Assembly: GCF_007066085.1 (NCBI RefSeq)
Contig: NZ_CP041405.1
Location: forward strand, 682,001 to 746,000
Direction of reading: 5' to 3'
From: Paenibacillus thiaminolyticus
GTDB taxonomy: Bacteria; Bacillota; Bacilli; Paenibacillales; Paenibacillaceae
Length of the DNA: 64,000 bases
Both the position numbers and the translations under genes were made by a program. Positions 1 through 64,000 of this stretch are shown here, in pieces (the stretch's first letter is position 1; each line of letters begins with the position of its first letter). A model generated the notes under the pieces. It was given only the letters and a program-made list of their open reading frames with translations. It made no database searches and had not been told where the DNA came from.

Positions 1-6
1 GATTGC

Positions 7-294
7 CTATTTCGTTACAAAATATACAATGGTCACCACTAAAAACGGAATCGAGCATAGGAACGCGCTCCCAGACCATTGAGTACGGGCGCGCAGTTCT
101 TCTGTTGAGCTGGAGTGGAAGTTGGCTCGTGACCGATCCCCGCTTACGAGCGTACCGGATAGGATTGCCGCGAGAATCACCAGAATTCCCCCAGGCCACG
201 CATTCGCTTGGGCCGCCAGTTCCCAGCCCCCCCTCGCATACGCAAGTGCCGTAATTAGCAGACTTATAATACATGCCAATCCGAAATATTTCAT
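7..294 (-). CDS. small two/three-TM membrane protein, DUF5316-like
   Basis: 95-residue integral membrane protein with hydrophobic segments near the N terminus, the middle (GGILVILAAILSG) and the C terminus, and a conserved polar stretch (GDRSRANF) between the last two, the pattern I associate with the DUF5316 family of Bacillus and Paenibacillus. Function is unknown. A longer frame reaches upstream to 351, but the start chosen here is the ATG at 294 because GAGGAGGG lies just upstream of it. No partner gene is apparent; the next gene on the strand is over 100 bases away. Confidence 0.7.
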   Translation of the reverse strand: MKYFGLACIISLLITALAYARGGWELAAQANAWPGGILVILAAILSGTLVSGDRSRANFHSSSTEELRARTQWSGSAFLCSIPFLVVTIVYFVTK

Positions 295-409
295 TCCCGC
301 ATCCCTCCTCTGCCTTGATGCCTGTCGTCCATCTGTCTCGGCAATATTCACCTTTTATAGTGTAATACGTTACAGAGCGGATTCGGTTCGGCCTATATTT
401 ATCGAGCAG

Positions 410-922
410 TCATGGCTTGGCGGCCTGATTGAAGCGGTGAATGCCGAAGCTCTGGAAGGAGGAGCGGAGAATCGCGTCGCGCAGCGGATATAGATTCGGC
501 GTTACGCGCAGCTCGACTCCCAGTTCCAGCAGCCTGTCGACGAGTCTATTCACAGGAGTACAGCCTGCAGGAATGATCGTATGAGGGGAAATATAGTACC
601 CCGCCGTCTTATCATACAACTCGAACAGATCTTCCTCAAATGCATACCGGTATATCGTACAGTCCGCGACGCGGGCGTACCACCGGCTCTCTATCGTAAT
701 TATCGTATTTGCCAGCGAATAACCCAAAAATTGTTCCCGCTCTTCCTTGCTCATATCCGGTGTAGCCCTGATGACAATCCGGGGACAGTTCCTCGGAAAA
801 AAATAAGTAAATTGATGCTCTTCATCAATCGCCCATACGACCGGAGGAAAGCCTTCCCGATTCTGGTTCTCCCTCGGGGCGAACCGCTTAATGCCGGGTT
901 CTTCGCTGAAATGGTACAGCAT
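410..922 (-). CDS. conserved hypothetical protein, DUF6886-like
   Basis: 170 residues beginning MLYHFSEEPGIKRF, with PPVVWAIDEEH and TYFFPRNCPR in the first half and a basic C-terminal LRDAILRSSF motif. This is the layout of the DUF6886 family found in Paenibacillus; the biochemical role is unknown to me. The frame extends further upstream to 1024, but the ATG at 922 has an adjacent GAGGAGGG ribosome binding site and the upstream extension is low-quality and overlaps the acetyltransferase gene. It is soluble, with no signal peptide or membrane segment. It lies 31 bases downstream of the arylamine acetyltransferase gene and may be cotranscribed. Confidence 0.75.
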   Translation of the reverse strand: MLYHFSEEPGIKRFAPRENQNREGFPPVVWAIDEEHQFTYFFPRNCPRIVIRATPDMSKEEREQFLGYSLANTIITIESRWYARVADCTIYRYAFEEDLFELYDKTAGYYISPHTIIPAGCTPVNRLVDRLLELGVELRVTPNLYPLRDAILRSSFQSFGIHRFNQAAKP

Positions 923-953
923 TGCGTCCCTCCTCATACACTGCTGGTCATTC

Positions 954-1748
954 TCAATGCCTGTCTCTGTCCAGTTGGGCGCGTCTGCGCCGGAAGATGC
1001 CGCTGGCTTGCTCGTACAAGGCAAAGTCCATCCCGAACTTGTCTGTTATCCAGTGCCTAAGTTCATCCGGCTCCAGTTCCCGCTTGATCTTCCGATCCGG
1101 GAAATACTGCTTCAGCGTGCCATTCGTTAACGAAGTCGGGATATCTTCGACATTACCGAATATGAGCAGCTCCTGCAAGACAAACGAGGTGTTCCAATCA
1201 TTCGATCGATTGATGATCGGAAGCAATTCCTCCAGCTCGACCGGCTCTGGGTTCAATGTTTTGGTCGGGCCCGGCCGCCGCACAATGGTAATCCCGTCCG
1301 CCGCAGCGGTATAGGTGAATGTCTCCCTGTCGTCCGCCGCAACGAATGACTGATGCAGCGGATAGGCTTGAAACAAAGGTGCGCAGTAGCCGAGATCGAC
1401 ATAATACGGCTGATCCAGATCCACGCGCAAGCAGAGATGCCCCGGGTCCATGTAGAGATAATGCGCGCTATATCCAAGCTGCCGCAGCAGCCAGTGGAAG
1501 CCGATAGCAATCGTCCAGCAGGTGCCGCCATACCCTTGCGTCACCATACGATTGACATAGACCTCGATAGGAGGAATGAACTGCTTCCTCGAGGCGCCCG
1601 CCTCGTAATCGATGATCTTGGTCAAGTTCTCCCATCGCACCTTCCGCTGGAACCGATCGATCAACCTGTTCAGCAGAGCCAAATCCGCCTTCCCCCGCGG
1701 CACCTCCATATAAGCCAAAAACCGCTCCACAAGCGCTGCTGCTTCCAT
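954..1748 (-). CDS. arylamine N-acetyltransferase family protein
   Basis: 264 residues. The catalytic triad of the NAT family is visible: Cys77 in GYGGTCWT, His104 in DPGHLCLRV and Asp118 in YYVDLGY. The family moves an acetyl group from acetyl-CoA to arylamines or hydrazines through a Cys thioester, and acts in the cytoplasm. Length matches the usual 250-280 residues. The gene starts with ATG behind a purine-rich stretch (GGGGGAGATG). The physiological substrate cannot be read from sequence; some relatives work on polyketide or natural-product amines, but no such cluster is adjacent. Confidence 0.88.
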   Translation of the reverse strand: MEAAALVERFLAYMEVPRGKADLALLNRLIDRFQRKVRWENLTKIIDYEAGASRKQFIPPIEVYVNRMVTQGYGGTCWTIAIGFHWLLRQLGYSAHYLYMDPGHLCLRVDLDQPYYVDLGYCAPLFQAYPLHQSFVAADDRETFTYTAAADGITIVRRPGPTKTLNPEPVELEELLPIINRSNDWNTSFVLQELLIFGNVEDIPTSLTNGTLKQYFPDRKIKRELEPDELRHWITDKFGMDFALYEQASGIFRRRRAQLDRDRH

Positions 1749-2064
1749 TCTACATCTCCCCCTTCGATTGTTGACTTCATTTCGTCATTCCGAATCTTGC
1801 GCCGGGGCCGCTCCCAGCCTCTCTAATTCAGCTGGCGCTCCGGCATACCCGGGCGGCACTAGATCTCTTACCGCTTCTCCTCAGCTTCGTCCTATAGAAT
1901 ATCCCATTTTACCCCTCCTGTCCCGTTATCTGTATTGTAGAGGAGCGGAGGAATAATTCAAGTCTGTTCTTACGCCCGTGTTCAGGAGCATAGGAAAAAT
2001 ATTCTGATCTGCCGGCGCGGCCCGGGTTAAAAGGAACTACTCCTTGAGAAGAATCTCAAGATCG

Positions 2065-2106
2065 CAAAAAAGACTCTTCCATCCCCTGCAAGGGACAAAA
2101 GAGTCT
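2065..2106 (-). terminator. intrinsic terminator after the small ORF at 2125-2307
   Basis: On the minus strand AGACTCTT pairs with AAGAGTCT around an 18-20 base loop and is followed directly by six T residues. A second compact hairpin (CTTGAGA/TCTCAAG, 4-base loop) follows at 2043-2060. Presence of a terminator here supports a transcribed gene just upstream on the minus strand. Confidence 0.65.
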
Positions 2107-2124
2107 GGATGCCGCCTAGGTCAT

Positions 2125-2307
2125 TCATACCGGACGCCGAATCACTTCCTCCTCATAGGAACAGCCTGCCAGCAAATCTGCCAGCCCGACGCCGGGACTA
2201 TCTGCGAGATACGCTTCCCGGAAATCGCCGTCGAAATAAAAGATGCGAAAATCCTCGGCGAACGGAGGCTCGATGCCGTCTCCGTCCTCCGTATATGTAT
2301 ACGTCAA
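2125..2307 (-). CDS. small acidic hypothetical protein, uncertain start
   Basis: A 60-residue acidic product with TTG as the only plausible start shown. The open frame continues upstream without a stop to the murC stop codon, in the same frame as murC, so the protein could begin a few codons earlier at another non-ATG codon or could be a downstream remnant. I do not recognise the family; the sequence is rich in Asp, Glu and aromatic residues with no signal peptide or membrane segment. A terminator lies 20 bases after its stop, which argues for expression as the last gene of the murC transcript. Truncation of a longer gene is equally possible. Confidence 0.4.
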   Translation of the reverse strand: MTYTYTEDGDGIEPPFAEDFRIFYFDGDFREAYLADSPGVGLADLLAGCSYEEEVIRRPV

Positions 2308-2370
2308 GTAACGCTCCAGCTCCTCTTCCCCTAAGGAACCAGGGCGGAGCTCCCTATCCGCCCTGCTTCA

Positions 2371-3663
2371 TCACAGCTCCACAAGCCGTCTCTGATACTT
2401 CTGGATATCGCCTGCCCCCATGAAGACGAGCACCGAATCCTCATAGGATCCGAGTTGGCCAATCGAGCTTTCAGACAGAAGCTGCGCACGCGGAATCCGA
2501 TCGCGCAGATTTTCAATCGATACGCTGCCGACCCGCTCGCGCGCCGAGCCGAAAATCGGACAGAGGAACACATCGTCCGCGGCGATCAGCGATGCGGCGA
2601 AGTCATCAATCAACCGTTCCAGGCGAGTGAAGGTATGCGGCTGGAATACGCTGACGATGCGCCGATCCGGATATTTGCTGCGGGCCGCATCCAGCGTCGC
2701 CCGAATCTCGGACGGATGGTGAGCGTAATCGTCAATTACGATATTGGTCTTCCATCCCGATTCCGTGAAGCGCCGCTTCACACCTCCAAAGGAAGAAACG
2801 CGCTGCCGGATCGCGGCCATATCCAGCCCGAGCACGAGCCCGACGCCGATGACAGCGAGCGTATTCAGCACGTTATGGCGCCCATAGACCGGGATCGTGA
2901 ACCGATCCAGCTTGGCCCCCTGCCAAATAACATCGAAGCTGACGCCTTCGCCATGTACGGAAATGGACTCAGCCCTTAGTTCATTATGATCTCCGAATCC
3001 GTAATAGAGAATGGGCTTCGCGGACTGAAGCAAGCGCACCTGGTCGTCATCTCCGCAAGCGACGATCTGCTTGCCAACGGTGGCGGTCATCTGCTCGAAG
3101 GCATGTCTCACATCGTCTACCCCCCGGAAGTAATCCGGATGATCAAAATCAATATTCGTAATTATGGCGATATCCGGCTGATAAGCCAGGAAATGCCGCT
3201 TATATTCACAGCTCTCGAAGACGAAGAATCGGGCGTCGGCCGTACCGGACCCGGTCCCGTCGCCGATCAGGCTGCAGGTCGGCCAGGAAGAGCCGAGCGC
3301 GTGCACCAGCATCCCCGTCGTCGTGGTCTTGCCATGCGATCCGGTAATGGCGATGCTCGTATAGTCCTTCATCCAAGCCGCCAGGAAATGATGGTATCGC
3401 TGGATGGGCAACCCCTGTCTTCTGCATTGTTCCAAGCTCAAATGCGCATCATCGAAGGCATTCGATGCAATTACGATCATATCGTTCGCCAACGGCGCCT
3501 CACCGAAAGCGTATATTGGGATATTCCTTGCCTCCAAAGGAGCCTGTGTAAATATCGCCTCCCCGACATCTTCCCCTTGAACCCGATGTCCGAGATCATG
3601 CAGCAATTGTGCTAACGCACTCATTCCGCTTCCTTTTATCCCAATAAAATGATAGCTGCCCAT
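2371..3663 (-). CDS. murC: UDP-N-acetylmuramate--L-alanine ligase
   Basis: 430 residues starting MGSYHFIGIKGSGMSALAQ, the Rossmann-type UDP-MurNAc binding start typical of MurC, with the ATP-binding loop GSHGKTTTTG at residues 108-117 and a C-terminal Mur ligase domain (IDDYAHHPSEI, FQPHTFTR). It adds L-alanine to UDP-MurNAc in cytoplasmic peptidoglycan precursor synthesis. The length is near the usual 430-460. The start at 3663 is chosen for GGGAGG immediately upstream; a longer frame to 3744 lacks support. No other mur gene is adjacent; isolated placement is common in Bacillales. Confidence 0.9.
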   Translation of the reverse strand: MGSYHFIGIKGSGMSALAQLLHDLGHRVQGEDVGEAIFTQAPLEARNIPIYAFGEAPLANDMIVIASNAFDDAHLSLEQCRRQGLPIQRYHHFLAAWMKDYTSIAITGSHGKTTTTGMLVHALGSSWPTCSLIGDGTGSGTADARFFVFESCEYKRHFLAYQPDIAIITNIDFDHPDYFRGVDDVRHAFEQMTATVGKQIVACGDDDQVRLLQSAKPILYYGFGDHNELRAESISVHGEGVSFDVIWQGAKLDRFTIPVYGRHNVLNTLAVIGVGLVLGLDMAAIRQRVSSFGGVKRRFTESGWKTNIVIDDYAHHPSEIRATLDAARSKYPDRRIVSVFQPHTFTRLERLIDDFAASLIAADDVFLCPIFGSARERVGSVSIENLRDRIPRAQLLSESSIGQLGSYEDSVLVFMGAGDIQKYQRRLVEL

Positions 3664-3808
3664 TGTGACCTCCCTATAACGATTACACGATGTTGTACAG
3701 TATATGTATTTATACAAAATATGCGCTTGCCTATGTGTGCGCATACAGACATTATACGTAATTATGCCCCCGTTTCCAATGTATTCCCTTCATTTGCCAA
3801 TCATATGC

Positions 3809-3837
3809 AAAAAAAACACCGGCAGGATGCCGGTGCT
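3809..3837 (-). terminator. intrinsic terminator of the ABC importer operon
   Basis: Minus strand CACCGGC/GCCGGTG stem with a five-base loop followed by eight T residues, 50 bases after the methyltransferase stop. Confidence 0.85.
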
Positions 3838-3886
3838 CAGCTTGTCGTCTTATTCTGGATGACACGCCTGTTCTTTATCTATGCTG

Positions 3887-4639
3887 TCATGCCTTTCGGG
3901 CGACAATCATAAAGCGAACATCCGTTTGATACCCATATTTCCAATATTGCAGTGATTGCTTATACCCGGGAAAATAATCGGTCCGGACGATGTCGATTGT
4001 AAACCCTGCCTGCTCGAGCGCTTCGATATCGGCCTCCGGCCGAGCGGCCTGCACGAACGGCAGCCGTTCCAGCGCCCGCTCATCGTGGCTCGCCCGTGTG
4101 CTTATTCTCCGCTCGGTCAACAGGATGAGCATCCAGGCCATCGCACGCCGCAGAAGGTACCTGAGGCCTCGCTGCTTCTGGTACAAATAGTTGCCGTCAA
4201 ATAGGAGCAATCGTCCGCCCGGCCCAAGCACCCTGAACCATTCGTTGTACGCACCGGCCGGATCCGGCAGCGTCCAGACGACATCGCGGGATACGACCGC
4301 ATCATAGGATTCATCCTCCTCGCGCTCCAAATGGGCCGCGTCGCCTTCATACACCTGAATATCCAGTCCTGCGGCCTTGAAGTTGCGCGCGGCGGTATCC
4401 ACCATGCCGGGCGAAGCATCTACCGCAGTCAGATGATGGCCCATCTCCGCAAGAAGCAAGGAGAAAAATCCGGGTCCGGTCCCTGCATCCAATATGCGCT
4501 GCGGCTTGTGTTCGCTCAATCCTTCCTGCAATAACGCCTTCCATCTTTCAACGGTCCGCCGGCTGCGGAACTGCGCCTGTACGACCTTGTTATAGCCGGC
4601 AGCCCCGGACGTCCAATAGCGGGAAATTTCTTGTAGCAA
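3887..4639 (-). CDS. class I SAM-dependent methyltransferase
   Basis: 250 residues with the SAM-binding motif I ILDAGTGPGFFSLLLAE at about residues 49-65, motif II acidic residue in TAVDASPGM, and post-motif DAVVSRDVVWTLPDP. This is the ubiE-like class I fold; the substrate is unknown. Start is TTG at 4639: a stop codon lies just upstream in frame, and GGAGG sits 11 bases before the TTG. It is the last gene of the nickel/peptide-type ABC importer operon and is followed by a strong terminator, so a role in processing the imported ligand or a metal chelator is an inference from context. Confidence 0.8.
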   Translation of the reverse strand: MLQEISRYWTSGAAGYNKVVQAQFRSRRTVERWKALLQEGLSEHKPQRILDAGTGPGFFSLLLAEMGHHLTAVDASPGMVDTAARNFKAAGLDIQVYEGDAAHLEREEDESYDAVVSRDVVWTLPDPAGAYNEWFRVLGPGGRLLLFDGNYLYQKQRGLRYLLRRAMAWMLILLTERRISTRASHDERALERLPFVQAARPEADIEALEQAGFTIDIVRTDYFPGYKQSLQYWKYGYQTDVRFMIVARKA

Positions 4640-4684
4640 ACTTCATCACTCCTCCATTTCGATTTCACGGACAAGCACCCTCCG

Positions 4685-6322
4685 TCAGTACTCCACCTGA
4701 AGATCGTTCCACGCAATTGGCGCATAAGTCGTATAGCCCGGCTTGAAGTTCCGGACTCGCTGGTTCACCACAAAAATATCGTCCGGGTAATAAATAGGCG
4801 CGTATATCGCCTCTTCCTTAGCCCTGGCAAACCACTGATCATACAAGGCCTGCCTGCGGCCGGTGTCCGTGGATACAAGCGCTTGATCAAGCAGCGTCTC
4901 TAACTTCGCATCCGACCAGGCAACGGCAGGCGTGCCGCCGGTCTGATGAAACAGCGACAGCAAAAACGCATGCGGATTGTAGGCATCCGAATAGGTTCTG
5001 TACAGAATGAGATCATATTTTCGGCTTTTCCACAACGTATCGTAGTACGCATTCGGTTCAAGCACCTGAAGCTGAACTTGGATGCCAACTGCTTGCAATT
5101 GGGACTGAACCGCTTCGGCAATCGGCTTCCACTCGGGATACTCTGCCTGCTGCAGCACGAGCTTCAGCTCCAGCTTGCGGCCGTCCTTCTCTAGCGCCCC
5201 GTCTCCATCGGAGTCGGCGTAGCCCGCTTCCCGGAGCAGCCGTCTGGCCTCATCAAGGTCATGTCCATACCAACGGTTATTGCGTTCCGTGATGTACGGG
5301 ACGGTCAGCGGGAACAAGCCTTGAGCTTCCTTGCCGGCGCCGCCGAGCAACTGCTCGAGGATACTTTGTTTGTCGATGGCAAGATTGATCGCCCTGCGCA
5401 CATTCACATCCTGAAGCATCCATTGGTTCTCGTTGAAAATAAGAAAATGAGAGCTTGTCCCTGCCGCTTGTTGAACCGATAACTGCGGGTCCGCCCGGAG
5501 CAGCTCCAGATTGTCAAAGGGGATTGTGCCCGCTTCGCCGCCGGAAATGTCGACTGCGCCGCTCTGTAACGCAAGAACCCGCGACTGCGCGTCCGGAATC
5601 ACCTTCAGAACAATCTTCTCCAGCTGCGGCGCATCCCCCCAATAAGCCGGATTGCGAACAAGGACCGCTTCTTGATCCTTCGTGTAACCATCAACCATCC
5701 ATGCTCCGGTGCCGATCGGCTTCGTGAAACGTCCGTCCGGATCGCCGAACGGCTCAACCGCCGAAGGGCTGATGATGCGAACGGGACGGGCAAAGGCCAT
5801 TTCCGTCAACAGCGGGTAAAAAGGCTCCTTAAATGTAAATTGAATTGTCGCCCCATCGATGACCTTGATGTTCTGAAGCCCGGTGGCGACATTGAGCGAA
5901 GAATATGCCGGATCCCGGTACCAGCGCTCGAACGAAAATTTCACCGCCGCCGCGTCCAATGGCGTGCCATCGGAAAAAACGACGCCCGATCTCAGGTGAA
6001 AGGTATAGATCCTGCCATCGTCCGACAGGTCCCATGACTCGGCCAGCGACGGGACTATGCTCCCTTTGTCTCCGTATTCCACCAGACTGTCGTACACCAT
6101 CGGATGTACCATAATCGAGCCTCCATAGGTGCCCGCGTCCAGTTGATCCAACGCCGGATCCGAGGCGACAGCCACCACAATCTGCTTGCCGGCGCCGCCT
6201 TCGCCAGATGACGCGGGTCGTGCAGCCGGACCGCACCCAGCCGCCAAGACAAGGACGAGCGCAGCCATTGCCGCGCAATACCAACGCATTTGTTTTTTGA
6301 TTCTGGTCATTCGTTTTCTCAT
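4685..6322 (-). CDS. ABC importer substrate-binding lipoprotein, NikA/OppA family
   Basis: 545 residues with a lipoprotein signal: basic start, hydrophobic stretch and lipobox LAAGC with lipidated Cys30. The mature part is a solute-binding protein family 5 fold (DSLVEYG, IVPSLAESWDLSDDG, FSDGTPLDAAAVKFS). Sequences such as RPVRIISPSAVEP and PIGTGAW resemble the nickel/metallophore-binding NikA branch more than oligopeptide binders. The ATG at 6322 overlaps the stop of the upstream ATPase gene as ATGA and has GGAGA upstream, which fixes the start and indicates translational coupling. Ligand specificity (nickel, nickel-chelator, or peptide) is not decidable from sequence. Confidence 0.82.
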   Translation of the reverse strand: MRKRMTRIKKQMRWYCAAMAALVLVLAAGCGPAARPASSGEGGAGKQIVVAVASDPALDQLDAGTYGGSIMVHPMVYDSLVEYGDKGSIVPSLAESWDLSDDGRIYTFHLRSGVVFSDGTPLDAAAVKFSFERWYRDPAYSSLNVATGLQNIKVIDGATIQFTFKEPFYPLLTEMAFARPVRIISPSAVEPFGDPDGRFTKPIGTGAWMVDGYTKDQEAVLVRNPAYWGDAPQLEKIVLKVIPDAQSRVLALQSGAVDISGGEAGTIPFDNLELLRADPQLSVQQAAGTSSHFLIFNENQWMLQDVNVRRAINLAIDKQSILEQLLGGAGKEAQGLFPLTVPYITERNNRWYGHDLDEARRLLREAGYADSDGDGALEKDGRKLELKLVLQQAEYPEWKPIAEAVQSQLQAVGIQVQLQVLEPNAYYDTLWKSRKYDLILYRTYSDAYNPHAFLLSLFHQTGGTPAVAWSDAKLETLLDQALVSTDTGRRQALYDQWFARAKEEAIYAPIYYPDDIFVVNQRVRNFKPGYTTYAPIAWNDLQVEY

Positions 6323-7134
6323 AAGCTGTTCTCCAACTCCTGGTGTCTTTTTTTCCGGTGATGAGGATCTTGAGCGGGAACAGCCTCTAGCAGCTGACGC
6401 GTATACGGATGCCTGCACTCTTCCACAGCTGCCGCCGTCTCGATCACCCGGCCGCGGCGCATAACGGCGACCTGGTCACACAGTTCGGGAATGAGCGATA
6501 AATCATGGGTAACAAACAAGTAAGTCAGGCGCAATTGCCGCTTCAATCTCTGAAGCAGATGCAGCATCGATCTGCGGAGCGTAAAGTCCAGGCTGGAGAA
6601 GGGCTCGTCGCAGATGAGCAATTCCGGTCCCGGCGCAAGCGCGCGCGCAATTCCGACTCGCTGCTGCTGGCCGCCGCTCAGCTCATCCGGATAGCGCTTC
6701 AAATACCGCTCGTCCAGCTCCACGAGACTTAGCAGCCTAAGCACCTCCCTTCGGCGTTCCTCTCCCGACAGCTTTTGATAATAATCCAACGGCTCGGCAA
6801 TGATCCGTTCTACGGTTAGCAGCGGATCGAAGGAGGCGAAGCTGTTCTGGAACACCATCTGCATCCGCGATCTCAATGGCCGCATCCGCCGCGAGCTCCA
6901 TCCGGTAATGTCCGTCCCCCGGTAGAGGACACGCCCCGACGTTGCGCGCTCCAGCCCGAGCAGCAGCCGCGAGAGCGTGCTTTTGCCGCAGCCGCTCTCC
7001 CCGACGAGTCCGATCGCCGTCCCTTGCGCGACCTGAATCGATACCCGGTCGACCGCCACGACTTCCTCAGCCCTGGAGAACCACCTCCGGTCCTGGCGAT
7101 ACATTTTGGTCAGCAGCTCCGTTTCGATAAGCAT
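6319..7134 (-). CDS. ABC importer ATPase, NikE/OppF-like
   Basis: 271 residues. Walker A GESGCGKS, Q-loop, signature LSGGQQQR, Walker B LLICDEP and switch His in VTHDLS are all present, so it is a complete ATPase. The C-terminal extension (CRHPYTRQLLEAV) is the hallmark of the dipeptide/oligopeptide/nickel family. It overlaps the preceding ATPase gene by 25 bases and the following lipoprotein gene by four, consistent with a tightly coupled operon. It would pair with the product of 7110-7973 to drive import through the two permeases. Confidence 0.88.
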   Translation of the reverse strand: MLIETELLTKMYRQDRRWFSRAEEVVAVDRVSIQVAQGTAIGLVGESGCGKSTLSRLLLGLERATSGRVLYRGTDITGWSSRRMRPLRSRMQMVFQNSFASFDPLLTVERIIAEPLDYYQKLSGEERRREVLRLLSLVELDERYLKRYPDELSGGQQQRVGIARALAPGPELLICDEPFSSLDFTLRRSMLHLLQRLKRQLRLTYLFVTHDLSLIPELCDQVAVMRRGRVIETAAAVEECRHPYTRQLLEAVPAQDPHHRKKRHQELENSL

Positions 7135-7973
7135 GTTCCCCTCTGTTCTCCTCCCCTCGGCATCGCCGTCTCTTCTATCGCATGCGGCCGCAAGCAGCGG
7201 CTGTCCAGCAGCATCCTTGTATAGTCATGACGGGGCCGCTCGAAAATGTCATACACATCGCCCGCTTCCACAAGGCGGCCTGCCTTCATTACATAGACGC
7301 GATCGGCAATCTCGGCGACGACACTCAGATCATGCGTAATCAGCAGTATCCCGATGCCGCTCTGGCGCAACCGGCTCAATTCATCCAAGATCTGCGCCTG
7401 GCTCATGACGTCAAGCGCCGTAGTCGGCTCGTCCGCGATCAGCAGGCGCGCACCCGAGACAAGCGCTAGCGCAATCATGACACGTTGGCACATCCCTCCG
7501 CTTATCTGGAAGGGGTAGCGTCTCCATAATCCCGCGGGATCGGGCAGTCCGACGCGTGCGAGCTGAGCGAGCACGAGCGCTCTGGCCTCCCGGCGCGACA
7601 CACGCCTATGGCGGCGAATCGTCTCCATCATCTGGGTGCCGACCGTAAGCACCGGATTCAAGCAATTCGCCGGATCCTGGAATATCATCGCCATGTCCTT
7701 CCCTCTTCGTCTGCGAATCTGCCGCGGCTTCAGCCGGAGCAAGTCCGTACCATCAAGCCACACTTCTCCGGCTGTTACCCGGCCGGACCGCTCAAGCAGA
7801 CCGAACACGGAGCGCGCCGTCACCGATTTCCCGCTCCCGCTCTCTCCAATCAGAGCGACGATAGAGCCTGACCCCACGTCAAGACTAACGTCCCGTACTG
7901 CCTCAACAGCATGCTCCCCCGACCCGAATTCAACCGCAAGCTGTCTGATACACAGCAGTTCACTTTTCTCCAT
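7110..7973 (-). CDS. ABC importer ATPase, NikD/OppD-like
   Basis: 287 residues with Walker A GESGSGKS, signature ISGGMCQR, Walker B LLIADEP and ITHDLS. The C-terminal RPRHDYTRMLLDS segment is typical of OppD/NikD. Start at 7973 is chosen for GGGAGG a few bases upstream; the frame extends to 8150 but that part overlaps the permease gene. The signature motif carries Met-Cys where Gln-Gln or Met-Gln is commoner, a tolerated variation in this subfamily. It is the fourth gene from the 3' end of the operon. Confidence 0.88.
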   Translation of the reverse strand: MEKSELLCIRQLAVEFGSGEHAVEAVRDVSLDVGSGSIVALIGESGSGKSVTARSVFGLLERSGRVTAGEVWLDGTDLLRLKPRQIRRRRGKDMAMIFQDPANCLNPVLTVGTQMMETIRRHRRVSRREARALVLAQLARVGLPDPAGLWRRYPFQISGGMCQRVMIALALVSGARLLIADEPTTALDVMSQAQILDELSRLRQSGIGILLITHDLSVVAEIADRVYVMKAGRLVEAGDVYDIFERPRHDYTRMLLDSRCLRPHAIEETAMPRGGEQRGTCLSKRSC

Positions 7974-7999
7974 ATGCAGTCCTCCCTTCCGCTCCATCA

Positions 8000-8824
8000 T
8001 CATTGATTGTCCGTTCGCTCCGTTCCCCGCAGTCCCTCGCCAAGCAAGTTGAAGCCCATCGCCACCCCCATGATCGCCAACCCGGGATACAGCATGAGAT
8101 GCGGCGCCGTCTGCATATACGAACGGCTGTCGTTCAGCATGGCGCCCCATTCGGGCGTCGGAGGCTGCGCCCCCAATCCAAGAAAGGAAAGCCCCGAAAT
8201 GGCCAGCATAATCGCCCCAATCTCGAGCGAAGCGAGCACCAGCATCGGTCTGGCTGCATTGCGGATAATATGCCGCAGCACGATTTGCAGATGTGTCGCG
8301 CCTGAGGCGCGGGCAGCGCTAATATAGTCTCTCTCCTTGATCTGCAGGACGAGGCCGCGAATGATTCGGGCATATCCCGCCCACCATACGAGGACGAAGG
8401 CCAAGAGCAGGTTCGGCAAGCTGGGCCCCAATACCCCCGCAATGGCCAAGGCTAAAATGAGACTGGGAAACGCCAGCAGAATATCGATGATCCGCATTAT
8501 GAAATGATCGGTCCACCCGCCAAAGTATCCCGAGACCATGCCAATCGGCACGCTGATGAGCAGGACGGCCCCCAACACCATCACGGAATAGAACAGCGAC
8601 ACCCGCGTTCCGGCAATCAACCGCGACAATATGCAGCGCCCCAAATGATCGGTTCCGAGCGGGTAATCCAGCGAAGGGGGGCTCAACCGGATATCCAAAT
8701 GAATCTGGAGCGGATCCGACGGCATGAGATAAGGTGCAAACAGTCCCACAAATGCCGCTAGTCCGACGATTCCGGCTCCGGCCCAGAAGGATACACTTTT
8801 TGGAAAATATCCAGAACGAGACAT
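8000..8824 (-). CDS. ABC importer permease, NikC/OppC-like
   Basis: 274 residues with five or six transmembrane helices and the EAA loop ISAARASGATHLQIVLRHI. N-terminal periplasmic-side motif LSPPSLDYPLGTDHLGR is diagnostic for the OppC/DppC/NikC permease subfamily. AAAGGAGC precedes the ATG. It forms a heterodimer with the product of 8877-9815. The next gene starts 27 bases downstream. Confidence 0.88.
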   Translation of the reverse strand: MSRSGYFPKSVSFWAGAGIVGLAAFVGLFAPYLMPSDPLQIHLDIRLSPPSLDYPLGTDHLGRCILSRLIAGTRVSLFYSVMVLGAVLLISVPIGMVSGYFGGWTDHFIMRIIDILLAFPSLILALAIAGVLGPSLPNLLLAFVLVWWAGYARIIRGLVLQIKERDYISAARASGATHLQIVLRHIIRNAARPMLVLASLEIGAIMLAISGLSFLGLGAQPPTPEWGAMLNDSRSYMQTAPHLMLYPGLAIMGVAMGFNLLGEGLRGTERTDNQ

Positions 8825-8876
8825 ATGATCGCTCCTTTACATGCGTGTTCAAAAGCGGACTGTGGGGACAACCTCA

Positions 8877-9815
8877 TCACACTGGCTTGCCGAGACGAAT
8901 TCTCGGATCTGCCATCTGATAGCCGATGTCGACCACGAGGTTGACGATGACAACGTTCACGGCCATGAACAGAACATAGCCTTGAATCACAATGTAGTCC
9001 TTCGCAAAAATGGCATCGACGGCAAACTTGCCGAGCCCCGGCCAAGCGAAGATCGTTTCCACGACGACCGCTCCGCCAAGCAAATGGCCGAAATGAATGC
9101 CGAACAGGGTCATGACCGGCAATAGTGCATTACGCAAGGCATGCGACCCGACGATAATATGCTCGGCCAGCCCCCTTGCTCTGGCGGAGCTCACATAGCT
9201 TTGACGGAGGGCATCAATCATGCCGGCACGAATCAGCCGGATATAGGTGCCGGCCAGCCCGAAGCCAAGCGTACAAGCAGGGAGCAGCACGCCGGAATAG
9301 CCATCTGTCCCGGTTACCGGGAACCATTGCAGCTTGACCGCCCCGTAATAGAGTAAGAGCATCCCCAGCCAATAACCGGGCATGGTGACGCTGATCATCG
9401 CCACTGCCCTGCCGATGCGATCGATCCAGCCGTCAGGAAATACCGCTGAAGCGATGCCAAGCGGCAGCGCGATCAGCAGAAGGATGACGATCGCTACCGC
9501 GGCTAGCAGAAGCGTAGCCGGAAGCCGGCCCAGCAGTTCGTCGATGACGGGTCTGCCGCTGCTCACAGAGACGCCCAAATCGAGGTGAAGCACGCGCCAC
9601 AGCCAATGTCCGTATTGGACATAGAACAGCTGATCGAGGCCCAATTCGGAACGCGCTGCCGCGACCGCCTCCGGCGACGGCTGCACGCCGCCGGATCGAA
9701 GCATGATCTCCGCCGAATCGCCAGGGGTCACATGCATCAAACCGAAGGAAATGAGTGAGATGCCGAACAATACAGGCAAGGTCTGCAGCAGCCGCAGCAC
9801 AACATATTTGATCAT
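8877..9815 (-). CDS. ABC importer permease, NikB/OppB-like; first gene of operon
   Basis: 312 residues starting MIKYVVLRLLQTLPVLFGIS, the classical DppB/NikB beginning, followed by MHVTPGDSAEIML and the EAA loop VSSARARGLAEHIIVGSH. Start at 9815 preferred over an upstream alternative at 9848 because family alignments begin with the MxxYxxxRLLQ helix. It is the first gene of a six-gene unit running to 3887; the promoter should lie in 9816-9950, where I found no unambiguous -35/-10 pair. Confidence 0.87.
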   Translation of the reverse strand: MIKYVVLRLLQTLPVLFGISLISFGLMHVTPGDSAEIMLRSGGVQPSPEAVAAARSELGLDQLFYVQYGHWLWRVLHLDLGVSVSSGRPVIDELLGRLPATLLLAAVAIVILLLIALPLGIASAVFPDGWIDRIGRAVAMISVTMPGYWLGMLLLYYGAVKLQWFPVTGTDGYSGVLLPACTLGFGLAGTYIRLIRAGMIDALRQSYVSSARARGLAEHIIVGSHALRNALLPVMTLFGIHFGHLLGGAVVVETIFAWPGLGKFAVDAIFAKDYIVIQGYVLFMAVNVVIVNLVVDIGYQMADPRIRLGKPV

Positions 9816-9954
9816 GACCACGCTCCCCAGGTTCAATGAAGCGACCACAGCATAAGAAAATGGATCGCCCCTTGATCTTATTCGTAATATTTACGAATAG
9901 AGACTTTGCTATTATTACTCATTGCTTCCGGCTCTGTCAATTCTTTTTTTTGAA

Positions 9955-9992
9955 AAAGGAAAAGGGCCCATTCCTTCGTTCGGAATGGACCG
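9955..9992 (-). terminator. intrinsic terminator after the frameshifted small gene
   Basis: Minus strand GGTCCATTCC pairs with GGAATGGGCC around a short loop, then CTTTTCCTTTTTC. It lies 40 bases after the stop of the broken gene at 10032-10290. Confidence 0.7.
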
Positions 9993-10031
9993 CTTTGGTA
10001 TAAGATAGTTTTCGAGTGCCGTGATGCAACG

Positions 10032-10290
10032 CTAAGCGTACGCGGCGATCTGTGCTTCGATGTAGCGCCAGGCGCTCTCCCTGTCCCGATGAAACCATTC
10101 GAACTTGTCGAGCGAATCGGTGCTGTGAAGGCCCAGCAACAGTGTTCTGATCTCTTCCTCGCCATGCGGTCCGACGATGACGGCCAGCGGAAATAGCTCA
10201 TCCGGGACGGTTCGCCGCCGATCCGATGTAATACTTTATCTCGATGCCGCTCATGTCCGCAAGCTGCACTTCGCTAAGAGGCAATGTCAT
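10032..10290 (-). pseudogene. small gene with a frameshift
   Basis: An ATG at 10290 behind GGAGGAAGG opens MTLPLSEVQLADMSGIEIKY and runs into TGA after 31 codons. In the -1/+2 related frame, coding continues without interruption (DELFPLAVIVGPHGEEE through ESAWRYIEAQIAAYA) to a TAG at 10032, followed by a good terminator. The total is 259 bases, not a multiple of three, so one indel near 10205-10225 joins both halves into about 86 residues. It is either a genuine pseudogene or a sequencing error. The family is not recognised. Confidence 0.6.
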
Positions 10291-10345
10291 TTTCCTTCCT
10301 CCCTTATGCTTCCGTCTCCCTTATCGCGGTGAGCGGACTTGACGC

Positions 10346-11785
10346 TCATCCCTCATTCGCTTGTCCAAGATTAGCCGCAATCGTATAAAAATGGAGCCGG
10401 TGCAGCTCACGGAAGCCCGCATTGCGATACAAGCGCAGCGCCTGCTCGTTATCCGCTCGAACGCACAGCGTTATCTTTTCGATCCGGGGGTCTTCGAACA
10501 GATAACCCAACCCCCGCTGGAGCAGCGCCGACCCGATTCCTCTTCCCCGAGCCGAAGGAGCGACGGCAATGAACTCAATCCGGCCTTCGCCGAACTCCGG
10601 CTCCTGCTCCACGTAAATATACCCTTGCAAGCCCTCTTCGTCTTCAAACATAAATACGCAATAATTCTCGTTGATTCGTTCCAAAATGTCCGGGCCGCTG
10701 CAGTACGTTCCGGGAAATACACTCTCATGCAAGCGAAGAAATTCTCCGGAGCGAAGCGATGATAATTCCCGCACGGATGGGTGCGCATGCCTGATATGGA
10801 GCGACCGCTCTCCCTCAAGCACCACCTCCGTGCTCTTCAACTCGGCCCCAAGCTGCATCATCCATTGCTGGGCATTCCCGTTCATCTCGTTATAAAAGCC
10901 GTAAAACGTATCCACCCGATACGCCAGCTCGTTCCTCATTCGGTGCCACAGCTGCATGGCGCGCTGCTGCCATTGTTCCTCCGGACAGCTTAGGAACGGC
11001 CCCCATATCTCCGCTGACCGCCCGCCCGCATCGATATCCAGTCCAAGCGCTCCAACCAGCTCGCCTCGTTCCACTTGTACGGCGAAGGCTTCATCCAGAG
11101 CAGAGAATTCATGCTCAAGCGCATGCTCGATCTCGTCCGGCTCCTGACCGCAATAGCCGACATGATGCTTCAAGTCCCGATTCAAGCCGGCGATGAACGA
11201 AGCGAGCGCACGCTTGTCCGGGAACGCGCTGGCACACTCAGCCGCGGAAGATTCGTTAACGGATTCAGCGCCGGTCTGGTCTACCTGATCCCATACCATT
11301 GCAATCTCGGTATGCTTGGCGTCTCCAATCTGAATCTCCTTCGTATTCCGGGCCCAGCCTCCCATCCTCTCGTAAAAGGCAATGGCCGGATTCCCTTCCA
11401 GCACCCATAAATACAGCGAGGTATGTCCCTTCTCTCTCAAATCGGCAACCATCCGCTCGAACAGCATCCTGCCCCAGCCTCTTCCCTGGACTTCCGCCAA
11501 TAAATAGACGGCGTAGAGTTCATAGTCACACCCCATCTCCGGCTCCCGGCTCTTGCCGGCATGGAGGAAGCCGACAATCCCCTGCTCCTCCGTCTCGGCG
11601 ACAATGAGCGTCTGATCGGGGGGCAGCTGGGCCAATATGCTGTCCCACATTAGCTTGCGGCGCTCTACGCGCAGGGATTGTAGAAATTTTTCCGGCACCA
11701 AGCCCGAGTATGTAGTCAGCCAGCTGTCCACATGAACCTGGGCGATGGCTGCCGCATCGTCTGCGGAAGCAGTTCTTATCCTCAT
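10346..11785 (-). CDS. tandem GNAT acetyltransferase (two-domain fusion)
   Basis: 479 residues with two GNAT modules. The N-terminal one (residues 1-165) has the acetyl-CoA loop VQGRGWGRMLFERM and the NPAIAFYERMGG end. The C-terminal module (about 330-479) has SARGRGIGSALLQRGL and NEQALRLYRNAGF. The section between (about 190-330) resembles the N-terminal half of a second GNAT domain pair seen in mycothiol-synthase-like proteins. GNAT enzymes acetylate amines with acetyl-CoA; the substrate here is unknown. The gene stands alone, with GGAGG 11 bases before the ATG. Confidence 0.8.
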   Translation of the reverse strand: MRIRTASADDAAAIAQVHVDSWLTTYSGLVPEKFLQSLRVERRKLMWDSILAQLPPDQTLIVAETEEQGIVGFLHAGKSREPEMGCDYELYAVYLLAEVQGRGWGRMLFERMVADLREKGHTSLYLWVLEGNPAIAFYERMGGWARNTKEIQIGDAKHTEIAMVWDQVDQTGAESVNESSAAECASAFPDKRALASFIAGLNRDLKHHVGYCGQEPDEIEHALEHEFSALDEAFAVQVERGELVGALGLDIDAGGRSAEIWGPFLSCPEEQWQQRAMQLWHRMRNELAYRVDTFYGFYNEMNGNAQQWMMQLGAELKSTEVVLEGERSLHIRHAHPSVRELSSLRSGEFLRLHESVFPGTYCSGPDILERINENYCVFMFEDEEGLQGYIYVEQEPEFGEGRIEFIAVAPSARGRGIGSALLQRGLGYLFEDPRIEKITLCVRADNEQALRLYRNAGFRELHRLHFYTIAANLGQANEG

Positions 11786-11988
11786 AGCGCAACGAACCTC
11801 CTGATCGTGGAATGCACTGCGAATCCGGAAGCAGAATCATTCCTTCATTTTATTTAACTAGATCGATCTCATTCTCAGCGCCACAAGCGCAATCAAGCCC
11901 TCCCAATATCATCCACAAGCCGGGCGTAAATTCGCCGTGCCTTCCCGGCACGAACATCATAGTGTAATGATAAAGGAGGGGAGCACCA

Positions 11989-12219
11989 ATGGAAGCTTAT
12001 CATAATTGCTTATATTGCATGAACAAAAAAGTCCGCATTCTGACAGTGGACCGCAAAGAATATGTCGGAACGATTGTGAATGTGGATAGAGAGAATGTCT
12101 ATTTGCGGCCTGAAGCGAGAGGCGGCAAAGTCAAGACTTCCGGATTCTACCCCTACTCTTCCAGCAACGATATTATTACACTCAGCTTATTCGTCCTGCT
12201 TGCTATCGCATTGCTGTAA
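11989..12219 (+). CDS. small hypothetical protein with C-terminal membrane anchor
   Basis: 76 residues. The first 50 include VRILTVDRKEYVGTIVNVDRENVYLRP, which looks like a short SH3/Sm-like beta-barrel segment, and the last 15 residues are a hydrophobic helix (LSLFVLLAIALL). AAAGGAGGGG lies eight bases before the ATG, so expression is very likely. It is flanked by oppositely oriented genes and is monocistronic. Function is unknown; similar small proteins are common in Paenibacillus and Bacillus, but I cannot name the family. Confidence 0.72.
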   Translation: MEAYHNCLYCMNKKVRILTVDRKEYVGTIVNVDRENVYLRPEARGGKVKTSGFYPYSSSNDIITLSLFVLLAIALL

Positions 12220-12227
12220 CGCGACTA

Positions 12228-12248
12228 GGCCCGGCATGCTGCCGGGCC
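12228..12248 (+). terminator. GC-rich hairpin after the small protein gene
   Basis: GGCCCGGCA/TGCCGGGCC with a three-base loop nine bases after the stop at 12219. The following sequence is only moderately T-rich, so termination efficiency is uncertain. Confidence 0.5.
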
Positions 12249-12310
12249 AGTTGCTTGCCCTTGCCCTACGAAGAAGCTCTGCGTGAAAAGACATGGATGC
12301 GCTTCCGACG

Positions 12311-13099
12311 TTAGAGCTTATCCGCCACGATGATATAAGATTTCGGTATACCCTTATCAAAACCGTCGCACGAAAGGTTCGGCAATTCCTCCAATGATTT
12401 CACATAAAGCCCTTCCGCCGCGATCGAGGTCACGATTTCGCCCATTGTCCAGTTCCGCAGCCGCACCTTGCGGGCTGCATTCGGGACAGCACACCTATCC
12501 AGATATTTGGTATAGGCAACTTCTTTTTCAATGAGCGACGTATCGAAGTAGTCTCCCGTCACTTTATGCTTTCGAATATTCGCCGTCGTTCCTCGGGAAG
12601 AAATCAGCTTCGTCGATACGGGATGAAAATCCTGCAAAATCAACCTGCCTCCCTGGATCAACAGGCGGGAGACCACGTCGAACAGAGGGCCCAGCTCCTG
12701 AAAATAATGGAGAATCCCCTTCTCCATCAGCACGATGTCATATGATTGCGTTAACTCGCATGCGGGCAGCTGCAGCACATCAGCCACGATATATTGAATG
12801 CGAACGCCCGCTTCCCCTGCCAGCTCCTTCGCATAGCACTCGTTAGCGGCCGAGAAATCCACGATCGTGACCTCCGCCCCCAGCAAAGCAAGGGCCACGG
12901 CCTTGCTGCCATTTGAACCGAGAAGATTGATAACCCTCTTCCGTCGTACATCCCCTGCATATTTATATAATTCTCCGATCCGCTTCGCCGGGTCTTTTTT
13001 GATCCGGGCCGCTGCTTCTTCCGGCTGGCCGAAGCGATTCAGCCACGCTTGATATGCATTGGCATTCCATGATGCTTGATTCCCTTGTATCGTCTCCAT
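12311..13099 (-). CDS. SAM-dependent methyltransferase
   Basis: 262 residues with a class I methyltransferase core: motif I region VINLLGSNGSKAVALALLGAEVTIVDFS, then VADVLQLP and LIQGGRLILQDFHP. Motif I (LLGSNGSK) departs from the usual DLGCGTG but is the form seen in a subgroup of Bacillales methyltransferases. GGAGGATG precedes the ATG. The substrate is unknown. Upstream it is separated from the XRE regulator gene by about 250 bases that hold only promoter-like AT-rich repeats (ACATATAGTAACATATAGG at about 13200) and no gene I can support. Confidence 0.75.
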   Translation of the reverse strand: METIQGNQASWNANAYQAWLNRFGQPEEAAARIKKDPAKRIGELYKYAGDVRRKRVINLLGSNGSKAVALALLGAEVTIVDFSAANECYAKELAGEAGVRIQYIVADVLQLPACELTQSYDIVLMEKGILHYFQELGPLFDVVSRLLIQGGRLILQDFHPVSTKLISSRGTTANIRKHKVTGDYFDTSLIEKEVAYTKYLDRCAVPNAARKVRLRNWTMGEIVTSIAAEGLYVKSLEELPNLSCDGFDKGIPKSYIIVADKL

Positions 13100-13352
13100 T
13101 CGACATCCTCCATCCTATTCCGTTCGATGTTATGCGGTTGCGGAGATAGAATTGAACAATGGAATCACCTCGGCCTTCCGATTGGGTAGTGGTACGGTAA
13201 CATATAGTAACATATAGGATATCTGCATGAATGGAGACACAGCTTCGTTATTCCCTGCCTATCGATTAATCAAGTACTGCGCCGCCTCCCAAAGATCAGC
13301 GGCGGCTTGAAGCAGCATACCTATGCCCGGCTTCCTGCAGGCGCAGCCCGCC

Positions 13353-13931
13353 CTAAATGGAAGACTTGGGGCTAGAGACGTTAGAATATAGAATTGATAC
13401 GGCGATCTCGCAGATTTCATCGGTGTTGTTTTTGTAAATATGTCCGGTCTCCGCCGAGAAGGAGATGGCATCGCCCTTGCTTAACGTGCTCGTCTCCGGC
13501 CCGATCTCGATCGTCAGCGTTCCCTCAAATACGGTGATCGACTCGATCACCCCCAGACCGTGCGGCTCCGATTGATAGGAGCAGCCCGGAAGCAGCCGGG
13601 CCCGGAACGTCTCCAGCGAGACGCCAGGCGCCGCATATGTGTTGTACGCCTCGAAGCGCTTGTTGTCTTCTCGGAACTGGGGCTGCTCCTCCGCCCGCAC
13701 CACCTTCAGGGACGGATTCTCGAATATGAACGCCGTGAGCGGCACCTGCAAGCCGGAAGCTATCTTCCACAGCGTAGCGACCGTAGGGTTCGAGCTGCCG
13801 CGCTCAATCTGGCCAAGCATCGGCTTGCTTACGCCCGTAAGCTCCGCCAGATCATCCAGCGTCAGGTTCAGCTGCTGCCGATAGTGACGAAGACGCTTGC
13901 CGATCCGGTCTGAGATTAAATCTTTTTCCAT
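13353..13931 (-). CDS. XRE-cupin transcription regulator
   Basis: 192 residues: an N-terminal helix-turn-helix (about 10-65, LTLDDLAELTGVSKPMLGQIERGSSNPTV... shortened here) and a C-terminal cupin (about 110-185, VFEGTLTIEIG, LSKGDAISF, HIYKN). This architecture binds a small ligand through the cupin and controls neighbouring genes. It is divergent from azlCD, with 148 bases between, and members next to azlCD are commonly their regulators; control of azlCD is therefore a strong contextual inference. GGGAGG is placed six bases before the ATG. Confidence 0.87.
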   Translation of the reverse strand: MEKDLISDRIGKRLRHYRQQLNLTLDDLAELTGVSKPMLGQIERGSSNPTVATLWKIASGLQVPLTAFIFENPSLKVVRAEEQPQFREDNKRFEAYNTYAAPGVSLETFRARLLPGCSYQSEPHGLGVIESITVFEGTLTIEIGPETSTLSKGDAISFSAETGHIYKNNTDEICEIAVSILYSNVSSPKSSI

Positions 13932-14025
13932 AGTTCCTCCCAGATGCAGAGATGTTCAAAATTCAAACACTTTCACAATAACATGACAAAAATTAGACAT
14001 AAAAGTAGTTGCTTCCGTCTGTCGG

Positions 14026-14061
14026 TATGTTATATTATATCTCGGGACTTACGATAACATA
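14026..14061. promoter_or_regulatory. inverted repeat in the azlC leader
   Basis: TATGTTAT and ATAACATA form eight-base arms around 20 bases, immediately before the AGAGGAG ribosome binding site of azlC. It could be an operator for the XRE-cupin regulator or an mRNA hairpin; a possible -35 (TTGCTT) lies about 16 bases before a TATATT overlapping the first arm. Confidence 0.4.
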
Positions 14062-14079
14062 TTAGAGGAGCATACCGGA

Positions 14080-14790
14080 ATGTCGGGCTATGTATCATCC
14101 ACAATACCAAAGACTATACCACTGCGAAAAGGGTTTACGAAAGCCGTTTTCGATGTATTTCCGCTTGCGGTGAGCGTGTTCACGTATGGTCTTGCGTTCG
14201 GCGCGCTGGCCAACAACGCTAATCATTTCACATGGTTGGAGACGATTGTGATGTCCTTATTTGTCGTGTCTGGCGCGGGCCAATTCACGATCCTGTCCTT
14301 ACTCCAGCAGGATGCGGCCCTGTGGACGATCGCCCTTAGCACGTTTCTAATCAATGCCCGTTATATCATCTATACCTTGTCTGTGGGCCGCGAGCTTGAA
14401 TCATGCCGCCGGGGACAGCCGCTCTGGCTGTGCCACATCATTACGGACGAGAGCTACAGCGTGTCCATGATGGAGGCGCAGCGCGGCAAGCTCAGTGTCG
14501 CCTACGTTGCAGGCGCTGGCTGCACCGTATTCCTGTCATGGGTTCTGAGCTCGGCTGTCGGGTACCAGATCGGTGGATTCATCCAGGACCCTGCCCGGTT
14601 CGGCCTGGACTTCGCCTTCACGGCGGCCTTCCTCGGCCTGCTTGTCGTCATGCTTAAGCGACGCAGCCACGCCGCCGCAGCCGGACTCGCGATTGCCGCC
14701 TCCGTGCTTGCTTATCCTTGGTTCGGCACGTCCGGAGCGGTGTTCGCCGGAGCGGCGGCCGCATTTGCCGTAGGAGTGTATGCCAGATGA
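14080..14790 (+). CDS. azlC: branched-chain amino acid exporter large subunit
   Basis: 236 residues, polytopic membrane protein of the AzlC family with characteristic GLAFGALANNA, VVSGAGQF and NARYIIYTLS motifs and about six helices. With AzlD it exports branched-chain amino acids (and toxic analogues such as azaleucine). AGAGGAG precedes the ATG. Its stop codon overlaps the azlD start as ATGA, so the two subunits are translationally coupled. Divergent from an XRE-cupin regulator. Confidence 0.9.
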   Translation: MSGYVSSTIPKTIPLRKGFTKAVFDVFPLAVSVFTYGLAFGALANNANHFTWLETIVMSLFVVSGAGQFTILSLLQQDAALWTIALSTFLINARYIIYTLSVGRELESCRRGQPLWLCHIITDESYSVSMMEAQRGKLSVAYVAGAGCTVFLSWVLSSAVGYQIGGFIQDPARFGLDFAFTAAFLGLLVVMLKRRSHAAAAGLAIAASVLAYPWFGTSGAVFAGAAAAFAVGVYAR

Positions 14791-15104
14791 TCTCGCTGCC
14801 AATCCTTATCGTCATCTGCGTTGCCGCCGCAGCGACCTACCTGACCCGGTATCCGAGCATGGCGCTCGCCCGGTACATCAAGATGTCGCCCAGCATCGAA
14901 CGCGGCTTCCGCTATGTGCCGATCGGCGTATTCGCCGCGCTCGTCGCTCCAGCCATCTTCTACCACCCGACCGTCGACGGCCGGATCGAATGGATGTATT
15001 ATGTAGCGGTCGTCGTGACCAGCCTGACCGCTTGGCTTAGCAAAAGCCCGCTCTGGGCGATGGTCGCCGGCGTGCTCGTCATTGCGCTGCTGCGGCTGAT
15101 CTAG
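14787..15104 (+). CDS. azlD: branched-chain amino acid exporter small subunit
   Basis: 105 residues, three or four hydrophobic helices, with the AzlD signatures YLTRYPSM and YVPIGVFAALVAP. It starts at the ATG overlapping the azlC stop. Partner of AzlC in the inner membrane export complex. Confidence 0.9.
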   Translation: MISLPILIVICVAAAATYLTRYPSMALARYIKMSPSIERGFRYVPIGVFAALVAPAIFYHPTVDGRIEWMYYVAVVVTSLTAWLSKSPLWAMVAGVLVIALLRLI

Positions 15105-15126
15105 TTCAGCGGCCGCGTTCCGATTG

Positions 15127-15152
15127 AAGCGCATTCCAGCAGGAATGCGCTT
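15127..15152. terminator. hairpin between convergent azlD and peptidase genes
   Basis: AAGCGCATTCC/GGAATGCGCTT, an 11-base perfect stem with a four-base loop, placed between two convergent stop codons; probably works in both directions although T-tracts are short. Confidence 0.65.
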
Positions 15153-15168
15153 GTAGCCATTCCTACGA

Positions 15169-15819
15169 TTACAGCTCCTGTCGGGCGAAGCGGTACAGCC
15201 CCTCGCCTTCCGTTTGCACAAGCTCTTCGTTCATGAAATACACCCCCGTACCGTCATCCAGCCCATACCCAATGGATACCCCGGTCCGCAGAACTGCCGC
15301 CTTCAGGTTCTCCTCCTCACTCCATTGCGTGTAATGGACGCTAACTACGGCATCGCGGAGCAAACCCAATCCTTGAAGGAACAGATTCGTATTGCTGGCA
15401 TTATCGATTGCCGGAATGACGCAGTCGGCCGGGCTGATCAAGGCGCCGGCGGAGAAGCCTGCCACCGGAACGCCCTTGCCATACATGTCCTGGATAACGC
15501 TCCCCAGCACCGTATCGACAATATGACTCCGATACCGCTCCGTATCCCCGCCGCAGATGACGATTCCGTGGCAGCCGAGCAGCTGCTCAATCGCCGTCCG
15601 CGAAGGCTGGGGAGTTAGCGCCAAATACATAAATTCGGTCAATCCGTTCCGTTCCAGCACCTCTGTGCAGGTCGGCATATACTCTCGCCATCCGTCTCTC
15701 TCGATGAATAATATCGCTGTCTTCCCCTTCCTGGCTGAAGCGATTGCCGCGAACTTCCTTCCCAGCTCTTCCCCGAACGGCGGTCCCCCGCCAAATAGAA
15801 ACAGATGACGATCCTTCAT
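15169..15819 (-). CDS. peptidase E / cyanophycinase-like (S51) protein
   Basis: 216 residues of the class I glutamine-amidotransferase-like S51 group. The nucleophile elbow GFSAGALI puts the likely catalytic Ser at residue 123; ICGGDTERY before it is the typical strand-loop. S51 members cut Asp-X dipeptides or related isopeptide bonds in the cytoplasm; the exact substrate is unknown. AAGGAGTAG precedes the ATG. The gene is monocistronic and convergent with azlCD. Confidence 0.82.
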   Translation of the reverse strand: MKDRHLFLFGGGPPFGEELGRKFAAIASARKGKTAILFIERDGWREYMPTCTEVLERNGLTEFMYLALTPQPSRTAIEQLLGCHGIVICGGDTERYRSHIVDTVLGSVIQDMYGKGVPVAGFSAGALISPADCVIPAIDNASNTNLFLQGLGLLRDAVVSVHYTQWSEEENLKAAVLRTGVSIGYGLDDGTGVYFMNEELVQTEGEGLYRFARQEL

Positions 15820-15839
15820 TCGATCTACTCCTTCCTTGT

Positions 15840-16143
15840 ACGAATGATAATTACAATATTATGGCTCTTCGCGATGATGCCGCTTCCCGATTCCGGCTGC
15901 GTTGGACGGCAGCTTAGGAACCGCATCGAGAAGGCAGGCGTCGGTAATAAATAGCTTGACTGTCCGGCCCGTATATCCCTCCTCCCCCTTGCGTGCAACC
16001 GCTGTCTTTCTTTACCATATCAGAAAAAAGAGCGTATTAGAAGGCTCTCATTCAACATGATATTCGCTCCCCGGCGACGACCGCTGGACGCATCCCGTCC
16101 GGAGCGGCGCCGGGATGAAGCCGCTGACCGCCATGCGCCATTG
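15840..16143. other. 304-base intergenic stretch, possible coding remnant
   Basis: No gene with a start codon was found. On the minus strand a stop-free frame of 50 codons (16011 to 15859) reads in a coding-like way (GRTVKLFITDACLLDAV) but has no ATG, GTG or TTG, so it may be the 3' remnant of a lost gene. A weak hairpin with a six-T tail on the minus strand (about 16024-16050) follows the kinase-GNAT gene. Confidence 0.3.
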
Positions 16144-17079
16144 TTAGCAGGCCCGCTTATAATAGATAATCTCCGGGTCCCCTTCATCCAGATTGTCAAT
16201 CATGCCGCTTCTCACGAAACCGAGCGATTCGCAGACACGCTGCATCGCGATATTGGATTCGTTCGTCGAGGTGAACAACTTCGGCGTCGGACTGCAGCGC
16301 TCGATATATTGAATCATGCTCCGGGCAGCCCCCCGCCTCCGGAATCGGGGAGCGACGATGACGAGCGCGATGAAGCAATGGCCGAAGAAGGAGTTCTCGT
16401 ACACGGCGAAGCCCGCAACCTCCCGGCCGCTTCGGGCCACGATGCAGGTGCCGTTATAGATGGCCTGCGCAATATAATCCCGCCGGCTGTCATTACCGAT
16501 TACGCTCTGATCGATCCGGCACACCGCCTCCCGATCCGCCATGTCCGCCGGTTCAACGACGAGATCCTGCTCTCCCGCCGGGACATCGTCAGACCAGCGG
16601 CTCCGCACCCATTGCGCGATACGCTCCGCCACCTTGGAAGGCGGTTCAAGGCCGGTGTCTATCGCGTGCGTGTGCATGGGAGGCTCCTCGAAGGTATCCC
16701 CATGGGAAAGGAGCCAAGGTGCGAAGCTGCGCTGCTCCTCGATCATGTCTTCATCCCGGTTCATCGCCTGCAATCTCTCCTCACGCCCCGCTTCGATGCT
16801 GTGCAGGTTCAAGAGGTGAATCCGGCTGAACTTATCGGCGCAGTCGCATTCCTCCAACTTCTCCGGCGTTATCGCGCCGCACAGCACGGTCCCTCTGCCG
16901 CCCTGAGCGATGCTGTATGCGATGCGCAGCCAATTGTTCGTGGCAGCCAGCCCGTCTTCATGCTCGAGAATGTCCATGTCGAACACATCGAACTCGGGCA
17001 AGAGCTCACGGATGATTGGAGCTGTGGCTGATTTTCCCGTGCCGCTGGCTCCGGTTACGATAAATAAAGGGAGTCTCAT
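16144..17079 (-). CDS. P-loop kinase-like domain fused to GNAT acetyltransferase
   Basis: 311 residues. Residues 1-170 are a P-loop NTPase: Walker A GASGTGKS at 10-17, nucleotide-kinase-like FDMDILEHED and a terminal helix (SKVAERIAQWVRSRW). Residues 180-311 are a GNAT domain with the acetyl-CoA loop VAPRFRRRGAARSM and NIAMQRVCESLGF. The start at 17079 (six codons inside the longest frame) is chosen for the GGAG and for MRLPLFIVTGASG, where such kinases usually begin. The substrate of neither domain is known; the pairing suggests phosphorylation and acetylation of one small molecule or antibiotic, an inference. Confidence 0.78.
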   Translation of the reverse strand: MRLPLFIVTGASGTGKSATAPIIRELLPEFDVFDMDILEHEDGLAATNNWLRIAYSIAQGGRGTVLCGAITPEKLEECDCADKFSRIHLLNLHSIEAGREERLQAMNRDEDMIEEQRSFAPWLLSHGDTFEEPPMHTHAIDTGLEPPSKVAERIAQWVRSRWSDDVPAGEQDLVVEPADMADREAVCRIDQSVIGNDSRRDYIAQAIYNGTCIVARSGREVAGFAVYENSFFGHCFIALVIVAPRFRRRGAARSMIQYIERCSPTPKLFTSTNESNIAMQRVCESLGFVRSGMIDNLDEGDPEIIYYKRAC

Positions 17080-17097
17080 GGCTTCGTCTCCGTTCAA

Positions 17098-17207
17098 TTA
17101 ATACGATTTCGTTTTTGCCGCCGGATCGCATATTTCCTTCACCGTCTTCACGACGGCATCAGGCTGATAAATAGAAATGGCGGCTTCGCCTTTATCCGCC
17201 TCGCCTC
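17098..17207 (-). pseudogene. 3' remnant of an unidentified gene
   Basis: The minus-strand frame ending at the TAA at 17098-17100 reads GEADKGEAAISIYQPDAV then VKTVKEICDPAAKTKSY, a clearly protein-like C terminus, but it has no start and runs backwards through the palindrome into the GNAT gene in another frame. It therefore looks like the surviving end of a gene truncated when the GNAT gene or the palindrome arrived. The family is not identified. Confidence 0.45.
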
Positions 17208-17230
17208 TAACCCAACATGTTGGGTTAGAG
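17205..17230. repeat. 26-base perfect palindrome at the end of the GNAT gene
   Basis: CTCTAACCCAACATG TTGGGTTAGAG reads the same on both strands without a loop and contains the GNAT stop codon. It could fold as a terminator hairpin, though no T-tract follows, or mark a recombination joint with the gene remnant next to it. Confidence 0.6.
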
Positions 17231-17752
17231 CGCAATAATCATATGAATATCAAGAGGCTCTTTCTGGAACAGCTCGGGATCTTTGTCCCGGGTCAGCTTG
17301 CTGCCGCAGGATTGATAGAACTGAACGGCAGATTCGGTCTCCGTCGAGGAAATATATAAATATTTCGCTCCGCGGCGCCTCGCCTCCTCTGAGAGCAGCT
17401 GAATAATCCGCGTCCCCATGCCTTGCCGGCGGTACGCCCTGGAGACATACATCAGATCGACCTGTATTCGATCGTTGTCGGGACCTCTTAATCGATGAGC
17501 CAATACACCGAATCCGGCAAGCTTTTCCCCGTCAAAAGCGCCAATCGCCAGACCGCCATGCTTCAGCTCATACTGGAATCTCTCCTCCAGTTCCTTCAAT
17601 TCAGCCTGATTCCATGTCGGGCATTCATGGCCCGCCGGTTGTTCCACGATCGAATCTCCCTGATTGACATATATCAAGTTAATTTGTTCCGAACGGTCGA
17701 TCTCTTTAATTTTGTTGTATTCCTCAAGTTCCATCTTTCTGATGCTAATCAT
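17225..17752 (-). CDS. GNAT family acetyltransferase
   Basis: 175 residues with the acetyl-CoA loop SRAYRRQGMGTRIIQLL and TESAVQFYQSCGSKL near the C terminus. The sequence MISIRKMELEEYNKIKEIDRSE at the start is followed by an aspartate/glutamate-rich variable region. Start at 17752 is chosen since AAAGGAGG lies nine bases before this ATG; an ATG nine bases earlier abuts the ribosome binding site and an extended frame to 17866 is unsupported. Substrate unknown. Confidence 0.82.
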   Translation of the reverse strand: MISIRKMELEEYNKIKEIDRSEQINLIYVNQGDSIVEQPAGHECPTWNQAELKELEERFQYELKHGGLAIGAFDGEKLAGFGVLAHRLRGPDNDRIQVDLMYVSRAYRRQGMGTRIIQLLSEEARRRGAKYLYISSTETESAVQFYQSCGSKLTRDKDPELFQKEPLDIHMIIAL

Positions 17753-18049
17753 GATGTGCATCCTCCTTTGTCTTTCTCTCTTCTCTTCATGAACATGAAC
17801 CTGACTCCTGTTCATTGCAGAATGCAAATCAACTCCTTCACGAAATAATAGCTGCAGTAACAGCAATCCATGGCGCCGTATATGATAAGCAGGACGAGCA
17901 TGTCCTGCTCGTTCCTATAGATTACAGCGTGATTGGCTTATATTGGAACGGACTTCTTCATCTTACCACGGCCCCCTGCCGAGAGAACAGCATCAAAAAG
18001 AATTGCCAAAACCTAATTAATATGATAAGTTGGGAGTAATTTCAAGAAT
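17753..18049. other. intergenic region between GNAT and the erm leaders
   Basis: Holds the upstream region of the divergent GNAT gene and, presumably, the promoter of the erm transcript. At 17888-17915 two mutually exclusive hairpins can form (AGCAGGAC/GTCCTGCT, or ACGAGCA/TGCTCGT). A TATGAT at about 18021 is the best -10-like sequence, but its -35 partner is not convincing. No gene supported. Confidence 0.35.
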
Positions 18050-18059
18050 GGAGGGTTAC

Positions 18060-18068
18060 GTGTGGTAG
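18060..18068 (+). CDS. two-codon leader ORF (Met-Trp-stop), copy 1
   Basis: GTG TGG TAG with GGAGG at spacing five. It is conserved with copy 2 at 18420-18428 in sequence, spacing and downstream RNA fold, although its start codon differs (GTG versus ATG), which argues for selection on translation rather than only on the RNA sequence. Its product would be fMet-Trp. Confidence 0.5.
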   Translation: MW

Positions 18069-18336
18069 ATAATAACCGAGTTTTCTTTGTGCATCTAATT
18101 GGATAATGCAAAGACTCTGCCTGCGGCGGAGGACTCGGGATTGGTCTGCCCTTTTGAAAGGTAACCCCAATCGTAATCTCATACAGGATGAACAGGAGCG
18201 TTGATCGGACAGGTGAGCCTTGATCTCCCTGCGGTTAGATCGCCGATCTATGCACATCCGATGATTCGACTGCGCACCAACCGTCAAGGAGGCATCGCTT
18301 CCTTGCGGCTTCTTCCCTTGTCCTCCTCAGGATACT

Positions 18337-18368
18337 AACACAGGCAGATGTCCCGCCTGTGTTTTTTT
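18337..18368 (+). terminator. intrinsic terminator inside the erm leader
   Basis: AACACAGGC pairs with GCCTGTGTT around a nine-base loop, followed by an uninterrupted T-tract. It sits between leader unit 1 and unit 2, 350 bases before erm, so erm expression from an upstream promoter needs read-through. Confidence 0.85.
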
Positions 18369-18407
18369 GCGTTTCGCGAGTCATGTATTGGCCCGCCATT
18401 TTGAGGG

Positions 18408-18722
18408 AAGGAGGTCTACATGTGGTAGATCAGGTCAACTGAGTTCAACCTTTGCGCACACTACCGATTTTTGCCAAAGGCTCTGCCGGCGTGCAGAGGA
18501 CTCAGGACTGGTCTGCCCATTTTCCGAGGTACGCTTCCACGTTGCGAAGCCTTCCGATCCGCTTATCCGGATGGATTCATCCGGGAACGGGCGATCATGC
18601 GGCATGCCCTTTTGTCGGCAGGGCGTCTTATCGCTTGCCCATCCCTAGCTGAGCCCTCTTCGATTGCACGCATACGGCAGCAGCCGAACGATTGATTTTT
18701 GCGGGTAACGGAGGGACATCGA
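18408..18722 (+). promoter_or_regulatory. erm leader unit 2: mini-ORF and three-way junction RNA
   Basis: AAGGAGG at 18408-18414 then ATG TGG TAG at 18420-18428. The junction is rebuilt: P1 CTGAGT (18439-18444) with ACTCAG (18500-18505), P2 CCTTTG (18449-18454) with CAAAGG (18475-18480), P3 CTCTGC (18481-18486) with GCAGAG (18493-18498). Relative to unit 1, P1 has a C-G to T-A compensatory change. A TGGTCTGCCC block follows P1 in both units. Weaker hairpins with short T-runs (18590-18615, 18665-18700) precede the erm ribosome binding site and could act as a second terminator or sequester it. Confidence 0.6.
18420..18428 (+). CDS. two-codon leader ORF (Met-Trp-stop), copy 2
   Basis: ATG TGG TAG with AAGGAGG at spacing five, a near-optimal initiation region. 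See copy 1; the TGTGGTAGAT core is identical in both. Confidence 0.5.
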   Translation: MW

Positions 18723-19577
18723 ATGACTAGAAATAGACAAGATAAGCGGCATGCCGGCAGACGGGGTACGGGACCCGATGCCAATTATTGCGGGAAGCAC
18801 CTGCTTCTGAACGAGCGGATCGTTCGTGAAATGATGGATAAGGCCAAGATTCGTCCGGCGGACACCGTGGTCGATCTCGGAGCCGGAACCGGTGCGTTCA
18901 CCTTCGTCCTGGCCGAGAAGGCCGGCAATGTGATCGCGATTGAGAACGATCCGGAATTTGCGAATATGCTGCGGCGCAAGTCGAAGGAGCATGACAATAT
19001 TACGATCGTGGAAAGGGATATCCGGAAGGCTTATCTGCCGAAGCAGCCCTTTTGCGTTGTGTCCAATATTCCGTTCTCCATTACGACGCCGATTCTCAAC
19101 ATGCTGATGGATGCGCCTGCGGCCTCCTTCCAGCGAGCGGCGCTCATTCTGGATTACGGCGCGGCCAAGGGCTTGACCGCCCGGCTCATACGGCATCCTC
19201 GCCTGCTGATATGGCGAACGGGGTTCGATATCGAACTCGTTAAGTTGATCCCGAGGCATCATTTCGCTCCTCCGCCAAGCGTGGATACCGCGATGGTCCT
19301 AATTCGGCGAAAAGCGCGGCCTCTCGTCGCGCCCAAGGACAGCCATACGTTCGCGGCATTGGCCGAGTACGCGCTGAAGCGGCCCGATCTTCCGCTGCAT
19401 GCGGCCTTGCAAGGCATATTTACGCCGCCGCAGATGAAGCATCTGGTCAGATGCCTCGGCATAAGCCGCGATATCCCGGCCTGCGCGTTGAATGAGCGCC
19501 AATGGGGCATCGTGTTCCAGACGATGCTGGAACGAGTCGAGCCGTACCGCTGGCCCCGGCGGCAGAGGAAGAAGTAG
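18723..19577 (+). CDS. erm: 23S rRNA (adenine-N6)-methyltransferase, Erm family
   Basis: 284 residues. SAM motif I DLGAGTG at 51-57, acidic motif II in AIENDPEF, and the adenine-binding motif SNIPFS at 114-119 with the NIPF form of Erm rather than KsgA NLPY. The C-terminal KRPDLPLHAALQGIFTPPQMKHL and NERQWGIVFQTM segments and the basic tail match the ErmD/Erm(34) branch of Bacillus. It methylates A2058 (E. coli numbering) of 23S rRNA and confers macrolide-lincosamide-streptogramin B resistance. Start at 18723 is set by ACGGAGGG; six to eight codons further upstream are unsupported. Expression is probably controlled by the two leader units. Confidence 0.88.
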   Translation: MTRNRQDKRHAGRRGTGPDANYCGKHLLLNERIVREMMDKAKIRPADTVVDLGAGTGAFTFVLAEKAGNVIAIENDPEFANMLRRKSKEHDNITIVERDIRKAYLPKQPFCVVSNIPFSITTPILNMLMDAPAASFQRAALILDYGAAKGLTARLIRHPRLLIWRTGFDIELVKLIPRHHFAPPPSVDTAMVLIRRKARPLVAPKDSHTFAALAEYALKRPDLPLHAALQGIFTPPQMKHLVRCLGISRDIPACALNERQWGIVFQTMLERVEPYRWPRRQRKK

Positions 19578-19618
19578 TCCAGTGCAGCACATATGGACAA
19601 AAATATAAGCAGAAGGCA

Positions 19619-19645
19619 CGGTAAGCATGAATAAGAAGCTTACCG
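19619..19645. terminator. hairpin between convergent erm and lacI-type genes
   Basis: CGGTAAGC/GCTTACCG around 11 bases between two convergent stops. T-tracts are weak on both sides, so the assignment is tentative. Confidence 0.45.
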
Positions 19646-19652
19646 CGCCCGC

Positions 19653-20663
19653 TTATACCAATTGACCGACCCAATTACATACTCCGGTAGATTCTCTGGG
19701 AATCAAGGTTGTTGGCAATAAAATTTCCACAAATGGCTGGTCCCGATTCTCCATTCGCCAAGTTAATTGTTCAACCGCTTTAAGCGCGAATAATGACAAA
19801 TTAACCTCGATGCTTGTCGTTGGCGGAGTGCTTATACGGGAAAGCTGTCCATTATCGAAGCTGCATACGGACACATCCTCCGGTACACTCAAGCCTAACT
19901 TCTGAAGTCCTGAATTGAGCAGAAGCCCGAGGGCATCGTTTACGCAGAACCAGGCGGTCGGCTGCCGTTTCAATAGAGACAATTGATGGAGCAGCGCATC
20001 CATATCTTCCTGCGCGTCATTCAAGATAATATCCGGATTCAGGGCCAAATGATGATCTTCCAATCCCATCAAATATCCTTCAAGCCTTTCATAATAGCTC
20101 GGAGAGAAACGGATATTTCCGGCGAACCCGATGTCCCGATGACCCAGTTCAACCAAATGTTGAACGGCATCATAAGCCCCGAAGCGATTATTCGTCAGAA
20201 TGCAATCCGCTTGAACTCTCGGATGATGATGATCAATAAGGACGGCAGGAATACCGGTTTGTATGACGGCATTGATATAATCCGTACTGAGATGTGATAG
20301 AATCAATATTCCCTCCATCTGCCGCTCCTCCAGAAAAGGGGGCAAAAGCAACCGGTCAATCGCTTCTTGATTAATGGATTGAATCCGCAGATTCATCCCT
20401 TTCTTCGACACCTCTTGCTCAATCTCCAAGTAAATCTCACCGAAAAAGTTTTTCTGGGCAAAAGCAAAATCGGAAGCAATCAGCGCAATGCTGCCGCTTC
20501 GCGTATTCATTTTGTTCATGCGGGCTTGCGGATAAATATAGCCCATTTGAAGAGCCGTTTCTGAGACTAATTTTCTAGTTTCTTCGCTCACGCCGCCTTT
20601 TCCGGATAGCGCTTGGGACACCGAGTTTTTCGATATTTGTAATGCATCAGCAATATGCTGCAT
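19653..20663 (-). CDS. LacI family transcription regulator
   Basis: 336 residues: N-terminal LacI-type HTH (MQHIADALQISKNSVSQALSGKG) and a periplasmic-binding-protein-like effector domain (SIALIASDF, GILILSH, ILTNNRFGAYDAVQHLVELGH, CVNDALGLL, SVCSFDN). The ATG at 20663 gives a slightly short HTH; the frame is open upstream through an A8 tract and would add KKKVT, the usual beginning, yet contains no normal start codon between an AGGAGG and this ATG. It follows the sugar importer genes on the same strand, behind a hairpin, and most likely represses them. Confidence 0.85.
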   Translation of the reverse strand: MQHIADALQISKNSVSQALSGKGGVSEETRKLVSETALQMGYIYPQARMNKMNTRSGSIALIASDFAFAQKNFFGEIYLEIEQEVSKKGMNLRIQSINQEAIDRLLLPPFLEERQMEGILILSHLSTDYINAVIQTGIPAVLIDHHHPRVQADCILTNNRFGAYDAVQHLVELGHRDIGFAGNIRFSPSYYERLEGYLMGLEDHHLALNPDIILNDAQEDMDALLHQLSLLKRQPTAWFCVNDALGLLLNSGLQKLGLSVPEDVSVCSFDNGQLSRISTPPTTSIEVNLSLFALKAVEQLTWRMENRDQPFVEILLPTTLIPRESTGVCNWVGQLV

Positions 20664-20718
20664 CGTTACCTTTTTTTTGATGTTCGCCGGACCTCCTCTC
20701 CTATGCCCCTATATGAGT

Positions 20719-20750
20719 GAAAGCACCTCCTTCGCAAAGTCGGTGCTTTT
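20719..20750 (-). terminator. hairpin between the sugar importer operon and lacI-type gene
   Basis: AAAGCACC/GGTGCTTT around 14 bases. Either a terminator of the importer operon or a processing hairpin separating it from the regulator gene. Confidence 0.45.
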
Positions 20751-20786
20751 CAACTCAACTATATGATCAATAATAACGGGCGCAGC

Positions 20787-22043
20787 TTACTTTTTAATAA
20801 TGTCATGGAGTCTGGCTATCGTCGCATCGACAGCCTGGCCGACGTCTTCGCCTTTCTCGAGAGGTTGGATCAGCTTCTCCCAGATGACCCCGTCAATTTC
20901 TGCTTGCTGAGGCTGGTTGTTAAAGCCCCTTGCAAACTCGGATGCTTTCCGAATCGTGTCTACCGCATAGTCTTTGTCGGGACGGATCGTGGAAATCGCA
21001 TCAAAGGACGACTTGGTAGGAGCGACCACTTTCCAATTATGCATCGCTTTCGTCATGTCCTGCAGCGCTTTCGCGGCAACTTCCGGATTTTTTGTCGTTT
21101 TCGACATCGCCGTAACCCCTATCCAACTGAACGTGACTTGTTCCGTGCCTTTTGGCGCCAGCGTCATCCCGACATTAAATGTTGCAGTCTTCTCGAAATC
21201 GTCTCCCGCACCGCCTACGAACATGGCGACTTTGCCCGTTTTGAACATATCGGCGCCGCCCATGGAATCCGCTTGCGCTCTCTCCGGCAGCACGCCCGAC
21301 TTCGCGATTTTTTGATACATCTCCAAGCCTTGCATCGCCTCGGCGGAGTTCAACGTGATGTTGCCTTCCTTATCAAATACGTCGCCGCCATAAGACCACA
21401 GGAACATAGGCAGCGGCATATTGTAAATAAGTCCTCCCCATTGCCCGTCTTTCGTCAGCTTTTTACCCGTGTCAATAAAATCATCCCAGGTCCAGTTTTC
21501 ATTCGGCAGCTCAATTCCCGCTTCCTCGTACATATCCTGATTGTAATAGAGCACGTAGGGCTGTGAAATCCATGGCAGCGCGTAGATTTGGCCCTGATTG
21601 ACCCCTACATCCAATGCGCCTTGAAAATAATCGTCTCTATTAAAATCCGTCTTGGCTAACTCTTCATCCAATGGCTTGATCGCCCCTAATTTAGCATACT
21701 GAGCCACATACTCTTGAGACAGCCACATGAAGTCCGGCGCCTGCTTGCCTGCGATCATCGCCTGCAGCTTTTGATAATAGTCGGCTGGAATACTTTGGAC
21801 TTCAATAGTGTATTCACTCGAAGCTTCATTCAATTGCGCAATGAGCTCTTCAAACTCTTTCAACTCGGAGGCACCGGCCCAAGTCGCGACCTTCAATTTC
21901 ACCTTTTCTCCCGGCTGGCCCGATTCCGCAGCTCCTGCCGATCCGCTGACGCCTTGTTCTCCAGTGGAAGTCCCGCAGGCGCTTATAAGCATCGTTACCA
22001 TCGCTAACACCAGCAATAAAATCGTGATTCTCCGCTGTTTCAT
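20787..22043 (-). CDS. sugar ABC importer substrate-binding lipoprotein
   Basis: 418 residues, family 1 solute-binding protein. The signal peptide ends in lipobox LISAC with Cys23. The mature part has the usual beginning KLKVATWAGASELKEFEELI, an aromatic-rich mid part (WISQPYVLYYNQDMYEEAGI, NENWTWDDF) and GGAGDDFEKT. It would bind an oligo- or monosaccharide outside the membrane and deliver it to the two permeases encoded upstream. No ATPase gene is in the operon, which is normal because MsmX-type ATPases are shared in Firmicutes. Start at 22043 fits the signal peptide best. Confidence 0.87.
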   Translation of the reverse strand: MKQRRITILLLVLAMVTMLISACGTSTGEQGVSGSAGAAESGQPGEKVKLKVATWAGASELKEFEELIAQLNEASSEYTIEVQSIPADYYQKLQAMIAGKQAPDFMWLSQEYVAQYAKLGAIKPLDEELAKTDFNRDDYFQGALDVGVNQGQIYALPWISQPYVLYYNQDMYEEAGIELPNENWTWDDFIDTGKKLTKDGQWGGLIYNMPLPMFLWSYGGDVFDKEGNITLNSAEAMQGLEMYQKIAKSGVLPERAQADSMGGADMFKTGKVAMFVGGAGDDFEKTATFNVGMTLAPKGTEQVTFSWIGVTAMSKTTKNPEVAAKALQDMTKAMHNWKVVAPTKSSFDAISTIRPDKDYAVDTIRKASEFARGFNNQPQQAEIDGVIWEKLIQPLEKGEDVGQAVDATIARLHDIIKK

Positions 22044-22108
22044 GTTTACGTCCCCCATCGGTTTATATTGTCATTGCCTCTGAAAAACTTGCCTGAAGGA
22101 TAGGAAGA

Positions 22109-22942
22109 TTATCCTTTGATCCCGCTGAGCTTCACCCCCTCGACGAAGTGCTTTTGGGCCACGAAAAATACCGCAAGAACGGGCAGCAGCGCCAGGATGG
22201 AACCTGCCATGAGCGGCCCCCATTCCACTTTCATCATACCTTTGAACATGGACAGACCGAGTGTAAGCGTAAATTTGTCGGTATCGTTCAAATAAATCAG
22301 CGGGCCCATCAGATCGTTCCAGCTGCCTTGGAACGAGAAAATTCCAATCGTAATTAATGCAGGAACAGAAAGCGGAATAAAAATTTTGTAAAATATTTTA
22401 AAGCTGCCCGCTCCATCCACGACCGCAGATTCTTCCAATTCCTTCGGTATCGAGAGGAAGAACTGTCTTAATAGGAAAATGAACACCGGCGCGCCGCCAA
22501 AAAAACCGGGGATAACCAGCGGCTTAATCGAATTGGACCAGCCCAGCTCGCTGAAAGCGATAAACACAGGGATCAACGTCACTTCTCCCGGAATCATAAT
22601 GGTAGAGAGCATCAGCATGAACCAGAAGTTTTTCCAGCGAAAATCGAATCTGGCAAATCCATAAGCGACAAATGCGGACACGAACACGTTGCTTAACAGC
22701 TGCAAAAACGTAATGATTGCTGTGTTTTTGAACAGCACTAAAAAATTGATTTCCTCGATCGCCCGCGTGTAATTTTCCCAGTGGAGCCCGTCAGGCCAGA
22801 GCCGCGGAGGCATTTCGAAAATAATATCGCCCGATTTCAACGAAGTGGTAATCATCCACAACAGCGGGAATAAGGTGGTCAGTGAAAACAGAGCCAAGAA
22901 AAAATAGAGAAGGATATTGCGGCGTAATTTCTTGTGCTTCAT
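22109..22942 (-). CDS. sugar ABC importer permease, MalG type
   Basis: 277 residues, six helices, with the EAA motif EESAVVDGAGSFKIFYKIFIPL. AGGGAGC before the ATG at 22942 decides the start over an in-frame ATG 15 bases earlier that overlaps the end of the MalF-type gene. It pairs with the product of 22951-23853 to form the membrane channel. Confidence 0.88.
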   Translation of the reverse strand: MKHKKLRRNILLYFFLALFSLTTLFPLLWMITTSLKSGDIIFEMPPRLWPDGLHWENYTRAIEEINFLVLFKNTAIITFLQLLSNVFVSAFVAYGFARFDFRWKNFWFMLMLSTIMIPGEVTLIPVFIAFSELGWSNSIKPLVIPGFFGGAPVFIFLLRQFFLSIPKELEESAVVDGAGSFKIFYKIFIPLSVPALITIGIFSFQGSWNDLMGPLIYLNDTDKFTLTLGLSMFKGMMKVEWGPLMAGSILALLPVLAVFFVAQKHFVEGVKLSGIKG

Positions 22943-22950
22943 CTTGCTCC

Positions 22951-23853
22951 CTAACATGGCGCTCCCTTACCTTTCTTTGCTTTTTTCTTGACTTCAGCCG
23001 AGTAGAACACCCATGCCGAAGAGGACTTGAATACGAGCAAGGTCAATACGAGGATAATAACGAATAAGATCCAGCCCATTGCTGTCGCGTACCCCATCTT
23101 GAGATAGTTGAACGCATTCTCGTACAGGTACACCATATAAAATCGGCCTTCATTTTCCGCGCCGCCAATTATATACGCATCGCTGAACTTGCGCATTGCG
23201 CCAACGATACCCATGACCAGGTTATAGAAGATAACCGGCGTAAGCATCGGCAGCGTAACCGCTTTAAATTTCTGGAACATATTCGCTCCGTCAATTTCGG
23301 CCGCTTCATACAGATGGCTAGGAATATCCTGCAGCCCTGCCAAATAGGTCAGCATGCCCCCGCCGGCTCCCCAGACGACCATCATTAAATAAGACGGCAG
23401 CACGAGATCCGGATCGGATAACCACCCGAGAGGAGCAATCCCGAACTTGGACAGCACCAAATTAATCAGACCGAAATCTTTGTCTAAAATCCATTTCCAC
23501 AGCAAAGAAATCGAAACGCCGGAGACAACGGCAGGCAAATAAAGCGCGGTTCTAAAAAAGCCGACGCCCCTAACCTTGCTGTTGACCAGACAGGCGATCA
23601 GAAGGGAAGTCGCGATTCCAAGCGGCACCGAGATGACCGCAAACCGGATCGTGACCCAAAGCGCTTTGAGGAAGTTTTCATCCTTGAACAGTGCAATGTA
23701 ATTATCCAATCCAACGAACGTAGGACTGTTGAACGTGTCCCATTCCGTCAATCCGATATAAAAAGCAAACCCCAGCGGGGCTACGGTAAAAATAAAAAAA
23801 CCGAGAATCCAGGGCATAATATAGATGTAGCCCATGTTTTGCTTCAAGCGCAT
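22951..23853 (-). CDS. sugar ABC importer permease, MalF type; first gene of operon
   Basis: 300 residues, six helices, with the EAA-loop YEAAEIDGANMFQKFKAVTLPML. GGAGGAG is placed six bases before the ATG. It is the first gene of the importer operon; a cre-like site lies 20-34 bases upstream of the start, suggesting catabolite repression. The sugar is not identifiable from sequence. Confidence 0.88.
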   Translation of the reverse strand: MRLKQNMGYIYIMPWILGFFIFTVAPLGFAFYIGLTEWDTFNSPTFVGLDNYIALFKDENFLKALWVTIRFAVISVPLGIATSLLIACLVNSKVRGVGFFRTALYLPAVVSGVSISLLWKWILDKDFGLINLVLSKFGIAPLGWLSDPDLVLPSYLMMVVWGAGGGMLTYLAGLQDIPSHLYEAAEIDGANMFQKFKAVTLPMLTPVIFYNLVMGIVGAMRKFSDAYIIGGAENEGRFYMVYLYENAFNYLKMGYATAMGWILFVIILVLTLLVFKSSSAWVFYSAEVKKKAKKGKGAPC

Positions 23854-24254
23854 CGGCTCTCCTCCTTCTCGGAAGCAAACGCTTCCACCACCACAAGTTC
23901 TAAATACAAGCGACCTGTTCTAATCCAACACTTAACATTACAAGTCACAATGAACAACCTTATTATTATATGTTTAAATACTCATGTCAACATTATATTT
24001 TCGAATTGTCACGCATTTTGTAATTATTTGTAATCGTTCCAACCCTAATTCACTGTATAATTACCTATCTTTGATCTAAAAATTAGTACTACTTTACTTA
24101 GTAAAAAGCGAACTCCTTATCTCCTTCCATTTTTGTAACGTTATTTATTTTTTATTGTAACGTTACTAATTGAGTGTTTCTGGAGGAATGGAAAGCCTGC
24201 AAGCATTGATTAATCCGCTTAAATAATCCCTTGGAGGCTTTCTTCCAAGGGATT
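23854..24254. promoter_or_regulatory. AT-rich control region with GTAACGTTAC direct repeats
   Basis: No gene found. TTGTAACGTTA occurs at 24133-24143 and 24155-24165, 22 bases (two helical turns) apart, the second extending to the palindrome GTAACGTTAC with a central CG, as in LacI-family operators. TTGTAAT variants lie at about 24018-24035. This is the upstream region of the sugar importer operon, so the nearby LacI-type protein is the natural candidate. A further hairpin (AATCCCTTGGA/TCCAAGGGATT) stands at 24224-24255. Confidence 0.45.
23874..23887 (-). promoter_or_regulatory. cre-like catabolite repression site
   Basis: Minus strand TGGAAGCGTTTGCT matches the CcpA cre consensus TGNAANCGNTNNCA at all but the last position, and is embedded in the palindrome GGAAGC-GTTT-GCTTCC. 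It lies in the leader or promoter of the sugar importer operon, where CcpA-HPr binding would repress on glucose. LacI-family repressor binding here is an alternative. Confidence 0.6.
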
Positions 24255-24292
24255 AAAAAAGGCAGCCTGGAACAGAATCGTTCCAGGCTGCC
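24255..24292 (-). terminator. second intrinsic terminator of the sulfur-transfer operon
   Basis: GGCAGCCTGGAAC/GTTCCAGGCTGCC, a 13-base perfect stem, followed by six T residues on the minus strand. Confidence 0.8.
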
Positions 24293-24331
24293 GCTTGACC
24301 GTCGCTTATACCGTTAGCCGCAAGCCGCAGG

Positions 24332-24366
24332 AAAATAAAAAAGCGGGGGTGGTGAGCCTCCGCTTT
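24332..24366 (-). terminator. first intrinsic terminator of the sulfur-transfer operon
   Basis: Minus strand AAAGCGG pairs with CCGCTTT and continues into TTTATTTT, nine bases after the flavoprotein stop. Confidence 0.65.
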
Positions 24367-24374
24367 CCCAACGA

Positions 24375-25598
24375 TTATGTTAAAAGTCCAGCCAACGACG
24401 CTTCGTTGATATTTTCGGTAATTACCTGTTGAATCTTCCCTTCCGTTACATAGACGACGGCCGGGACGGCATCAATTCCCAATCTGGCCGCAAGTCCAGG
24501 CGATTTGTAGACATCGACCTTGGTCACTCTGAACTCCGATGAATGCGCCTGCTCGAATGCCTCCATGACCGGCAGCAGCTCCCGGCACGCCGCATCCGTC
24601 GCGTTCCACAGGTAGACAACCGAGGGCTTGCCATGATTCAGGATCTGATTCTCATATACTTCACATTCCGATAAATATTTCTCCGCCCCATATCCCGCTA
24701 TCGCTCCGTCGCCGACGGCCGTCGCCACCTGCTTGAGGAATTTGTCGCAGACGTCGCCCGCAGCGAAGACGCCGGGCACGTTCGTCTCCATTCTGTCGTT
24801 GATGCGGATATAGCCGTTCCGGTTCATCTCGATCATGCCGTCGAAAATCTCCGTGTTCGGCACATAGCCGATGAACAAGAAGCAGGAATCGACCGGAACC
24901 TTCTGCAGCTCATTCGACTTCACGTTCCTCAGCACGACGGTATCCAGCCTCTCCTCGCCTTCGAAGGAATGGACGACCGTATTCCAGATGAACTCCATTT
25001 TCGGATTTTCGAGCGCCTCGGTTTTGGCGATTTCGTTGCAGTCCATTTTACCGTGATCATGCATGACGGAGACGATTACCCGGTCCGCGAACTTGGTCAG
25101 GAACATGCCTTCCTCAATAGCCGCATCGCCGCTTCCGACCACCATGACCGTTTTGCCCGTATTCGAGGCAGCGTCACAGGTCGCGCAGAAGGAAATGCCT
25201 TTGTCATACAAATATTTATCCTCGTTCTGGGCTCCGGTCAATCTTGGCTTGCCCCCGCTTGCAATAATAATGGCTTTGCATTCGTACCGGATGCGGAACG
25301 TCTCGACGATTTTGACATCGCCGTCAACAGATACCGATCTGACATCGGTCATTTTGAAAGCAACGCCGAACTTCTTCGCCTGCTTGTGGAACAAGCCCAT
25401 CAGCTCCGTCCCGGTTGCGCCCTCCGGAAATCCGGGGTAGTTCTCTATCTCATTCGTGTAGGTGGCGAGGCCGCCTACGAGCGATTTCTCCAGAATAAGC
25501 GTCTTCAATCGCGCGCGTCCGCAGTAGATTCCCGCAGTCAAGCCCGCGGCGCCTCCACCAATAATGACTACATCATATTGTTCCGTTTTCTTTTCCAT
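24375..25598 (-). CDS. thioredoxin-reductase-like flavoprotein with C-terminal thioredoxin-like domain
   Basis: 407 residues. FAD-binding GGGAAG near residue 14, redox pair CATC (Cys138, Cys141), second dinucleotide fold VVGSGDAA at 153-160, and the FAD-closing FAAGDVCDK. Residues from about 323 to 407 form a thioredoxin-like domain (SVVYLWNATDAACREL, VTKVDVYKSPGLAARLGI, VPAVVYV with cis-Pro) that has one Cys (338) rather than CxxC. The NADPH-binding HRRxxxR motif of TrxB is not present (VMHDHGKMDC instead), so the electron donor may differ. It ends an operon with TusA and YeeE/YedE transporters and probably reduces a persulfide or disulfide carried by them. Confidence 0.83.
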   Translation of the reverse strand: MEKKTEQYDVVIIGGGAAGLTAGIYCGRARLKTLILEKSLVGGLATYTNEIENYPGFPEGATGTELMGLFHKQAKKFGVAFKMTDVRSVSVDGDVKIVETFRIRYECKAIIIASGGKPRLTGAQNEDKYLYDKGISFCATCDAASNTGKTVMVVGSGDAAIEEGMFLTKFADRVIVSVMHDHGKMDCNEIAKTEALENPKMEFIWNTVVHSFEGEERLDTVVLRNVKSNELQKVPVDSCFLFIGYVPNTEIFDGMIEMNRNGYIRINDRMETNVPGVFAAGDVCDKFLKQVATAVGDGAIAGYGAEKYLSECEVYENQILNHGKPSVVYLWNATDAACRELLPVMEAFEQAHSSEFRVTKVDVYKSPGLAARLGIDAVPAVVYVTEGKIQQVITENINEASLAGLLT

Positions 25599-25669
25599 TG
25601 CCTTCGGTCCTCCTATACTGGCGTTGTTCGTTTATGAAAAGAGGCTGACTCTCGTCAGCCCTCTTGTTC

Positions 25670-26227
25670 CTACATAAAATATTTGGCCAATAGCTTGCTG
25701 CCAACAAAGGCTCCGGCGAACAAGAACAGCCAGAAAATCCAGCCGGACAGCGACAGCGAAGAAATGGAGGTGAACAACGCGCCGATGTTGCACCCGTTGG
25801 CCAATCTCGCGCCGTAGCCCATCAGGAGGCCGCCCAATGCCGCTGCAAAGATTTGCTTTTTGGATTTGATTTTCTTCAATTTGAATTCGGATGCGAACAG
25901 CGTAGCCAGCAGCGCACCCAAAATAATACCAAGATTGCGTATCGAGCCGCCGTCGTTCATGAATCCGCCGGATAATGTTTTTTGCGCCTTTTCCGAGCTG
26001 AAATAAGCCCAATCGTCAACATTGCCGCCCACGAGCTGATACAGCCACGCCCCCCAGTCCGCGAACGCGCTCGTGACGCCCCATCCTTTGGAGAAGACGG
26101 CCAAATGCGCGATGGCGAAAATCGCGAGCAGCACAGCTCCGGTCACATACGTAAACGGTTCTTTCAGCAGACGTTTGTAAAAGCGGTTCGATGTGATTTT
26201 CAACCAAAATGCATTCACCGCTTTCAC
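25670..26227 (-). CDS. YeeE/YedE family half-transporter (second half)
   Basis: 185 residues, about four or five helices, ending with RLANGCNIGALFTSIS, the Cys-containing motif conserved in the YeeE/YedE (TsuA) thiosulfate or sulfur-compound transporters, then a C-terminal helix. A full-length TsuA has two such halves in one chain; here the halves are separate genes flanking tusA. The start is uncertain by a few codons: GTG at 26227 sits very close to AAAGGAGG and the GTG at 26218 is an equally good candidate. Confidence 0.8.
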   Translation of the reverse strand: MKAVNAFWLKITSNRFYKRLLKEPFTYVTGAVLLAIFAIAHLAVFSKGWGVTSAFADWGAWLYQLVGGNVDDWAYFSSEKAQKTLSGGFMNDGGSIRNLGIILGALLATLFASEFKLKKIKSKKQIFAAALGGLLMGYGARLANGCNIGALFTSISSLSLSGWIFWLFLFAGAFVGSKLLAKYFM

Positions 26228-26252
26228 CCCCTCCTTTCTTCCTCAGCGAAGG

Positions 26253-26480
26253 CTATTTGGTCTTCTCGATGACGATTTCCCATTCCCCGTCTTCGATCTC
26301 TTCGATTTCCACGTTATGCCCCTGCTTTCTCGCCCACTCCGGCACATTCTTCATCGCGCAGCTATGGTCGATCGAGACAATCAGGACATCGCCGGCATTT
26401 AGTTCAGCCATTTTCTTCTCTGTTCTCATCAGAGGTACCGGACAAGCTTCTCCCATGCAATCAAGTGTAAATTCAGCCAT
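26253..26480 (-). CDS. tusA: TusA-like sulfur carrier protein
   Basis: 75 residues with the sulfurtransferase motif EACPVPLMR (reactive Cys13) and DHSCAMKNVPEWARKQGH. TusA proteins carry sulfur as a persulfide on the CPxP cysteine and hand it to partners. AAAGGTGG lies nine bases before the ATG at 26480. The gene is enclosed between the two YeeE/YedE half-transporter genes, which strongly suggests transfer of imported sulfur directly from the transporter to this carrier. Confidence 0.9.
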   Translation of the reverse strand: MAEFTLDCMGEACPVPLMRTEKKMAELNAGDVLIVSIDHSCAMKNVPEWARKQGHNVEIEEIEDGEWEIVIEKTK

Positions 26481-26552
26481 CTTGATAACCACCTTTATCA
26501 TGTTATTTTTATGAAAAGAAAAACATTGTGAACAAAATCACTTAATTCCGCA

Positions 26553-27242
26553 TTATTCAGCACTTCCCATCTTCTTCTCCTGCCATTTGACCGAAGCGAT
26601 ATAGAGCAGCAATATAATGAGGAACTGGACGATCAAAGCGCCAAGCCATCCGAATACATCCGGCAGGAACACCGCTGGCGCATCCTTGATGACGTGGGCC
26701 CGCCACCAGCCCATATCATGCGCTCCCCAGAGAGAGCCAAGAACGAAGAAAAACAGTGAAATCATCTGCATCGTGAAGCCTTCCCCTACACGCATCAGCG
26801 TTCCCGAGGCACAGCCTCCGGCGATGACCATTCCGATGCCGAACAGTACGGCTCCGATGACGAGGGCGAAGCTGATCGGCCCGACATTATCCATGCCAGG
26901 AATCGGATTCCCTTGCATGTAGGCCGAATATTTGATGGCCGTGAATCCAATCGTGGCCAAGGAGCAGGCAACGAGTACCGCTCTCGTTACCGACGTGCTT
27001 CCCGTAATGCACGGGTCCCTCATCGAAGCGGTGAAGCAGAATCGCGATCTTTGCAAAATGACGCCAAACGAAAGACCGAACAGCAGATAGACGACCATAT
27101 TGTCATTGTAACGATTCAAGTAGAAACCGAAGGCAATGACGAGAGCGGTTGCCAATAAAGCATAGGGCAGTTGACTCTTCTTAGGCTTTCTAGGTGCCCG
27201 GATTCGGGTCGATTTCGTCGCGGGACTCGGAGTTTGTCCCAT
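26553..27242 (-). CDS. YeeE/YedE family half-transporter (first half)
   Basis: 229 residues with a basic cytoplasmic N terminus of about 25 residues and five to six helices. Conserved Cys residues appear in RSRFCFTASMRDPC and IAGGCASGTLMR, the motifs lining the conduit of thiosulfate transporter TsuA. It is the first gene of the sulfur-transfer operon; GGAGGTG precedes the ATG. Divergent from the LysR regulator gene. Confidence 0.83.
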   Translation of the reverse strand: MGQTPSPATKSTRIRAPRKPKKSQLPYALLATALVIAFGFYLNRYNDNMVVYLLFGLSFGVILQRSRFCFTASMRDPCITGSTSVTRAVLVACSLATIGFTAIKYSAYMQGNPIPGMDNVGPISFALVIGAVLFGIGMVIAGGCASGTLMRVGEGFTMQMISLFFFVLGSLWGAHDMGWWRAHVIKDAPAVFLPDVFGWLGALIVQFLIILLLYIASVKWQEKKMGSAE

Positions 27243-27324
27243 CTTGCAGCACCTCCAGCAATAAGATTATTTAACTTTGTGAAAATAGTAACATACTTAT
27301 CGGTACCGTGGTTATATGCTTTGT

Positions 27325-27337
27325 TTATACTGTATAA
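27325..27337. promoter_or_regulatory. palindrome in the LysR / sulfur operon divergent promoter
   Basis: TTATAC-T-GTATAA is a perfect 13-base palindrome with the T-N11-A form expected for LysR-type regulators, about 85 bases from each start codon. It is the best candidate operator for the divergent LysR protein. Confidence 0.5.
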
Positions 27338-27413
27338 GTTTTGCTAATGGCACGACAGACAAACAGAAGGGCTTTCAACAAGTTCTAAGCGGGTAAACAG
27401 GAGGTAGTCACGC

Positions 27414-28298
27414 ATGAATGTGGAAACGCTTAAATTGTTCCTGGACATCGCGGCGCTCAAGAGCATCTCGAAGGCGGCGCATAAGGCTCACATTACGCAA
27501 TCGGCGCTTAGCCAGCAAGTCAAATCATGGGAAACGTTGTTGGGGGCCGAGCTTCTTCAACGAAGCAACAAAGGTGCCCAGCTCACCGAAGCGGGACAGA
27601 TCGCTCAGAAATACGCGGTTCAAATTTGCAAGCTGTATGATGATATGCTGATGGAAATGAAACATCTGGAGCACGGTCCGCACCAGTTGTCCATATACGC
27701 GATTCCGGAAGTGTGCAATTATGCCCTTCCCTGCACGCTGTATGAAGTGAAGAAGCATTTTCCCGACTTTTTGATCACCTTGAATGAGGGCTTTTCATCG
27801 GAAATCGAGAAGCATATTTTGCTTGAGGAAGGCAATATCGGATTTATCTCGGGGCCTTCGACCAATCCCGAATTGGACTCCTGCAAAGTATTCTCGGATA
27901 AGGTCATGCTCGTCACCAGCACCAGCGCCCTGCGTCCCGACACGATAGCATTAAGCGAGCTGCCGCGATTTCCGCTGATCTGGTCCGCCCAGCTCTCCTG
28001 CGTGCAGCGGGCCTTGAATGCGATGACGGAGGGCGAGCCAAGCCTGAACATTCTCTATAATCTGGATTCGATCGAAGCCGTCAAGCTCGCCGCCATCAAA
28101 GGACACGGGACCGCCTTTCTCCCCTATATGTCCATCAAAAAAGAGCTGTACACCAAACAGCTCCGAATCATCGATATCGATAATTTTCAAGTATACAACG
28201 AGATACACATGATCAAAAAACAGAACCGGCGCGGCGACATGGAGACCCGTCAATTAATTCGCTATATCGAGAAGAGACTGGTCGACACGGTGTGTTGA
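27414..28298 (+). CDS. LysR family transcription regulator
   Basis: 294 residues with the N-terminal winged HTH (LKLFLDIAALKSISKAAHK, ITQSALSQQVKSWETLLG) and a C-terminal LysR substrate-binding domain (about 90-290). CAGGAGGT precedes the ATG. It is divergent from the sulfur-transfer operon, so by analogy with CysL/CytR-type regulators it should control that operon in response to a sulfur compound; this is inferred from position. Confidence 0.87.
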   Translation: MNVETLKLFLDIAALKSISKAAHKAHITQSALSQQVKSWETLLGAELLQRSNKGAQLTEAGQIAQKYAVQICKLYDDMLMEMKHLEHGPHQLSIYAIPEVCNYALPCTLYEVKKHFPDFLITLNEGFSSEIEKHILLEEGNIGFISGPSTNPELDSCKVFSDKVMLVTSTSALRPDTIALSELPRFPLIWSAQLSCVQRALNAMTEGEPSLNILYNLDSIEAVKLAAIKGHGTAFLPYMSIKKELYTKQLRIIDIDNFQVYNEIHMIKKQNRRGDMETRQLIRYIEKRLVDTVC

Positions 28299-28324
28299 GG
28301 GGGTGGCCGCACCCGCAAGAAAGA

Positions 28325-28369
28325 AGACGCTTCCGTCCCCGCTTGTTTCGCGGTTTTGGAAGCGTCTTG
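28325..28369. terminator. bidirectional hairpin between lysR-type and SLH genes
   Basis: AAGACGCTTCC/GGAAGCGTCTT, 11-base perfect stem around a 23-base loop; on the minus strand it is followed by TCTTTCTTG, on the plus strand by TGGTTCATT. It lies between convergent genes. Confidence 0.65.
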
Positions 28370-28425
28370 GTTCATTGATCAGCTTCGTCTAGGCCCCGAT
28401 TGCTTCGGGGAACGTCTGTCGTTGC

Positions 28426-29832
28426 CTATAGACCTAATGCATTGGCAACGACAGTGACGGCTTCTGCTCTATTGGCGTTCTCTTGCGGGTTAATGTTATT
28501 GTTGTAACCACTCAAAATGCCTTGAGCGATTGCCGTTTCTACCGACTTCACAGCCCACTTGGATACTTTGTCTTGGTCTTTAAATTTTGCATTCGGTTGA
28601 TCATGCTTCAGATCGAACGCTTTGACAACCATGGCGGCCATTTGTTCTCTTGTAATCGGATCGTTAGGTCCGAAGGTCGTTGAATCATAGCCGTTCACAA
28701 TGCCATGCGCGCTCGCGATGGCGATGTTATCTTTCGCCCAATGTTTCTCCGTATCCTTGAATCCTTTGCCGTCGCTGCCCTTCAAATCGAGCGCTTTAAC
28801 GAGAATCGTGGCGAATTCAGCTCTCGTAATTTTATTTTTTGGCTTAAACGTGTTGTCTTGATATCCGGCAATTGCGCCTCTTTGAACCAACGCGAGAATG
28901 TTCTTCTCTGCCCAATGTCCATTAATGTCCTTCAACAGGATTTGTGGAGATTGTGGTTCTTCTGCCTTGGCTTCTTCTTTGGCTTTGGCCAACACGGCCA
29001 ACTTCGCGAATTGGTCCACCTCGCCGCTTACCGTCTTAGCGGAGGCGTTGAGAGAGATGTTCTCCAATGCAATCCATTCTTTTTTATCTGCGTCCAACCG
29101 GTATACCGCCAGCTCGTATTTATCCGGATGGAACTTGGAGCTGTCGAATGGGAGCGCGATCGTCATGTTTTTCACAAGCTTCTCTTTTGGGCTGACCGTG
29201 ATTTCGAACACTTCGCTCGCCAGTTGCAGATGAGCCGGAATATTCAGTCCGGAAGTACTACTTACTTTTTCCACTTTGAGCTGCAGCGTTTTTGCTGCCG
29301 CGCCCGCTGGGATGTCGAACTTTACGCTGTTCAACGTAAAGGAAGCGCTGCTTGCATTGATAGTTCGACCATTGGATGGCGTTGTCGATGAAGGTGTGGA
29401 AGTGCTGCCTCCACCTCCACCGCCTCCGCCGCCGGAGCCGCCGGAACTGCCGCTACCTGGGGTTCCGCCTGGCGTGCCGCCGTTATCCTCTTTGGCCGTT
29501 ACGTTAAATGTTCCGGAGGCCGATTCCGAGCCTTGCCCTGCTATCGCCGTATACTCGCCGAGATCAGCGTCGGAAGGAAGATGGAAGGTGACCGCAAAAG
29601 CCCCTTCTGCACCGGTGTCGGCCACATCTACATAAAGTATCGTCTTGTTCGGACGAAGTACTTTAACGCTCACTTCTTTTAATGTTGATTTTCCCTTCAG
29701 TTCGACCGCTTCCCCAGGCTTTTTATTCGCTATCTGCTCCAAAGTGATTGGCTCTGAAGCAAAGACGGACAAAGGGAAAATTGTCAAAAGTACCGCCATT
29801 ATCGTAATATTTCTTAGCATTCCTTTTATCAC
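28426..29832 (-). CDS. SLH-domain cell surface protein
   Basis: 468 residues, secreted: signal peptide with likely cleavage after VFA (residue 25). Residues 26-110 look like an Ig/macroglobulin-like domain, 115-155 are a Gly/Ser/Thr linker with a run of nine glycines, 160-285 contain a ZU5-like beta domain, and three SLH repeats (about 298-345, 350-405, 415-468; DINGHWAEKNI, FKDTEKHWAKDNI, KDQDKVSKWAVKSV) anchor it to pyruvylated secondary cell wall polymer. The start is GTG at 29832, with GCGAGG upstream. It is the last gene after secA2 and the repeat protein and could be a cargo of SecA2 or the wall anchor of the repeat protein. Confidence 0.87.
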   Translation of the reverse strand: MIKGMLRNITIMAVLLTIFPLSVFASEPITLEQIANKKPGEAVELKGKSTLKEVSVKVLRPNKTILYVDVADTGAEGAFAVTFHLPSDADLGEYTAIAGQGSESASGTFNVTAKEDNGGTPGGTPGSGSSGGSGGGGGGGGGSTSTPSSTTPSNGRTINASSASFTLNSVKFDIPAGAAAKTLQLKVEKVSSTSGLNIPAHLQLASEVFEITVSPKEKLVKNMTIALPFDSSKFHPDKYELAVYRLDADKKEWIALENISLNASAKTVSGEVDQFAKLAVLAKAKEEAKAEEPQSPQILLKDINGHWAEKNILALVQRGAIAGYQDNTFKPKNKITRAEFATILVKALDLKGSDGKGFKDTEKHWAKDNIAIASAHGIVNGYDSTTFGPNDPITREQMAAMVVKAFDLKHDQPNAKFKDQDKVSKWAVKSVETAIAQGILSGYNNNINPQENANRAEAVTVVANALGL

Positions 29833-29856
29833 GAACTGCTTACCTCGCTTTCAAGT

Positions 29857-29890
29857 ATAATCGAATCCGGAACTCTCCGGATTCGATTAT
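29857..29890. repeat. 15-base perfect hairpin between repeat-protein and SLH genes
   Basis: ATAATCGAATCCGGA pairs with TCCGGATTCGATTAT across a four-base loop. No T-tract follows on either strand, so an mRNA-stabilising or partial-attenuation role that sets the ratio of the two surface proteins is more likely than termination. Confidence 0.6.
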
Positions 29891-29916
29891 GAGCATGATA
29901 TCAACTTATAGAGTCC

Positions 29917-31929
29917 TTAGTTCAACATGACAGGCTTCGCCAACGAGGTTAGGGCTTTGCCCGGATCGCTCGTGAACTCGTCAAAGACGAACACCTTAAC
30001 GGAATAGCCTGAACCGTCCACATTAAAATGAGCGGTTACTTTTTCAAGCTCGGAAATGTTTCTTTCCAAAGCAACAATGCTTACCGGCGTCGTATCATCC
30101 TTAACCAATTGGAACACGACGACGACATTTTGTCCTTCTCCTTGCGGAGCGATATCGACAGAAACGGTTATGCCACCATCCTTAACGAGCGCTCCATTTT
30201 CGATGGCGTAAGCCTTATCTTCGTCACCTGGTTCTTCGCCATCGCCTGGTTTTTCACCTTCGACTGGGTTCTCACCTTCGCCCGGGTTTTCGCCCTCACC
30301 TGGGTTTTCACCTTCGACTGGGTTTTCACCTTCGACTGGGTTCTCACCCTCGACTGGGTTTTCACCTTCGACTGGGTTCTCACCCTCGACTGGGTTCTCA
30401 CCTTCGACTGGGTTTTCTCCCTCGACTGGGTTCTCACCTTCGACTGGGTTTTCTCCCTCGACTGGGTTCTCACCTTCGACTGGGTTTTCTCCCTCGACTG
30501 GGTTTTCTCCCTCGACTGGGTTTTCACCTTCGACTGGGTTTTCTCCCTCGACTGGGTTTTCTCCCTCGACTGGGTTCTCACCCTCGACTGGGTTCTCACC
30601 CTCGACTGGGTTCTCACCTTCGACTGGGTTTTCTCCCTCGACTGGGTTTTCACCTTCGACTGGATTTTCTCCCTCGACTGGGTTTTCTCCCTCGACTGGG
30701 TTCTCACCCTCGACTGGGTTCTCACCTTCGACTGGGTTTTCTCCCTCGACTGGGTTTTCTCCCTCGACTGGGTTCTCACCTTCGACTGGGTTTTCTCCCT
30801 CGACTGGGTTTTCTCCCTCGACTGGGTTCTCACCTTCGACTGGGTTTTCTCCCTCGACTGGGTTCTCACCTTCGACTGGGTTTTCTCCCTCGACTGGGTT
30901 CTCACCTTCGACTGGGTTTTCACCTTCGACTGGGTTTTCTCCCTCGACTGGGTTCTCACCTTCGACTGGGTTTTCTCCCTCGACTGGGTTCTCACCTTCG
31001 ACTGGGTTTTCACCTTCGACTGGTTTTTCTCCCTCGACTGGGTTTTCTCCCTCGACTGGGTTCTCACCTTCGACTGGGTTTTCTCCCTCGACTGGTTTTT
31101 CTCCCTCGACTGGGTTCTCACCCTCGACAGGGTTTTCTCCCTCGACTGGGTTCTCACCTTCGACTGGGTTTTCTCCCTCGACTGGGTTTTCACCTTCGAC
31201 TGGGTTTTCTCCCTCGACTGGGTTCTCACCTTCGACTGGTTTTTCTCCCTCGACTGGGTTCTCACCTTCGACTGGGTTTTCTCCCTCGACTGGGTTCTCA
31301 CCTTCGACTGGGTTTTCACCTTCGACTGGGTTTTCTCCCTCGACTGGGTTCTCACCTTCGACTGGGTTTTCACCTTCGACTGGGTTTTCTCCCTCGACTG
31401 GGTTTTCTCCCTCGACTGGGTTTTCTCCCTCGACTGGGTTTTCACCTTCGACTGGTTTTTCTCCCTCGACTGGGTTCTCACCCTCGACTGGGTTCTCACC
31501 TTCGACTGGGTTTTCTCCCTCGACTGGGTTTTCTCCCTCGACTGGGTTCTCACCTTCGACTGGGTTTTCTCCCTCGACTGGGTTCTCACCTTCGACTGGA
31601 TCCTGTTCATCATCGGTGCCTGGATCCTCTTCATCGTCGGTGCCTGGCTCCTCTTCATCATCGGTTCCTGGCTGCTCTTCGTCGGTACCTGGCTCTACTC
31701 CATCACCGTCCAGCTCTGTCCCCGTTTCAATATCCTCTACGGGAATCTCTTCCTCATCGATTCCCTCCGCAGAGACCGTTCCTGGCACAACAGCAACAAC
31801 CGGGGCGATGGCCATCGTGGTGGCAGCTAATACTTTGGTTGCTGCCAGTACGCCAGCTGTTACTTTGCGGCTTCCCGGCGCTTTCAACTCATTAAGCTCT
31901 TCATTACGTTCTTCTCTTTTACGTGTCAT
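29917..31929 (-). CDS. secreted surface protein with 75 hexapeptide repeats
   Basis: 670 residues. A long charged n-region (1-21), a Gly/Ala-rich hydrophobic stretch (22-50) and VSA before Glu55 form an export signal of the long S-layer-type kind. Residues 56-111 are an acidic region with GTDDEE repeats; 112-561 are 75 uninterrupted hexapeptides of consensus VEGENP, with K for N in a few and two GEGENP near the end. The last 109 residues form a folded-looking domain. No LPXTG or SLH is present. AAGGAGA lies 12 bases before the ATG. The gene sits 52 bases after the small secA2 partner gene. It is probably a wall-surface stalk or spacer exported by SecA2. Confidence 0.85.
30247..31596 (-). repeat. 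18-base minisatellite, 75 tandem copies, coding
   Basis: Exactly 1350 bases of 18-base units encoding VEGENP. Unit variants differ at third positions (GAGGGAGAA, GAAGGTGAA, GAAGGTGAG, GAGGGTGAG forms), and neighbouring variants recur in blocks, which suggests growth by duplication of multi-unit segments. All six frames are free of stops across the array, so the long frames on the other strand are by-products. Confidence 0.95.
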
Positions 31930-31981
31930 TGAAATATTTTTCTCCTTCCTATTCCTTTTTTGGTTGATGGATTCTACTCTA

Positions 31982-32398
31982 TTAACATGGCATCACCTCT
32001 TTTACCTGGAATATGCGCCACGAATCCCCTGCGAAGCGCACCAGACTGACCAGATACGCCGCTTTCTTTTCACCTGATTGATGTTGATAGAACACTTCCA
32101 TGTTGCAGCGGTAGACCGGATCTTCGTCTTGCGTGACGAACACTTCATTAAGCAAGGCAAACCCTTTGAACCAAGCAGGATCAGGCTTGATATTCGGATA
32201 TAGAAACTCCTCCGCATACTGATTGACCAAGGCGATAATGCGGAGCTGTTCGCTTAACTCAATGACTTCTTTGTTCTGCACCGTTTCATTTTCCTGGGGC
32301 TGTTCCGGCTGTTCGATCAAGGTGTCGTCCTCAGGAACTGTTTCTCTCTTAAAGAGCTTTTGACGAAGAAGAGAAAGAAAATGATATGTTTGCTTCAT
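31982..32398 (-). CDS. small hypothetical partner protein in secA2 operon
   Basis: 138 residues, not recognised. The N terminus is basic and amphipathic (MKQTYHFLSLLRQKLFKRE), followed by an acidic Gln/Glu-rich linker (about 21-45) and a mixed alpha/beta domain with a YAEEFLYPN motif and VFVTQDEDPVYRCNMEVFYQH. No signal peptide. It begins 12 bases after the secA2 stop and precedes the repeat protein, so a role as a SecA2 accessory factor, functionally like SlaP of Bacillus anthracis, is proposed from position alone; sequence similarity to SlaP cannot be judged here. The ATG is preferred to the TTG two codons upstream. Confidence 0.65.
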   Translation of the reverse strand: MKQTYHFLSLLRQKLFKRETVPEDDTLIEQPEQPQENETVQNKEVIELSEQLRIIALVNQYAEEFLYPNIKPDPAWFKGFALLNEVFVTQDEDPVYRCNMEVFYQHQSGEKKAAYLVSLVRFAGDSWRIFQVKEVMPC

Positions 32399-32409
32399 AA
32401 CCAATTTAG

Positions 32410-34773
32410 CTATCCTACCTTTCCGTTGACCTGCTGCCCTTCACGAATCCTCTCCTTCAAAACGGCATCATATACCTTCTTTCTCACTGTTTCCTCCATC
32501 TGCCCATATAACTTCCAAGCATCTTCCTTAAAGGCTTGCACCGGATCTTGTTTTCCGTATTTCCGAAACTGAATTCCTAACTTTAACAGCTCCAACTGCT
32601 CCAAATGACGCATCCATGCTTTGTCGAGAATTTGCAAATAGGCGCTTCGCCATTTTTTGCAGCATTGGCTTCGATTCTCTAATGGGAACAAGTCCTCAAG
32701 CTTCGCATCCCAATATGCATTGATGGTATCCATGAGCTCGGACCGGTCGGCAGCCTTATTTTCAGGAACAAGAAGAGTGGACGGCAATCGAAACTCGCGA
32801 GACAATACGGAAATATCCCATTCATCAGGTGCTTGTTCACGAGGAGCATGCGTCTCCATCCATTGCCGAACATAGCGTACAAGATGCCCGCGCAGAAAAT
32901 ACTGAATATCCTGCCCGTCAACGACTTCTTTTCGATGCTCATAGAAGCTTACTCTTTGTTCGTGCACAACCGAATCGAGCACATAGACGAAGGTCCGAAT
33001 TTCATAATTTTGCTGTTCAATCCTCTTCTGAACTCTTTCAATCCAGCGCGCTAACGTTTGTTCCCTAATCCCGCTCTCTCTCCATTGGAATTTGCCGAAC
33101 CATTGCACAGCTTCTTCAGAAGCGAATCTATCAATCAGTTCATCTTCCATCGAAATATAAAAGCAGGAGGAGCCCGGATCTCCCTGTCTGCCTGAACGGC
33201 CTCTTAATTGATTATCAATTCTGCGGCTCTCGTGCCGCTCCGTCCCGATGACATGCAGCCCCCCAAGCTCTGCTACCCCCGGTCCCAGCACAATGTCCGT
33301 ACCTCTGCCCGCCATATTGGTCGCGATCGTTATCGCTCCCTTCAATCCAGCAGCAGATATAATAGATGCTTCTTTTTCCTCCTCTTTGGCGTTCAGAAGC
33401 TGATAGGGAAGCTCTAATGCCTGCAGACGAGAGGCAACCTCCTCAGATTGTTCAATCGACGTCGTTCCGATTAACACCGGTTGTCCAATGGCATGCCGTT
33501 TTTTGACTTCACGCATGATTTCGCTGTACTTTTCTTGTCTCGTCATGAAAAATACATCTTCTTCATCGATGCGCAGAACGGGCCTATGCGTTGGAATGGC
33601 GACGATATCCAATCCGAACAGATTCTGTACTTCTTCCGCTTCACTTCGGATGGTTCCGGTCATCCCGGTCAGGTATGTATACAAACTAAAAAACTTTTGT
33701 ATCGTAATTACCGCATGTGTCACGTTTTCTGGACTTAACGGCACATCCTCTTTCGCTTCGATCGCTTGCTGCAAGCCGTCATTATATTGCCGGCCTTGCA
33801 AAATACGTCCGGTAAAAGCATCAATAATGGCTACTTTTTCATCCCTAACAATGTAATCCACATTGCGCTTCATCAATGCTTTGGCGCGCAGGCTTTGCAA
33901 TAAATAATGATAGACGTTCGTATTTTCCAAATGGTATAAATTATCAATCATGAAGACCTTTTCAATCGATTGAATGCCTCTGTCCGTAAACGTAACCTGA
34001 TTCAGCTCGCGATCCACTTCATAATCCCGCTTCTCCTGCAACCGTTCGACAAACCGGGCGCAAACATAATACAGATCGGGCGATGCCTTCGTTTTTCGAG
34101 CTATGATTAACGGCGTGCGCGCTTCATCGATTAAGATGCTGTCGATCTCATCAAGCAGCGCATATGCCAGGGGCCGTTGAACCCGTTCATCCGGCTCCCG
34201 TGCCAAGTGATCCCGCAAATAATCAAAACCGAATTCGCTGCACACACCGTAAGTCACATCTTTTTGATAAGCCTCTTGCTTCGCCTTGATACCCAAGCCT
34301 GCGAGATTTAATCCGACACTGATCCCAAGAAATTCAAAAATGGGCTTCATCTCCGCATAATCCCGTCCTGCCAAATATTCGTTCGCCGTAATGAGATGCA
34401 CGCCATGCCCCTGTAATGCGAACCAATAAATGGGTAGTATGGAAGTCGCGGTTTTACCTTCGCCAGTCGCCATCTCGGCAATATTGCGCTCGGTCATCGC
34501 CCAGCCGCCCATCAGCTGTACGTCATGCAGGGTCTTCCCGGATATTCGGCGAATCGCTTCTTTAGCCAGCGCGAACGCTTCGACTTTCATAAGAGGCGAA
34601 CCCCTCTCCTCTTCCGCTTTGGAGCGCAATTCCTTGGATAGCGACTGCAGCTGCTCATCCGAAGAAGAGGACAGTTGGCGATAGTGGCGGTCGATGTGAC
34701 TGACAATGCGCCGCAATTTTCGTATCTCCGTTGACTGGCGGTCAAATATCCGCTTCGCAAGTCGGAACAGCAA
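32410..34773 (-). CDS. secA2: accessory Sec translocase ATPase SecA2
   Basis: 787 residues. Walker A in EMATGEGKTAT (101-110), DEAD-type LLDEIDSILIDEARTPLI, preprotein cross-linking domain, motif VI-like LRGRSGRQGDPG and NMAGRGTDIVLG. It lacks the C-terminal CxCxGSGKKYKxCH-type zinc tail of housekeeping SecA and is shorter than SecA1 (about 835), both typical for SecA2. Start TTG at 34773 with GGAGG eight bases upstream. As first gene of a unit with a small partner, a repeat-rich secreted protein and an SLH protein, it should be a dedicated exporter motor working with the general SecYEG channel; no secY2 is present. Confidence 0.88.
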   Translation of the reverse strand: MLFRLAKRIFDRQSTEIRKLRRIVSHIDRHYRQLSSSSDEQLQSLSKELRSKAEEERGSPLMKVEAFALAKEAIRRISGKTLHDVQLMGGWAMTERNIAEMATGEGKTATSILPIYWFALQGHGVHLITANEYLAGRDYAEMKPIFEFLGISVGLNLAGLGIKAKQEAYQKDVTYGVCSEFGFDYLRDHLAREPDERVQRPLAYALLDEIDSILIDEARTPLIIARKTKASPDLYYVCARFVERLQEKRDYEVDRELNQVTFTDRGIQSIEKVFMIDNLYHLENTNVYHYLLQSLRAKALMKRNVDYIVRDEKVAIIDAFTGRILQGRQYNDGLQQAIEAKEDVPLSPENVTHAVITIQKFFSLYTYLTGMTGTIRSEAEEVQNLFGLDIVAIPTHRPVLRIDEEDVFFMTRQEKYSEIMREVKKRHAIGQPVLIGTTSIEQSEEVASRLQALELPYQLLNAKEEEKEASIISAAGLKGAITIATNMAGRGTDIVLGPGVAELGGLHVIGTERHESRRIDNQLRGRSGRQGDPGSSCFYISMEDELIDRFASEEAVQWFGKFQWRESGIREQTLARWIERVQKRIEQQNYEIRTFVYVLDSVVHEQRVSFYEHRKEVVDGQDIQYFLRGHLVRYVRQWMETHAPREQAPDEWDISVLSREFRLPSTLLVPENKAADRSELMDTINAYWDAKLEDLFPLENRSQCCKKWRSAYLQILDKAWMRHLEQLELLKLGIQFRKYGKQDPVQAFKEDAWKLYGQMEETVRKKVYDAVLKERIREGQQVNGKVG

Positions 34774-34908
34774 TGCTTGACCTCCTTTGCAACCAACTCA
34801 TTTGGCATAATAACCATTTCCAGGTTTTGCTTCTTCTGATTTTTCCATTACAATTTAAATTCGTACAATATGTGTTGTTCGCAGAAACAATAAGGAGGAA
34901 TTCACACG

Positions 34909-35844
34909 ATGCTTCAGACAGTCTTACGGTTACTGCCCAACTATTCCGAAACGATTGCCCCTTGCTCCGATGAACAAATTATCAATATGTTTTTGTCGTC
35001 AAGCAGCCGTTCTCCATATACAATTCGCAATTATCGGAATGCGATTAACAAATTCTGCCTATTTATTGGGAATAAACCGTTGAAGGATGTGACGTGGAGA
35101 GAAATCGAGGTCTATAAAATCAGCTTGGCTCAAGGCTTTTTAAGCCCAAACAAAAAATCGCTGGCGCCCGCCACGATCGCTGCTCATATCGCTCCGTTGC
35201 GCTCGCTATACAATTGGGGAAGTGACGAAAATAGAGGCTTCTTTCCCACGAATCCGACAACATGCGTTCGTGTGCCGAAGATCGCGGTGAACAGCAAAAA
35301 TCATTATTTAACAGCGCGTGAAGTCCGCCTTCTGCTAGAACAATTAAAAATTCAGGGATTCCGCGACTATGTGATCGGGATGACGCTTGTGCTGCTCGGG
35401 GTGAGGGTATCGGAATTAATCGCATTGGAGTGGGATGACTTCCATACGGATCCAGAGGAGACATCGATGTGGGTGACGATATCCGGCAAAGGCGATAAAC
35501 AGCGTGAAGTGAAGGTTCCGCAACTGTTATGGCGGTTACTATGTGAACTCCGGGAACAAAATAGGGATATGGACGGCCAGCGGATTTTCCCTATTTCCGT
35601 AAGACTTGTTGAGAAGATCATCCAGAAAGCACGCGAAGAAAGCGGCTTGAAGAAAAAAGTAACGCCACATTGGCTTCGACATACCAATGCGACGCTGGCC
35701 CTGCTCCGCGGCGCTTCCTTGCAGCAAGTTCAGGAATCTCTTGGACATACGCATATCAATACGACGCAACGGTATCTGCATACCGTGCAGCAAATGAAGA
35801 AGGCCGCTCCCGACTTCGTTGCCGATTCGATAATGATGAAATGA
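34909..35844 (+). CDS. tyrosine recombinase/integrase, XerC/D-like
   Basis: 311 residues with an N-terminal SAM-like core-binding domain (about 20-115) and the catalytic domain with all conserved residues: Arg166 in GVRVSEL, Lys194/197 in SGKGDK, His254 and Arg257 in HWLRHTN, His280 in SLGH and Tyr289 in TQRYLH. TAAGGAGG precedes the ATG. It is divergent from secA2 with 135 bases between. It could be a chromosome-dimer type recombinase paralogue or an inversion/integration enzyme; no att site or inverted repeat pair was spotted. Confidence 0.85.
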   Translation: MLQTVLRLLPNYSETIAPCSDEQIINMFLSSSSRSPYTIRNYRNAINKFCLFIGNKPLKDVTWREIEVYKISLAQGFLSPNKKSLAPATIAAHIAPLRSLYNWGSDENRGFFPTNPTTCVRVPKIAVNSKNHYLTAREVRLLLEQLKIQGFRDYVIGMTLVLLGVRVSELIALEWDDFHTDPEETSMWVTISGKGDKQREVKVPQLLWRLLCELREQNRDMDGQRIFPISVRLVEKIIQKAREESGLKKKVTPHWLRHTNATLALLRGASLQQVQESLGHTHINTTQRYLHTVQQMKKAAPDFVADSIMMK

Positions 35845-35861
35845 AGTGAGGGGTTGATCAA

Positions 35862-35978
35862 ATGGTTAATTTTATCTATACTATTTTTTGGGACCCAAAT
35901 GTAGAATTGAATAATATATTAGCAAAACATGTCGAACAACACATATTGTACGAATTTAGTTTACCTTCCACATCATAG
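35862..35978 (+). CDS. small ORF of 38 residues downstream of the recombinase
   Basis: ATG preceded by GTGAGGGG at good spacing, 17 bases after the recombinase stop, opening MVNFIYTIFWDPNVELNNIL. The first half is hydrophobic and the end polar. It looks like the N-terminal start of a longer gene that is cut short by a stop, but a genuine small protein is possible. The terminator at 36062 would end this transcript. Confidence 0.4.
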   Translation: MVNFIYTIFWDPNVELNNILAKHVEQHILYEFSLPSTS

Positions 35979-36061
35979 AACTACACTAGTGTTTTATTTC
36001 CTACATATGATGAATTACCCATTTTTATTTTTTTCGACAATACGATCGCAAATTTCAATAC

Positions 36062-36098
36062 AAGCCTGCGTAATTTTTTGCGCAGGCCTTAATTATTT
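36062..36098 (+). terminator. intrinsic terminator of the recombinase transcript
   Basis: GCCTGCG/CGCAGGC around a T-rich loop, followed by CTTAATTATTTTC. It is 84 bases after the small ORF. Confidence 0.65.
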
Positions 36099-36134
36099 TC
36101 TGTGCCTAACGCTTCAGCGGCCTTCTCCTCAACC

Positions 36135-36168
36135 CAAAAAAGAGTTGTATGCGAAATACATACAACTC
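36135..36168 (-). terminator. intrinsic terminator after the second tusA
   Basis: Minus strand GAGTTGTATG/CATACAACTC, ten-base stem with seven-base loop, followed by a T6-T7 tract. Confidence 0.8.
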
Positions 36169-36196
36169 GAACTCAACATTTCATATAAGGGACTTA

Positions 36197-36412
36197 TTAC
36201 GCCTCTATCGTAATTTCCCACACGCCATTGATGACTTCGTGAACCAAGCATTTCAACTTATTGCTGCGGCAGTAATCGCCGATCGATACTTTGGCGCAAC
36301 TATGATCAGTCACGAGCAGCACCTTCTCTCCGCCGCGGATCGCTTCCTGATGCTTCTTCAGCATCATCACGGGCACCGGACAGACTTCACCCAAGCAATC
36401 GATCTCAATCAT
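36197..36412 (-). CDS. TusA-like sulfur carrier protein (second copy)
   Basis: 71 residues, MIEIDCLGEVCPVPVMMLKK with the CPxP cysteine at position 11, and VTDHSCAKVSIGDYC, VHEVINGVWEITIEA. GGAGGCGG precedes the ATG. It is about 35% alike by eye to the TusA at 26253 in the CPxP and DHSCA blocks. It is a single-gene unit with its own terminator; no YeeE gene adjoins it. Role: sulfur relay, partner unknown. Confidence 0.88.
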   Translation of the reverse strand: MIEIDCLGEVCPVPVMMLKKHQEAIRGGEKVLLVTDHSCAKVSIGDYCRSNKLKCLVHEVINGVWEITIEA

Positions 36413-36464
36413 TGATACCGCCTCCGTCCATCGGGATGTACTCCTATGCTCCGCTACCGAGTAT

Positions 36465-36507
36465 ACGCCGTCTGACGGTGAAGCACAAGAGCTCTTTCAG
36501 ACGGCGT
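36465..36507. terminator. hairpin between C39-like and tusA genes
   Basis: ACGCCGTCTGA/TCAGACGGCGT, 11-base perfect stem with a 21-base loop, 58 bases after the stop of the C39-like gene. T-tract is lacking on both strands. Confidence 0.45.
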
Positions 36508-36564
36508 GCGTCCCCCACAATCTGCAGTTCATAGCTCGCATGATCTTGGCCGGATACAGGTTAA

Positions 36565-37080
36565 TCAGAAACCCTGACCCTTCTGAATAATTTGACATGC
36601 GCAGCCCGTGAAGCAATCAAAAAATGCCGCTTCCTCGATCTGCCTTACATTTTCTCCGCTGTCACCCTTATACCAAGGATCCAAATAAGTAAATACCGGG
36701 CCCTTCTTGTCCACGACGACAACCCAGTGCCCGTGCGGCTCAAATTCGTCTCCATCGTCTCTCATCAGCACCATGATAGGCCCGCCCAACAGACAAGTTT
36801 CCCACTCATGCTTGAAAAAAGACACCCGGAACAAAATCTTCCTGTCCACTAAAAACCGGTACACGTCCTCCGGATATACGCCAATCGGAGGATCGGTTGC
36901 TTGATAGCCTTTGATGGCTGGCGGTTCAGTCAACCGCAGCTCTTGGGCCAATTGAAAAAACGTCAGCTCATCCGCAAGCTGATGATAACGCAGAAGCATC
37001 AATAGGCTCGCAACCCCGCAAGCAACCTCCGGATGATAATCCTGATCATGCTGGCTTACAAAAAATGAATGATACATCAT
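36565..37080 (-). CDS. C39-like papain-fold cysteine peptidase family protein
   Basis: 171 residues with the peptidase C39-like pattern: Cys21 in EVACGVASLLMLL, His118 in PHGHWVVVVDKKG and Asp134 in TYLDPW. C39 domains cleave double-glycine leaders of bacteriocins; free-standing intracellular members such as this one, without transporter, often have unknown roles. No signal peptide. GGAAGG lies about 12 bases before the tandem ATG ATG. Neighbours are tusA and a GNAT gene; no bacteriocin precursor is visible next to it. Confidence 0.75.
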   Translation of the reverse strand: MMYHSFFVSQHDQDYHPEVACGVASLLMLLRYHQLADELTFFQLAQELRLTEPPAIKGYQATDPPIGVYPEDVYRFLVDRKILFRVSFFKHEWETCLLGGPIMVLMRDDGDEFEPHGHWVVVVDKKGPVFTYLDPWYKGDSGENVRQIEEAAFFDCFTGCACQIIQKGQGF

Positions 37081-37143
37081 ACCTATATATCCTTCCTCTC
37101 GAAAAAGTAGATTAGATTCCCCATGCCTAACTCTTCCTGCACT

Positions 37144-37698
37144 CTACCGAGTTTTGCCTTGTGCGGCATATTCCGAATACAAGATCGAATAGAAGAACTG
37201 ATCCGTCCAACGCTCATTCCAGTACAGTTCTTCCTTGAACACGCCTTCCCTTCTCATCCCAATATGCTCCATCAGCGCTGACGAACGATGATTATGGGCA
37301 TTGCACATGCCGACGACCTTATGTGCACCCAGCTTGTTGAACGCCAATGCCAGCAGCAGCTCCGTCGCTTCACGTCCGTAACCGCGTCCCCCATATTCCG
37401 GCAATATCGCGAACCCGATTTCCCAGCTTTTCCGCCAATCGACATAGCTCCATATCTGTGCTATCCCGATAGGGCTGGCTGCCTGATCCGAAGTCAGCCT
37501 TACGACAAAATCATAGCTTGCCCCTTCTTCATCTTCGTTTATAGCGAATTTCTCCAGAAAATTCTCCCTTGCCTCTTCCTCACTCGGAACCGACTCCTCA
37601 AAATGCCATAAATCCTTATCACATTCCATGCGGCACAGAAAGTCCAAGTCTTGTTCTGCGATCAAAGTTAATTCGATTCTTTCACCCTGTAGTTTCAC
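37144..37698 (-). CDS. GNAT acetyltransferase, RimJ/RimL type
   Basis: 184 residues with RIELTLIAEQDLDFL at the start, ILPEYGGRGYGREATELLLALAF as acetyl-CoA loop, and AHNHRSSALMEHIGMRREGVFKEELYWNERWTD (broken here for length) near the end, the RimJ/L pattern. Start is GTG at 37698 with GGGAGAGG seven bases upstream. Such enzymes acetylate protein N termini, spermidine or small molecules; substrate unknown. Confidence 0.83.
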   Translation of the reverse strand: MKLQGERIELTLIAEQDLDFLCRMECDKDLWHFEESVPSEEEARENFLEKFAINEDEEGASYDFVVRLTSDQAASPIGIAQIWSYVDWRKSWEIGFAILPEYGGRGYGREATELLLALAFNKLGAHKVVGMCNAHNHRSSALMEHIGMRREGVFKEELYWNERWTDQFFYSILYSEYAAQGKTR

Positions 37699-37722
37699 GA
37701 CGAGCCTCTCCCATCACATCAT

Positions 37723-37881
37723 TCAATTTACCTCGCATAAAAATGATTCAGCCCACTGCCTTCCAATATTGTACCAAGAAAGAGGTTTCTTTGAAATATA
37801 TTCCTCCGACGGCTTGCACAGCCTCCTTCCTCTTTTCATCGGGCTCCCCGCTTCTTCCTCTAGAGGCAGCACTTTCATCAT
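37723..37881 (-). CDS. possible small basic protein, 52 residues
   Basis: ATG ATG at 37881 with AAGGTGA eight bases upstream opens a 52-residue frame (MMKVLPLEEEAGSPMKRG, later ISKKPLSWYNIGRQWAES). Nothing in it is recognisable. A 17-base palindrome lies 31 bases upstream. It may be chance; included because the ribosome binding site is fair and it precedes the GNAT gene by 25 bases. Confidence 0.25.
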   Translation of the reverse strand: MMKVLPLEEEAGSPMKRGRRLCKPSEEYISKKPLSWYNIGRQWAESFLCEVN

Positions 37882-37911
37882 TTTCGATATCACCTTGAGA
37901 GCGCTATGCTT

Positions 37912-37928
37912 TAGAACGATTCGTTCTA
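37912..37928. promoter_or_regulatory. 17-base palindromic operator-like site
   Basis: TAGAACGA-T-TCGTTCTA is a perfect inverted repeat of the type bound by TetR-family repressors. No TetR gene is in this window. It may control the small ORF/GNAT pair downstream on the minus strand. Confidence 0.45.
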
Positions 37929-37995
37929 GACACTCATACCCAGATAGTGTTGACGCTTCGCCAGCAATCGTACCATTGTTTGTATTCGTCTACAG

Positions 37996-38036
37996 AAAAT
38001 GGCGCCAAAGCGGAACAATCAGCCCGGCGCCATTTT
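37996..38036 (-). terminator. hairpin terminator of the NRPS gene
   Basis: AAAATGGCGCC/GGCGCCATTTT, 11-base perfect stem with a 19-base loop, 18 bases after the NRPS stop; the stem itself supplies the T run on the minus strand. Confidence 0.75.
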
Positions 38037-38053
38037 GCGATCTTCATTTTCCG

Positions 38054-41000
38054 CTAAAAACGATATACCAAATGGTTTTTTTCGAATATTTCATTTATGA
38101 TGCGTTGAATGACCTTCGAGTTCTCCTCGACACAACCAGGTACAAGCACCTCCATGTGTTGGCCATACAGTTCATACTCGACATAACATTTTGAGGTTGC
38201 CTGCTTCCATAATAGTACATCGTGATTTTCAGCTTCCCTGATTGTTGAACTTTCTGCAACCAAGCCGTAGATGTTCGCTTGGACGACCCCTGTATTTACG
38301 AGTTCATTCCAATACATGTGGTAAGCACGCATTTTATTTCTCACTTTTTCCCTTGTAACTGGTGCATTTAGAACTTGTTTAAAATGCTCAGGAACAACCT
38401 CCAATAATTGAGTGATCTGTTGGTCTATTTCCCCGGGCGATTCTTCTTTCCGGCTCTTTCGTTTCATCGAGTCTACCATAATGATATCCGATACTTTGTA
38501 CCCTCTTTTTTCCATTGCTTTAGCAACTTCAAACGCCAGATTGCCTCCCGCAGAGTAACCCAAAAATACATAAGGCCCTTTCTCTTGAATACTTATAATA
38601 GAATTCACATATTGATCCAGCATATCTGTGTGAGCATAGTTACCTTCTATAAATTCGATCGCGTAGACTACACAGTGATCTTCAAGATGTTTGGCCATTT
38701 CGGAAAAAGCAATGCCATACCCCAGCGCAGGAGGAAAGCAGAAAACATTCATTAGCCCATTTTTGTTCAGTTTTATGATATTGCTTCCATTCTGCTGTTC
38801 AAACTTGTTAAACTTTCGTTGTAAAAGCTCAATAGCCATTTCTTCTATGGTAGGCATCTCAAATACGACACGAAGAGGAATATTCATTTCCATCTCTGCA
38901 TGAATCTTCTGAATCAATTGCAGCACTTTTAAAGAGTGCCCCCCAATGTCAAAGAAGTTGTCCTTCACGCCAATGCGTGAAAGCCCAAGCACCTCTTGCC
39001 AGATTTGCGCGAGCTGCGCTTCCATCGCTGTGCGCGGAGCCACGAAGTTGGCTCCGGCTTGCATGCTTCCGTCGGGCGCCGGAAGGGCTTTACGGTCAAT
39101 TTTTCCGTTTGGCGTCAGCGGCATGTGCTCCAGCTGCACAAAGCAGGAAGGCACCATATAGCCCGGTAGTTTCTGAGAAAGCGCGCTTCTCAGTTCGCCT
39201 GCCGTCAGCTCTTTGTCCGCTACGATATAGGCGCATAAATACGGCTGTCCGCCTCCATCCTCCCGAGCGATCGCGACCGCTTCCTGAACCGAAGTTATCT
39301 TCAACAGCTGCGCCTCCACCTCGCCCAGCTCGATCCGGTATCCCCGAATCTTCACCTGATGGTCGATTCGGCCCAGATACTCGATATTCCCGTCCGGCAG
39401 CCACTTGGCCAGATCACCCGTCCGGTACATCCGTGCGCCCGGTTCGAACGGGTTGTCCACGAACCTCTCCTCGGTCAGCTCCGGATGATTCAAGTAACCG
39501 CGGGCCACACCCGCGCCTGAGATGCAGAGCTCCCCGGGTATACCGATAGGCAGCAATTGATCGTTGGCCCCCAAGATATACACCCGATGATTCGGGAGCG
39601 GACGGCCGATAGGCACCAGCTTCCCAGCCGGAGCGATAACATTTCCGGCCGTGGCGACACCATTTCCAGCGGCAGCATTCCCAGCGGCAGCAACAGTCGT
39701 TGCCGGCCATATCGTGGTCACAATCGAGTCTTCTGTCGGACCATAGGCGTTGAAATACAACACGCTGTCCTGCCACTGCTGAACCAAATCCACGGAGCTG
39801 GCGGACCCTCCCGTGATCAATTTCTTCAAGCTTGGCAGGTTGCCCGGGGTTAAGGCTGCCGCATAGGTCGGCGGTAAAAGTGCGGCCGTAATGTGATGAC
39901 ACCTCATATAGTCTTCAAATAACCGCGGATCCAAAATCGTCTCTTTCGCAGGAATATACAACGTCGCTCCCGTAAAGAGCGCCTTGAATATCTCCCAGCA
40001 CGACGCATCAAAGGACAAGCTGGCGAATTGGACCACGTGGTCCTGCTCTCCGATGTGCAGCGTGTCATCGAACAGGGGCTTCAGATTGCACAGGCCGCGA
40101 TGCTCGACCATCACCCCTTTCGGTCTGCCCGTCGTTCCCGACGTGTAGATCACGTAGGCCAGATGATCCGGCCCGGCAATCGGCTTCAAATTCGCTCCCT
40201 CCGCGCTGTACATTCGTTCGTCATCCAGCATCAAGCGTTTTCCCCCAAAGGAGTCTCCCTTCTGCAAATGGCTCTGTGTCAATAACAGCTTCGCTCCCGA
40301 ATCCGTGAGCATATACCCAAGCCGTTCCTCCGGATATTCCGGGTCCATCGGCACATAGGCGCCTCCCGCTTTCATGATCGCCAGCATGCCCACGATCATC
40401 TCCAGCGAACGCTCGGCCAAGAGGCCGACGGGCTGATCCGGCCGAACCCCTTCAGCTCGTAACGTTCGCGCCAATTGATTCGCTTTTGTGTTCAATTCAC
40501 GGTACGTCAGTTGGCTTCCCTCGTAGACGACAGCCGCTTGATCCGGCGTACGCTCCGCCTGTTCCTCAACCAACTGATGAATCGTCTTGTCGCGCGGATA
40601 GTCTGCCGCCGTCTCATTGAAGGTCTCCAGAATTTGCGCTTTCTCCTCCAGGCTGATGATCTCGATCGACGACAGCTTCCTGTTCGGGTCACTTAGAATG
40701 GTGTCGAGCACCTGCTTGAAGTGCCCGGCCATCCGCTCGATCGTTTCTTCCTTGAACAGCGAGCAGGCGTACTCGATGGTGCCTTCGATTCCTTCAGCAC
40801 CCTCTGTCAAGCTGAAGGTCAGGTCGAACTTGGCGATGTGATGTTCGTGCGGGTAAAGCTTACAGATCAGCCCATCGAGGCTCACTTCGCTTTGCTCTAT
40901 GTTTTGCAGAACAAACATCGTATCAAAGATCGGATTGCGGCTCACCTCTCTTGCCACATCCAGCTTGCTAACCAATTCTTCAAACGGATAGTCTTGGTTC

Positions 41001-44000
41001 TCATAAGCGCTCAGCGTATTTTCCTTGACTTCCTGCACATACTCCTGGAACGTCTTCTCCCCCGCCGGCGCATTGCGCATCGCCAGCGTGTTCACGAACA
41101 TCCCCACAAGCGGCTCCAGATCCGCATGCGCTCTTCCCGCAATCGGCGTTCCCACGATAATATCTTCCTGTCCGCTGTACTTGGACAGCAAGGTGGTATA
41201 GGCCGCAAGCAAGACCATGTACAGCGTCGTTCCGGTTTGCAGGGCAAGCTGCCTTACTTTCTCCCTTCTCTGCTGGTCGATGACAAATTGAAACGTATTT
41301 CCGGTAAAGCTTCTGACCAATGGCCGGGTATAGTCCGCGGGCAGATCGAGCACCGGAACTTCTCCGCCGAACACCTCCAGCCAATACGCTTCCTGCTTGC
41401 TCATCCGTTCACGCTGCATTTCTCCCTGCTGCCATGCCGCATAATCCTTGTACTGTATGCGAAGCGGCGGCAGCTCCGCTCCCTCGTACAACTGCGCGAA
41501 CTCCCGAAGGAACAGGCCCAGGGAAGCTCCATCCGAGATGATATGGTGCATGTCAAAGAGCAACAGATGGCGATCCGGCCGCAGCTCGAGGAGTCTCGCT
41601 CGCAAGAGCGGCGGCTGACGAAGATCAAACGGGCGCATGAATTCCCGAAGGTGAGCATTCGCTTCCTCTTCCTTCACCTGTACGTGCTTCACCGCAAATG
41701 CCACGTCCCGGTGTACCCGCTGCACCGCTTCACCGCCGACCAGTTCAAAGCCGGTCCGCAGCGTCTCGTGACGGCGAATAAGTTGGCGGAACGCTTCCTC
41801 CAGCCGCTTCCGCTCCAATGCCCCTTCTATCTCCAGCACGCCCGGCATATTGTAGCTGAGCTCTCCGCCTTCCATCTGGCTCAAAATGTACAAGCGTTTT
41901 TGGGCGGATGAGACAGGGTAATAGGCGCTCTCCTGCGTGATCGGGATCGACCTATACGCGGCCTGGTGTTCCTTGTCCGTTATAACTTCCGCCATTTGCT
42001 CAATCGTCGGGGATTGGAAGACCTCCCTCAGCGGCATCTCGATCCCCATCTCTTTGTGCAGCTTGGCCACCAACGCCGTTGCCCGCAACGAATGTCCGCC
42101 GATGTCAAAGAAGTGGTCCTTCACGCCGATGCGCGGAAGCCCAAGCACCTCTTGCCAGATTTGTGCGAGCTGGCCTTCAACCGCTGTGCGCGGAGCCACG
42201 TAATCGGCTCCGGTTTGCATGCTTCCGTCGGGCGCTGGCAGGGCTTTACGGTTAATTTTTCTGTTTGGCGTCAGCGGCATGTACTCTAGCTGCACAAAGC
42301 AGGAAGGAACCATGTAGCCCGGTAGTTTCTGAGAAAGCGCACTTTTCAGTTCGCCTGACGTCAGCTCTTTGTCCGCTACGATATAGGCGCATAAATACGG
42401 CTGACCGTCTCCATCCTCCCGGGCGAGCGCGACCGCTTCCTGAACCGAAGCTATCTTCAACAGCTGCGCCTCCACCTCGCCCAGCTCGATCCGGTACCCC
42501 CGAATCTTTACCTGATGATCGATTCGGCCCAGATACTCGATATTCCCGTCCGGCAGCCACTTGGCCAGATCACCCGTCCGGTACATCCGCTCGCCTGGTT
42601 CGAACGGGTTGTCCACGAACCTCTCCTCGGTCAGCTTCGGACGATTCAAGTACCCGCGGGCCACACCCGCGCCTGAAATGCAGAGCTCCCCGGGTATACC
42701 GACCGGCAGCAATTGATCGTTCGCATCCACGATATACACCCGATGATTCTGAATCGGACGGCCGATCGACACCAGCTTCCCAGCCGGAGCCATTACACTT
42801 CCGACCGGAGCGGCAGCATTCCCGGCCGTAGCGATAGGATTTCCAACGGCAGTATTCCCTGCGGCAGCAACAGTCGTTGCCGGCCAGATCGTGGTCACAA
42901 TCGAGTCTTCCGTTGGACCATAGGCGTTGAAATACAACACGCTGTCTTGCCACTGCCGAACCAAATCCACGGAACTGGCGGAGCCCCCCGTGATCAACTT
43001 TTTCAAGCTTGGCAAGTTGCCCGGAGTTAAGGCTGCCGCGTAGGTTGGCGGTAAAAGAGCGGCCGTAATGCAATGACGGCTCATATAGTCTTCAAATAAC
43101 CGCGGATCAAAAATCGTCTCTTTTGTCGGAATATACAATGTCGCGCCTGTAAAAAACGCCTTGAATATCTCCCAGCACGACGCATCAAAGGACAAGCTTG
43201 CGAATTGGACCACGTGGTCCTGTTCTCCGATGTGCAGCGTGTCTTCAAACAGGGGCTTCAGATTGCAGAGGCCGCGATGCTCAACCATCACCCCTTTCGG
43301 TCTGCCCGTCGTTCCCGACGTGTAGATCACGTAGGCCAGATGATCCGGCCCGGCCATCGGCTCCAAGTTCGATCCGGCTTCACTGTACATTCGTTCGTCA
43401 TCCAGCATCAAGCATTTTCCGTCAAATGATACACACTTCTGTAAATGACTCTGTGACAATAACAGCTTCGCTCCCGAATCCGTGAGCATATACCCAATCC
43501 GCTCCTCCGGATATTCCGGGTCCATCGGCACATAGGCGCCTCCCGCTTTCATGATCGCTAGCATGCCCACGATCATCTCCAGCGAACGCTCGGCCAGGAG
43601 GCCGACGGGTTGATCCGGGCGTACCCCTTCGGCTCGTAACGTTCGCGCCAATTGATTCGCTTTTGTGTTCAATTCGCGGTACGTCAGTTGGCTTCCCTCG
43701 TAGACGACAGCCGCTCGATCCGGCGTACGCTCCGCCTGTTCCTCAATCAACTGATGAATCGTTTTGTCGCGCGGATAGTCTGCCGCCGTCTCATTGAAGG
43801 TCTCCAGAATCTGCGCTTTCTCCTCCGGGCTGATGATCTCGATCGACGACAGCTTCCTGTTCGGATCACTTAGAATGGTGTCGAGCACCTGCTGGAAGTG
43901 CCCGGCCATCCGCCTGATCGTTTCCTCCTTGTACAGCGAACAGGCGTACTCGATGGTACCTGCGATTCCTTCAGCTCCCTCTGTCAAGCTGAAGGTCAGG

Positions 44001-47000
44001 TCAAACTTGGCGATGTGATGTTCGTTCGGGTAAAGCGTACAGGTCAGACCTTCGATGCTCACTTCGCTTTGCTCTATGTTTTGCAGTACAAACATCGTAT
44101 CAAAGAGCGGATTGCGGCTCACCTCTCTTGCCACATCCAGCTTGCTAACCAATTCTTCAAACGGATAGTCTTGGTTCTCATAAGCGCTCAGCGTATTTTC
44201 CTTGACTTCCTGCACGTACTCCTGGAACGTCTTCTCCCCCGCCGGCGCATTGCGCATCGCCAGCGTGTTCACGAACATCCCCACAAGCGGCTCCAGATCC
44301 GCATGCGTTCTTCCCGCAATCGGCGTTCCCACGATAATATCTTCCTGCCCGCTGTACTTGGACAGCAGAGTGGTATAGGCCGCAAGCAAGACCATGTACA
44401 GCGTCGTTCCGGTTTGCAGGGCAAGCTGCCTTACTTTCTCCCTTCTCTGCTGGTCGATGACAAATTGAAACGTATTTCCCTCAAAGCTTCTGACCAATGG
44501 CCGGGTATAGTCCGCGGGCAGATCGAGCACCGGGACTTCTCCGCCGAACACCTCCAGCCAATACGCTTCCTGCTTGCTCATCCGTTCACGCTGCATTTCT
44601 CCCTGCTGCCATGCCGCATAATCCTTGTACTGTATGCGAAGCGGCGGCAGCTCTGCTCCCTCGTACAACTGCGCGAACTCTCGCAGGAACAGGCCCAAGG
44701 AAGCTCCATCGGAGATGATATGGTGCATGTCAAAGAGCAACAGATGGCGATCCGGCCGCAGCTCGAGGAGTCTCGCTCGCAAGAGCGGCGGCTGACGAAG
44801 ATCAAACGGGCGCATGAATTTCCGAAGGTGAGCATTCGCTTCCTCTTCCTTCACCCGTACGTGCTCCACCGCAAATGCCACGTCCCGGTGTACCCGCTGC
44901 ACCGCTTCACCGCCGACCAGTTCAAAGCCGGTCCGCAGCGTCTCGTGACGGCGAATCAGTTGGCGGAACGCTTCCTCCAGCCGTTCCCGATCCAACGCTC
45001 CTTCCATCTCCAGCACGCCCGGCATATTGTAGCTGAGCTCTCCGCCTTCCAGCTGGCTCAAAATGTACAAGCGTTTTTGCGCGGATGAGAGAGGATAATA
45101 GGCGCTCTCCTCTGTAATCGGAATAGGCCTGTACGCGACCTGGCGTTCCTTATCCGTAATAGCCTTGCCCGTGATCACTTCCGCCATTTGCTCAATCGTC
45201 GGGGATTGGAAGACCTCCCTCAGCGGCATCTCGATCCCCATCTCTTTGTGCAGCTTGGCCACCAACGCCGTTGCCCGCAACGAATGTCCGCCGATGTCAA
45301 AGAAGTGGTCCTTCACGCCGATGCGCGGAAGCCCAAGCACCTCTTGCCAGATTTGCGCGAGCTGCGCTTCCACCGCTGTGCGCGGAGCCACGTGTTCTGC
45401 TCCGGTTTGCATGCTTCCGTCAGGTTCCGGCAGGGCTTTACGGTCAATTTTTCCGTTTGGCGTCAGCGGCATGTGCTCCAGCTGCACAAAGCAGGAAGGC
45501 ACCATGTAGCCCGGCAACGCTTGAGATAACGCATTTCTCAGTTCGCCTGACGTCAGCTCTTTGTCCGCGACGATATAGGCACATAAATACGGCTGTCCGT
45601 CTCCGTCCTCTCGGGCGATCGCGACCGCCTCCTGAACCGAAGCTATCTTCAACAGCTGCGCCTCCACCTCGCCCAGCTCGATCCGGTACCCCCGAATCTT
45701 GACCTGATGATCGACTCGGCCCAGATACTCGATATTCCCGTCCGGCAGCCACTTGGCCAGATCACCCGTCCGGTACATCCGCGCCCCCGGTTCGAACGGG
45801 TTATCCGCGAACCTCTCCCCGGTCAGCTCCGGACGATTCAAGTAACCGCGGGCCACACCCGCGCCTGAAATGCAGAGTTCCCCAGGTATACCGATCGGCA
45901 GCAATTGATCGTTGGCCCCCACGATATACACCCTATGATTCGGAATCGGACGGCCAATCGACACCAGTTTCCCATCCAGAGCGATAACATGTCCGACCGG
46001 AGCGGCAGCATTCCCGGCCGTGGCGACAGCATTTCCAGCGGCAGCAACAGTCGTTGCCGGCCATATCGTGGTCACAATCGAGTCTTCCGTCGGACCATAA
46101 GCGTTGAAATACAACACGCTGTCTTGCCACTGCTGAACCAATTCCACGGAGCTGGCGGACCCTCCCGTGATCAATTTCTTCAAGCTTGGCAGGTTGCCCG
46201 GGGTTAAGGCTGCCGCATAGGTTGGCGGTAAAAGTGCGGCCGTAATGCGGTGACGGCTCATATAGTCTTGAAATAACCGCGGATCCAAAATCGTATCTTT
46301 TGCCGGAATATACAACGTCGCGCCTGTAAATAACGCCTTGAATATCTCCCAGCACGACGCATCAAAGGACAAGCTGGCAAATTGGACCACGTGGTCCTGC
46401 TCTCTGATGTGCAGCGTGTCATCGAACAGGGGCTTCAGATTGCAGAGGCCGCGATGCTCGACCATCACCCCTTTCGGTTTGCCTGTCGTTCCCGACGTGT
46501 AGATCACGTAGGCCAGATAATCCGGCCCGGCAATCGGCTTCAAATTCGCTCCCTCCGCGCTGTACATTCGTTCGTCATCCAGCATCAAGCGTTTTCCCCC
46601 AAAGGAGTCTCCCTTCTGCAAATGGCTCTGTGTCAATAACAGCTTCGCTCCCGAATCCGTGAGCATATACCCAAGCCGTTCCTCCGGATATTCCGGGTCC
46701 ATCGGCACATAGGCGCCTCCCGCTTTCATGATCGCTAACATGCCCACGATCATCTCCAGCGAACGCTCGGCCAAGAGGCCGACGGGCTGATCCGGCCGAA
46801 CCCCTTCGGCTCGTAACGTTCGCGCCAATTGATTCGCTTTTGTGTTCAATTCACGGTACGTCAGTTGGCTTCCCTCGTAGACGACAGCCGCTTGATCCGG
46901 CGTACGCTCCGCCTGTTCCTCAACCAACTGATGAATCGTCTTGTCGCGCGGATAGTCTGCCGCCGTATCATTGAAGGTCTCCAGAATCTGCGCTTTCTCT

Positions 47001-50000
47001 TCCGGGCTGATGATCTCGATCGACGACAGCTTCCTGTTCGGATCACTTAGAATGGTGTCGAGCACCTGCTGGAAGTGCCCGGCCATCCGCCTGATCGTTT
47101 CCTCCTTGTACAGCGAACAGGCGTACTCGATGGTACCTGCGATTCCTTCAGCTCCCTCTGTCAAGCTGAAGGTCAGGTCGAACTTGGCGATGTCATGTTC
47201 GTGCGGGTAAAGCTTACAGGTCAGCCCATCGAGGCTCACTTCGCTTTGCTCTATGTTTTGCAGAACAAACATCGTATCAAAGAGCGGATTGCGGCTCACC
47301 TCTCTTGCCACATCCAGCTTGCTGACCAATTCTTCAAAAGGATAGTCTTGGTTCTCGTAGGCGCTCAGCGTATTTTCCTTGACTTCCTGCATGTACTCCT
47401 GGAACGTCTTCTCCCCAGACGGCGCATTGCGCATCGCCAGCGTGTTCACGAACATCCCCACAAGCGGCTCCAGATCCGCATGCGTTCTTCCCGCAATCGG
47501 CGTTCCCACGATAATATCTTCCTGTCCGCTGTACTTGGACAGCAAGGTGGTATAGGCCGCAAGCAAGACCATGTACAGCGTCGTTCCGGTTTGCAGGGCA
47601 AGCTGCCTTACTTTCTCCCTTCTCTGCTGGTCGATGACAAATTGAAACGTATTTCCGGTAAAGCTTCTGACCAATGGCCGGGTATAGTCCGCGGGCAGAT
47701 CGAGCACCGGAACTTCTCCGCCGAACACCTCCAGCCAATACGCTTCCTGCTTGCTCATCCGTTCACGCTGCATTTCTCCCTGCTGCCATACCGCATAATC
47801 CTTGTACTGAATGCGAAGCGACGGCAGCTCCGCTCCCTCGTACAACTGCACCAACTCCCGAAGAAATATCTCCATGGAAGCTCCATCGGAGATGATATGG
47901 TGCATGTCAAAAAGCAACAGATGGCGTTCCGGCTCCAGTTCGAGCAGTCTCACTCGTAAGAGCGGCGGCTTACGAAGATCAAACGCGTGCATGAACTCCC
48001 GAAGGTGAGCGTTCGCTTCCTCTTCCTTCACCTGTACGTGCTCCACCGCAAATGCCACGTCCCGGTGTACCCGCTGCACCGCTTCACCGCCGACCAGTTC
48101 AAAGCCGGTCCGCAGCGTCTCGTGACGGCGAATCAGTTGGCGGAACGCTTCCTCCAGCCGTTCCCGATCCAACGCTCCTTCCATCTCCAGCACGCCCGGC
48201 ATATTGTAGCTGAGCTCTCCGCCTTCCAGCTGGCTCAAAATGTACAAGCGTTTTTGCGCGGATGAGAGAGGATAATAGGCGCTCTCCTCTGTAATCGGAA
48301 TAGGCCTGTACGCGACCTGGCGTTCCTTATCCGTAATAGCCTTGCCCGTGATCACTTCCGCCATTTGCTCAATCGTCGGGGATTGGAAGACCTCCCTCAG
48401 CGGCATCTCGATCCCCATCTCTTTGTGCAGCTTGGCCACCAACGCCGTTGCCCGCAACGAATGTCCGCCGATGTCAAAGAAGTGGTCCTTCACGCCGATG
48501 CGCGGAAGCCCAAGCACCTCTTGCCAGATTTGCGCGAGCTGCGCTTCCACCGCTGTGCGCGGAGCCACGTGTTCTGCTCCGGTTTGCATGCTTCCGTCAG
48601 GTTCCGGCAGGGCTTTACGGTCAATTTTTCCGTTTGGCGTCAGCGGCATGTGCTCCAGCTGCACAAAGCAGGAAGGCACCATGTAGCCCGGCAACGCTTG
48701 AGATAACGCATTTCTCAGTTCGCCTGACGTCAGCTCTTTGTCCGCGACGATATAGGCACATAAATACGGCTGTCCGTCTCCGTCCTCCCGGGCGATCGCG
48801 ACCGCCTCCTGAACCGAAGCTATCTTCAACAGCTGCGCCTCCACCTCGCCCAGCTCGATCCGGTACCCCCGAATCTTGACCTGATGATCGACTCGGCCCA
48901 GATACTCGATATTCCCGTCCGGCAGCCACTTGGCCAGATCACCCGTCCGGTACATCCGCGCCCCCGGTTCGAACGGGTTATCCGCGAACCTCTCCCCGGT
49001 CAGCTCCGGACGATTCAAGTAACCGCGGGCCACACCCGCGCCTGAAATGCAGAGTTCCCCGGGTATACCGATCGGCAGCAATTGATCGTTGGCCCCCAAG
49101 ATATACACCCGATGATTCGGGAGCGGACGGCCGATAGGCACCAGCTTCCCAGCCGGAGCGATAGCATTCCCGGCCGTGGCGACAGCATTTCCAGCGGCAG
49201 CATTCCCAGCGGCAGCAACAGTCGTTGCCGGCCATATCGTGGTCACAATCGAGTCTTCCGTCGGACCATAAGCGTTGAAATACAACACGCTGTCCTGCCA
49301 CTGCTGAACCAAATCCACGGAGCTGGCGGACCCTCCCGTGATCAATTTCTTCAAGCTTGGCAAGTTGCCTGGAGATAAGGCTGCCGCGTAGGTCGGCGGT
49401 AAAAGTGCGGCCGTAATGTGATGACGCCTCATATAGTCTTCAAATAACCGCGGATCCAAAATCGTCTCTTTTGCAGGAATATATAATGCCGCGCCTGTAA
49501 ATAACGCCTTGAACATCTCCCAGCACGACGCATCAAAGGACAAGCTGGCGAATTGGACCACGTGATCCTGCTCTCCGATGTGCAGCGTGTTCTCGAACAG
49601 GGGCTTGAGATTGCATAGGCCGCGATGCTCGACCATCACCCCTTTCGGCTTGCCCGTCGTTCCCGACGTATAGATCACATAAGCCAGAGAATCCGGACCG
49701 GCCATCGGCTCCAAGTTCGATCCGGCTTCACTGTACATTTGTTCGTCATCCAGCATCAAGCGTTTTCCGTCAAACGATTCACACTTCTGCAAGTGGCTCT
49801 GTGTCAATAACAGCTTCGCTCCCGAATCCGTGAGCATATACCCAAGCCGTTCCTCCGGATATTCCGGGTCCATCGGCACATAGGCGCCTCCCGCTTTCAT
49901 GATCGCTAACATGCCCACGATCATCTCCAGCGAACGCTCGGCCAAGAGGCCGACGGGCTGATCCGGCCGAACCCCTTCAGCTCGTAACGTTCGCGCCAAT

Positions 50001-51493
50001 TGATTCGCTTTTGTGTTCAATTCACGGTACGTCAGTTGGCTTCCCTCGTAGACGACAGCCGCTCGATCCGGCGTACGCTCCGCCTGTTCCTCAACCAACT
50101 GATGAATCGTCTTGCCGCGCGGATAGTCTGCCCAAGTGTCATTAAATACGTTAAGTATCGTATTTTTCTCTTCCTCACTAATCAGAGATACCTCAACTAT
50201 TTTTTCTAATGGACGATGAATCATATGTTCGGCAATCGTGATGATCTGCTGCAGCATTTGCTGTATTTCATTTTCTTCAAATATGTGCGTGCGATAATGC
50301 ACATCAAGCACAAGCTGCTGATCATTCGACATTTCTTTAATATGAAGTACGCAATCATTCCCCTCATGTCCGCCAAACTCAACTTTCGTTCTTACACTTA
50401 AGTTATCAAAATCGAGAAAACGTATGGCTTGATACTCTACTGCAAGACCGAACAGCCGTTGAATATCTTTGTTATTATGCTTCTCCCTCAAATCTTGAAT
50501 TAATTGATTATAGGGATATTTTTGATGACGCAGAATCGTCTTCTGTTCTTTGGCCACCCTTTGAAGAAATGAGAGCAGCTCCAGTTCCGGTTCTACGGAC
50601 ATCCGCCCCGCTACTGTACTGGCGAACATACCAACCGTATCTTTTTCTTTCTTCGTTGTTCGGTTTGCATAAACGCTCCCAATCGTTATGTCATTCTGGT
50701 TGCTTGCTTTATGTAAGTAAATATACATAGCGGATAAAAAGAAAATAAACACACTGATTTTATTTTCCCGAGAAAATGTCATCAATTTGTGATAGAGAGC
50801 ACTGCTTATTGTTAAGCTTTTTCTTTTTGCAGCTGTACTTGTCACCAGAGGATTATAGGACTTCATGCCTATTATCTCAGGGAGAGACTGGAACTTCTCC
50901 AACCAATACGCTTTATCCTTTTGGTAGCGCTCTGACTTCTCATAGTCCTGTTCCGTGTCAATGTAATCGGTGTAAGGCTGTTTTTCATCCCCTGCGGATA
51001 AAGTTCCTTCTGTCAGCTTTACATAATTTTCGGTAATCTGGTTAATAGCGAGGTTCATGGATATGCCATCAGATACGATGTGATGCACTTTGAAGCTGTA
51101 TCGGTATTCCTCATCGTTAATTTTTAAAATAACAAACTGATATAAATCCGAATGAAGCAGCTTTATTGGCTTTCTGTTATGAAGATTCAACCATTCCTCT
51201 ATATGCAATTCATCGTATTCTGAGAAATCCAAAAAATCGATTGGTTTATGTACATAGGGATCGACATATTGCATTGGTTCGCTGTTCTTCTGCGTTATTT
51301 TTATTCGAAAAGCTTCGTTTTGTTGAATGACTAACTGGATGGCTTGCTCCAAAAGCTCCCGATTTATCTTCCCTCTTATCGTAATTGTACCGGAGAGCAT
51401 ACATGTCGTTGTATTCGGATATAGCAATTCCGTATACCATATTCTTTGCTGCGCATGAGTTAAAGGGAACAATTTGATCACATTCTCATTCAA
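38054..51493 (-). CDS. nonribosomal peptide synthetase, four modules (C-A-T)x4-TE
   Basis: 4479 residues. Order: C1 (1-445, active site HHIVSDG 137-143), A1, T1 (Ser1012), C2 (HHIISDG), A2, T2 (Ser2071), C3, A3, T3 (Ser3135), C4, A4, T4 (Ser4187) and a type I thioesterase (about 4235-4479, GYSAGG with Ser4314). No epimerisation, methylation or reductase domain. At the GrsA-type pocket positions all four A domains read D-A-W-L-I-G-A-I-V plus the A10 Lys, so all should activate the same, probably hydrophobic, L-amino acid. C1 is divergent from C2-C4, as starter C domains that add a fatty acyl group often are. The TE would release a linear or cyclic (oligomer of) tetrapeptide. Start TTG at 51493 with AAAGGAG nine bases upstream. 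No MbtH, PPTase or exporter is adjacent. Confidence 0.93.
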   Translation of the reverse strand: MNENVIKLFPLTHAQQRIWYTELLYPNTTTCMLSGTITIRGKINRELLEQAIQLVIQQNEAFRIKITQKNSEPMQYVDPYVHKPIDFLDFSEYDELHIEEWLNLHNRKPIKLLHSDLYQFVILKINDEEYRYSFKVHHIVSDGISMNLAINQITENYVKLTEGTLSAGDEKQPYTDYIDTEQDYEKSERYQKDKAYWLEKFQSLPEIIGMKSYNPLVTSTAAKRKSLTISSALYHKLMTFSRENKISVFIFFLSAMYIYLHKASNQNDITIGSVYANRTTKKEKDTVGMFASTVAGRMSVEPELELLSFLQRVAKEQKTILRHQKYPYNQLIQDLREKHNNKDIQRLFGLAVEYQAIRFLDFDNLSVRTKVEFGGHEGNDCVLHIKEMSNDQQLVLDVHYRTHIFEENEIQQMLQQIITIAEHMIHRPLEKIVEVSLISEEEKNTILNVFNDTWADYPRGKTIHQLVEEQAERTPDRAAVVYEGSQLTYRELNTKANQLARTLRAEGVRPDQPVGLLAERSLEMIVGMLAIMKAGGAYVPMDPEYPEERLGYMLTDSGAKLLLTQSHLQKCESFDGKRLMLDDEQMYSEAGSNLEPMAGPDSLAYVIYTSGTTGKPKGVMVEHRGLCNLKPLFENTLHIGEQDHVVQFASLSFDASCWEMFKALFTGAALYIPAKETILDPRLFEDYMRRHHITAALLPPTYAAALSPGNLPSLKKLITGGSASSVDLVQQWQDSVLYFNAYGPTEDSIVTTIWPATTVAAAGNAAAGNAVATAGNAIAPAGKLVPIGRPLPNHRVYILGANDQLLPIGIPGELCISGAGVARGYLNRPELTGERFADNPFEPGARMYRTGDLAKWLPDGNIEYLGRVDHQVKIRGYRIELGEVEAQLLKIASVQEAVAIAREDGDGQPYLCAYIVADKELTSGELRNALSQALPGYMVPSCFVQLEHMPLTPNGKIDRKALPEPDGSMQTGAEHVAPRTAVEAQLAQIWQEVLGLPRIGVKDHFFDIGGHSLRATALVAKLHKEMGIEMPLREVFQSPTIEQMAEVITGKAITDKERQVAYRPIPITEESAYYPLSSAQKRLYILSQLEGGELSYNMPGVLEMEGALDRERLEEAFRQLIRRHETLRTGFELVGGEAVQRVHRDVAFAVEHVQVKEEEANAHLREFMHAFDLRKPPLLRVRLLELEPERHLLLFDMHHIISDGASMEIFLRELVQLYEGAELPSLRIQYKDYAVWQQGEMQRERMSKQEAYWLEVFGGEVPVLDLPADYTRPLVRSFTGNTFQFVIDQQRREKVRQLALQTGTTLYMVLLAAYTTLLSKYSGQEDIIVGTPIAGRTHADLEPLVGMFVNTLAMRNAPSGEKTFQEYMQEVKENTLSAYENQDYPFEELVSKLDVAREVSRNPLFDTMFVLQNIEQSEVSLDGLTCKLYPHEHDIAKFDLTFSLTEGAEGIAGTIEYACSLYKEETIRRMAGHFQQVLDTILSDPNRKLSSIEIISPEEKAQILETFNDTAADYPRDKTIHQLVEEQAERTPDQAAVVYEGSQLTYRELNTKANQLARTLRAEGVRPDQPVGLLAERSLEMIVGMLAIMKAGGAYVPMDPEYPEERLGYMLTDSGAKLLLTQSHLQKGDSFGGKRLMLDDERMYSAEGANLKPIAGPDYLAYVIYTSGTTGKPKGVMVEHRGLCNLKPLFDDTLHIREQDHVVQFASLSFDASCWEIFKALFTGATLYIPAKDTILDPRLFQDYMSRHRITAALLPPTYAAALTPGNLPSLKKLITGGSASSVELVQQWQDSVLYFNAYGPTEDSIVTTIWPATTVAAAGNAVATAGNAAAPVGHVIALDGKLVSIGRPIPNHRVYIVGANDQLLPIGIPGELCISGAGVARGYLNRPELTGERFADNPFEPGARMYRTGDLAKWLPDGNIEYLGRVDHQVKIRGYRIELGEVEAQLLKIASVQEAVAIAREDGDGQPYLCAYIVADKELTSGELRNALSQALPGYMVPSCFVQLEHMPLTPNGKIDRKALPEPDGSMQTGAEHVAPRTAVEAQLAQIWQEVLGLPRIGVKDHFFDIGGHSLRATALVAKLHKEMGIEMPLREVFQSPTIEQMAEVITGKAITDKERQVAYRPIPITEESAYYPLSSAQKRLYILSQLEGGELSYNMPGVLEMEGALDRERLEEAFRQLIRRHETLRTGFELVGGEAVQRVHRDVAFAVEHVRVKEEEANAHLRKFMRPFDLRQPPLLRARLLELRPDRHLLLFDMHHIISDGASLGLFLREFAQLYEGAELPPLRIQYKDYAAWQQGEMQRERMSKQEAYWLEVFGGEVPVLDLPADYTRPLVRSFEGNTFQFVIDQQRREKVRQLALQTGTTLYMVLLAAYTTLLSKYSGQEDIIVGTPIAGRTHADLEPLVGMFVNTLAMRNAPAGEKTFQEYVQEVKENTLSAYENQDYPFEELVSKLDVAREVSRNPLFDTMFVLQNIEQSEVSIEGLTCTLYPNEHHIAKFDLTFSLTEGAEGIAGTIEYACSLYKEETIRRMAGHFQQVLDTILSDPNRKLSSIEIISPEEKAQILETFNETAADYPRDKTIHQLIEEQAERTPDRAAVVYEGSQLTYRELNTKANQLARTLRAEGVRPDQPVGLLAERSLEMIVGMLAIMKAGGAYVPMDPEYPEERIGYMLTDSGAKLLLSQSHLQKCVSFDGKCLMLDDERMYSEAGSNLEPMAGPDHLAYVIYTSGTTGRPKGVMVEHRGLCNLKPLFEDTLHIGEQDHVVQFASLSFDASCWEIFKAFFTGATLYIPTKETIFDPRLFEDYMSRHCITAALLPPTYAAALTPGNLPSLKKLITGGSASSVDLVRQWQDSVLYFNAYGPTEDSIVTTIWPATTVAAAGNTAVGNPIATAGNAAAPVGSVMAPAGKLVSIGRPIQNHRVYIVDANDQLLPVGIPGELCISGAGVARGYLNRPKLTEERFVDNPFEPGERMYRTGDLAKWLPDGNIEYLGRIDHQVKIRGYRIELGEVEAQLLKIASVQEAVALAREDGDGQPYLCAYIVADKELTSGELKSALSQKLPGYMVPSCFVQLEYMPLTPNRKINRKALPAPDGSMQTGADYVAPRTAVEGQLAQIWQEVLGLPRIGVKDHFFDIGGHSLRATALVAKLHKEMGIEMPLREVFQSPTIEQMAEVITDKEHQAAYRSIPITQESAYYPVSSAQKRLYILSQMEGGELSYNMPGVLEIEGALERKRLEEAFRQLIRRHETLRTGFELVGGEAVQRVHRDVAFAVKHVQVKEEEANAHLREFMRPFDLRQPPLLRARLLELRPDRHLLLFDMHHIISDGASLGLFLREFAQLYEGAELPPLRIQYKDYAAWQQGEMQRERMSKQEAYWLEVFGGEVPVLDLPADYTRPLVRSFTGNTFQFVIDQQRREKVRQLALQTGTTLYMVLLAAYTTLLSKYSGQEDIIVGTPIAGRAHADLEPLVGMFVNTLAMRNAPAGEKTFQEYVQEVKENTLSAYENQDYPFEELVSKLDVAREVSRNPIFDTMFVLQNIEQSEVSLDGLICKLYPHEHHIAKFDLTFSLTEGAEGIEGTIEYACSLFKEETIERMAGHFKQVLDTILSDPNRKLSSIEIISLEEKAQILETFNETAADYPRDKTIHQLVEEQAERTPDQAAVVYEGSQLTYRELNTKANQLARTLRAEGVRPDQPVGLLAERSLEMIVGMLAIMKAGGAYVPMDPEYPEERLGYMLTDSGAKLLLTQSHLQKGDSFGGKRLMLDDERMYSAEGANLKPIAGPDHLAYVIYTSGTTGRPKGVMVEHRGLCNLKPLFDDTLHIGEQDHVVQFASLSFDASCWEIFKALFTGATLYIPAKETILDPRLFEDYMRCHHITAALLPPTYAAALTPGNLPSLKKLITGGSASSVDLVQQWQDSVLYFNAYGPTEDSIVTTIWPATTVAAAGNAAAGNGVATAGNVIAPAGKLVPIGRPLPNHRVYILGANDQLLPIGIPGELCISGAGVARGYLNHPELTEERFVDNPFEPGARMYRTGDLAKWLPDGNIEYLGRIDHQVKIRGYRIELGEVEAQLLKITSVQEAVAIAREDGGGQPYLCAYIVADKELTAGELRSALSQKLPGYMVPSCFVQLEHMPLTPNGKIDRKALPAPDGSMQAGANFVAPRTAMEAQLAQIWQEVLGLSRIGVKDNFFDIGGHSLKVLQLIQKIHAEMEMNIPLRVVFEMPTIEEMAIELLQRKFNKFEQQNGSNIIKLNKNGLMNVFCFPPALGYGIAFSEMAKHLEDHCVVYAIEFIEGNYAHTDMLDQYVNSIISIQEKGPYVFLGYSAGGNLAFEVAKAMEKRGYKVSDIIMVDSMKRKSRKEESPGEIDQQITQLLEVVPEHFKQVLNAPVTREKVRNKMRAYHMYWNELVNTGVVQANIYGLVAESSTIREAENHDVLLWKQATSKCYVEYELYGQHMEVLVPGCVEENSKVIQRIINEIFEKNHLVYRF
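38950..50140 (-). repeat. long near-identical internal repeats of the NRPS modules
   Basis: The modules recur with a 3177-base period (T1 to T2 Ser codons exactly 3177 bases apart; T2 to T3 3192; T3 to T4 3156). Many stretches of several hundred bases are the same between copies, for example 45165-45529 and 48342-48706, showing recent duplication or gene conversion. Copies alternate in a mosaic: A1 resembles A4 around the LVPIGRPLPNHRVYIL motif, A2 resembles A3 (LVSIGRPI). Confidence 0.9.
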
Positions 51494-52149
51494 TATTCAT
51501 GACTCCTTTGGATATTCTGTTTCAGGTTCTTGGGACTACCGCTCTATCCTGTATTTCGTCAATCCATAATTCAAAAAAAATCGAGCACTGGGTCTCGCCG
51601 AAGTCGTTCCTGCGTGCGGCCACGCTTTGCTGCTACTAAGCCGCATTGCTAGTTCTGGTTGCTTTTAAAGCTGCTCCTTTCACTTCCGTATTATCTCAAA
51701 TGACGTTTTTAATAGGATTGTTGCTGTTTATTACCAACGTTGGCCTTGTTTATATTTCTACCTCCTTTTTCCTCATTAGTCAAGTTATTACGTATTCAGA
51801 GAGTATGTACACGCATTCGAACGGCACCCATGTGGATACTGGAAATAATCAATACTCTTGAGGATTCGACGGCTTAACATCGCCCTCGCTGAGATTCACT
51901 CTCCCAACTGGTCCGGTTCCATATACTTTCACACTTCCTCCTCTTTCCCAGCCAGTCAAATCCGAACTTCCTTCACTCTTTGCGGCATTATCTCAATCGG
52001 TCAGCACCACCCTTTTGGCCCTTTTCACCAACATCCCAATCGGTTAGGGACTCATGCTTCCTTCTGTACCATCTTCCTGGGGACCGGGGATTCCTCCACT
52101 TGTTGCGCTATTCTGAGCCTCGGAAGATTCTTCATAAGAAGCTCCATAC
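51494..52149. other. NRPS leader and upstream region
   Basis: No convincing gene. A 260-base untranslated leader appears likely, with GC-rich hairpins (GCGTG/CACGC, GCGGC/GCCGC at about 51610-51650). Upstream, a minus-strand frame ending near 51860 (SVKVYGTGPVGRVNLSEGD then VKPSNPQEY) reads like protein and has GAGGAGG before a GTG, giving 27 residues; it may be a small peptide gene or remnant. ACCGATTGNGAT occurs twice at about 52000-52050. Confidence 0.35.
51755..51783 (-). promoter_or_regulatory. putative sigma-A promoter for the NRPS
   Basis: TTGACT (51778-51783) and TAGAAA (51755-51760), 17 bases apart on the minus strand, about 260 bases before the NRPS start. Match to consensus is 5/6 and 4/6. 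Confidence 0.4.
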
Positions 52150-52362
52150 AATAATAAAAGAAGCCCGTTCGCTATCGGCGATACGGGCTGGCTGTCCAAA
52201 CGGGTATAGCAGCATAAATCTAGATTGTTGCAGAGGCGAATCGCTCCAGGTACGCAGGCATATGAACGACCTTGCCGGTGACTCTCGCCGGTTCTGCCGC
52301 AAAGGCCATCATATGATTCCAGAAGCTTGTCCTTCACCTGCAAGTTCAATCTTTTCACCTAT
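52150..52362 (-). ncRNA. possible structured RNA ending in an intrinsic terminator
   Basis: Between two terminators lies a segment with a long-range stem CATATGA (52259-52265) with TCATATG (52309-52315), an inner GC-rich hairpin (GGCCTT/AAGGTC; CCGG repeats), and at the end AGCCCGT (52162-52168) with ACGGGCT (52183-52189) followed by TCTTTT on the minus strand. No start-codon-supported protein fits. It may be a small RNA or attenuator upstream of the NRPS; I could not match it to a known riboswitch. Confidence 0.35.
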
Positions 52363-52404
52363 ACACAAATAAGCCACACTGCACCTTCTTGTACAATGTG
52401 GCTT
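52363..52404 (-). terminator. intrinsic terminator after the lipoprotein gene
   Basis: AAGCCACA-TTG pairs with CAG-TGTGGCTT and is followed by ATTTGTG on the minus strand, 20 bases after the lipoprotein stop. Confidence 0.7.
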
Positions 52405-52423
52405 CCCTTCATGGCTATAGCTC

Positions 52424-52837
52424 CTACTCTTCTGCCGCGGCTCCCTCCGCTTCCGCATCATCGGTCTCATAGACGGATCGGTTGCAGCAGACCGTAGGAT
52501 TGAAGTTGATTTTGACGAACACTTCATCCTGATCGGATCCCTTAATGAACCGCTGCTTGAGGCTCCCTTCCCCGCTCTCGTAGATGAAGGAAATCTTCAC
52601 GTCCTTATAGCCGCGCACATAGCTATACCGAAACTCCTCCATCTCATAGGAATGAATCCTCGTCTCGGATTCCGCCTTGGCTTCGGCCAGCCAATCGTCG
52701 ATCAACTCCTCATGCTCCGGTTCAATGGAATTGAATTCATAGGAAAATAAAAAAGGCGGCTCGCCGCTTGCGCGGCATCCGGCCACAAGCAAGACCATTC
52801 CGACGATCAGCAGCTTCATGAAGCGTGATGAGTTCAT
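52424..52837 (-). CDS. small lipoprotein of unknown function
   Basis: 137 residues with a lipoprotein signal (KLLIVGMVLLVAGC, lipidated Cys21) and an acidic mature part containing EFRYSYVRGYKDVKISFIYE and a pair of Cys (NPTVCCNRS). The end is a low-complexity acidic tail (AEAEGAAAEE). The ATG follows the upstream NTF2-like stop by one base, indicating translational coupling. Anchored to the outside of the cytoplasmic membrane; function unknown. Confidence 0.8.
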   Translation of the reverse strand: MNSSRFMKLLIVGMVLLVAGCRASGEPPFLFSYEFNSIEPEHEELIDDWLAEAKAESETRIHSYEMEEFRYSYVRGYKDVKISFIYESGEGSLKQRFIKGSDQDEVFVKINFNPTVCCNRSVYETDDAEAEGAAAEE

Positions 52838-52838
52838 C

Positions 52839-53201
52839 CTACTTGTTGCTCAGATGCTCGTGAATGATTTTCCACCCATCGCCGCGCTTCACCAAGACGT
52901 TCGTCCCGCGTCCCTTGCCGGAAGCATGCCGGCCATCGATGAGCCCTTCCCAATGATACGAATAAATACAAGCAGCCGAATTCTCATCCTCCGCGATCCA
53001 GACCACATCTGTAACCGAATATTTCTCCTCCTTCACGATGTCCCATGCGTTCTCAAAATAACGCCGGATTTCTCCCGGCGTCGTGCATGTCTTGTCCGAG
53101 AACCAGTATACCGCGCTGCTGTCGACCCATGTACTGACATTCGAGAAATCATGAGTGTTGGTCGCGTCAATGTATCGATCTAGCGCATGTTTGTAGCTCA
53201 T
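52839..53201 (-). CDS. NTF2/SnoaL-like fold protein
   Basis: 120 residues, MSYKHALDRYIDATNTHDFSNV then TPGEIRRYFENAWDIVKEE, TDVVWIAEDENSAACIYSYHWEG and GDGWKIIHEHLS. This is the cone-shaped NTF2-like/SnoaL or DUF4440 fold, used by many small enzymes and binding proteins. No catalytic role can be assigned. First gene of a two-gene unit with the lipoprotein. Confidence 0.8.
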   Translation of the reverse strand: MSYKHALDRYIDATNTHDFSNVSTWVDSSAVYWFSDKTCTTPGEIRRYFENAWDIVKEEKYSVTDVVWIAEDENSAACIYSYHWEGLIDGRHASGKGRGTNVLVKRGDGWKIIHEHLSNK

Positions 53202-53331
53202 GAACGTCTTCCCTTCATTTTATAGTGTCCCTAGTATACAACATTTCCCATTCATCTGTCCCCTGCCTAGTTACTGCTTTCTTATATGCTGTGTTAAACT
53301 ATGAAAAGGAATTGCTCAAAAAGTCTTTGCA

Positions 53332-53838
53332 ATGATACAGCGAGAAGCCGGTCCGGTAACGAACAATTCCAATCCGCGCCAGCAGAAAAACGCAGCTTGC
53401 TGGGTACTCTATGCCCTGCATTTGCTGCTTGCCATCGGAGCGGTATTCGGAGGAACGGCGCTTGTCATCGATCCGAGCGGCCGCTTGTTAGGTGTGACCC
53501 TTTCGATTTTGAACACTTCGCCATTCACGAATTTTCTGATTCCCGGCCTCATTCTGCTCATCATGCTCGGCATCGGGCCGCTGCTTATCTGCTACGCCTT
53601 AATCAAAAGAACCCATTGGAAGGTTCCAAGCAAGCTTAACGTGTTCAAGGATACGCACTGGTCATGGGCATTCTCCCTCTATTGCGGATTCGCGCTCATT
53701 ACCTGGATCACGCTGCAGACCTATTTCATTCAAGGTGTCGCCCTAATTCATGTTGTGTATGTTGCCTGGGGAATCGCCATTCAGATCGCGACGCTGCTGC
53801 CTTCCGTGCGCCGCCATTATTTGCTGGATCATGAATAA
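53332..53838 (+). CDS. four-helix membrane protein of unknown function
   Basis: 168 residues, a polar start of about 22 residues and four hydrophobic helices (LYALHLLLAIGAVFGGTALVI, FLIPGLILLIMLGIGPLLI, FSLYCGFALITWITL, VVYVAWGIAIQIATLLP). No family recognised. The chosen ATG lacks a clear ribosome binding site, so the start is uncertain. It precedes another membrane protein gene by 63 bases. Confidence 0.65.
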   Translation: MIQREAGPVTNNSNPRQQKNAACWVLYALHLLLAIGAVFGGTALVIDPSGRLLGVTLSILNTSPFTNFLIPGLILLIMLGIGPLLICYALIKRTHWKVPSKLNVFKDTHWSWAFSLYCGFALITWITLQTYFIQGVALIHVVYVAWGIAIQIATLLPSVRRHYLLDHE

Positions 53839-53901
53839 TTCCAACATATGGAGCGAAATCTACAGCATAGAGAAAACGATCATGAGAGGTGGTTTCGCGA
53901 T

Positions 53902-54486
53902 ATGTTTTATCCGGCAGGGGAGCTGGTGCCGCATTCATCATTGCTGCATGAGGCGGCAGCCGTAGTGTTTTACTTTACCGTCTATTCGTTGTTAGGCTGG
54001 TTGTTGGAAAATATGTATAGTCTGGCTACGACGCGCGTCTTTTTCAAGGATGGGTTTCTATGGGGGCCATTCAAGCCGATGTACGGCTTTGCGCCGCTGC
54101 TCGTGGTCTATTTTGCCGCGCCGGAGACGCATTGGACTGTCGTACTCTTGCTCTGCTTCCTCGTGCCCACCTGCGTGGAATATGTGAGCGGCTGGCTGTT
54201 ACAGACCTTTTTCCGTCGCCAATGGTGGGACTACTCGAACCTGCCGCTGCAGCTTCACGGCCATATTTGCCTGTCCTATTCCATATGCTGGGTCTTCCTC
54301 TCCTACCTGTGCCTACGGTGGATCCATCCCGTCCTGGTCTCCGTCTATCAGGCGGCGGAACCGTACTGGCAATGGGTGTTCCCTGCTGCAATATTGTATT
54401 TCGCCTTGGAATTGCTATACGCCATCCGGCGCCACTCGCCGCAGGACGAGTCTGCGGAGGATCACCAGCCAAGCCCGGCCCCGTAG
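53902..54486 (+). CDS. putative ABC transporter permease, CmpB/PF06541-like membrane protein
   Basis: 194 residues, five helices, with YSLLGWLLENMYSLATTRVFFKDGFLWGPFKPMYGFAP (broken by length), EYVSGWLLQTFF and WWDYSNLPLQLHGHICL, the signature of the PF06541 'putative ABC-transporter type IV' family. The start ATG at 53902 has AGAGGTGG nine bases upstream; an earlier ATG at 53848 adds 18 polar residues without ribosome binding site. Function not known. Confidence 0.75.
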   Translation: MFYPAGELVPHSSLLHEAAAVVFYFTVYSLLGWLLENMYSLATTRVFFKDGFLWGPFKPMYGFAPLLVVYFAAPETHWTVVLLLCFLVPTCVEYVSGWLLQTFFRRQWWDYSNLPLQLHGHICLSYSICWVFLSYLCLRWIHPVLVSVYQAAEPYWQWVFPAAILYFALELLYAIRRHSPQDESAEDHQPSPAP

Positions 54487-54581
54487 ATGGGCGTCGCGCC
54501 TGGCGGCCGGCTCGCTTTTATGCCGCGAATCGGCGCGAGCGGAACATGCGAACGGCCTGAAGACTTCACAGGCATACAGCT

Positions 54582-55427
54582 TCATCCCTTCGTGATACTT
54601 CTGCTCGCCTTCGTTACAATACGCCGCGTCGCCTTTGTATCCGAAGCCTTGAGCCAGGCGTCGCATACGTGAAGCACCCATTCCGGCTTCGTCTTGGATG
54701 CGTCGTTCAGCCAGTTCCCGACCGAATCCTGCACATACTTGGCCGGGTCGGACTTTACGGCTTCCAGAAGCGGCAGCGCTTGCGCAGGATTCTCCTTCAA
54801 TGCGGCAATATGCTTTGCCCACACCCCGCGAGGGCGGGTTGATTCAACAGCGAATCGGCGGAGGTTCGCATCTGCGTCTCGCACCCACTCGCGCAGCAGG
54901 CCGATGGCCTCCTGCAATTCATGAGCGATGGACTCCCGCACAGCCATCCACGCGATCTCACGGACGCCGAAGTGGGAATCCGCAGCGAACGGGCGTATGC
55001 CCGCCAGCTTGTCCTCAAGGCCGAGCCGCTCATCCAGGCCAATCACATAAGCGGCCCAGCAGCGGACGCTGTCGGATCGGTGTCCGGCCAGTTCGCCGAA
55101 GATGCCCGCTCTATCTTGAACGGATACCAGCTCCATCAGATCAAGCCAGCCTGCCGCAACCGCCGGGATGACGGTCATCATCTTCCTCTCGCTCAGTCGA
55201 GCCAGAGGAGACATGATCGTCTCACGCTCATCCTCCAATCCAAGCTCTCGAACGATCCGCCCCAGCAGCTTCTCTTGATCGACCGCAAGCCATTCTGTCA
55301 AGTTGACGGTCTCAAGTTGGCCGCGGTTAAGCAGCTCGATCACCTGCGCCGGGATTGCGCTTGCCCGGCTCGCTCCGGTCCGCATCATCATTGCCTCGTC
55401 TACAGTGCCATTCTTGTCTTGCTTCAT
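54582..55427 (-). CDS. DNA alkylation repair (AlkD-like) HEAT-repeat protein
   Basis: 281 residues made of HEAT-like helix pairs. The last 170 residues (SDSVRCWAAYVIGLDERLGL, EIAWMAVRESIAHELQEAI, DADANLRRFAVESTRPRGVW, DPAKYVQDSVGNWLNDASK) fit the AlkD-type 3-methyladenine glycosylase fold, including the Trp/Asp helix pair that contacts the lesion. Cytoplasmic. GGAGGAC precedes the ATG. It stands alone. Activity on alkylated bases is inferred from family. Confidence 0.82.
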   Translation of the reverse strand: MKQDKNGTVDEAMMMRTGASRASAIPAQVIELLNRGQLETVNLTEWLAVDQEKLLGRIVRELGLEDERETIMSPLARLSERKMMTVIPAVAAGWLDLMELVSVQDRAGIFGELAGHRSDSVRCWAAYVIGLDERLGLEDKLAGIRPFAADSHFGVREIAWMAVRESIAHELQEAIGLLREWVRDADANLRRFAVESTRPRGVWAKHIAALKENPAQALPLLEAVKSDPAKYVQDSVGNWLNDASKTKPEWVLHVCDAWLKASDTKATRRIVTKASRSITKG

Positions 55428-55521
55428 CGGACTTGTCCTCCATCATATCGTAATCGATTCCATATCTTTACGATACGTGTTCTCGACTCCTAAAAGATGT
55501 AATGCAGCTTACAACTGCCGC

Positions 55522-56217
55522 TTACCCGCGCTGCCTCTCCCGAAGCTTCTCGCGATGAAGGAAGATGGTCTTGAACCCCGTCTTGATGACTCCGGCTGCC
55601 GCGAGTTCCTGCAGCGTCGCTGTAACGGCTTCTCGGCTGGCGCCGACGAGATTCGCAATCTCCTGATGCGAGATCGAATAGTCGATCCGGTAATATTCAT
55701 TATCCTGAATCAGACCGAATTGATCCGCCAGCTTCAGCAAGGCGTATATGATTTTGTCCTGCAGATTGCCAAGTGCCAGATGCTGTGCCAGATCACTCAT
55801 CCGGATGATGCGCTCGCTCATCACTTTGATGAGATTCAGCATGAACCGGGACCGATGGATGATGAACGATTCGAATCGGTCTGTATCCATCAGGCAGATG
55901 TCGCATTCCTCCAATGTCTCGATATACAGATATCTCGTTCCGAACGAGATGAGATCCACCTCTCCGAATACATTGCCCTCACGCAAAATATCGAGTGTGA
56001 ACTGCTTGCCCTCGGCTGTCAGCTTGAACAACCGGATCGTTCCCCTTTTCACGAAATACAGCCCTTGCGGACTCGAATCCGGTGTCTGGATAAATGTATT
56101 TTTCCGGATGGTCGTAATCACGGTTAATTGATCCATCTCGATCAAGTCTTCCTCGGACAGGGAATGCAAAAGATTGAATTGTGATAAATATTCGATCTTC
56201 TCCTGGTTCGGCTTCAT
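55522..56217 (-). CDS. Crp/Fnr family transcription regulator
   Basis: 231 residues: cyclic-nucleotide-binding-like beta-barrel (about 15-130, LYFVKRGTIRLFKLTAEGKQ, GNVFGEVDLIS), dimer helix, and winged HTH (about 150-220, ISHQEIANLVGASREAVTATLQEL). No Fnr-type N-terminal cysteine cluster, so it is not an iron-sulfur sensor. Regulated genes unknown; the neighbours on both sides are regulators or unrelated. The ribosome binding site is weak (GGGG). Confidence 0.87.
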   Translation of the reverse strand: MKPNQEKIEYLSQFNLLHSLSEEDLIEMDQLTVITTIRKNTFIQTPDSSPQGLYFVKRGTIRLFKLTAEGKQFTLDILREGNVFGEVDLISFGTRYLYIETLEECDICLMDTDRFESFIIHRSRFMLNLIKVMSERIIRMSDLAQHLALGNLQDKIIYALLKLADQFGLIQDNEYYRIDYSISHQEIANLVGASREAVTATLQELAAAGVIKTGFKTIFLHREKLRERQRG

Positions 56218-56268
56218 CCCCGATACCCCCTATATGATTCTCTCCCTCTCGTGGCCTCATTTCTCGTT

Positions 56269-56676
56269 TTACTTAATCACAATCGAGAGTTTATAATTCA
56301 CATATTTATTTAACTTGGTTAAGAATCCATCTAATTCTTCAGTAGACGGAAACTTGCACTCCAGCAGATAACAACCTTCTCCGCTGATTTTGAAGTTATG
56401 AATGATATAGTCATGCTGTGTTTTTATAAAAGAGAGATAGGGTTCATGTTGAATGCTTTTGGTATAGATATTGATAAAAGCGTGAACCGTGTAGCCCATT
56501 TTTTTGTCGTTCAACTTAAGCGTATAACCTTCAATGATGCGTTTCTCTTCGAGCTTGATGACTCTGGCCGACGCTGCTTGCCCGGTTAAATGTACTCTCT
56601 CTCCCAGCTCCTTCATCGTCATGCGGCTATTCTTCGATAGCTCCTCAATTATTTTTTGGTCGACCTGATCGATCAT
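56269..56676 (-). CDS. Lrp/AsnC family transcription regulator
   Basis: 135 residues: HTH at 1-50 (VDQKIIEELSKNSRMTMKELGERVHL) and a RAM ligand-binding domain (FINIYTKSIQHEPYLSF, ISGEGCYLLECKFPSTEELDGFL). Start at 56676 follows AAAGGA; six upstream codons are unsupported. Divergent from an MBL-fold hydrolase gene with a 21-base palindrome between, the likely operator. Confidence 0.87.
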   Translation of the reverse strand: MIDQVDQKIIEELSKNSRMTMKELGERVHLTGQAASARVIKLEEKRIIEGYTLKLNDKKMGYTVHAFINIYTKSIQHEPYLSFIKTQHDYIIHNFKISGEGCYLLECKFPSTEELDGFLTKLNKYVNYKLSIVIK

Positions 56677-56772
56677 CGCTCCAAATCCTTTCACATTTCA
56701 AGTAAAAACCGATAAAGTCTTGATTTAAGCTCTGTTTGCCCAGCCGCCCTACACACTATACTTGTAGTGGTA

Positions 56773-56793
56773 GTTCAAAAAGCCTTTTTGAAC
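56773..56793. promoter_or_regulatory. 21-base palindrome between lrp-type and MBL genes
   Basis: GTTCAAAAAG-C-CTTTTTGAAC, perfect arms of ten, at about 97 bases from the Lrp-type start and 42 from the MBL start. Probable Lrp-type binding site controlling the hydrolase and autoregulating. Confidence 0.6.
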
Positions 56794-56834
56794 ACGCACT
56801 TTAGATTAGATCTTGCAATTGGGAGGAACATTAG

Positions 56835-57590
56835 ATGGATATTAGACTCGTACGAAATGCAACACTGGTTTTGCAATATGCTGACAAGAGGTTTTTAATC
56901 GATCCGTTTTTTGCCGCAAAAGGAACGCTTCCTCCGTTCCCCAATACCCCCAATCAAGATACGCCGAACCCGATCGTCGATCTTCCATTGCCGATAGAAG
57001 AATTGACTCAGGTTGATGCGGTTATCGTCACCCATCTGCACCCCGATCATTTTGACGAAGCCGCCAAGGCAGCTCTGCCTAAAGATATCAAAATATATGC
57101 GCAAAATGAACGAGACGCCGAGTTAATCAAAAAGGAAGGGTTTCACCAAGTCGAAACCTTCCACCAGGCCAGCATGGGAGACATCCTGCTGACCAGAACG
57201 AATGGATCACATGGAATTGGTGACATCACCCAGTTTACCGGTGAAGTATCCGGTCTCGTCTTGAGTCACCCCGATGAGCAGAAATTATATATCGCAGGAG
57301 ATACCGTATGGTACAGCGGCGTTCAAGCGGCTATCGACACGCATCAGCCTGAACTTATCATCGTCAATGGAGGCGCCGCCCAATTCCTGGCAGGCGGCCC
57401 AATTACCATGACGGCCGATGATATTTATAAGACACATCAGGCAGCGCCCCAAGCCAAGATTATCGTTGTTCATATGGAATCTCTCAACCATTGCTTGCTG
57501 ACAAGAGAGAAATTAAAACGCTTCATCAATGAGAAACAGATATCTAGCCATATTATGGTACCTTGTGATGGCGACATCATTTCGCTGTAA
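56835..57590 (+). CDS. MBL-fold metal-dependent hydrolase, UlaG-like
   Basis: 251 residues. Zinc-binding THLHPDH at 66-72, further His/Asp in GSHG, AGDTVW and VVHMESLNH. The MDIRLVRNATLVLQYADKRFLIDPF start is the UlaG/RomA-type (N-acyl-phosphatidylethanolamine phospholipase D like) variant. GGGAGG precedes the ATG. It is a stand-alone cytoplasmic enzyme of unknown substrate under likely Lrp-type control. Confidence 0.85.
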   Translation: MDIRLVRNATLVLQYADKRFLIDPFFAAKGTLPPFPNTPNQDTPNPIVDLPLPIEELTQVDAVIVTHLHPDHFDEAAKAALPKDIKIYAQNERDAELIKKEGFHQVETFHQASMGDILLTRTNGSHGIGDITQFTGEVSGLVLSHPDEQKLYIAGDTVWYSGVQAAIDTHQPELIIVNGGAAQFLAGGPITMTADDIYKTHQAAPQAKIIVVHMESLNHCLLTREKLKRFINEKQISSHIMVPCDGDIISL

Positions 57591-57651
57591 AGGAGGATGA
57601 AACAGCGCGCAGCACTACTCGTGAGACGGTGTGTGCCATTCCTTCACAATT

Positions 57652-57691
57652 CAAAAGGACGGCACTGCGGCATTTGTCGCGCGTACCGTCC
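57652..57691 (-). terminator. intrinsic terminator of the alpha/beta hydrolase gene
   Basis: Minus strand GGACGG/CCGTCC with extension, followed by TTTTG; about 40 bases after the stop. Confidence 0.55.
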
Positions 57692-57732
57692 TGCTTGCAT
57701 ATTACCGGATGCCAGTCTCCCGCTCTTCCGCA

Positions 57733-58515
57733 TCAAGAGTTTATTTCGTTGCCGAGAATGTCATAGAATGGGTGCGAAGCGTGCCGCTCCTTCCACGGAG
57801 TATGCCCGCACCGAGGCAGCAGAATGCAGGTTATACCGTTGAGCACATCCGTCAGCGGGGCGAATACGCCCTGATACGGGTGCGGGTCATGCTCGCCGTG
57901 GATGGCGACGACCGGGCAGGCGATGCCCTTCCCATACTCCAGTAGCTGCCCGGAACTCCGCAGCGCGCTTGCCTCAGCCCAGATGCGTTCGTGCTGCTCG
58001 GCATTGACGGCAAGCGGCTCCGCCTGCGCCGCATCTTCCAGCGGCTCGTATGTATCGGCCTTGGTCATGAGCTGGTCCAGCCGGGTCAGATCCGGCAGGG
58101 CTTCCCCTGCCCCGAGTCTCGACATCATATCGTTCCATTCGCCCCGTTCCTCGCTGGACAAGCGGTTCATTCTCGTACTCATCATTTCCTTGGCATAAGC
58201 GTCTTCGAACGGTCCGCTGCCTATGAGGATGAGCTTGCGCACAAGCTCGGGATGGCGAGCGGCGAAGAGGAAGCCGAGCCAGGCTCCCCAGGAATACCCG
58301 ATGACGGTTAGGGGAGGATGGCCGGATTCCAATAGCTGCTCCTTCATTTCCGTCACGAGTTCATCGATACTGTACTTCGTCTGATGCAGCTCCAATATTC
58401 CCGCGTGCCGCGATAACGCCGCTGCAACGGGAGCCATCTCTCCCGCTGCCCCGGGCCCGCCATGCACCAGGGCGACCGAATAAGGGGCGGAGCCATGGAT
58501 GCGAATCGAGTTCAT
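57733..58515 (-). CDS. alpha/beta hydrolase
   Basis: 260 residues. HGGPG at 18-22 (proline iminopeptidase-like oxyanion motif), nucleophile GYSWG (Ser75), acid in HGEHDPHP and terminal His in RCGHTPW. A cytoplasmic serine hydrolase; proline iminopeptidase-like activity is possible but unproven. GGTGAG precedes the ATG. Confidence 0.85.
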   Translation of the reverse strand: MNSIRIHGSAPYSVALVHGGPGAAGEMAPVAAALSRHAGILELHQTKYSIDELVTEMKEQLLESGHPPLTVIGYSWGAWLGFLFAARHPELVRKLILIGSGPFEDAYAKEMMSTRMNRLSSEERGEWNDMMSRLGAGEALPDLTRLDQLMTKADTYEPLEDAAQAEPLAVNAEQHERIWAEASALRSSGQLLEYGKGIACPVVAIHGEHDPHPYQGVFAPLTDVLNGITCILLPRCGHTPWKERHASHPFYDILGNEINS

Positions 58516-58638
58516 TTGCTCACCGCGTTTCGATTAAAGTTCGCCTTGAAGTTCGCCGAAGCGATTCTCTGATGCATAAATTGTACCCAATCGAGCAAAT
58601 GTTCGCAACTTTTCCCAACTTACAGACTCATGACAGGC

Positions 58639-58842
58639 CTACCATCCTATCCGATCCACCAGCCAGGAAATCCATGCCGTCGGGTTAATCTTGCGATTCA
58701 TGAATATGCTGATCCACACGGTGCATCCAAGGAGGGACAACGCCACGAACATTCCGATCTCCCGGAGCGGCGTGCGCCTGCGCACTTGAATGGCAAGAGC
58801 CCCGCCACCGGCCGCCACAAAGAACAGCAAGAACCAGATCAT
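58639..58842 (-). CDS. small two-TM protein, germinant receptor D-subunit-like
   Basis: 67 residues with two helices (MIWFLLFFVAAGGGALAI; MFVALSLLGCTVWISIFM) joined by a basic loop, overlapping the GerB-type stop by four bases. Small two-helix D subunits of this size are known as modulators encoded in GerA-type receptor operons of Bacillus; position and topology fit, but similarity cannot be verified here. Confidence 0.7.
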   Translation of the reverse strand: MIWFLLFFVAAGGGALAIQVRRRTPLREIGMFVALSLLGCTVWISIFMNRKINPTAWISWLVDRIGW

Positions 58843-59942
58843 GCCGGCGTCTCCTCATCTTGCTTCCACCGCTTCTGAATCCAGGTCAGGAAGAGAAGCA
58901 GCAGCGGGAGCAGGATCCCGAACAGACTGTTATATTGGAAGTTATATTTTTTTCCCCAGGTGAAGGTCTGCACGATATTGTCACTAAATGTGATTGCGAA
59001 CCCGGAGATGAGCAGGATAAGCGGGATGGCCACCCACGTTCTGTCCTTCAAGCGGAACAACTGGCAGATTCCCGCCACGGCGCAGTAATAGGAAATGCAC
59101 AGCTTAATGAAGATCCACACGAGCCAGATAATCACGATGGTGGTCTCTATCCGTTCAATGAATTCCGCAATGCGCACCTCCTGCACGAGGATGAACAAGG
59201 GATAAATGAAATGAGAAGCTCTCGTTACGCCAAGCACGCCGATGATCACGAAAAGAACTCCGCTCAACAAGACGGTGGCCAGCGCGATGCCAAGGAGCAG
59301 AGCGTACTTGACCCTGCTCTTGACATAAGGAACAATCATCATAAGAGAGATAACCTCAAGATAGGGAAAGCCCAAAAACGATCGGGTCTCCTTTATTGTC
59401 TTCAAGAGGTTCATGGTGAACATCGGCTCGAATCGTTCCCATTTCCATTCCGCCAGCGAGAACAGGCAGATTACGATCAAAAGAAGCACGACGATGGGGG
59501 TCAAAAACTCCGTCACGCGCGCGATGCTCTCGATTCCTTTGATCGCGGCGTAGCAGGCGACGGCCAAAAACATCAGGTGAAACATCGACAGCGGCGTCCG
59601 GGGCATGAGCACTGTCTTCATGAAAGTGCCCAGATTGCGCGTCACCCAGCTTGCGGTCTCGATAAAGAAGGAGATATACAGCACAGCGAAAAGCCCTCCG
59701 ATTTTATTGCCGGCCACTTTGGTGCAGATTTCGATAATGCTTAGCCCGGGATTGCCTCTCGCCAGCATTAACCATAAGCAAGCGATCAAGACGGTGGCGC
59801 TGCCCGTCCATAACGGAATGATCCATGCATCCTGCCCTGCCGCTATTATAAGTCCGCTGAGACTGAGAAATATAGCGGTTCCGACCGTAAAATTGAACAC
59901 CAGTAAAAAGAACTGCCATCCGCTAATGCGTACGCTCTCCAT
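58839..59942 (-). CDS. spore germinant receptor B subunit, GerAB/GerKB-like permease
   Basis: 367 residues, ten helices, of the APC-type spore germination permease family (MESVRISGWQFFLLVFNFTVGTAIF, GNPGLSIIEICTKVAGNKIGG). The B subunit is thought to bind the germinant. Start at 59942, with AGAGGGG upstream, overlaps the C-subunit gene by 20 bases. Inner spore membrane. Confidence 0.88.
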   Translation of the reverse strand: MESVRISGWQFFLLVFNFTVGTAIFLSLSGLIIAAGQDAWIIPLWTGSATVLIACLWLMLARGNPGLSIIEICTKVAGNKIGGLFAVLYISFFIETASWVTRNLGTFMKTVLMPRTPLSMFHLMFLAVACYAAIKGIESIARVTEFLTPIVVLLLIVICLFSLAEWKWERFEPMFTMNLLKTIKETRSFLGFPYLEVISLMMIVPYVKSRVKYALLLGIALATVLLSGVLFVIIGVLGVTRASHFIYPLFILVQEVRIAEFIERIETTIVIIWLVWIFIKLCISYYCAVAGICQLFRLKDRTWVAIPLILLISGFAITFSDNIVQTFTWGKKYNFQYNSLFGILLPLLLLFLTWIQKRWKQDEETPA

Positions 59943-61140
59943 CGCTACCCCTCTTCCTGTATGGATTAATCGTGTTCCCAATCGTGCTGACGGTGCCTTG
60001 GACCGACAGCTCCAGCTTTGTCTTCTTCCACAGTTCCTTATCCCGCTTAGCCGCGGCCCACTCTTTGCCTTTTCTTCTCTTGATTTCCGCTTCAATTCCA
60101 AGCAGGTCCCAACCTTTTTCCTTCTCCTTCTCAAAAAAATCGGATGCCTTCTTCTCCACCGTCTGCTTGAAGTTTCTCTCGATCTTATCCAAGTTCTGTA
60201 GTGTCAACGGCTCATCCTGGCTATTATTCAGAAGCTGTATCTTCGTGATAAGCTCAATCCGGAGAATGGGCTCCCCGTGTACGAGTGAGAGCTTCCGCCG
60301 CATCTTTGGATGGGGCATCTCAACATCGACGTGCTGATCATGGATGGTCAACGATTGATACAGGGTGCCAATCTCGCCTTTCAGCAAATAGTACCAGGCC
60401 AGTTCCGCGTCGGTCAGCTTCCCAACCATCCGATCCGTCTCAAATACGGCACCTCCGCTCAACAGAAAATTGCCATGGGTGGCATCGATATGTTCGAACC
60501 GGTTCGTCGTCAGCTCGGACGGCAATTCGGACAGCCTTATGACGGGCAACACAGTCATCTTGAAGGTTTCCATGTTTTCGACGAAATCCTTCACCCTCGC
60601 CTGCTTGCTGGACTGGTCCGAATATTTGGATTTGAGTTCAATAATGGAACGAGCCGCCCGGCCCGGCAGCCGTTCGATCGGGATATACGTGTTCATGATT
60701 TCCGACAGCGGCGAATCCGTGACGAACAAATAGATAGTAGACCGGCGATCCGGCTGTTTTTCGAAAAAATTGATTAATTCAAGCATGCCCGACTCCGCAA
60801 GCCGCTCCGTCACGATCAGTCCCTGGTAATGATCGTAGAACGGCCGCCTCGGGATGATGTCGTACAACTTGTCTCCAATATCTCCCAGGGTATATGCTTC
60901 GATCCGGTAGGTGTATACAGGAGCTTTCATGCCGGCCGATTTCTGGGAAGCCGTGCCCCCCGGATTGATCACCTGATAGTAGGTCGTATATTTTCCGCTC
61001 TCCGGCTCCTTGTCCAATCCGACCAGATTGACGATCGCCAACTGATCGATTTCCGCCATGTCCCAGCAGCCGGGCAGACAAAGACAGCAGATGCCGATAA
61101 GGAGCAGCTTGCCTGCCCGATAGATTGCCTTGAACCTCAT
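59923..61140 (-). CDS. spore germinant receptor C subunit, GerAC-like lipoprotein
   Basis: 405 residues with lipobox CLPGC (Cys25) followed by WDMAEIDQLAIVNLVGLD, the standard GerAC beginning. The Ger(x)C C-terminal domain (AVFETDRMVGKLTDAELAWYYLL) is intact. Start at 61140 with AAAGGTG. A GTG three codons earlier overlaps the A-subunit stop as GTGA and is an alternative. Anchored on the outer face of the inner spore membrane. Confidence 0.88.
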   Translation of the reverse strand: MRFKAIYRAGKLLLIGICCLCLPGCWDMAEIDQLAIVNLVGLDKEPESGKYTTYYQVINPGGTASQKSAGMKAPVYTYRIEAYTLGDIGDKLYDIIPRRPFYDHYQGLIVTERLAESGMLELINFFEKQPDRRSTIYLFVTDSPLSEIMNTYIPIERLPGRAARSIIELKSKYSDQSSKQARVKDFVENMETFKMTVLPVIRLSELPSELTTNRFEHIDATHGNFLLSGGAVFETDRMVGKLTDAELAWYYLLKGEIGTLYQSLTIHDQHVDVEMPHPKMRRKLSLVHGEPILRIELITKIQLLNNSQDEPLTLQNLDKIERNFKQTVEKKASDFFEKEKEKGWDLLGIEAEIKRRKGKEWAAAKRDKELWKKTKLELSVQGTVSTIGNTINPYRKRGSDGERTH

Positions 61141-61145
61141 AGACC

Positions 61146-62645
61146 TCACCTTTTTTTACGCTTAGTTTTATTCATGCGGGGGAACGTCGTCATCCACGTC
61201 CGCGGCACGCGAGCGAGCACATCCTTCCAGTCCGAGGTGAACGTCGGCGCCACCGGAGCGAGATAAGGCACGCCGAACGACTGAAGGGATGCGAGGTGAA
61301 CAAGGGTGAACAGCACACCGCATAGGATCCCGAAGCCCCCGGAGAAGGCGGCCAATATCATGTAAAAATATTGAAGAAAGCGCTGGGTGATGCCGAAGTT
61401 GTAGAATGGCGCGACAAAATGGGCAATCGCCGTAATCGCGACGACGATGACCATGGCGGCGGACACCAGGCCTGCGCTGACGGCCGCTTCGCCTAGCACG
61501 AGCGCGCCCACGATGGAGATCGCTTGTCCGGCGACCCGCGGCATGCGCAATCCCGCCTCCCGCAGCACTTCAAATATAATCATCATAAGGAACGCCTCCA
61601 CGGAAGAAGGAAACGGCACCCCCTCCCGCTGCGCCGATATGCTGATAAGCAGCGCGGGCGGAAGCAATTCATGATGATAGGATGTTACGGCAATATAGAG
61701 CGCGGGAATAAATACCGCCAGCAAAAAAGCGAGAAACCGGATCCAGAGCAAAAATGTGGCGATATCCGCCCGCTGATAATAATCCTCGGGTGACGTGAAG
61801 CTCTGCAGGAAGGTGTAGGGGCCGACCAGAGCCAACGGGCTGCCGTCCACCAGAATCGCTACTCTCCCTTCCAACAGGTGAGATGAGACGACGTCAGGCC
61901 GTTCCGTTCGCATCAAGGTGGGAAAGATGGTCAGCGTCTTATCCTGAATCCATTCCTCGATGTAAGTGCCCTCCAAAATGCTGTCCGAATGAATGCGGCT
62001 TATCCTTGTCCGGAACTCTTCGAGTACTTGATCGGGAACAAGCGATCCCATGTAGGCAATAATGACCTTCGTCTCGGTTGCCTTGCCGATTTTCATTTGC
62101 TCCAGCCGCAAATCCGAGGTGCGGATTCTTTTGCGCAGAAGTCCGATGTGGGTCGCAATATCCTCATTAAAGGCCTCATGCGGTCCACGCACCGTCGTCT
62201 CCGTCTTCGGCTCCGAAAGGGGGCGGTGATAGAACTTCGATACATCCAGCACAAGGATACGCGGCGCTCCCCGGATGACAAGCAGCGCTTTTCCCTCCAG
62301 CAGATGCTGGGCGCACGAATGCAAATCCGGGGCAGCCGCAATCGAGGCGATTGGGATTCGCCGCTTCACCATGTCCTCTACATTCGAGTCTCCGTCCGGA
62401 AGATGAGACAGCGGCTGCTCGGCAAACATGCGAAGCACGTTGTCCTCAATTTTGTTCTTGTCGACCAGCGTCTCGAGAAATAAGCATCGCCCTTCTAACT
62501 CGGGCTGCTGAATAACGAATGAATGATTGACAAGATCGGGCGGATCTCCAATCACGCTCGTCAGACACTGAAGAAATTCGTCCGCGCGGCCCGGATCAAA
62601 TACAAGGTTGCCGGAACTCTCGCGGAGATGACTGCTCTTGCTCAT
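61146..62645 (-). CDS. spore germinant receptor A subunit, GerAA/GerKA-like
   Basis: 499 residues: hydrophilic N-terminal half (MxxSFVIQQPELEGRCLFLETLVD type, GRVAILVDGSPLALVGP in the centre) and a membrane C-terminal half with about five helices (FPSSVEAFLMMIIFEVLREAGLRMP, GQAISIVGALVLGEAAV). GerA-type A subunits assemble into a ligand-gated ion channel in the spore inner membrane. Start at 62645 has GGAGG eight bases upstream; longer frames to 62789 are not supported. First gene of the operon A-C-B-D; expected control by forespore sigma G, although I did not find a clear sigma G promoter. Confidence 0.88.
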   Translation of the reverse strand: MSKSSHLRESSGNLVFDPGRADEFLQCLTSVIGDPPDLVNHSFVIQQPELEGRCLFLETLVDKNKIEDNVLRMFAEQPLSHLPDGDSNVEDMVKRRIPIASIAAAPDLHSCAQHLLEGKALLVIRGAPRILVLDVSKFYHRPLSEPKTETTVRGPHEAFNEDIATHIGLLRKRIRTSDLRLEQMKIGKATETKVIIAYMGSLVPDQVLEEFRTRISRIHSDSILEGTYIEEWIQDKTLTIFPTLMRTERPDVVSSHLLEGRVAILVDGSPLALVGPYTFLQSFTSPEDYYQRADIATFLLWIRFLAFLLAVFIPALYIAVTSYHHELLPPALLISISAQREGVPFPSSVEAFLMMIIFEVLREAGLRMPRVAGQAISIVGALVLGEAAVSAGLVSAAMVIVVAITAIAHFVAPFYNFGITQRFLQYFYMILAAFSGGFGILCGVLFTLVHLASLQSFGVPYLAPVAPTFTSDWKDVLARVPRTWMTTFPRMNKTKRKKR

Positions 62646-62782
62646 GGGACTGGCCTCCGGGTAGTGATATTCGGTTTCAGTTATTTCCATACGTAGACAA
62701 AGAAATACCCGGAACCCAAGAGGGAGAATTGCGGCGAGGATTATCTGATCTGCTGTTGTGCTTGTAGACAACAAATATACTA

Positions 62783-62811
62783 TTGACAAAATATTATTTT
62801 TGTGTTATAAT
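62783..62811 (+). promoter_or_regulatory. consensus sigma-A promoter
   Basis: TTGACA (62783-62788), 17 bases, TATAAT (62806-62811): perfect match to both hexamers with ideal spacing, about 75 bases before the MBL hydrolase start. Should be a strong vegetative promoter. Confidence 0.85.
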
Positions 62812-62886
62812 TAAATATTTTGTAATTTACAAAGAATGTTTCATCTGATACGATGTGTATGAACATTGAATTGGAGGGGATATCAT

Positions 62887-63636
62887 TTGACGCACAGCAA
62901 GAGTGAGCTTCGCATGCTCACGGTTAGCGCGGACATGATGGGCCGCACCGTGACGATTCATCCAGCCGTGCTCTGGGATGAGGACGATATGGTATTGGTG
63001 GATACGACTTACCCCGGTCAGCTTCCGCTGTTGACTGCCGAGTTGTCTCGCGCCGGCCTGTCCTTCGAGCGATTGAGCAAGGTCATTATCACGCATCAGG
63101 ATCTCGATCATATCGGGAGCCTGCCGGCCATCGCAGCGCAGTTCGCCGCCCGGGTCGAAGTGCTGGCCAGCCTGATCGAGAAGCCGTTCATCCAAGGAGA
63201 ACAGCAGCTGCTGAAGCTGACTCCCGCAGCGATAGCGGAAGCAGTCAGCTCTCTGCCTGCCAACGTGCCGGAACAATGGAGGCTCGGATTCAAGCATACG
63301 CTGGAGAATCCGCCCAAGGGTCCGGTGCATGCGACCCTATCGGACAAGCAGCGCTTGCCGATCTGCGGCGGAATCATCGTCATAGGCACGCCGGGACATA
63401 CTCCCGGACATATCAGCCTGTATCATGAACCGAGCCGCACCCTCATCGCGGGAGACGCCTTAATCGTAGAAGAAGGGCAACTATACGGACCTGATCCGCG
63501 ATACTGTATCGATTACGAATTGGCGCAGCAATCTCTCGCCGCCCTGCTGGATTATGATATTCAACAGGTCATTTGCTTTCATGGCGGACAGTATGACGGA
63601 GATGGCCAGCGGCGGATTGCCGAACTGGTGAAATAG
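62887..63636 (+). CDS. MBL-fold metal-dependent hydrolase
   Basis: 249 residues with THQDLDHIGS zinc motif (His70, Asp74, His75), TPGHTPGHISLY, AGDALIV and CFHGGQ. The layout is that of beta-lactamase-like glyoxalase II/quinolone-type hydrolases common in Bacillales. Start TTG at 62887 follows TGGAGGGG at suitable spacing; a TTG seven codons earlier has no ribosome binding site. Cytoplasmic, monocistronic, driven by the consensus promoter upstream. Confidence 0.83.
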   Translation: MTHSKSELRMLTVSADMMGRTVTIHPAVLWDEDDMVLVDTTYPGQLPLLTAELSRAGLSFERLSKVIITHQDLDHIGSLPAIAAQFAARVEVLASLIEKPFIQGEQQLLKLTPAAIAEAVSSLPANVPEQWRLGFKHTLENPPKGPVHATLSDKQRLPICGGIIVIGTPGHTPGHISLYHEPSRTLIAGDALIVEEGQLYGPDPRYCIDYELAQQSLAALLDYDIQQVICFHGGQYDGDGQRRIAELVK

Positions 63637-63654
63637 AAGCGGCAGCGATATCAA

Positions 63655-63681
63655 GAGTTCACGCCAGGGCCCGCGTGACTC
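63655..63681. terminator. hairpin between convergent genes
   Basis: GAGTTCACGC/GCGTGACTC around CAGGGCCC with one bulged T, placed between two convergent stops. T-tracts weak. Confidence 0.4.
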
Positions 63682-63699
63682 TCCCCTCGTTATGCCCTG

Positions 63700-64000
63700 T
63701 TATGTCCGGTTCAGCACTTCCGTCAATTCTTCCGTCATTTGCCGGACAAGCTCCGGCCGGCCGTGGAACTGGGCCGGCGTATTCTGAAATAATTCAATCC
63801 GCCATGATTCTCCGGCGCGAACCGCAACCAGCGTGTGATGGGTATTCACGTTCGGGTTCAGCTCCGATTGTCCGGGCGGCACCATGCCGGCAATCGCCCG
63901 CAATAAGGCGGTATTCGATTCAAGCAAGCGGACATATTTTACTTTGGTCGTAAAAGGAGCCGTCGGATGATGCTCAAAGATGGGCTGAAGATGCCCAAGT
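63700..64000 (-). CDS. SgcJ/EcaC-like (SnoaL-fold) protein, 5' end outside window
   Basis: The stop is at 63700 and the frame stays open to the right edge, giving the last 99 residues. Segments IFEHHPTAPFTTKVKYVRLL, ELNPNVNTHHTLVAV and ESWRIELFQNTPAQFHGR are typical of the SgcJ/EcaC family of small NTF2-like proteins. The start codon lies beyond position 64000. Function unknown. Confidence 0.75.
   Translation of the reverse strand, partial: LGHLQPIFEHHPTAPFTTKVKYVRLLESNTALLRAIAGMVPPGQSELNPNVNTHHTLVAVRAGESWRIELFQNTPAQFHGRPELVRQMTEELTEVLNRT

What the first reader, a model, noticed from the sequence alone, without database searches (positions are those of the whole stretch)
18050..18722. Two tandem structured leaders with Met-Trp-stop mini-ORFs upstream of erm
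Seen: two units 360 bases apart each have GGAGG, five bases, RTG TGG TAG, then a three-way junction (P1, P2, P3) and a shared TGGTCTGCCC block. P1 is CCGAGT/ACTCGG in unit 1 and CTGAGT/ACTCAG in unit 2, a compensatory change; P2 and P3 differ in sequence but keep pairing. Unit 1 ends in a strong terminator, so erm needs read-through. Known: erm genes are often controlled by drug-stalled ribosomes on leader peptides (e.g. ErmC, ErmD), with leaders of several residues. Inference: a two-codon ORF as sensor, used twice in series, would be a distinct attenuation design. This is my best candidate for an undescribed system.
Basis: partly seen in the sequence, partly recalled or inferred. Interest (0 to 1): 0.88.

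Follow-up and report, generated by a model that had tools for sequence, protein, structure and literature searches.

The report
Tandem antibiotic-sensing leaders before erm
An erythromycin-resistance gene in a bacterium sits behind two copies in a row of a folded RNA switch that many related bacteria carry in front of several kinds of macrolide-resistance gene; the tiny two-codon gene first noticed in it is most likely a misread of a longer, known type of drug-sensing leader peptide.

Summary
The two units are real: SD, RTG-TGG-TAG, P1/P2/P3 and a GTCTGCC block, kept in 4 of 19 own-genus genomes. They belong to a widespread RNA element: a core covariance model hits 133 of 197 family and 105 of 398 class genomes, with strong covariation. 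Of 189 distinct copies examined, 175 lie before hflX, erm, mph, ABC-F or rlmA genes; 149 carry an SD-led uORF with the macrolide-stalling R/K-X-R/K motif, control mean 26.

"Met-Trp-stop" is probably the wrong frame. In overlapping start pairs the second start opens R/K-X-R/K in 57 of 82, the first in 4 of 82. In the window that frame gives MVDNNRVFFVHLIG* and MVDQVN*, homologous to sister leaders such as MVDQFIRVRTLRG*; both lost R-X-R, unit 2 by CGA->TGA.

Folding supports ribosome-controlled antitermination by unit 1; unit 2 may act on the erm SD, with mixed support. The kind of mechanism is known (rli80/hflXr, ermK, vmlR); the shared scaffold and the doubled, motif-less version are the new part. 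Nothing was tested experimentally.

The parts
18021..18026 (+). possible -10 (TATGAT) of the leader promoter
   Evidence: sequence inspection only; no good -35; the scan does not report it
18050..18054 (+). unit 1 Shine-Dalgarno GGAGG
   Evidence: invariant in 4 genomes
18062..18106 (+). uORF1, GTG GTA GAT AAT AAC CGA GTT ... TAA = MVDNNRVFFVHLIG*
   Evidence: homologous frame in relatives
18064..18070 (+). unit 1 P0 5' strand GGTAGAT, pairs with 18144-18150
   Evidence: invariant, so no covariation
18076..18138 (+). unit 1 three-way junction: P1 18076-18081/18133-18138, P2 18084-18114, P3 18115-18131
18144..18150 (+). unit 1 conserved GTCTGCC block, P0 3' strand
18315..18326 (+). antiterminator target CCCTTGTCCTCC (pairs with the P3/P1 3' strands in the induced fold)
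18338..18368 (+). intrinsic terminator ACACAGGCAGATGTCCCGCCTGTGTTTTTTT; 5' arm CAGGCAGA (18341-18348) is complementary to P3 UCUGCCUG (18116-18123)
18410..18414 (+). unit 2 Shine-Dalgarno GGAGG
18422..18442 (+). uORF2, GTG GTA GAT CAG GTC AAC TGA = MVDQVN*; stop where sister leaders have the first Arg of R-V-R
   Evidence: codon comparison
18439..18505 (+). unit 2 three-way junction: P1 18439-18444/18500-18505, P2 18449-18480, P3 18481-18498
18511..18517 (+). unit 2 conserved GTCTGCC block, pairs with 18424-18430
18655..18680 (+). unit 2 target CCTCTTCGATTGCACGCATACGGCAG, complementary to unit 2 P3
18710..18715 (+). erm Shine-Dalgarno GGAGGG, fully paired in the uninduced fold
18723..19577 (+). 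erm, 23S rRNA adenine N6-methyltransferase (284 aa)
   Evidence: NF000499.2, 214.5 bits against cut-off 212; PF00398

Best explanation
Two copies in series of a Bacilli-wide ribosome-sensing attenuator control erm. Each copy has a strong SD, a short uORF starting at GTG GTA GAT (M-V-D...), and an RNA fold in which the start of the uORF pairs with GTCTGCC and the following codons form the P1 5' strand. When ribosomes pass freely, P0/P1/P3 form (OFF). When an antibiotic holds a ribosome on the uORF, P0/P1 cannot form and the P3/P1' strands pair with a downstream target instead. For unit 1 that target includes the 5' arm of the terminator at 18338-18368, so RNA polymerase reads through. For unit 2 it is a segment just before the erm SD, so the pairing may expose the SD (translation attenuation, perhaps on a decayed terminator). 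Shown: homology, covariation, gene context, complementarity. Inferred: drug stalling, switching, division of labour. In this erm lineage both uORFs have lost the R-X-R stalling motif; I think they still sense early-elongation stalls, but which drug is unknown.
For: Homology: R1 hits in 17 of 19 genus genomes; R2 in 133 of 197 family and 105 of 398 class genomes at E<=0.001. Covariation on 100 distinct copies: 14 of 17 pairs changed on both sides, score 0.301 against 0.141 shuffled (0/500) and at most 0.108 when slid. Context: 175 of 189 distinct copies lie before hflX, erm, mph, ABC-F or rlmA genes (types checked on examples). R/K-X-R/K uORF in 149 of 189, control mean 26; the motif overlaps the P1 5' strand (its first basic codon begins at -5 in 86 and at +1 in 53 of 149). 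Terminator-like hairpin in 144 of 181 against 19 of 181 shuffled. P3 5' arm and loop complementary to the terminator 5' arm at p<=0.05 in 69 of 137 and p<=0.01 in 56 of 137. Window type: with the ribosome footprint masked and the RNA cut at the decision point, 19-21 expected pairs form between P3/P1' and the target in 8 of 8 unit-genome cases; shuffled targets give means of 1-7.
Against: No expression data. The window uORFs lack R-X-R, so macrolide stalling on them is unproven. The equilibrium fold of the complete unit 1 keeps the terminator even with a masked ribosome, so the switch would have to be co-transcriptional. Two of eight unmasked truncated folds already form much of the ON pairing (G130 unit 1: 15.3 pairs, also 0.79; G000 unit 2: 11.3). 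In full-length unit 2 folds the masked ribosome brings the P3-target pairing in only 2 of 4 genomes (0.75, 0.54, 0.03, 0.00), and the erm SD is then unpaired with probability only 0.32, 0.20, 0.01 and 0.00; its partner in the free fold differs between genomes. P0 never varies in the eight units. The second P1 pair is broken in 37 of 100 copies. Complementarity of P3 to the terminator is weak for ABC-F (3 of 14) and rlmA (3 of 10) copies.
Confidence: 0.75

Rival explanations
1. The Met-Trp-stop ORF is itself the sensor: drugs that block initiation or the first peptide bonds (lincosamides, pleuromutilins) trap a ribosome on two codons, and the longer frame is a relic.
For: In this genome unit 2 has ATG at the MW start, a better start codon than the overlapping GTG. 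The longer frames have lost R-X-R. vmlR works with a three-codon uORF (PMC9226507, passages and two sections read). In folds of unit 1, masking only 18050-18072 already gives the ON pairing.
Against: MW-stop is also present, out of frame, in relatives with an intact R-X-R peptide (L064, L076, L113, L018, L128, L134). In mph relatives the same start reads MWHIISD* or MWQIISD* beside MAHYFRLRSLR* or MANYFRLRTLR*. Spacing 5 is never used by the 149 motif-bearing uORFs. TGG TAG is held by the P0 pairing anyway.
Confidence: 0.12
2. Both units are decayed: without R-X-R they no longer respond to drugs, and erm is expressed at a low fixed read-through level or is silent.
For: Both uORFs lost the motif; unit 2 was cut by CGA->TGA.
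Against: The P1 partner differs in compensated fashion along with the TGA. The units, their spacing, the terminator loop (AGATGTC) and the unit 2 target are kept in four species, and the ON complementarity is kept in all four for both units. Erythromycin stalling on ErmDL does not depend critically on RLR (PMC8298421, passages).
Confidence: 0.16
3. It is a ligand-binding riboswitch, and the uORF is incidental.
For: Conserved three-way junction; tandem copies, as in some riboswitches (recalled).
Against: R/K-X-R/K uORFs overlap the P1 strand in most copies that have them (149 of 189 have one). For Listeria hflXr, a strain expressing ErmC lost lincomycin induction, which the authors took to point to stalled ribosomes and not to RNA binding (PMC6310831, passages).
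Confidence: 0.03

Closest known systems
Listeria rli80 / hflXr attenuator (PMC6310831)
   Same: uORF overlapping the anti-antiterminator, antiterminator, terminator; hflX downstream; RLR peptide; induced by lincomycin
   Different: one unit, hflX, 14-aa RLR peptide. Homology of rli80 RNA to this scaffold was not tested (no Listeria record among the 37 named stretches).
uORFC-6-1 motif (PMC8632094)
   Same: mostly Bacillales, primarily upstream of hflX, covarying structure downstream of the uORF start, Arg-Leu-Arg peptide; probably part of this same RNA family
   Different: Described with 51 representatives; the main text has no word starting with 'erm', 'methyltransferase' or 'Paenibacillus'. 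Its consensus figure is not held, so identity is not proven.
erm(K)/erm(D) leader of Bacillus licheniformis (PMC4335068, PMC8298421)
   Same: transcriptional attenuation before an erm gene. L109 (before erm) encodes MTHSMRLRFPTLNR*, one residue from the Erm(K) leader MTHSMRLRFPTLNQ printed in the text of PMC4335068 (its table prints MTHA...)
   Different: RLR intact; I did not test the ermK RNA itself. PMC4335068 noted no discernible homology between the mef(E)/mel and erm(K) 5' regions apart from the peptide.
B. subtilis vmlR leader (PMC9226507)
   Same: very short uORF at the base of an anti-antiterminator; transcription plus translation attenuation
   Different: one unit, tripeptide MIN, ABC-F gene; sequence homology not tested
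B. subtilis tlrB (yxjB) leader (PMC6851288)
   Same: RYR leader peptide, terminator and SD sequestration before a 23S rRNA methyltransferase
   Different: the text does not use the word anti-antiterminator; sequence homology not tested

Membership tests
Bacilli RxR-uORF attenuator RNA (family defined here by R2) | P1-P2-P3 junction with CTCTGCC and GTCTGCC | tested here: met
   window units score 76.9 (unit 2) and 67.7 bits (unit 1), but they are among the 27 rows R2 was built from
Bacilli RxR-uORF attenuator RNA (family defined here by R2) | R/K-X-R/K in the uORF | tested here: not met
   MVDNNRVFFVHLIG*, MVDQVN*; 149 of 189 copies meet it, the eight window-type units do not
Bacilli RxR-uORF attenuator RNA (family defined here by R2) | terminator with 5' arm complementary to P3 | tested here: met
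   unit 1 only; unit 2 has a complementary target but no good terminator was seen. In the family 69 of 137 at p<=0.05, so the feature is common, not universal
uORFC-6-1 | match to the published consensus structure | not testable with these tools
   figure and supplement not available; no Rfam match that fits
uORFC-6-1 | upstream of hflX (primarily) | tested here: not met
   window: erm; relatives: 79 of 189 before hflX, one of them in this genome (L039)
uORFC-6-1 | Arg-Leu-Arg in the peptide | tested here: not met
   window uORFs lack it
ErmC-type translational attenuator | erm SD sequestered until the leader ribosome stalls | tested here: inconclusive
   SD unpaired 0.0 in the free fold in 4 of 4; with masked ribosome 0.32, 0.20, 0.01, 0.00
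Transcription attenuator with drug-stalled ribosome | terminator and competing antiterminator | tested here: met
   in silico only, truncated RNA; not in the equilibrium fold of the complete unit
Transcription attenuator with drug-stalled ribosome | drug-dependent read-through | not testable with these tools
   needs term-seq or a reporter
Two-codon (Met-Trp) sensor | the MW-stop frame is the conserved, motif-bearing frame | tested here: not met
   motif in the second frame 57 of 82, first frame 4 of 82

The most novel reading that the evidence does not exclude
One homologous RNA scaffold, spread over Bacilli (and found in two named records whose genera, Clostridium and Anaerosolibacter, I recall as Clostridia), is a common switch of the macrolide/lincosamide resistome: hflX, erm, mph, Msr-type ABC-F, rlmA, mef- and lmrB-like pumps. 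It uses a built-in antiterminator (P3 5' arm and loop against the terminator 5' arm) and exchangeable stalling peptides written over the P1 strand. The window shows it doubled, with peptides that no longer carry the stalling motif, which suggests a different or broader trigger.
Probability: 0.65. Interest if true: 0.78.

Novelty: new variant of a known kind. Interest (0 to 1): 0.62.

Why it matters
In the papers I saw, leader regions of macrolide-resistance genes are compared mainly through their peptides; PMC4335068 notes no discernible homology between the mef(E)/mel and erm(K) leaders apart from the peptide. Here a single covarying RNA with one antitermination logic links many resistance genes, so induction of intrinsic macrolide resistance across Bacilli could be studied as one system. 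The doubled, motif-less erm leader makes a clear question testable: can such a scaffold sense stalled ribosomes without an R-X-R peptide, and do two switches in series sharpen or combine control of transcription and translation?

Tried and rejected
Rfam: nothing at gathering score in the window; microRNA and Zeta-pan matches at E 0.12-3.7 in 17900-18800; two CRISPR-repeat matches below cut-off, both in one (L019) of eight relatives' loci. Rejected as chance or unrelated.

Direct pairing of the GTCTGCC block with the terminator arm GGCAGAT was my first idea. Masked folds gave it probability 0 and mean 0.0 in four genomes; the P3 5' arm takes the arm instead. P0 as proof of selection on TGG-TAG: rejected, P0 does not vary. 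The equilibrium fold of the finished unit 1 keeps the terminator in both states.

The first uORF extraction picked wrong frames for some copies (M*, MW*); redone.

Biases: A6 rows were cut to begin at a P1 strand chosen by complementarity, and A7/A8 were fitted to R2, so pair counts lean towards the structure. R2 includes the window units. Of the matches listed I examined a part, mostly the better-scoring ones, and some loci overlap. 191 aligned matches (103, 88) were reduced to 189 distinct. Gene labels rest on blastp to ten reference proteins; five of the erm labels and five of the eight others were checked by NCBIfam. Labels are at family level: mph, rlmA and the pumps do not reach the cut-offs of the named models. 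The overlapping-start count is of pairs, three copies counting twice; in the four first-frame cases (L164, L146, L175, L200) the motif is in the first frame. The RxR control shuffled the sequence after the start region, 20 times; the terminator control was one mononucleotide shuffle per copy, the arm control 200.

Literature: nine searches of one open library. In their listings and the passages I opened (PMC8116656 and PMC11264731 too) I found no description of the shared scaffold before erm, mph and rlmA, nor of tandem units of it before erm; subscription papers are not covered.

Full report
What is there. The 673 nt before erm (18723-19577; Erm model NF000499.2, 214.5 bits, cut-off 212) hold two units 360 nt apart. 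Each has GGAGG, five bases, RTG TGG TAG, a P1/P2/P3 junction and GTCTGCC; unit 1 is followed by a terminator at 18338-18368. The arrangement recurs in three other genomes of the genus: the exact two-ended pattern hits 4 of 197 family genomes (4 of 19 of the genus), twice each. A GNAT-family gene lies divergent upstream, with similar ORFs in the relatives.

RNA structure. P0 is invariant in the eight units, so conservation of TGG TAG cannot be taken as selection on a peptide.

A family. A model from the eight units (R1) hits 17 of 19 genus genomes at E<=1. A core model from 27 copies (R2) hits 133 of 197 family genomes in 14 of 19 genera and 105 of 398 class genomes in 51 of 146 genera, at E<=0.001. 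On 100 distinct copies 14 of 17 pairs change on both sides, score 0.301 against 0.141 shuffled and at most 0.108 slid; P1 cells are 89% paired, and its second pair is broken in 37 of 100. A pattern scan of named genomes gave 37 stretches (two from one contig), among them Paenibacillus alvei, P. dendritiformis, Brevibacillus, Shouchella clausii, Bacillus haynesii and Clostridium sp. CX1; all 37 also match R2.

Downstream genes. Of 189 distinct copies: hflX 79, erm 39, mph 31, ABC-F 15, rlmA 11, SDR 5, condensation-like 1, other 8. Types were checked on examples with NCBIfam: Erm, HflX, Msr-type ABC-F and SDR examples pass a curated cut-off, mph and rlmA examples are clear relatives below the cut-offs of the named models. 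Among the eight others, five were looked at: Mef-like (L167, L205), LmrB-like (L183, L187) and Tet-like (L179) pumps, below the cut-offs of those named pumps. L062's second match (E 0.00046) has no gene behind it and may be false.

The uORF. 149 of 189 copies carry an SD-preceded uORF with R/K-X-R/K; with the sequence after the start region shuffled the mean is 26 of 189, maximum 33. In the named set 36 of 37 do. The start lies 6-11 nt after GGAGG, never 5, with 4-11 allowed. The motif overlaps the P1 5' strand: its first basic codon begins at -5 in 86 and at +1 in 53 of 149. Where two starts overlap as RTGTG or TTGTG, the second frame has the motif in 57 of 82 pairs and the first in 4 of 82. 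Thus many hflX copies read GTG TGA in one frame and peptides such as MIDFIRVRTLRG* in the other, and sister erm copies read MW* in one and MVDQFIRVRTLRG* in the other. The window's Met-Trp-stop is, most likely, this shadow.

The window's own peptides. In the homologous frame unit 1 reads MVDNNRVFFVHLIG* (MVDNNRVFSFCI* and MVDNNRVCI* in relatives) and unit 2 MVDQVN* (MVDQYI*, MVDQSN*). Against sister codons GTG GTA GAC CAA TTT ATT CGA GTT CGT, unit 2 has GTG GTA GAT CAG ... Unit 1 is one codon shorter before CGA GTT and lacks the second Arg. A tree of 39 erm leaders puts the four unit 1 copies (99/96) and the four unit 2 copies (100/100) in separate clades, so the doubling predates the four species; unit 2 groups with single-unit sisters at 93/80. 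Tandem units within 1,000 nt occur in these four loci and one other (L101, also before erm) among the 182 loci, some overlapping, given.

Mechanism. Free folds of unit 1 form P0/P1 and the terminator. With 18050-18078 masked as a ribosome and the RNA cut at the terminator loop, P3 UCUGCCUG pairs with the terminator arm CAGGCAGA at 0.85-1.0 per pair; over the arm the mean is 0.86, 0.80, 0.80 and 0.62 in the four genomes masked, against 0.00, 0.02, 0.79 and 0.17 free (G000, G161, G130, G122), so G130 shows no switch in this test. Over four genomes and both units P3/P1' forms 19-21 expected pairs with its target when masked; shuffled targets reach this in 1 of 100 (G000 unit 1) or 0 of 100. Free values are 0-2 in six of eight, but 15.3 (G130 unit 1) and 11.3 (G000 unit 2). 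In the family the same pairing recurs: 69 of 137 copies with a terminator show P3:5'-arm complementarity at p<=0.05, 56 at p<=0.01; mean -12.0 kcal/mol, -10.5 when arms are swapped between gene classes. The small gap to swapped arms shows a shared motif more than locus-specific matching. I saw no good terminator after unit 2. The erm SD is fully paired in the free fold in 4 of 4 genomes. In full-length masked folds the P3-target pairing reaches 0.75, 0.54, 0.03 and 0.00, and the SD is unpaired at only 0.32, 0.20, 0.01 and 0.00; truncated folds give the P3-target pairing in 4 of 4. I therefore propose transcription control by unit 1 (more certain) and translation control by unit 2 (uncertain).

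Known and new. Ribosome-mediated attenuation before hflXr (PMC6310831), ermK (as told in PMC4335068), vmlR (PMC9226507) and tlrB (PMC6851288) is established; of these I read passages, and for vmlR two sections as well. uORFC-6-1 (PMC8632094; two sections and passages read) is a covarying leader, mostly in Bacillales and primarily before hflX, with an Arg-Leu-Arg peptide, and is probably the same RNA. New here, within the searches made, are the extension of one scaffold to erm, mph, ABC-F, rlmA and efflux genes, its P3-terminator antitermination, and the doubled motif-less version before this erm. Macrolide response of the window uORFs is open: for ErmDL, RLR is needed with telithromycin but much less so with erythromycin (PMC8298421, passages).

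Noticed in passing
L021, L032, L108, L198, L202: All five copies labelled as lying before an SDR oxidoreductase encode a six-codon uORF M-I-D-x-S-R-stop (Arg then stop), a different type from R-X-R; the role of this SDR in drug resistance is unknown.
   Followed up: partly
L101 (G104): A second tandem pair of units before an erm gene, in another genus of the family; uORFs MIDCSR* and MINGRLNRPTLNN*.
   Followed up: partly
L072, L073, L076: hflX and erm lie close together, each with its own copy of the leader, the copies 1.7-1.9 kb apart.
   Followed up: no
L039 (same genome as the window, C1:4964213-4964345): The window's own genome carries a third copy before hflX, with a 21-aa uORF MIDMAAIFRLGRIRLNVCDTN*.
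   Followed up: partly
L179: A copy lies before a Tet(A/B/C)-like MFS gene (187.7 bits, cut-off 475), a drug class not expected for an R-X-R leader.
   Followed up: no
L074: A copy with uORF MINFSRLRKQCK* lies before a protein that looks condensation-domain-like to me and has no NCBIfam match at E<=1e-12.
   Followed up: no
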